Origin: a virus
Direction: 5' to 3' (one strand)
Length of the DNA: 20,522 nucleotides
IMG/VR virus record: IMGVR_UViG_3300028384_000520
Span: 1-20,522 of that record
In this document: positions 1 to 20,522 of the stretch, in pieces
Layout: each line of letters opens with the position of its first letter
Position numbering within the stretch: position 1 is the first letter of the stretch
Notes under the pieces: generated by a model
Told to the model about the DNA's origin: nothing
What the model saw: only the letters and a program-made list of their open reading frames with translations
Databases searched by the model: none
Position numbers and translations under genes: made by a program

Positions 1-222
1 ACCTAGATCATTTAAACCCATCTGAGCGCCACGCATGATATCTGCGTTTTGCGCGTCGATGACTTGCTGAGTGTACGGATTCTGGTACTGAGCAAGATTG
101 GTGTTTGCTAGTGTGCCAATGTTGGTTGTTCCTGCTGCCGCTGTGCCTGCCAGAGCGCCTTGTTGTGCGCCTGCAGCTTGCTGCATTGGATTTGCGGGTA
201 CACCGCCTGCTGCGCCTGCCAT
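1..222 (-). CDS. Partial Gly/Ala/Gln-rich phage virion-type protein (N-terminus only)
   Basis: An open frame starts with ATG at 222 and runs off the left edge, giving 74 residues without a stop. The visible part is low in complexity, rich in Ala, Gly, Gln and Asn, beginning MAGAAGGVPANPMQQAAG, and later has a QNPYTQQVIDAQ stretch that looks helical and amphipathic. It follows the gene ending at 233 by 10 bases, so it is in the same late operon. Its composition and place after the fibre genes fit a long tail or internal virion protein, as often seen at this point in aquatic phages, but that is inference. I do not recognise a domain. The track of small proteins with Gly-rich starts suggests it is related in style to its upstream neighbour. 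Confidence 0.75.
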   Translation of the reverse strand, partial: MAGAAGGVPANPMQQAAGAQQGALAGTAAAGTTNIGTLANTNLAQYQNPYTQQVIDAQNADIMRGAQMGLNDLG

Positions 223-232
223 AACTTACCCC

Positions 233-691
233 TTATCCGATCTTGCTGTAGTCTGCGCCGCCGACATCAGCTGCGGTCATATCGCCGTAGGTGCGTGTCG
301 AAACAGGTGCGTTATAAATAGCGTTGCGTATCTCAGCTGAGCGAGGATCTGCTGCCTGTGCTTCTGCAACCGCTTGCTGATACATTGGCGATGCTGAGTA
401 GCCTTGGACTCCGCCGGCCATCGTTTGCGTAGTAGGCATGCCGCTAGTAGGGGTTACACCTGCGTACCCGGCAGGCGTCATACCAAACGCTGATGCTGCG
501 TTTAGCCCCATCTGCTGAGCCATTTGCTGCTGTGGCGTCAATGCTGCTACGTCAATACCAGTGTAAGGCTGATACTCCATCTGCTGAACAGTCTCAGCAC
601 GCTCCAAGTTACGGATCGTAGGATCACGCAACCATTCAGGTATCTCAGTTACTTGCGTTTGACCGCCGCCTTTTCCGCCGCCACCGCCCAT
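233..691 (-). CDS. Hypothetical virion-module protein, Gly/Gln/Ala-rich
   Basis: A 152-residue protein beginning MGGGGGKGGGQTQVTEIPEW. After the glycine-rich start there is a PEWLRDPTIRNLERAETV segment that looks helical, then Gln-, Ala- and Thr-rich sequence with PYTGIDVAALTPQQ near residues 42-55. No signal peptide or membrane span is visible. Proteins with this short Gly-rich start followed by P-E-W/Y and a long low-complexity body are often met in the tail region of aquatic phages, usually unnamed. Its stop lies 10 bases before the next start (222) and its own start is 2 bases after the stop of the gene ending at 694. The function is unknown; a structural or DNA-ejection role is only suggested by location. 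Confidence 0.8.
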   Translation of the reverse strand: MGGGGGKGGGQTQVTEIPEWLRDPTIRNLERAETVQQMEYQPYTGIDVAALTPQQQMAQQMGLNAASAFGMTPAGYAGVTPTSGMPTTQTMAGGVQGYSASPMYQQAVAEAQAADPRSAEIRNAIYNAPVSTRTYGDMTAADVGGADYSKIG

Positions 692-693
692 GG

Positions 694-1086
694 CTATAAC
701 TCCTTACTTAGAGTAACAAATTGCTCTTTCCAACCACGATCACGGTGTACACGCGCCCAACCTTTACGGCCTGCAAGTGTCAATCCGTCGCAGTTATTCA
801 GTTTGGCGAAGGTTTCAGCTGACTCCTCGAAGTCCAAGATCTGATCCATGTCGCCGCCTGCTAGAAAGACATGTAAAAACTTTTTCCTAGGATACACGGT
901 AATTTCCGTGACTGCACACCCTGATTCGCCATGCCAGAGCTGCATGTGTCCACTCAGAACGCCCTGCACAATATCCACAAATTCGTGTGTACCGCCAGAA
1001 TACGCCAGAGCATTCTCGATCCAGTTTCTGCATCGCATTAGCTCTTGGAAAATATCTGTTGTTGGTAAATCGACCTTTTTGTTCAT
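694..1086 (-). CDS. Small conserved phage tail-module protein with a GRKGWARV motif
   Basis: I choose ATG at 1086, giving 130 residues. It lies one base after the stop of the upstream gene, with a GGGG purine run 6 bases before it; the longer open frame to 1158 only reads back through that gene. The protein has GGTHEFVDIVQGV near residues 31-43, a hydrophobic strand FLHVFLAGGDMDQIL around 74-88, and a C-terminal GRKGWARVHRDRGW near 108-121. A G-R-x-G-W-x-R end after an Asn/Gly-Cys-Asp strand is typical of a small protein common in the tail operons of aquatic phages. It faintly recalls the last strand and helix of GNAT acetyltransferases, but I see no clear acetyl-CoA loop, so no function is assigned. 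Confidence 0.82.
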   Translation of the reverse strand: MNKKVDLPTTDIFQELMRCRNWIENALAYSGGTHEFVDIVQGVLSGHMQLWHGESGCAVTEITVYPRKKFLHVFLAGGDMDQILDFEESAETFAKLNNCDGLTLAGRKGWARVHRDRGWKEQFVTLSKEL

Positions 1087-1087
1087 C

Positions 1088-1738
1088 TTAGACCCCGTGA
1101 ATAATAATGACCGCTGATGGCGCGTCAGGTGCGCCGGTAATACCGCTAGAGCCGTCAATCGTCAGATTTGTATCATCAACGACAAACTTAGCCTCTAGGT
1201 AATCCCCTGTTGACACGCTGAAGATGCCAGAACGTGAAACCGTCTGACTTTCGCCGCTGTTGGTCACTGTTTGCACAATCGTGCTGTATGGCAGATCAGT
1301 GCCATTGACCGCAGGGAATAGATAAATTGTTTTTGCGCTTGAGTTGCCTGATTGCAGCTCACACGAAAAATCCACCTTGTAGGTGCCGTCATGCTCAAAG
1401 TAGATGCGATTGGTGTTGGTATCGTCTACATAGACGTGGTTGCCATACGCTTCGTTTTCCCACGTTATCGCATAGGCTGTATCTACCGCTGCCGCTGAAT
1501 GCGTGGCTGTGGTGTAGGCTAACAGACGGTCATTGTAAGTTAGACCGCAAAACTCGCCAGAGCGAGAAACCTGCACTTCTTTATCTGTTGCATCCCACAG
1601 CAAAACACCGTCTTGCGTGGCTCTAGCGCCAGTATCTTTAAAGGTCAGCTTATCTTTGACACGAATTAGGTACGAGTTTAATCGCTCACCCCAAGTCGCT
1701 AACGTGCCTACTGGTGGTGGTGGTAGCTCAGCACTCAA
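1088..1738 (-). CDS. C1q-like jelly-roll virion protein (candidate receptor-binding)
   Basis: A 216-residue protein. It begins at a TTG codon whose last bases overlap the TGA stop of the upstream gene (TTGA), so translation is probably coupled. The first 55 residues (PPPPVGTLATWGERLNSYL, then a predicted basic helix) resemble the short attachment segment of many phage fibre-tip proteins. From about residue 85 the sequence is rich in beta strands with IYFEHDGTYKVDFSCEL, GIFSVSTGDYLEAKFVVDD and a final PSAVIIIHGV. This order (strand, GxYxxxF, then GDxLExK and a hydrophobic last strand) is that of C1q/TNF-type jelly-roll trimers found at phage fibre ends. A role in host binding is inferred. I found no template/variable repeat pair and no reverse transcriptase nearby, so no diversity-generating system is claimed. 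Confidence 0.8.
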   Translation of the reverse strand: MSAELPPPPVGTLATWGERLNSYLIRVKDKLTFKDTGARATQDGVLLWDATDKEVQVSRSGEFCGLTYNDRLLAYTTATHSAAAVDTAYAITWENEAYGNHVYVDDTNTNRIYFEHDGTYKVDFSCELQSGNSSAKTIYLFPAVNGTDLPYSTIVQTVTNSGESQTVSRSGIFSVSTGDYLEAKFVVDDTNLTIDGSSGITGAPDAPSAVIIIHGV

Positions 1739-3240
1739 CGTCTACCGCCTGACTCAGCATTGATGCGCATAGTGCCCACCTTGAAGTCTTCGTTGCCAAC
1801 GCCCTGCACTCTCATGCGAATCTGTCTACCAGTAAATCTTACCGATGTCGGCATGGTGGTTAGATCGTAACCGCCAGATGACGGGTATGTGCGCTCAGTG
1901 TCGTTTGGATGGAACCTAGATTTAAAGATAACCTCGACTTCGCCAGAGGTAACCTCGTCACCAATAAGTTGATTTACCTTCATTATTTGATCGCCATTGC
2001 CTAAAGAAATGGCAGATGTCTCAGCGTAAGGGGTGGAGTCACCGTGTGCTAAGCCATGCAGCTCGTGCTCGTAAATAACGCCGTCAGCATCTAGCCAGAT
2101 TGGCTCATCGAATACACCCTGATCAGTGCCTGCGCAGCGATCAATTCGACCAATGCTCCAGTGATTTTCAAGGTAATCGTAAACAACGTAAGAGTCGCAC
2201 TCGGTAGATGCATCTGATGGATAGAACCACCAAATCTCACCATACTCAGAGTTAACTACAGCGTGTACCTTTGTAATCTGGTTGTCGTTGAGGTCATCAA
2301 AAACGTAATCGCGCACGTCACATGGCATCTGTCGTGCAATAGAGCCATCAAACATATAGAACGACTCTTTACCCATCCAGAATGCGCCATGCTCAACCGC
2401 TGCGATCGCTTTACGCGATGCGATACCGCAAGCCGTACCTACGCGCTCAAAACCGTAGACAAAAGGAGCGCCCTGATAGGTTGCAATGTGTGCGTCAGTG
2501 GTTGTCAGGATAAGAGTACGACCGCGCATACGAATACCACACATTACTTCGCCATTGGTCTGAAGCTCAATGTCGCCTGCTTCATTAGTAGCAGTAGCCG
2601 TCCACGTTGTGTTGTCTTCTCGATCACACCATGAAATTTTGCGTGGGTTGCTATCGGCACCCAGTGCAAAAATAAATCTCTCTTCAGTAACGATTAGCGA
2701 CTTACAGCCTGTTGGTGAATTAGCAATCTGCGCGGCAGGATTAGAAGTATTTAGCTGCCACTCGTATAGCTTTCCGTCACTGGTAGCGCATCCAACAAGG
2801 TATTCACCCCAGTTGTCCAAAGCCCATGAATCAGCCTCTTGGAATGTACCGTTAGATGGCTGTTTTACGCCGTATTTAGAGCTACCGTAAGAGTATGCGC
2901 CGCCGCCATAGGATGTATTCAAGTCTGCATCAGCGTCACCAGTCACAAAGCCAGTTGGCGTAATGTCAGTCGCCGTGCCAGTAGCATTTACATACAAAAG
3001 CTCGTTAGCAGTGCCGATTGCAAAGTTAGAACCTGCCGTGTTGTCTTTCCACGGGAATGCCGCTCTTGGTGGAGCTGTAACAGATGAAGATATATCTGAT
3101 CGCACCTGCCATCCGCCTACCGGGCGCATAGAGCCTTGCTGCCAACGCATCAAGTTAGCGTCACGCCAACGACCTGAGTTTTCAAAGTCAGTGCCGTTTC
3201 GGAAAACGCCTGCCGGTATCTTTAGCGGTATTAATGCCAT
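1735..3240 (-). CDS. Large phage tail protein, probably beta-propeller-like
   Basis: A 501-residue protein starting MALIPLKIPAGVFRNGTDFE, followed by W-x-D-A-N-L-x-R-W and a G-x-x-R-P-V-G-G-W segment at residues 26-45. That opening is highly characteristic of a family in podovirus-like tail operons. The body has repeated strands with many Trp, Gly and Asp residues (WKDNTAGSNFAIGTANELLY, EIWWFYPSDAS, WSIGRID), as expected of a propeller or other all-beta tail fold. It ends in a beta strand set close to FTGRQIRMRVQG. Its place just before the C1q-like gene fits a tail tube or tail-tip component that carries the receptor-binding proteins. No enzymatic motif is visible. Its stop overlaps the next gene start by four bases. 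Confidence 0.82.
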   Translation of the reverse strand: MALIPLKIPAGVFRNGTDFENSGRWRDANLMRWQQGSMRPVGGWQVRSDISSSVTAPPRAAFPWKDNTAGSNFAIGTANELLYVNATGTATDITPTGFVTGDADADLNTSYGGGAYSYGSSKYGVKQPSNGTFQEADSWALDNWGEYLVGCATSDGKLYEWQLNTSNPAAQIANSPTGCKSLIVTEERFIFALGADSNPRKISWCDREDNTTWTATATNEAGDIELQTNGEVMCGIRMRGRTLILTTTDAHIATYQGAPFVYGFERVGTACGIASRKAIAAVEHGAFWMGKESFYMFDGSIARQMPCDVRDYVFDDLNDNQITKVHAVVNSEYGEIWWFYPSDASTECDSYVVYDYLENHWSIGRIDRCAGTDQGVFDEPIWLDADGVIYEHELHGLAHGDSTPYAETSAISLGNGDQIMKVNQLIGDEVTSGEVEVIFKSRFHPNDTERTYPSSGGYDLTTMPTSVRFTGRQIRMRVQGVGNEDFKVGTMRINAESGGRR

Positions 3241-4193
3241 CAGCTTACATTTCCTAATCTAGTGCCTACTACAGACCAAGTAATATTTGAATTACCTACT
3301 GCATAGTAGCCTGCCGAACCACCTGAGCCACCAGTTTGAGCGAACCAGTCATAATAGTTTACATAAGATGTTTGACCACTTGAGCCGCTTTGACCTAAGC
3401 CACCACCATCGCCGCCTGCACCGCCGTAAGAGCCGGATTGCTGACCACCAATAGCAACTACAAGTGGGCCGCCTGCGCCTGCTGATGTAAATCCGCCAGT
3501 ACCGCCGTTTTGACCTGTGCCAGTAATACCGCTACTTCCATTACCATAGTCGCCAAACGCAAAACCTGCGCCGCCACCACCACCGGAAGCGCCACAACCT
3601 GTCTGAGTGCCATTGTGTGACTTACAAGCGCCACCGCCACCGCCACCGCCGCCACCACCTGCGACTGTGCCGTAGTTTTCAATAGTCATGGCGTATTCAG
3701 CAAGAATTGCTCGACCACCTGCGCCACCAGATGGGGCTACTGAAGCACAACAAACGCCACCAGTACCACCAGTACCACCTGCGCCAACAATATTGCCGTA
3801 GTTAGTGACATTAATAGCATCGCCGGATGTAAAGCCAGAAACAGTTAGAGCGTAAGATGTGCCTGAGCTTGGACTACCCACATAAACGCCTGAGCTAATC
3901 TCAAGATTTATGTCAGATATGCCCGCCTGATAGCCATTTGCCTGTGCTTGTGTGAGTAGGTTGTAGCCTGATGACGTGTTAGATGTAATTGTCAGATTAA
4001 CTGCAATGCGTCTTGTTGCATTGTAAAACTGACCTAATCGGATCGCGCCAGATGCAGGAATGCTGTTATTTTGAGCAGCGTCAGGAACCTTGCCACCGCC
4101 GCGATAAAACTCACTCATCGAGTTTGGAGTGCTATCGCTAAACTCAGAGGCTAAATCGCTGAAGCTGATTGCGCCAGAAGTTTGCAGAGCCAT
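3240..4193 (-). CDS. Glycine-rich tail adhesin A (poly-Gly sandwich type)
   Basis: A 317-residue protein. Residues 1-55 form a small module also seen at the start of the protein at 5248-6231: MALQ-x-SG-x-I-x-x-S-D/E-x-A-x-EF, then SEFYRGGG, then P-A-S-G-A-I-R-L-x-Q-F-Y. This is an often repeated phage tail attachment module. After a beta-rich segment (about 65-135) comes a glycine-rich region from about 137 to 285 with a run of ten Gly near 179-188 and several GGxGG turns; it contains two adjacent Cys pairs of low spacing. Such regions in the distal adhesin gp38 of T-even-like phages form packed polyglycine helices with host-contacting loops. A receptor-binding role is therefore likely but inferred. 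It is separated from its paralogue by two small repeat-bearing genes. Confidence 0.85.
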   Translation of the reverse strand: MALQTSGAISFSDLASEFSDSTPNSMSEFYRGGGKVPDAAQNNSIPASGAIRLGQFYNATRRIAVNLTITSNTSSGYNLLTQAQANGYQAGISDINLEISSGVYVGSPSSGTSYALTVSGFTSGDAINVTNYGNIVGAGGTGGTGGVCCASVAPSGGAGGRAILAEYAMTIENYGTVAGGGGGGGGGGACKSHNGTQTGCGASGGGGGAGFAFGDYGNGSSGITGTGQNGGTGGFTSAGAGGPLVVAIGGQQSGSYGGAGGDGGGLGQSGSSGQTSYVNYYDWFAQTGGSGGSAGYYAVGNSNITWSVVGTRLGNVS

Positions 4194-4696
4194 TAGATCG
4201 ATCCAAATGCAGTAATATCGCCAACAACTACTAGATTGCCAGAAGCATCTAGCTTCATTTTGTTTATGCCACCAGTGGCAAAGTAAAGTACGCCAGACGA
4301 CTCAGTAACCGTCCAATTACCAAGATCAACAGTGGTTGCTTGAACCTCACCGGCTGACCCGTAAACAACTGCCTTACTGTTCACAACGGTATTTGCTGTC
4401 GCCCCATCCAGAAGATTAACCTCTGCGGCAGTCGCTGTAACGCCATCTAAGACGTTTAATTCAGATGTGGTGACGGTTGCGCCATCTAGGATGTTTAACT
4501 CAGCAGCAGACGCTGTAACGGCTGTGCCGCCCACTTTCCATAGACTTGCCTCAAGATCGGGCTTAACAGCTGTAGTGCCGTCAAACAAATCATCAATCTC
4601 GTCAAAGTTAGCGTTGAGCTTGCCGCCCCATGTGTCTTGCGAGGCACCGACTTCTGGCTTTGTCAGCGCGTATGTTGTTGTCGTTGTATCTGCCAT
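4193..4696 (-). CDS. Tail-fibre protein with three 13-residue AELNxLDG repeats
   Basis: A 167-residue protein with a good ribosome site (AAGGA, 8 bases before ATG 4696). Residues 9-33 (YALTKPEVGASQDTWGGKLN) match the start of many aquatic phage fibre proteins. Residues 65-103 are three tandem 13-residue units of the form A/S-E-L/V-N-x-L-D-G-x-T-x-T-x, encoded by three 39-bp units at 4388-4504. These units recur in cyanophage and other aquatic phage fibres and probably form a trimeric shaft. The rest is beta-rich (GEVQATTVDLGNWTVTESS, MKLDASGNLVVVGDI). It lies between two glycine-rich adhesin genes and overlaps the downstream start by one base. The role as fibre shaft or connector is inferred from the repeats and neighbours. 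Confidence 0.85.
   Translation of the reverse strand: MADTTTTTYALTKPEVGASQDTWGGKLNANFDEIDDLFDGTTAVKPDLEASLWKVGGTAVTASAAELNILDGATVTTSELNVLDGVTATAAEVNLLDGATANTVVNSKAVVYGSAGEVQATTVDLGNWTVTESSGVLYFATGGINKMKLDASGNLVVVGDITAFGSI
4388..4504 (-). repeat. Three tandem 39-bp units coding AELNxLDG repeats
   Basis: Three imperfect 39-base units inside the fibre gene, each coding one 13-residue unit with the core E-L/V-N-x-L-D-G. Because the length is a multiple of three, gain or loss of a unit would keep the frame. Confidence 0.85.
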
Positions 4697-4708
4697 TGTT
4701 AATCCTTG

Positions 4709-5248
4709 TTAACTAGGTATTTCAGTCCAAATATCCGATGCTTCTGGCATCTCAGTCCAAATATCCGATGCTACTGGTATCTCAGTCCATGAATTAACGC
4801 TTTCGGCGCGTGGCTCCCACTTTTCCCTAGCCACACATGAAACTGAAGATAGCGCAGAAACCAATTCAGGGCTTCCGTATTTAACGTAACCGGCTATTGC
4901 AGTTACGGTTGAATTTGATGCAATATTAGCAGAGTTTAGCCACCTAACTCTAGCGTAGCCAACCTGCGTTGTGCAGCCGCCATTTAACTGTACATCTTTA
5001 TTTCTGACACGCTCAAAACTAATTACATTACTCAGTTCACCAGAGATGGCAAGCGCGTTTTCTCTAACACGCTCAACACTTAAAGCGTAACTACTTGCTG
5101 CTGATGAAGTGCCAGAACATAACCTGTATATGCGAGTACTTACAGACAGTGTTGATTCACAAGATCCTGCCGCCCTTGCTTCTACAATATTATCACTGAC
5201 TCCGGTGTCGGCAAATGCTCCTGCTGCGTAAGGTGAAAAGCCAAACAT
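4709..5248 (-). CDS. Tail-module protein with C-terminal WTEIP decapeptide repeats
   Basis: A 179-residue protein beginning MFGFSPYAAGAFADTG, an opening that recurs in small fibre-associated proteins of aquatic phages. Residues 55-150 are rich in Ser, Val, Ala and Arg with alternating hydrophobic residues, and hold two similar blocks, SYALSVERVRENAL and NVISFERVRNKDV, so the middle may be an internal duplication. The last 30 residues are three ten-residue units with the core W-T-E-I/M-P-x-A-S-D. The start overlaps the stop of the upstream adhesin by one base. I do not know a function. Similar W-T-E-I tails occur in fibre-like proteins, where they may form short stacked strands; a structural role is inferred. 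Confidence 0.8.
   Translation of the reverse strand: MFGFSPYAAGAFADTGVSDNIVEARAAGSCESTLSVSTRIYRLCSGTSSAASSYALSVERVRENALAISGELSNVISFERVRNKDVQLNGGCTTQVGYARVRWLNSANIASNSTVTAIAGYVKYGSPELVSALSSVSCVAREKWEPRAESVNSWTEIPVASDIWTEMPEASDIWTEIPS
4716..4805 (-). repeat. Three tandem 30-bp units coding WTEIPxASDx repeats
   Basis: Units at 4716-4745, 4746-4775 and 4776-4805. The first two are almost identical; the third (first translated) has diverged in its second half. Each codes ten residues. Confidence 0.9.
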
Positions 5249-6231
5249 TAAACTACCGCCACCATTCTAAAGTAACCGTTACCGCCAACACCGTTAGCTC
5301 CGCCATCGCCTACGCCTGAAGGCTTGTTGCCATCTGGGTTTGCTCCATTTGAAGCCTGACCGCCTGTTGTGTAAGAGCCATTAGAAACGCCGCCAATGTA
5401 GCCTGAACCACCGCCGCCGCCGCCGGGACCAACATGTCCACCGCCACCACCGCCGAAATAACCGCCACCGCCGCCTGCGCCTGAGCCATCGCCATTACCA
5501 CCCTGTAACGCTGATCCATACGCTGATGAGCCACCGCCAGAAATGCCGCCTGATGACTGCGTACCGCCTGCGCCGCCTCGCCCACAACAGTTTCCTGAGT
5601 TACCGCCATTAGCTCCACCACCGCCGCCGCCTACAGCAATGTCGCCAGAAGAACCACCGCCACCGCCGGCTATAATCTTTGAATTATTGTGTGAAACAGA
5701 TGAAATAAATAATCCGGTGTAACCACCACCACCTTGACCATCAAATGGATTATTTGGGTTACCGCCGCCAGAACCGCCACCGCCATAAGCAGAGCCTGTG
5801 TTATTTGAGTTTGAACTGTGTCTACCGCCTTGACCTACCAATAACTTATAGGTTGAACCTGCGAGAAGAGTGATGCGACCTTTTGAATAACCTGCGCCGC
5901 CACCTGTTTGGCCACCAGAGCGAACAGTGCCTGCACCGCCGCCGCCCCATGCGTAAACATCAAATGTAGAGTCTGCACTAACAGTTAGTGTGACTTGCGA
6001 GCCAGAATAGCTAAAGTTATATGTAGAGCCGTTGCTAAGTACGTTACCAGAGCCATTGATATACAGATAAGCCGCTGATGACGTGCCGTAGAAGTCTGTT
6101 GCAAGCTCAATTTCACCAGACGCCGGAGCATTGCCTTTGCCGTGATACTCACTAAGTGCGTGTGGCGCAGATCCGCCAAATTCAGCAGCAATCTCCGATA
6201 ACTTGATCTGACCTGAGCCTTGCAGTGCCAT
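5248..6231 (-). CDS. Glycine-rich tail adhesin B (paralogue of 3240-4193)
   Basis: A 327-residue protein with the same N-terminal attachment module as the protein at 3240-4193: MALQGSGQIKLSEIAAEFGG, then SEYHGKG, then PASGEIELATDFYG. Residues 70-95 include a strand-rich TLTVSADSTFDVYAWGGGGA segment, and from there to about 315 glycine dominates with many GGGG(G) blocks, a CC pair and short polar loops. It ends GYFRMVAVV. The pattern of an Asp-Val-x-A-W-G-A/G-G-G-G start followed by poly-Gly is typical of phage distal adhesins and of a bacterial glycine-rich domain family. Host recognition is inferred. The two paralogues have diverged strongly outside the first 55 residues, so they may bind different receptors. 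Confidence 0.85.
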   Translation of the reverse strand: MALQGSGQIKLSEIAAEFGGSAPHALSEYHGKGNAPASGEIELATDFYGTSSAAYLYINGSGNVLSNGSTYNFSYSGSQVTLTVSADSTFDVYAWGGGGAGTVRSGGQTGGGAGYSKGRITLLAGSTYKLLVGQGGRHSSNSNNTGSAYGGGGSGGGNPNNPFDGQGGGGYTGLFISSVSHNNSKIIAGGGGGSSGDIAVGGGGGGANGGNSGNCCGRGGAGGTQSSGGISGGGSSAYGSALQGGNGDGSGAGGGGGYFGGGGGGHVGPGGGGGGSGYIGGVSNGSYTTGGQASNGANPDGNKPSGVGDGGANGVGGNGYFRMVAVV

Positions 6232-6234
6232 TTA

Positions 6235-6549
6235 TCAGCCCTCAGATGCAGCCCACGGCAAACCTGATTGCGTTGGTGGGTTAGCTAACTGAGCTAACTT
6301 GTTGGTTATCGCTGTTTCAACGTCATCCTTTGACAGCTCACCATGTACCCAACCCAATACTGTTTCTTCGGTTAGATCAGCGTAAGCCACATAACCGTCA
6401 GCAGAAGCGTCTGGTGTGAAAGATACTGTTCCGTATGCGCCTTGCGATAACTCGCCTTCTACGCCATCACAACGCCAGTGGGCAACAACTACGCCACCGT
6501 CTGCTGTGTTTGACTCAAGGTTGGCGATTGACCATGTGAATGTTGCCAT
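6235..6549 (-). CDS. DUF7936-like small tail-fibre-associated protein
   Basis: A 104-residue protein beginning MATFTWSIANLESNTADGG, followed by VVVAHWRCDGVEG, a Tyr-Gly-T-V-S-F-T-P-D segment, and ADLTEETVLGWVHGELS. This opening and the F-T-P-D-A-S-A-D-G-Y-V-x-Y-x-D-L-T-E order match a family (DUF7936, from memory) that is common next to fibre genes of cyanophages and other aquatic phages. The protein ends with Pro, Ser and Gly-rich residues GLPWAASEG. Its start abuts the stop of the S74 fibre, so it is probably made together with it. Whether it is a fibre accessory or a chaperone is not known. Confidence 0.82.
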   Translation of the reverse strand: MATFTWSIANLESNTADGGVVVAHWRCDGVEGELSQGAYGTVSFTPDASADGYVAYADLTEETVLGWVHGELSKDDVETAITNKLAQLANPPTQSGLPWAASEG

Positions 6550-9500
6550 TATTTATTCTCCAGTTGAGATTTAAGATCGGCTACTTCAGCCTTCAGCTCT
6601 TTGATTGCCTCGATCATCAGACCGTGTAGTGCATCGTAGTTAACTACCTTGTACTCCTGACCATCATCAGCCTTTAGTGGTAGCTCTTTCTCACTTACCG
6701 CTTCTGGTAGTACCTTCTCGACTTCCTGTGCAATTACACCTGCGGAGATTTTACCGTCAGCTTTGTAGTTGAAGGTGTAGCCGTTGAGCTGTGATACTTT
6801 GTCTAGTGCGCCATCAATACCAACGATGTTTTCTTTTAAACGCTCGTCAGAGATAGTGGTTGAGTAGGCAATTACGTCACCGTTAGCGTGGAAGTCACCG
6901 TCAGATTCCATCCGGAAATTTTCACCACCGTTGCCAATGGTAAATGATGCCCTTGATCCTGCTACTGAACCTGTATTGATTGCTATTTGACCCGCATTTG
7001 TAGAATGCTCGTTACCAAATGCTCTGAAGTAACCACCACGAGAAGTTGAAGCAGCACCACCGGCACAAGCAATAAAGTCGCCAGTGTCAGAACCGTCAGC
7101 AGTATTGTTGATGATTACTGCACGATTAGAGCCGTCACTAAGGGATATAAAACCACGAACGTCTAACTTATTGTTAGGACTAGTCGTACCAATACCAACG
7201 TTACCGTTAGAGTCGATGCGCATACGTTCATTTGCGTTCACACGAAAACGCATAAAGTCAGAAGCGTGATCATACTCAATCTGACCTACGTCTTCATCAT
7301 CAGTATCGGAGAAATTTAAGATACTGCTACCGGCATTAAACGCAAGAATATCCATTCCGCAGTCGCCAGAACGACTAACTACTGCTTCAATCCAAGAAGA
7401 AGGTGACCAAGTAATAGCGGGCGCACTCCAACCTGCAATTAATTGAGGTGGTGTGCCTGATGTTAAGTTGGTTATGTCGCTGTTTCCGACATTGCCTAAT
7501 ACAACTTGACCACGAACATCTAGCTGTGCCTTAGGACTATTCGTATCAATACCAACGTTACCGCCAGAGTCGATACGCATACGTTCTGAGCCTGCCACGC
7601 TAAATCTCATAGCTTCAGTCGTGCGGTCAAGCATAATGTAGTTATTGGAATCTGAACTGAAATTATCGTGAGCAAATGCAAATGTTGGATTAGCTGCTCG
7701 GTTTTCTGTATCAGAAAAAACACTGCCATCAAATGTAGCTATTGCACCTAATGATGAGGTGATTGATGTTGAACCAACTAGCAATCGACCACTGCTGTCG
7801 ATGCGCATGGCTTCTGAGTCACCTGTTCCAAACTCAATACCGCCGTTAGCATTTTGGTTGAGGATGTTTAAGTTTTGATCCCCGGTTGAGCCATAGCCTA
7901 TATAACCCATTCGAGTTTGTGAACCGCCCAGAGCAGACGCATAACTAAACTCTAAGTAAACTTGTGCGTTAGTAGCACTTGTTGCACCTGCATCAACTAA
8001 TTGAAGCATGTCAGGAGTATTAGTGGTTTGTATTATTAAATCACCAGAATTAGAACAAAGAGTACTAAAAGTTGATCCATTGGTTATATCTAGAGGTCCA
8101 GAAGGACCAGTCGTACCAATACCCAAACGCTCAGCACTCGCATCCCAGAAGAACTTAGCGGTAGTGCCTGTATCTTCGTAGAAGGAGATGTCGCCTGTGC
8201 CTAAATCAAACTCTGCTCGTGTTATAACAGTTGATAAATCATCATCCATCGACTGAATGTTTAAATTTTGACCATTAACCCTAAACCGAGCATTGCGGTC
8301 TACAACATCAGTTTGCTCAAGCAATAAAGAAGGTGCTGTGCCACTGAACAGGCAATCATTAGCATTAACAGTCAACCCATCAGCAGTAACAGTACCCGTT
8401 ACGTCAATACCTGTGGATGTGGTGGCGAGTTTGCCTGAGTTGTTGTGATAAAGTCTTACAAAAGAATTACTAACGGCTCTTATTAAATCATCGCCATCGG
8501 AATCTTCTATTAGTAATGTACCACCAGAACCAGTGCGTAATATAAGCGGACCTGTACCTACATCATCAATATAACTACCACTACCATCGTGATAAATCTG
8601 TAGGTCACTTCCTGCACCAAAGATGGCTTTGTCGTTGTCACCGAAGGTGAGGTTGCCGGTCATTGAGTCGCCAGATTTAGCAACCTTAGCGTCTAAAGCC
8701 GTCTGTAGACCATCCACGTTAGAAATGACGTGGTTGTGACTATCGTCTGCAACGGTAGCAGTAATCGATGCGTTAGCAGTGCCATCAAAGCTCGCTGAGC
8801 CTGTCACATCACCTGTCAGGCTGATTGTGCGCGATGTTTCTAATGCGGTAGCAGTGTCAGCATTACCCGTAACGTCACCCGTTACATTACCTGTTACGCC
8901 GCCAACAAGGTTGCCGTAAAATGTGCTTGCTTCAATATCAGCCAAGCTAAATGAAGCGTGACCAGTATTGATGTCAGTAGCGGCGTCTAGCTCAGGCGTG
9001 TAGCCATCAAATACCTTCCAACGACCATCAGTAGCATCGCGGAAGAAACCTGCGTGAGCGTAAGTGCCATCGTTGTAGTTGCCGCCAAAGCCCAAGTCAA
9101 CGTGACCTGTAGACTCGCCGTCACGCAGATAAATCATGTTATCCGAGACAGCTAAGTTTTCAGCATTGATCGTGGTAGTTGTGCCATTGACTGTCAGGTT
9201 GCCCTCTACAGTCACGCTATCTGAGAATGTGACGCTATCGTCAGCAGCCATGTAGACGCCTTTCTCAGCAGGATAGGTAACAAATACCTGACGCTCACCG
9301 GCTGAAAAATCAACCGCAGCGTTACTGTTAGATGACTCAAGAATAGTGTCACGGCTTAGTGTTGTGCCAGATGATGCATATGTGCCAATACCAACTTCCC
9401 AATCACCGCTATCTAAATCGACAGCTGCGTAGTAAGTAGTATTTCCATCGCCAATTACGCCAAACGACTGAAAACCACTAGAAGCACCTGCAAGTGTAAG

Positions 9501-9560
9501 CGTGCCAGTGCCAGTGGTCGTAGACGTTTCTTTGACGCGGTCTTTTACAATCAAAGCCAT
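6549..9560 (-). CDS. Long tail fibre with C-terminal S74 self-cleaving chaperone
   Basis: A 1003-residue fibre. Residues 1-150 form an N-terminal attachment region (MALIVKDRVKETSTTTGTG, then VTVEGNLTVNGTTTT). Next come repeated beta motifs such as GNVTGDVTGNADTA, and two or more copies of ERMRIDSxGNVGIxT, typical of long trimeric phage fibres. The last 100 residues are an intramolecular chaperone of the peptidase S74 family: SDERLKENI at 904-912 holds the serine and lysine used for self-cleavage in endosialidases (here Ser904 and probably Lys909), with expected cleavage between Ser904 and Asp905. The end IEAIKELKAEVADLKSQLENK is a coiled coil. It assembles the trimer and is then released. The gene starts the fibre cluster after a 19-base spacer. 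Confidence 0.93.
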   Translation of the reverse strand: MALIVKDRVKETSTTTGTGTLTLAGASSGFQSFGVIGDGNTTYYAAVDLDSGDWEVGIGTYASSGTTLSRDTILESSNSNAAVDFSAGERQVFVTYPAEKGVYMAADDSVTFSDSVTVEGNLTVNGTTTTINAENLAVSDNMIYLRDGESTGHVDLGFGGNYNDGTYAHAGFFRDATDGRWKVFDGYTPELDAATDINTGHASFSLADIEASTFYGNLVGGVTGNVTGDVTGNADTATALETSRTISLTGDVTGSASFDGTANASITATVADDSHNHVISNVDGLQTALDAKVAKSGDSMTGNLTFGDNDKAIFGAGSDLQIYHDGSGSYIDDVGTGPLILRTGSGGTLLIEDSDGDDLIRAVSNSFVRLYHNNSGKLATTSTGIDVTGTVTADGLTVNANDCLFSGTAPSLLLEQTDVVDRNARFRVNGQNLNIQSMDDDLSTVITRAEFDLGTGDISFYEDTGTTAKFFWDASAERLGIGTTGPSGPLDITNGSTFSTLCSNSGDLIIQTTNTPDMLQLVDAGATSATNAQVYLEFSYASALGGSQTRMGYIGYGSTGDQNLNILNQNANGGIEFGTGDSEAMRIDSSGRLLVGSTSITSSLGAIATFDGSVFSDTENRAANPTFAFAHDNFSSDSNNYIMLDRTTEAMRFSVAGSERMRIDSGGNVGIDTNSPKAQLDVRGQVVLGNVGNSDITNLTSGTPPQLIAGWSAPAITWSPSSWIEAVVSRSGDCGMDILAFNAGSSILNFSDTDDEDVGQIEYDHASDFMRFRVNANERMRIDSNGNVGIGTTSPNNKLDVRGFISLSDGSNRAVIINNTADGSDTGDFIACAGGAASTSRGGYFRAFGNEHSTNAGQIAINTGSVAGSRASFTIGNGGENFRMESDGDFHANGDVIAYSTTISDERLKENIVGIDGALDKVSQLNGYTFNYKADGKISAGVIAQEVEKVLPEAVSEKELPLKADDGQEYKVVNYDALHGLMIEAIKELKAEVADLKSQLENK
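7153..7586 (-). repeat. Pair of similar 77-bp blocks inside the S74 fibre gene
   Basis: Blocks at 7153-7229 and 7510-7586, 357 bases apart, agree at most positions. Both code for ERMRIDSxGNVGIxTxSPxxxLDVRG. A weaker third copy of the left part is near 7790-7830, and a shorter relic is near 8100-8140. The blocks reflect duplicated shaft segments. Confidence 0.8.
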
Positions 9561-9578
9561 GACTGAGCCTCTAAATTA

Positions 9579-9959
9579 TTAGTTTAATGTGATGTCTAAA
9601 TCGCCTGCCGGTACACGAAATACATCGCTAGTTTCAATAGCCTTTGATGTAGATAGGGCAGCGTATGCCATCAAGTTGCCACCAGAAGATGCGTCAAACA
9701 CGCCAACGTGAGTAATCGTGCCCCAGTTAGCAGTAGCGGTAGCAAACTCTAGCGCAGCTGTGTTTGAGGTCGTATCACCAGATGTTGTAAACGTAACTTC
9801 AACGCGAGCGTAAGAGCCACCAGATACCTCAGTGCCGCCACCTGTGTCAGATGGTGCCGCAGTGTAAAGACCAAGATACATGTTAGTAGGGGCAGTGTAA
9901 GCAGTGCCACTAAAAACGTGATCTAAGATTTTAGTTTCAAGATAGTTTGAAAAAGACAT
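9579..9959 (-). CDS. Small phage tail-associated protein (fibre/neck family)
   Basis: A 126-residue protein beginning MSFSNYLETKILDHVFSGTAYTA, then NMYLGLYTAAPSDTG, a glycine-rich GGGTEVSGGSYARVEVTF segment and a hydrophobic end GDLDITLN. The order (helix with L-x-x-H-V-F-x-G-x-x-Y-T-x-P, strand, G-G-x-Y-x-R-V-x-V) matches a family very common in phages of proteobacteria and aquatic phages, usually filed as a tail fibre or hypothetical protein beside the adaptor. Its stop precedes the S74 fibre start by 18 bases, and its start overlaps the adaptor stop by one base. It likely belongs to the neck or tail, but its exact place in the virion is not visible. Confidence 0.8.
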   Translation of the reverse strand: MSFSNYLETKILDHVFSGTAYTAPTNMYLGLYTAAPSDTGGGTEVSGGSYARVEVTFTTSGDTTSNTAALEFATATANWGTITHVGVFDASSGGNLMAYAALSTSKAIETSDVFRVPAGDLDITLN

Positions 9960-10591
9960 TAGCCCAATCCTCGTACTTTAAGTGTCATGCCAGAGCCAGA
10001 ATAGCGTGCCTGTTCAGACGCACTGTTGAGATTCTGCACTGCTGCAGAATACATCTGCGCCCAGACTGTGACTCTAGTATCTTCAGCAAGGTAAGGCGCA
10101 CTATGGAGCAATGCCCCATATAAATAAACGTCAGGCGCATCTTCAAGCAACCAATTGGTTGTAGTAGAAGCGTCTAAGCTTGGAATCTTTTGGTAGTACA
10201 TCAACTCAAAGTCTGTTGTCTCTACCGGGGTTGGATACAGCTCAAACTGACTATCAACGTGGGTGTAGTAATACGGTATTACCGTAGACACATCCTCATT
10301 CTTAGCCCGAATGTCTGCCATTGCAGCGCGTGAGGTTAACGTAACCGCTGATGTGCCGTTAGCGGGGATGGTAAATCGGATTGTCTCTGCCCAATCGTTT
10401 GGCAGCTGCATATAACGATCGCCGCCTGACTGCTGACCAGTAGCTCGCTTTTCCATCTTCCAGTGACGGATTTCACGCTGCATATGTGCTTCAGCCAACT
10501 GAATAAACGTAGGAATAACAGCGCCAAGATCGTCTCGGTTGAGAAAATCCGCGATCGCTGTCTGCAAGTTGGTGTAGTTAGTGATTGCCAT
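9959..10591 (-). CDS. Head-tail adaptor protein (gp4/SU10-adaptor-like)
   Basis: A 210-residue protein. The first 50 residues (MAITNYTNLQTAIADFLNRDDL, then FIQLAEAHMQREIRHWKMEK) form two helices as in phage neck adaptors: an L-x-x-A-I-x-x-W/F-L-x-R-x-D segment followed by a second helix with A-E-x-x-M-x-R-x-x-R. LPNDWAETIRFTI (about 62-74), YYTHVDSQFELYPTP and FELMYYQKIPSL then give the strand region. The C-terminal helices contain DVYLYGALLHSAPYLAEDTR, a strong family signature for the ring that sits on the portal. It belongs to the same broad group as the P22 gp4 and SU10 adaptors. It follows the ART-domain gene by 9 bases. The portal itself is not in this window. Confidence 0.83.
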   Translation of the reverse strand: MAITNYTNLQTAIADFLNRDDLGAVIPTFIQLAEAHMQREIRHWKMEKRATGQQSGGDRYMQLPNDWAETIRFTIPANGTSAVTLTSRAAMADIRAKNEDVSTVIPYYYTHVDSQFELYPTPVETTDFELMYYQKIPSLDASTTTNWLLEDAPDVYLYGALLHSAPYLAEDTRVTVWAQMYSAAVQNLNSASEQARYSGSGMTLKVRGLG

Positions 10592-10600
10592 AATCTAGTC

Positions 10601-12709
10601 CTAGAACGGTGACGGATCAGCCGCAATGTTACCGAGTAATTGCCATAGTGTACGCGCTTCGTCTGACATTTCACCCTTTGGCTTGTAATCAGGCGCCTTG
10701 GCTCTAGCGATCTCTTCACGCATTCTACCTGCTTCTGGCACGCCTAGCGCTTGCATGTTTGCAGCCAAGAAGCCTTCTGGAGTCATTGTGCGAGCAAGGC
10801 CTTGCTTAACGCCAGTGTAAATTGACCCTAGTGTGTCTGAGATGGCATTCGGATCACGCTTTACACCACCCATGCTCGGATTTAGCGGATCTCGCTGCTG
10901 AGCCTGAGTTGTAGCCAGTGCCGCTTTCTTGCGTGCTTCAGGTGATGCGAGCCTCTGACTAGCGTTGCGTAGGAATTCACCTACAGTATCTACCCACTCC
11001 TGATCAGCCTTCTGGAAGTACTGCTGATCCATCGCGCCAGTGTTCATCTGCTGAGTGCGTGGTAGTGGGCGACCGTGCTTATCGGTGTGTTTAGCTAACT
11101 CACGCCACATGCCGGGATACATCACCTCGTAAGGAACCTGACGCTCTAACTGGCCAACATAGTCGCCTGCAATGCTATGTGAGTAACTTTTGTGAGAATC
11201 TGTCTGGTATGGAGCCTTATCCACATCGAAACGGAACATAACGCCGCCGGCATCACCTAGCTCAGCGCCTTTCTGCCAGTCTTCGTTAACAGCACGATAG
11301 ACCTCGTTTACAGGAGGGAAGCCTCGATCACGAAAGTCTTTAGCGCGATCCATCATATTGACGAAGTTGGTGCGATTGTTTCCGATGTTAGGAAAGCCAT
11401 TACGACCCATCAGCTGATCCATCGCATCAGGGTGATCTAAGCCAACCCACTCAGGAAATGCATTCTTAGCTCTAATCTTAGGCGTGCTGCCAACACCTTG
11501 ACGCAACATCTTGTCGAACTTAGCCACATCAGCTTTAGTGATGTTCTCACGGTTACGGTAGAACAAGTGCATAAGTGGCTCAGCCACAGCTGTGCTGAAG
11601 TTAGCAGAGGTTAAGTCCATTGCGTGGTGTACACCGATCGGAGCCTGACCATCGTTAGCATTAGCTACTGCTTTAGCCTTGTTGTAAGCCGCATTTGCCG
11701 CGCTGATATTACTTGCCCAAGCCTCGCCGGTGCCTTGATGCTGCTGTGCGTACTTGCGGCCACCTTGGATATTGGTGTCAGGGATGTCGAAACCACCCAA
11801 GCGACGCAAGATGCCTATATCAGTGCGATCGCCCTTAACAGGCATTAGGATCTCGCCTTGTAGCGCAGATGGATCAAGCACCTTGCCTTCTGGCAATGCC
11901 AACTGCAAGAAACTGGTCTCGTAATCGTTTTCTGCAGCCTGAGCCTCTTGCGCTCTAAAGCCACGGCTCTCTTTCTGCATACGCTCGTAACGAGTGTTTG
12001 CGCTCTTGATCTGAGATAGGTTGCCGGCATTAGCCTCATCCAGAATGCCTAACTGGATCATGCGCAGAACTTTGTTAGCACTAGGTAACACACCTGCTTC
12101 AGCCTCGTTGCTTTGAAGTGCTGAAGTGATAGCTGTGGTCAATGCTGCGCCACTGGCCAATATGTTGCGGCTATTACTCTTCTCAGGGTCGAACTTAGCG
12201 TTAGGTGATCGCACGTTTTTAGGGTCAAACACTGCGACTTCGTTGTCATTTACCCGGACGCCTGTGAAGCCCTCCTTCTGCAGCATGTCGCGTGCATGGT
12301 CAAATGCCTGCTCTCGCGTGGCATTCTTGGTAGACATCAGGTAGTCCTGAGCGTGCTTAACCATGGTGCCATAAGGCGCTAGGTTGCCACGGTAGACCAG
12401 AGGCATAACATTCGAGCCTTCAGGAAAGTACTCGTTGCCGTCTTTATCTATCTTGTAGACATCTTGCTTGTTGCCATCAGCGTGGAGATAGCGCTTGCCG
12501 CCTTGGATGTTTGGCGACATGTAGACAGCTTTGCCGGCCTTGCCAGATGCTGTAGGGGTGTTGAATGCTTTTACATCACCAGTAGACCAGTGAAACTGCG
12601 GATCATCCATCTTCCAGTCCTGACCCTCTGCTCGTTTAAGCTTGTCAGGATCTCGAAAGAGCCAATCCCAGATTGTGGATAAACCTTCTTGTGCCTTTCT
12701 TGCCTTCAC
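10601..12709 (-). CDS. Virion-module protein with N-terminal ADP-ribosyltransferase-like domain
   Basis: A 702-residue protein starting at GTG 12709, whose first base pair set overlaps the upstream TGA (GTGA). Residues 35-176 resemble the ADP-ribosyltransferase domain of phage polyvalent proteins: FHWSTGDVKAF at 39-49, AVYMSPNIQGGKRYL at 61-75, GFTGVRV at 147-153 and EVAVFDPKNVRSPNAKFDPE at 157-176. By position the triad would be His40, Tyr63 and Glu157. Next is a hydrophobic ASGAALTTAITSAL segment (about 184-197) with AEAGVLP, a linker often found after such domains. The rest, about 500 residues, is mostly helical, with no domain I recognise. Location after terL and before the adaptor suggests a virion or ejected protein. 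The enzyme activity is inferred from motif pattern alone. Confidence 0.75.
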   Translation of the reverse strand: MKARKAQEGLSTIWDWLFRDPDKLKRAEGQDWKMDDPQFHWSTGDVKAFNTPTASGKAGKAVYMSPNIQGGKRYLHADGNKQDVYKIDKDGNEYFPEGSNVMPLVYRGNLAPYGTMVKHAQDYLMSTKNATREQAFDHARDMLQKEGFTGVRVNDNEVAVFDPKNVRSPNAKFDPEKSNSRNILASGAALTTAITSALQSNEAEAGVLPSANKVLRMIQLGILDEANAGNLSQIKSANTRYERMQKESRGFRAQEAQAAENDYETSFLQLALPEGKVLDPSALQGEILMPVKGDRTDIGILRRLGGFDIPDTNIQGGRKYAQQHQGTGEAWASNISAANAAYNKAKAVANANDGQAPIGVHHAMDLTSANFSTAVAEPLMHLFYRNRENITKADVAKFDKMLRQGVGSTPKIRAKNAFPEWVGLDHPDAMDQLMGRNGFPNIGNNRTNFVNMMDRAKDFRDRGFPPVNEVYRAVNEDWQKGAELGDAGGVMFRFDVDKAPYQTDSHKSYSHSIAGDYVGQLERQVPYEVMYPGMWRELAKHTDKHGRPLPRTQQMNTGAMDQQYFQKADQEWVDTVGEFLRNASQRLASPEARKKAALATTQAQQRDPLNPSMGGVKRDPNAISDTLGSIYTGVKQGLARTMTPEGFLAANMQALGVPEAGRMREEIARAKAPDYKPKGEMSDEARTLWQLLGNIAADPSPF

Positions 12710-12969
12710 TTCTTACCGCCGAAGAATTGAGGATAACGTCGCATGACCTCGATCTCGAAGTCCATAGAATCAGGGGTACGCTCGATCGGCCTGTAGTGTG
12801 GCTGCTGCTGAAGCGCCTGAAATATGCCGATCATCTCATCTTCGGTGTGTTTGGTGTCGTACGGAACCATGCGACCTTCGTTGTCGTGATCCTCAAGGTA
12901 CAAGAGGTATCCGTCTTTATCTCGTGCCTGCATGTCACCCCAACGGCTTTGCTGAGGGGTCAACTCCAT
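12706..12969 (-). CDS. Small hypothetical protein after terL
   Basis: An 87-residue acidic protein that starts at ATG 12969, with AAGGCGAG upstream as ribosome site, 32 bases after the terL stop. It holds YLLYLEDHDNEGRMVPYDTK (about 21-40), a helical EDEMIGIFQALQ, and an aromatic, basic end RRYPQFFGGKK. No membrane segment or known motif is visible. Its stop overlaps the GTG start of the ART-domain gene (GTGA), so the two are probably translated together. A partner or assembly role for the following protein is possible but not shown. Confidence 0.75.
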   Translation of the reverse strand: MELTPQQSRWGDMQARDKDGYLLYLEDHDNEGRMVPYDTKHTEDEMIGIFQALQQQPHYRPIERTPDSMDFEIEVMRRYPQFFGGKK

Positions 12970-13001
12970 CGTCTCGCCTTCATTGTAGCGTAAGCCCTTG
13001 T

Positions 13002-14279
13002 CTATGCAACACCTTTGACGTTACGTCGGATAGGTGCGCCCCAAGTGTCTGCGCGACGCACATTACCTGTCGCCAGATAGCGGAAAGAGTCAGCACCGTG
13101 TGAGGTGAAGTCGTGTCTTGGCCTGCCTCGCCATGTCTTCATCTTCTCGTCGAAGTCTCGCTGATACTGCCTGAGCATCTCGATGCCACGATCGCACTTC
13201 TCTTCGTCGAACCAACAGCGATCAAGCATTGTCCGTGATGCCTGTATGCCGTCATCTACCATCAATTTAGGCGCGATCTCGATCGGTCTGACCCCTAGAC
13301 TATCCAAAGTCTCTAAACGGCTCTTCCCGGTGCCTAATTCCTTCACCTGCACGTCGTGAGGGAGGATGTGGTACTCGTAGACGTAGCCTTTGTCCTGCAG
13401 CACACGAGCGTAGTGATCTAGCCCGACGCCGCTGTTCTCGTAGTAGTCGACCAGATGCACATCGCCATTGGGCATAAATTGAGCAAACCAGATCGCCGTG
13501 GAATCACCGACACCGAGGTCGAAGCTAGTCACCACAGGTAGAGACTTGTCATACCTAACCTCAGTGATGCGGCCGTCTTTGGTCGCCTGCTTCATCTCGT
13601 GACCGTAGTAAGCGCCAGAGATCGCAGCCTCGAAGCTGCACTCAAACTCCTGCTCGTATCTGTCCTCGCCCATGATCTTGAGCGATTCTTCCAATTCTTC
13701 AGGATCGACGTACCCGGTCTCGCTAGCCTTGTGCATAGCGCAATACCACGAGTCATCGTCCTTGGCCAGATGATAGGTCTCCCAAAACTCGTTCTTGCCT
13801 TTAGGTGTGCCGATGAAGGTAGCTGAGCCTTTGCGATCGGCGAGCGCAGGACGGATAACGGTCTGCCAAGCATTCATCGGGAAGTCAGCCGGCTCGTCTA
13901 GCACCACCGAGTCGAAGTAGAGACCTCGCATGGCGTTGTAGTTGTCTGCGCCAAAGAGACGTAAGCGTGCGCCATTGGGGAAGTCGATGCGCAGCTCTGA
14001 CTCGTTGATCTTGATGTTAGGCACGTTCTGGCAGTAGTGCTTGGCGTAATCCCAAGCGATCGACTTGGCCTGATTGTAGTAAGGGGCGATGTAGGCAACT
14101 CGTACCCGGTCGCGCTTCAACGTGATCGCAGTGCGAATCAGGTCGTTTACGGCCGCTACCGTCTTACCACAGCGACGATGTGCCACCAGACAGGCGAAGC
14201 GCTCAGTGCGAGTGTGAAAAGCCTTCATGACCTCCCGTGGCTTGTACGGGATCTTGATGTGATCCACTACTCTTCCCAA
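13002..14279 (-). CDS. terL: Terminase large subunit (packaging ATPase and nuclease)
   Basis: A 425-residue protein that drives DNA packaging and cuts the concatemer. The ATPase has a Walker A-like HRRCGKTVA (Lys39), an AYIAPYYNQAKSIAW segment at 62-76, Walker B VVLDEPAD (Asp128, Glu129) and the coupling segment FIGTPKG near 154-160. The nuclease half starts with VTSFDLGVGDSTAIWF, whose first Asp is the expected metal ligand, and has a later conserved acid in SHGADSFRYLA near residue 400. The length suits a compact terminase. The start overlaps terS by 13 bases. The protein ends RRNVKGVA. Which packaging type (cos, pac or repeats) it serves cannot be told from the sequence. Confidence 0.95.
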   Translation of the reverse strand: MGRVVDHIKIPYKPREVMKAFHTRTERFACLVAHRRCGKTVAAVNDLIRTAITLKRDRVRVAYIAPYYNQAKSIAWDYAKHYCQNVPNIKINESELRIDFPNGARLRLFGADNYNAMRGLYFDSVVLDEPADFPMNAWQTVIRPALADRKGSATFIGTPKGKNEFWETYHLAKDDDSWYCAMHKASETGYVDPEELEESLKIMGEDRYEQEFECSFEAAISGAYYGHEMKQATKDGRITEVRYDKSLPVVTSFDLGVGDSTAIWFAQFMPNGDVHLVDYYENSGVGLDHYARVLQDKGYVYEYHILPHDVQVKELGTGKSRLETLDSLGVRPIEIAPKLMVDDGIQASRTMLDRCWFDEEKCDRGIEMLRQYQRDFDEKMKTWRGRPRHDFTSHGADSFRYLATGNVRRADTWGAPIRRNVKGVA

Positions 14280-14662
14280 CTGAACGTGAAGGAACCGTCC
14301 GAGCTGATGTTGTCCTGCTGTACCTTGTCAGAGTATCCGTGGTTAGACAGGACTAGCTTGCTGATAGGTGCAACGTAGTCGCCTGTAAGCGCGCTATCTA
14401 ACACCGTAAACTCCTGCTCTGCTTGCAGCTCGTCTAACGTGTCCAAAAACTCGGGATGTTTCTCTCCCCAGTTATACAGTGTTTGCTTGCTAACCTTGAT
14501 AGATCGGGCGAAGCCGACAAGGGAGGGATGATTGTGACCTTTCTCTCGCCAACCACCGTCAATGTACTGTAGAGCCTTCTCGTGTATCTCATCTGAGTAC
14601 TTGGTCGGTCTACCCATGCGGGAGCGAATTGGTATTACGTTGTTGTCGTTACTCTGTGCCAT
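14267..14662 (-). CDS. terS: Terminase small subunit
   Basis: I choose ATG 14662 (131 residues, beginning MAQSNDNNVIPIRS); the open frame extends to 14704, but that earlier ATG lies beside the T-run of a terminator. After MGRPTKYSDEIHEKALQYI comes a helix-turn-helix in PSLVGFARSIKVSKQTLYNW (about 46-65), then a helical E-F-L-D-T-L-D-E-L-Q and a C-terminal ISKLVLSNHGYSDKVQQ segment, which is the usual order for gp3/Nu1-like small terminases that recognise the packaging site and assemble the large subunit. It overlaps terL by 13 bases. It is the first gene of the late operon, just after the terminator. Confidence 0.9.
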   Translation of the reverse strand: MAQSNDNNVIPIRSRMGRPTKYSDEIHEKALQYIDGGWREKGHNHPSLVGFARSIKVSKQTLYNWGEKHPEFLDTLDELQAEQEFTVLDSALTGDYVAPISKLVLSNHGYSDKVQQDNISSDGSFTFSWEE

Positions 14663-14693
14663 ATCAGCGTCCAAAGTGATAGTGAATACTAAC

Positions 14694-14721
14694 ATATTAC
14701 ACAAAAAAAAGCCCCTAGCAA
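14694..14721 (-). promoter_or_regulatory. Possible late promoter before terS
   Basis: TTGCTA at 14721-14716, a 16-base spacer and TAATAT at 14699-14694, each four of six matches to the sigma-70 boxes. The start would be near 14687, about 25 bases before the terS ATG. It overlaps the terminator hairpin. The late genes could instead use a phage activator or read-through. Confidence 0.4.
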
Positions 14722-14733
14722 ATGCCAGAGGCT
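14703..14733 (-). terminator. Intrinsic terminator at the end of the early module
   Basis: On the minus strand the bases from 14733 to 14710 form a ten-pair stem (AGCCTCTGGC with GCTAGGGGCT, two G-T pairs) with a four-base ATTT loop, followed directly by eight T (14710-14703). It separates the small-gene cluster from terS. Confidence 0.92.
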
Positions 14734-14807
14734 GAATGTCATCGTAGGTAGTTGGAGCGACCTAACGAATCCCCTTAGGAAAACAAGATGAATCTTGAAT
14801 TTGTATC

Positions 14808-15104
14808 TTAGTCCGGATCCTTCATGCGATCAACTGCCATGTCTGCAGCGTACTCGCGTTGCACGTTGGCGTAGTCACGCTCTAGGTACTCCTCGTCCTC
14901 ACGCAGGATGTACATATCAACCTTCTCGATGACATCAGACCAGATCTCCATCAGGCGCTCAGATGTGACATCACGCATGCTAGGTAGATCGTAGTCGTTG
15001 GCCAGAGTCTCAATGATCACGTCGTTGATCCAGTCCTTGCGGTTCTTGTCCTCGTAGACTGATTCCAAGTGATCTTCTAAGTAAGAACATCTCGAAAGGA
15101 ACAT
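14808..15104 (-). CDS. Small acidic hypothetical protein, start uncertain
   Basis: The open frame continues upstream to 15170, but the first 28 residues read like a shadow of the preceding gene. Coding style changes at about 15083, from YLEDHLESVYEDKNRKDW on, giving an acidic, helical protein of about 90 residues that ends AADMAVDRMKDPD. I take ATG 15104 (98 residues) as a placeholder; a TTG near 15068 is another choice, and neither has a good ribosome site. The frame is shifted by +1 from the gene at 15010-15318, which it overlaps. Either the genes truly overlap, or a frameshift or deletion has joined two. No function is recognised; the terminator lies 75 bases after it. Confidence 0.6.
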   Translation of the reverse strand: MFLSRCSYLEDHLESVYEDKNRKDWINDVIIETLANDYDLPSMRDVTSERLMEIWSDVIEKVDMYILREDEEYLERDYANVQREYAADMAVDRMKDPD

Positions 15105-15318
15105 ACATGGTGTGGCCAACACGCTCTGGGTATTCAGGAGATTCGGTAACTTCAACAGTGTAAGCATCAAACTTTACACCGTCATCAAGCTCGCAACGAC
15201 CTTTGGCTACAACCTTGCCAACAAGGAAACGATCAGGGTAGTCAGGATCGTTCATTGGCTTGAAATCAAATGCTTTGATGGTGTCACCGATGTTTGCAGT
15301 AGTTTCGAATGTTTTCAT
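15010..15318 (-). CDS. Small conserved phage protein, C-terminus possibly altered
   Basis: A 102-residue protein starting at ATG 15318 with a GAGGA ribosome site 8 bases upstream. MKTFETTANIGDTIKAFDFK is followed by FLVGKVVAKGRCELDDGVK, YTVEVTESPEYPERVGHT and MYVPFEMF. These four pieces give a small beta-barrel-like protein of a type found in aquatic phages (N-terminal M-K-T-F-x-T-T-A-x-x-G-D, then a V-P-F-E end). After residue 78 the sequence is basic and lacks the usual short ending, and coding signal moves to another frame. So the last 20 or so residues may be a product of a frameshift or deletion. It has its own promoter-like sequence (15356-15383). Confidence 0.75.
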   Translation of the reverse strand: MKTFETTANIGDTIKAFDFKPMNDPDYPDRFLVGKVVAKGRCELDDGVKFDAYTVEVTESPEYPERVGHTMYVPFEMFLLRRSLGISLRGQEPQGLDQRRDH

Positions 15319-15355
15319 GTCGTTTTCCTCATCTGTTTATTGTTTCGACAGGGTT

Positions 15356-15383
15356 ATCTTACTACATACTCTTACCGTGTCAA
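15356..15383 (-). promoter_or_regulatory. Sigma-70-type promoter for the 15010-15318 gene
   Basis: A perfect TTGACA (15383-15378), 16-base spacer, then TAAGAT (15361-15356), four of six matches. The start would fall near 15349, about 30 bases before the gene start. It overlaps the last codons and stop of the primase-like gene upstream. Confidence 0.65.
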
Positions 15384-15790
15384 CAATTATTTTCTGCAAA
15401 TGCCAACTTTATTCCCTCTAGGCGATTGATGGCTAGCTTGTAGCGTTTCCACTCAGACAGCTTAGGCTCGTGACCATTGCTCTGTGCCTTCTCGTACATT
15501 CTGACGTACACGTCATCGCTCCACTGCTCGTCTAGCATCTTCGCTCGGTTTACTGCGACGCGATCGTAGTCGCCGCTATCCCGGAATAGTACTTTTGGCG
15601 ATAGTCCTAGCGAGTTGACAACGTCAATCCCCTTAGCGCCACAGGCAAAGCAGTGGCATAAAACCTTGCCATCCTTCTCTGCAATTGACATCGATGGGCT
15701 GCGATCTCCGTGAACTGGGCAACAGGCTGTCCACTTGTTAGTGCCTGTAGATTTGACCTTATCTAGCTGCGCCAGTATCTCTTCAACCAT
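15380..15790 (-). CDS. Stand-alone CHC2-type primase zinc finger protein
   Basis: A 136-residue protein. It has the zinc-binding pattern of DnaG-type primases in its first half: CPVHGDRSPSMSI with Cys24 and His27, then FACG with Cys47 and Cys50; extra Cys residues flank both (Cys23, Cys45). The spacing of the first pair (C-x2-H) and the later C-x2-C fits the CHC2 finger that reads template DNA for primer start. No TOPRIM or polymerising domain follows; the C-terminal half is a helical, Lys- and Glu-rich region. It begins within the helicase stop (8-base overlap), so the two are probably made together. It may recruit or guide a host or second phage primase, or be a regulator. Confidence 0.8.
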   Translation of the reverse strand: MVEEILAQLDKVKSTGTNKWTACCPVHGDRSPSMSIAEKDGKVLCHCFACGAKGIDVVNSLGLSPKVLFRDSGDYDRVAVNRAKMLDEQWSDDVYVRMYEKAQSNGHEPKLSEWKRYKLAINRLEGIKLAFAENNC

Positions 15791-17261
15791 TGTGCTTGCC
15801 CCTCGCCCACTTAATGTTGCTGTGTTTAATCCAATTCATCGTGTCATCACTGACAACGCCTGAGTCTCGTGCCTCTACCTTGTTTGGCCAGACTCCAAAG
15901 CGCTCCCGGTACTTGTTCAAAGCCCAACCGAGCTTGAACCCCTTTGATCTACCGTAGCGCTGCAGCTCACCGAGAAAGCGTGCCTTGTCCTCGTATGGCA
16001 TATCCCGGTTAGCCTTCTTCTTCTCTTTGACCTCTTCGAGAAGTGTACCGTCGGTCTCCATACGAGCCTCGATAGGTATCTCGTAGCCGCAACTGCAGCG
16101 TAACCCAACGAATGACTGGTAACACTGAGGGCAACTACGGGGTTTACTTTCCTTCTTTTCTTTGACCTGCTTTGCCTCGCTGAATGCCTTCTCGCCATCG
16201 TCTAGCTCTTCAGGCTCTAGCAGGTGTGGCATGCCTAGGCGCTCTAGGTTGCCTGCGTGATCGAGGTGTATTGCATACTCCTTGTCCGGAGCCATGCGCC
16301 AGATGCGGCCTGAGCGCTGTACAAAGCTGATCTGGCTAGAGCTTGGCTTGCAGTCGATCAAGCAACGGACAGACGGTGCGTCGTAGCCTGTGTTGAGTAA
16401 CTGGCTGCAGCTCAGGATCTTGAACTCACCGCGATCGTGTGCCTTGTAGAGCATTTCCCGCTCTTCCTCATCCATGTAACCGTCGATATGCTCAGCTGAG
16501 ATGCCTGCCTCTTGGAACATACCAACCATGAACTTGCTGTGAGCGATCGTCGGACAGAAGGCGATCGTCTGGCTATCCTCGCCATATTTCTGCCAGTTTT
16601 TGATGATGTCGCCGGCCAGAACCTTGTCATTTTCCATCCGCTTGCCAACGTGCTTAGGATCGAAGTCGCTGCCACCTGTTGCCAGTGCGCGACGTTTCAG
16701 ACCCTTCACATCAACAGATGCGCCGGCGTAATAGCGCACCGGGGTGAGAAAACCTAGATCCAGAAGCTGCTCAGCCGTGGATGGCACGACTAAATCGGTG
16801 TACCACTTGCCTAGCCCCTTGGAGAAAGGAGTGGCGCTCAGTCCTACGAATTTGACCTTGTTGTAGGACTCGAAGTATTTGGTCATGCTGTCATACAAAA
16901 CGTGCGCCTCGTCCACGACCGCAAAGTTGAACTCCAGTAGATTATGGCGTCTGGCCAGAGTCTGGATAGAACAGATCTGCACCATAGCACCAGGATTCCA
17001 CTTCCAGTGATTGCCTTGGATCACACCACACTCAATGCCTAGCTCGTCGAAAGTATCCAGTGCCTGTTGCACTAGCTTGATTCGATCGCAGATAAATACA
17101 CCTTTGATGCCCTTCTTGGCAGCTTCAGCAAGCATCCACGCTGCGACGCGTGTCTTGCCGAACGAGCATGGCGCTGCAAGCATTACGCGCTTGTGACCCT
17201 CTCTGAAGGAGTCCCGCAGCATTTCAATGGCTTCTTCTTGGTGTGGACGTAAACTAATCAT
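15783..17261 (-). CDS. SF2 DNA helicase with C-terminal zinc ribbon
   Basis: A 492-residue protein. Motif Q/I region LRPHQEEAIEML at 4-15; Walker A APCSFGKTR with Lys36; motif II DEAH at 117-120; motif III SATPF at 142-146; motif VI QRSGRIWR at 315-322. ResIII-like order, so a nucleic-acid translocase that uses ATP. A Cys4 ribbon follows at Cys377, Cys380, Cys389 and Cys391, after a charged linker. The last 90 residues are helical (KARFLGELQRYGRSKGFK) and basic, perhaps a DNA-binding tail. Start at ATG 17261 overlaps the previous gene by 8 bases and is preceded by GGGGG. It likely serves replication, recombination or fork restart, as UvsW-like enzymes do, but the exact role is not shown. Confidence 0.93.
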   Translation of the reverse strand: MISLRPHQEEAIEMLRDSFREGHKRVMLAAPCSFGKTRVAAWMLAEAAKKGIKGVFICDRIKLVQQALDTFDELGIECGVIQGNHWKWNPGAMVQICSIQTLARRHNLLEFNFAVVDEAHVLYDSMTKYFESYNKVKFVGLSATPFSKGLGKWYTDLVVPSTAEQLLDLGFLTPVRYYAGASVDVKGLKRRALATGGSDFDPKHVGKRMENDKVLAGDIIKNWQKYGEDSQTIAFCPTIAHSKFMVGMFQEAGISAEHIDGYMDEEEREMLYKAHDRGEFKILSCSQLLNTGYDAPSVRCLIDCKPSSSQISFVQRSGRIWRMAPDKEYAIHLDHAGNLERLGMPHLLEPEELDDGEKAFSEAKQVKEKKESKPRSCPQCYQSFVGLRCSCGYEIPIEARMETDGTLLEEVKEKKKANRDMPYEDKARFLGELQRYGRSKGFKLGWALNKYRERFGVWPNKVEARDSGVVSDDTMNWIKHSNIKWARGKHNG

Positions 17262-17550
17262 TAATGACCCCCTTTGCGTACATCTCGCCTTTCCTCACTT
17301 GGTATTCTTTTTGCGCTTGCTTGTGCATTGCGTCTAATTCTTCGTTAGAGAAGTGATTATTCTCTATCTCAACAAATGTGCGACCACCTAACTCAAATCG
17401 GTTCGCGTGAAATCCCCAAAAGTAGGGACTCTCACCTCTCAGGTATCCCACTGGGAATGACTCACCCTTGATGAAAAAGTATGCATGATTAGTGTTGTAA
17501 TCAACCGGACTCATCTTGGTTGTCTCTAGCTTTATCTTGTATTCGTTCAT
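17254..17550 (-). CDS. Small hypothetical early protein
   Basis: I choose ATG 17550, with AAGG 7 bases upstream, giving 98 residues; a TTG 15 bases earlier has no good ribosome site. The protein starts MNEYKIKLETTKMSPVDYNT and has an aromatic central part (NHAYFFIKGESFPVGYL, SPYFWGFHANRFEL) and a helical C-terminal half (SNEELDAMHKQAQKEYQVRK). No signal peptide or known motif. Its last eight bases overlap the helicase start, suggesting coupling. It is the first gene after the structured RNA region, and the RNA's last helix would lie just upstream of its ribosome site, so the RNA could control its translation. Confidence 0.72.
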   Translation of the reverse strand: MNEYKIKLETTKMSPVDYNTNHAYFFIKGESFPVGYLRGESPYFWGFHANRFELGGRTFVEIENNHFSNEELDAMHKQAQKEYQVRKGEMYAKGVIND

Positions 17551-17568
17551 CTTTGTGCCTTGCAATTC

Positions 17569-18056
17569 GGTTAGATCGGAGCAATTTGGGTGTAACTCAC
17601 CCTAACCCGCCTAAGCGAGCCGTAGTGAGTACCCTTGCAAAACGGCTGAGTCGTCGCTGCTTCGGGTGCAAGATCACTGGTACAAGCTCCTGCTGAGTCA
17701 GTTACGGCTGTTCGCGCCGCCTTCCTACGCCTGACTCCAATCTAGCTCTGCTACCACCGTAGGATTACTCCAGAATCGGCTCACTGCTAGATCACTCATT
17801 GCGTTGTGACAGGATTTGGGAAGATCCCTAGTGTTTAACGAGATAGGTGACTGCTTTACGCATGACCATGCTCGACCTGCCAACCCGGAAGGTGACGGTT
17901 GTCATCTAGGACGTTCTAGGGGAATGAGTGGGGTTGTATGTTAGTGATTACTAACGCTACAATGTGTTTCAGGACGTGCCGGAGTGCGTTACTCAGGAAC
18001 TCTTCTGAACTATCTCATTCCGGAACGCTAGGTGACTGGTAATCACCGTCCGGCAT
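17569..18056 (-). ncRNA. Large structured RNA candidate of unknown class
   Basis: About 490 bases without a gene that form a dense set of helices on the minus strand. Positions: 18049-18055 with 17977-17983 (7 pairs) closes a three-way junction holding 18043-18047/18031-18035 and 18024-18028/17986-17990, with linkers of only 1 and 2 bases. Next are 17958-17962 plus 17950-17955 with 17940-17945 plus 17934-17938 (11 pairs), 17897-17901/17881-17885, 17868-17871/17860-17863, 17825-17828/17818-17821, 17786-17792/17740-17746 (7 pairs), 17731-17737/17695-17701 (7 pairs, inner hairpin 17716-17719/17705-17708), 17679-17683 plus 17667-17672 with 17629-17639 (11 pairs), and 17602-17607/17569-17574 enclosing 17598-17601/17589-17592. 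Most bases lie in or beside a helix. I did not compute energies. Not tRNA, RNase P or tmRNA by eye. GOLLD, ROOL and OLE are large phage or bacterial RNAs to test against. Confidence 0.7.
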
Positions 18057-18062
18057 TGTTCT

Positions 18063-18091
18063 ACCTTAATGACGTTTCTCCTGCGCGTCAA
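18063..18091 (-). promoter_or_regulatory. Promoter candidate for the structured RNA
   Basis: TTGACG (18091-18086), a 17-base spacer and TAAGGT (18068-18063), with the -10 box overlapping the stop codon of the gene ending at 18066. The -35 has five of six matches, the -10 only three. Transcription would start near 18056, one or two bases before the first helix of the RNA. Confidence 0.5.
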
Positions 18092-18446
18092 TAACTTCCT
18101 TTCCAAGCATAGTAAGCCACTTACTCGGTGATACCGGGAAGCGTGCTGCAAACCTGTCCTGCAGGCTGTAGGCAGCGTCTACCATCTCTAAGCCAACATG
18201 GTAAGGCAGGTTCATGTGTGGCAGCTCAGTGTGGATCTCAGAGTTGTTAATAGCAGCATCTAAAATGCGCCACTCCAAAGCATTCTTAGAGTTGAACTCC
18301 ATCGACTCCCTGATGTCCTCACACAAAGCATCGACCTCCTCTTGTGACTCAAGAGGTAGCATTGCTTGGATCAGCTCAGGGCGTTGCAATGAGTGGATAA
18401 GTATTGCCCACTCCGATTCCATCAGGTGCATCATTTCTCTCGCCAA
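18066..18446 (-). CDS. Hypothetical early protein
   Basis: A helical, acidic protein of up to 126 residues, start ATG 18446. It overlaps the upstream gene by 16 bases; ATGs at 18434 and 18431 are alternatives, the latter with GAGAG 6 bases upstream and near the upstream stop, so the first four or five residues are uncertain. It has SEWAILIHSLQRPELIQAML, an acidic EEVDALCEDIRESMEF, and LPYHVGLEMVDAAYSLQDRF near residues 80-100, and ends KEVIDAQEKRH. No transmembrane span or domain is recognised. It is the last of three small genes that follow the 18843-18871 promoter. Confidence 0.7.
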   Translation of the reverse strand: MAREMMHLMESEWAILIHSLQRPELIQAMLPLESQEEVDALCEDIRESMEFNSKNALEWRILDAAINNSEIHTELPHMNLPYHVGLEMVDAAYSLQDRFAARFPVSPSKWLTMLGKEVIDAQEKRH

Positions 18447-18625
18447 TCATGGTAATCACGGTACATATCACGCTTTGCGCTTTCGTAAAGCATCTGCTTG
18501 TACGTTATTGGTTTGTCATCAATGTCGTTGATGATGTCAGCCAGATCATCCCTTATCTGAGCAGCATCATACTTTGGTTGGCATACCTTAGAGCAAAACC
18601 ATTGCTTAAATTTAGCAAACATCAT
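18431..18625 (-). CDS. Very small hypothetical protein
   Basis: A 64-residue protein starting MMFAKFKQWFCSKVCQ, with an amphipathic, basic first segment that may attach to a membrane or a partner, then DDLADIINDIDD (acidic) and a charged helical end DMYRDYHDWREK. The start overlaps the stop of the previous gene (ATGA), which supports a real gene. No function is recognised. Confidence 0.65.
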   Translation of the reverse strand: MMFAKFKQWFCSKVCQPKYDAAQIRDDLADIINDIDDKPITYKQMLYESAKRDMYRDYHDWREK

Positions 18626-18813
18626 AGATACTCCGTCTCCCCGGTAGCCACTTCTTCGATCTTGTAGATCTCAGTGTGCATACGGTTCTTGTTGATTTCT
18701 TGTGCCATTTTAAGAGCACCTGACATTGTCAAGCCACCCCAAGTCTTATCGTACTCAGCACAAGGGTATGGGTAATCTGCGCGTGGGCGCGTGTAAAAGC
18801 GATACATGTACAT
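18622..18813 (-). CDS. Very small hypothetical protein with strong ribosome site
   Basis: A 63-residue protein beginning MYMYRFYTRPRADYPYPCAE, then EYDKTWGGLTMSGALKMAQE and a charged, short-stranded end YKIEEVATGETEYL. A GGGAGG ribosome site sits 7 bases before ATG 18813, the strongest in this part, and a promoter lies just upstream, so this is the first gene of a small transcript. The stop overlaps the next start by four bases. The aromatic N-terminal strand and following helix recall small phage proteins that bind a partner, but I recognise no family. Confidence 0.75.
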   Translation of the reverse strand: MYMYRFYTRPRADYPYPCAEYDKTWGGLTMSGALKMAQEINKNRMHTEIYKIEEVATGETEYL

Positions 18814-18842
18814 CGGTTGACCTCCCTAATAAGTACAATGTA

Positions 18843-18871
18843 AAGATAGGCTATCTAACTGTCAGCGTCAA
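18843..18871 (-). promoter_or_regulatory. Promoter with a palindrome over its -10 box
   Basis: TTGACG (18871-18866), a 17-base spacer, then TATCTT (18848-18843), four of six matches. A perfect 6-1-6 inverted repeat, AGATAGGCTATCT at 18844-18856, covers the -10 and would suit a dimeric repressor. The start would be near 18836, about 20 bases before the ATG at 18813. Confidence 0.6.
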
Positions 18872-19075
18872 CTATTTTCTTCTCAATCCGTAACCTTTTA
18901 GTAAAGATTTGCTTAATCCGTTTTAGATACTCGATGTCATAGCGTCTGATCTCACTCGTCTCTTCCAAGATCCTGACCTTTTCTTCGCCGATCCGTCTAA
19001 TAAGATTAATCCGATACTCGACGATGTTTCCGCTTTTGTGGAATCCGATACTCGACGATGTTTCCGCTTTTGTGG
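18855..19075 (-). pseudogene. ninG: Out-of-frame C-terminal part of ninG
   Basis: From 19041 to 18855 a different frame continues what ninG should encode: [10 protein letters not shown] is followed by [18 protein letters not shown], then a helical EYLKRIKQIF and a basic end. This matches the C-terminal arrangement of lambda NinG (V-P-Y-R-x-x-L-I-x-R-I-G). If one copy of the 34-bp duplication is removed, the frames join and give about 203 residues, close to the lambda protein (204). As the sequence stands, this part has no start of its own and is not translated unless by a frameshift. Confidence 0.8.
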
Positions 19076-19500
19076 TTATTGCAGACCGAGCACTGCTTGT
19101 GCACATTCCAAGTGTTATAGCGAATCTCAGGCGCCGCTGCGGTCGTTCTGTAATGGCCGGCATGATATTGACCTTGGTGATCTCTGCCACAGCTGATGCA
19201 CGGCTTATCCCTGTCTCGCCACCGTATCCAAGCGTTAAACGCTGTCTGCGCCTCCCTAGCCCACATAGATCGCGTCTTCATCCTATCTAGCTGCTCTTTT
19301 GTGTCTTGGCGTATGGCTTTGCGTACAGCTTTCTGGCCTGCTTCTGATTTAGTAAAAGCAACCAAGTGCTCAACAGAGCAAAAAGCCCGCAGGCCGCCGC
19401 GAACGGCTGACTCTGCAGGCACTTTCTTTTTGCAATAAGCGCAGCGTCTATTCTTGCTCTTCACACCACTTATCCGGCACGTCCTGATAGCTTGCGCCAT
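19006..19500 (-). CDS. ninG: NinG-like nuclease/recombination protein, shortened by a frameshift
   Basis: The 164-residue reading frame matches phage NinG. It has a first zinc-binding part with Cys20-Cys23 and Cys41 (CAYC, FCS), a [21 protein letters not shown] segment and [12 protein letters not shown] near residues 134-145, the Cys and His pattern of its HNH-like fold. NinG acts in recombination and DNA handling in lambda-like phages. The last 11 residues ([11 protein letters not shown]) are encoded by the second copy of the 34-bp repeat in the wrong frame. The start overlaps the upstream gene by 53 bases and has no good ribosome site; GTG at 19464 is another choice. The HNH part stays intact, so some activity could remain. 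Confidence 0.85.
19008..19075. repeat. Exact 34-bp tandem duplication
   Basis: Copies at 19008-19041 and 19042-19075 are identical and directly adjacent, and flanking bases differ, so the unit is exactly 34. As 34 is not a multiple of three it shifts ninG. Confidence 0.97.
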
Positions 19501-19660
19501 CGATAATGTTGATCACTGTGGTGTGGCCTATGCCGTACCTAGCAGCAATGTTTGCCACTGAGTAGACATCAGCCAGTCCACGATAGTGCAAACGCTTGCG
19601 GTTCAGGCAACGGATCTCGTCTACCTGCTCATTTGTTAACTTGCGATTGCCTTTAGGCAC
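19448..19660 (-). CDS. Small helix-turn-helix protein
   Basis: A 70-residue protein starting at GTG 19660 with a perfect AAGGAGG ribosome site 6 bases upstream. It begins [17 protein letters not shown] after a basic MPKGNRK, and its [20 protein letters not shown] at about 35-54 is a helix-turn-helix of the resolvase/homeodomain-like kind, as in small phage proteins of this form. A DNA-binding regulator is plausible. It overlaps the upstream gene by 8 bases and ninG by 53. No partner domain is visible. Confidence 0.8.
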
Positions 19661-19931
19661 CTTGTTCCTCCTTGAGCAAAACAGACTCTAATCGATCCGC
19701 AATATCCCTTAACTTATCTATCACATCTGCGTGATACCACGAGTCTTCAGGATCAGCATCTATAGCCTTTACGACTATCTCTTCCAAACTCCAAGAGTTA
19801 TGGAACATGAAGCACTCACAGTCAGGTCTGTAAGCGTAAACAGAAATATTTCCTGCTTCGCCATCCCACTCGCATTCAAATTCGTATTCAAGCTGCGATG
19901 AAGTCATCAAACGTTTTCTATTATTTATCAT
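19653..19931 (-). CDS. Small acidic hypothetical protein
   Basis: A 92-residue acidic protein. Start ATG 19931 overlaps the NinB stop (ATGA), with GAGAGG upstream. SSQLEYEFECEWDGEAGNIS and VYAYRPDCECFMFHNSWSL are followed by an acidic helical SLEEIVVKAIDADPEDSWYH and a helical end KLRDIADRLESVLL. The strand-then-helix layout suggests a small alpha/beta protein. I do not recognise a family. Confidence 0.72.
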   Translation of the reverse strand: MINNRKRLMTSSQLEYEFECEWDGEAGNISVYAYRPDCECFMFHNSWSLEEIVVKAIDADPEDSWYHADVIDKLRDIADRLESVLLKEEQGA

Positions 19932-20368
19932 CTATTTTGCCTCTCCATTAGCTTCATGTACTCACTATCTTCAGGGTGCGGCAGGTAAACGCCGACCTCT
20001 GTACCCCAGACATCGATCTGGGTCATGTAGTGGTGCATCTCACCTTTATCCAATTTAGCTGTTGACCTCAAAATATCCTTTAGCTCAGTTTTTCCTATGG
20101 TCTTGCTCTCGTAACCGAGGAACTTGTGACGCATCAGATCGTGCATGTCATCTTTTGACCATTCTGAGCCATCCTTAGCTCGTTTATTGAACGATTCAGA
20201 TAGCGTTGCCATCCACATCCAATAAAGACCATTCTGGCTAAGGGAGCGATTGCTGCCGGCTGACCATTCGATCTTGATAAAACCGTGATCAGCGATAGCA
20301 GCAGCACACTCCTTAAAGATAGAGGTCAGGTACTCGCGACTAGCGCAAATGTGCTGACCTTTTTGCAT
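19928..20368 (-). CDS. ninB: NinB-like recombination protein
   Basis: A 146-residue protein. Its SAGSNRSLSQNGLYWMWMAT (about 36-55) is the family mark of NinB (R-S-L-x-Q-N-x-x-x-W). Later come a helical KDDMHDLMRHKFLGYESKT, a Leu-Lys-rich helix, and GEMHHYMTQIDVWGTEVGVYL with a PHPED end, as in other NinB-like proteins. NinB binds single-stranded DNA and helps phage recombination (lambda Orf). The start (ATG 20368) overlaps the upstream stop by one base. It is in one operon with NinG, as in lambda, though two small genes separate them. The similarity is to the family, not to lambda NinB in detail. Confidence 0.78.
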   Translation of the reverse strand: MQKGQHICASREYLTSIFKECAAAIADHGFIKIEWSAGSNRSLSQNGLYWMWMATLSESFNKRAKDGSEWSKDDMHDLMRHKFLGYESKTIGKTELKDILRSTAKLDKGEMHHYMTQIDVWGTEVGVYLPHPEDSEYMKLMERQNR

Positions 20369-20522
20369 TACGACTCCACGTTCTTGATCTGAGCCAGAGC
20401 CTCACTAAAGTGATTCTCAATGCTGTTGAAGTACTTACCCTTAGTTGGGTAAAACTTACGCAACGTCATGATGGCCATGGCGCAGTGATGGAACATGGTC
20501 GAGTAGACCGGGTGATGCGGTA
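20368..20522 (-). CDS. C-terminal part of an unknown gene
   Basis: An open frame enters from the right edge and ends with TAA at 20370-20368, whose last A is the first base of the NinB ATG. The visible 50 residues end in HFSEALAQIKNVES and contain an aromatic, basic segment LRKFYPTKGKYFNS. The family cannot be told from this end; the place before NinB suits a recombination or single-strand-binding gene, but that is only a guess. Confidence 0.75.
   Translation of the reverse strand, partial: PHHPVYSTMFHHCAMAIMTLRKFYPTKGKYFNSIENHFSEALAQIKNVES

Follow-up and report, generated by a model that had tools for sequence, protein, structure and literature searches.

Genomic setting of the gene-free region

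What is encoded by the gene-free stretch at positions 17569-18056 of the DNA analysed here (the window), a 20,522-base piece of an uncultured virus with almost all of its genes on the minus strand? The initial annotation had proposed a long phage noncoding RNA of unmatched class, a view that is supported by the Rfam, homologue, covariation, folding and coding checks presented below. On the minus strand, NinB/NinG-type genes and small ORFs are followed by the gene-free stretch, a 98-aa ORF, a superfamily 2 helicase and a zinc-ribbon primase; after the primase come small ORFs, an intrinsic terminator that no other precedes on this strand downstream of the RNA promoter, and then the terminase and structural genes. 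The RNA locus is thereby placed between the NinB/NinG-type genes and the helicase-primase pair. The main features are as follows.

19928-20368, minus strand: NinB-type gene
19006-19500, minus strand: NinG-type gene
17558-18056, minus strand: structured noncoding RNA, 5' domain plus type B 3' domain (ends predicted)
17254-17550, minus strand: ORF directly after the RNA, 98 aa, no known family
15783-17261, minus strand: superfamily 2 helicase
15380-15790, minus strand: DnaG-type zinc-ribbon primase
14733-14710, minus strand: intrinsic terminator ahead of the terminase genes, also present in L007 and L098

A strong terminator before the terminase genes was found in the window and in these two close relatives, whereas most other relatives gave none. 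Within the NinG gene, in its 3' part, a tandem duplication of about 34 bases (19018-19075) appears to shift the frame, so that the end of the gene is read in ORF 18855-19190.

The 5' end of the RNA was set by the promoter and the first stem (P1), and the 3' end by the point at which conservation of the type B domain stops. The predicted ends, near 18056 and 17560, agree well with the limits originally given. Stop codons rule out a coding region, with 10-11 of them in each minus-strand frame; the genes on either side are complete, and the region is not coding in relatives. When folded, the minus strand of the window has z = -2.98, with 1 of 100 dinucleotide shuffles as good, and the plus strand has z = -1.43. 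Taken alone, the value for the window is a modest excess. Among 14 homologues the mean z is -2.5 for the transcribed strand and -0.9 for the opposite strand, and the surplus stability is thus specific to the strand that is transcribed.

Homologues and known RNA families

A search with the helicase gave four relatives, three of which have a gene-free region at the same place with recognisably common motifs, and a search with the terminase added a further relative (L007). Motif scans of viral contigs returned 14, 36, 6, 58 and 5 contigs, some of them chance matches; L137, L138, L170 and L128 were rejected as chance matches to the search patterns. After merging there are 62 loci (the window and viral contigs) with the 5' domain, representing 51 unique sequences. 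Several further loci (e.g., L087, L139, L148, L157) have the commoner type of 3' domain (type A) with a 5' domain that is divergent or missing. At positions 2240-2760 of L003, upstream of the helicase, a possible very distant member was seen by eye, with a TGTGTTGG/CCAACACA stem, a GAGG/CCTC hairpin and a type A-like tail, GTGACCACTATTGTC; it was left out of the count because the covariance model does not detect it.

Outside this group of viruses, nucleotide BLAST against phage isolates and plasmids gave no match. The 5'-domain pattern had six chance-like hits in 84,980 bacterial and archaeal genomes, and the type A model had three hits of 19-22 bits in 754 genomes of two bacterial classes, which skip most of the model or are weak and were taken as chance. 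Neither the window nor its homologues match a family in Rfam 15 at gathering or relaxed thresholds. The GOLLD and ROOL covariance models do not match the window or its homologues at relaxed E-values, and there is no match to the group I, group II and other ribozyme models in Rfam even at relaxed thresholds. ARAGORN finds no tRNA or tmRNA in the window, a Pfam scan of ten window genes finds no retron-type reverse transcriptase, and searches of open-access papers on large phage RNAs and antitermination brought up no description of this RNA class. Based on these comparisons and the conservation described below, it is very probable that this is a real and previously undescribed class of long RNA in a group of uncultured tailed phages. 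The novelty lies in the class, as long phage RNAs already have precedent.

The promoter

Directly upstream of the RNA is a sigma-70-type promoter (18063-18091, minus strand), TTGACG - 17 bp - TAAGGT, with 8/12 matches and a predicted transcription start near 18056. The 45 distinct upstream sequences of the class mostly show TTGACN - 16 to 18 - TANNNT, ending 6-9 bases ahead of the first base of P1. The mean match at these sites is 8.8/12, versus 5.7 at random positions, and 33 of the 45 score at least 9/12, versus 0.6% of random positions. This fixed geometry suggests that transcription of the RNA most likely starts from a promoter of its own, regardless of the gene upstream.

A constant 5' domain

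The 5' domain consists of stem P1 around hairpin P2, a pseudoknot (PK1), and then hairpin P3. In the window these elements are:

17897-18056, minus strand: constant 5' domain, module boundary near 17897
18049-18055, minus strand: P1 5' strand, TGCCGGA, pairs with 17983-17977
18031-18047, minus strand: P2 hairpin, GGTGA-TTACCAG-TCACC, 5-bp stem and 7-base loop
18014-18021, minus strand: PK1 5' strand, GGAATGAG, pseudoknot with 17928-17921
17977-17983, minus strand: P1 3' strand, TCCGGCA, pairs with 18055-18049
17934-17962, minus strand: P3 hairpin, 11 pairs, AATC loop, by direct reading
17921-17928, minus strand: PK1 3' strand, CTCATTCC, pairs with 18021-18014

P1 is a stem of 7-8 bp across homologues, occurring as GTGCCGG/CCGGCAC, GTTCCGG/CCGGAAC, ATACCGG/CCGGTAT (L169) and TTGCCGG/CCGGCAA (L123). 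Covariation was assessed with a tree-based test written for this analysis, with a null modelled on that of R-scape. Only three pairs in the 5' domain reach significance, namely the inner three of P2, each complementary in 51/51 sequences. P3, which had been noted from the window as an 11-pair hairpin, has counterparts in L098, L007 and L123 as judged by eye.

The three-way junction originally drawn in this region survives in part. Its outer stem (P1) and the covariation-supported hairpin P2 are conserved, but its third arm is not confirmed: the strand that follows P2 reaches beyond P1 and pairs instead with a segment past P3. The two strands of PK1 change together, from GGAATGAG/CTCATTCC in the window to GGACTGAAG/CTTCAGTCC, GGATTGAAGA/TCTTTAGTCC and GGATTGAGA/TCTCAATCT elsewhere, and their match scores 17.7, versus 12.7 for shuffles. 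Judged by this covariation in homologues, the supposed arm is a predicted pseudoknot.

Several smaller observations concern the same domain. The geometry of P2 is that of a tRNA anticodon arm, with a 5-bp stem and a loop of 7 bases that mostly fits NTNNNAR. In some cases the P2 loop of one phage is the exact reverse complement of that of another, as with TTGGCAG and CTGCCAA. A third CCGG element after P2 (window 18025-18016) could pair with either strand of P1; in L087 both it and P1 have changed, the element reading CGCG, and its partner in L148 is the 5' strand. These alternatives may hint at a refolding switch.

Two exchangeable 3' domains

Beyond the 5' domain the class divides into two dissimilar 3' domains, type A and the rarer type B carried by the window. 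The window (type B) and L098 (type A) share 86% identity from the promoter region as far as about 17897, beyond which they are unrelated. The same kind of break separates L114 (B) from L099 (A) after 94% identity, L108 (B) from L095 (A) after 89%, and L103 (B) from L104 (A) after 88%. In at least four pairs of phages, then, almost the same 5' domain runs into 3' domains that are dissimilar, and the 3' half is therefore an exchangeable module.

In type A, the tree-based test on 40 sequences gave five significant pairs, each complementary in 39-40 of 40. Some of these cross one another, and the type A domain is therefore also pseudoknotted. For a 25-pair structure on 23 aligned cores, pairing is 92.5%, versus 82.2% after shuffling and 32-50% (maximum 50.3%) when the structure is slid; 14 pairs are altered on both sides, with a covariation score of 0.329 versus 0.157. 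The type A covariance model detects L139, which was absent from model building, at 90.7 bits, and gives no match in the window, the other type B loci or five isolate regions.

The type B set comprises six sequences (the window, L123, L114, L103, L169 and L108). Its helices, in window coordinates, are:

17882-17876 / 17813-17807, minus strand: B1; own beats permuted pairing (12/2000)
17874-17871 / 17842-17839, minus strand: B2; own beats permuted pairing (5/2000)
17794-17786 / 17746-17738, minus strand: B3; 2/2000 permutations; sequence differs in every homologue
within 17738-17794, minus strand: B4, a weaker helix inside B3
17737-17731 / 17701-17695, minus strand: B5 (4/2000)
17720-17716 / 17708-17704, minus strand: B6, hairpin inside B5; hardly varies
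17693-17688 / 17673-17668, minus strand: hairpin B7 (11/2000)
17630-17624 / 17601-17595, minus strand: B9, in homologues reaching this far; weak covariation
17621-17616 / 17609-17604, minus strand: B8, in homologues reaching this far; weak covariation

Both strands have changed among homologues in B1, B2, B3, B5 and B7. For the nine helices in the five most complete type B sequences, the true assignment of strands scores 619, whereas over all 120 permutations the mean is 470 and the runner-up reaches 566. An 11-pair stem with a 6-base bulge (17629-17683), proposed initially, can be drawn in the window but is absent from homologues and incompatible with the supported hairpin B7, which takes its place. 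Gathering homologous intergenic regions, as the initial annotation had advised, thus revealed compensatory changes in P2, PK1, type A and type B; the promoter, the modular 3' domain and the pseudoknots were beyond what it could have seen.

A near-palindromic TTGCAA motif occurs twice in the type B 3' end (window 17642-17633 and 17567-17558). The two copies agree within each homologue and differ between homologues (GCAAGG, CTGCATGA, TTGGCACAA, GCAAAGG), as if they might pair with each other or bind one partner. At three of the six type B loci (L103, L114, L169) the RNA is followed by a gene for one and the same type of small protein, e.g., MDCPKGS...HEVKTL. A gene of this kind also follows one type A RNA (L125), and perhaps it travels with the 3' module.

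Downstream context across relatives

A helicase is encoded 0.4-1.8 kb downstream, usually with a primase, at 49 of the 53 loci with enough flanking sequence; the remaining 4 have no helicase within 3-7 kb of the RNA. Directly after the RNA, 16 gene families are found (helicase 20, two nuclease-like families 9 each, and others), as labelled by reading the sequences. This variety, together with the four loci that lack a helicase, argues against the RNA controlling a single specific gene. Between the tail of the RNA and the next start codon there are 12-24 bases at most type A loci. No terminator was found at the 3' end of the RNA in 68 loci, so that, as far as can be read from these loci, it would also form the 5' end of the operon messenger.

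Neither of two Q antiterminator families is present in 12 relatives, whose sequences may be incomplete, and there is no turn in GC skew at the RNA in six long relatives. An antisense RNA directed at a phage gene was rejected, there being no conserved target in the phage genomes and a single 15-base match in the window only. This match (19473-19487) lies at the end of a small ORF (19448-19660) that overlaps the NinG start; the messenger bases are complementary to the P1 3' strand, with no counterpart in the other relatives examined.

Possible functions

The varied neighbours and the exchangeable 3' domain favour a trans-acting RNA. Host RNA polymerase would make the RNA during infection and, because no terminator is present, it is proposed that the RNA would be freed from the operon transcript by cleavage in a single-stranded region past the last helix, and would then work in trans, either as a stable RNA or as a particle of RNA and protein. 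We put the probability of this reading at roughly 0.4-0.45; the missing terminators and the lack of a conserved antisense target argue against it. We tentatively suggest a division of labour, in which the constant, promoter-launched 5' domain would serve as a platform and the choice of partner or target in trans would lie with the swappable 3' domain.

The promoter-proximal position without a terminator brings a cis-acting leader of the helicase-primase, and perhaps the late, operon close behind, although we consider it rather unlikely. Here the nascent RNA would drive read-through or otherwise control expression; in one version, the folded RNA would make polymerase pass terminators or Rho sites, as does HK022 put. 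Such a leader would fit a promoter directly at the 5' end, the short distance to the next start codon at most loci, and the terminator that precedes the terminase genes of the window, L007 and L098. The RNA also sits after NinG, where the isolate relative phage YA3 has Q, and the lack of a Q family in the 12 relatives is compatible with a put-type role and says no more than that. However, put is smaller than this RNA by a factor of five to seven, intrinsic terminators are few or absent downstream in most relatives, and it is not obvious why an antiterminator would need two unrelated 3' domains that can be interchanged.

The constant linkage to helicase and primase leaves a role in replication, which is less probable again: the RNA might prime DNA synthesis, or an R-loop or particle might load the helicase and primase encoded downstream, and a promoter-driven structured transcript does resemble ColE1 RNA II. 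This sits poorly with the absence of a skew turn and with the four loci without a helicase, and phage gene order alone can explain the linkage.

A self-cleaving or self-splicing RNA with the 3' domain as catalytic core appears improbable. Crossing helices and the invariant internal-loop motifs ACAAACAGCG and TGCTGAT in type A would suit a ribozyme, but no Rfam ribozyme model matches, and the RNA starts at a promoter and lies between complete genes rather than inside one. Chance folding of an ordinary intergenic region can be dismissed, for although any 490-base RNA folds and the window alone reaches a z of only about -3, the homologues refute it with all of the covariation results and the fixed promoter geometry.

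Comparison with known RNAs and significance

Nearest in kind are GOLLD and ROOL, which are likewise long, elaborate, pseudoknotted RNAs of phages and prophages. They differ in sequence from the present class, as it lacks an Rfam match, and in length, being about 660 bases (ROOL) and often over 800 (GOLLD) versus about 350-490. They are often encoded near tRNA genes, whereas the window has no tRNA, and they form RNA-only multimeric cages. In GOLLD, too, one half is better conserved than the other, but there it is the 3' half, whereas here the 5' half is constant and the 3' half swappable (PMC12286853).

HK022 put shares with this class a structured RNA close behind a phage promoter, with no terminator before the operon genes. 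The put element has about 70 bases and two hairpins, unlike the 350-490 bases, two domains and pseudoknots found here. ColE1 RNA II is similarly promoter-driven, structured, several hundred bases long and located beside replication genes; the present class differs in having no Rfam match, no turn in GC skew and a swappable 3' domain. Phage group I and II introns are comparable in size range, pseudoknots and phage location, whereas the RNA described here has no Rfam match, has its own promoter and lies outside any gene.

Phage genomes are packed with genes. That about 1% or more of a 35-45 kb genome is spent on this RNA, and that its fold is kept in more than 60 phages, implies an important job. 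To our knowledge, very few classes of long phage RNA have been described, and we know of no function for those nearest in kind. With its boundaries, a covariation-backed pseudoknotted fold, a promoter, a fixed neighbourhood and domain swaps in hand, the structure, expression and function of this class are directly testable.
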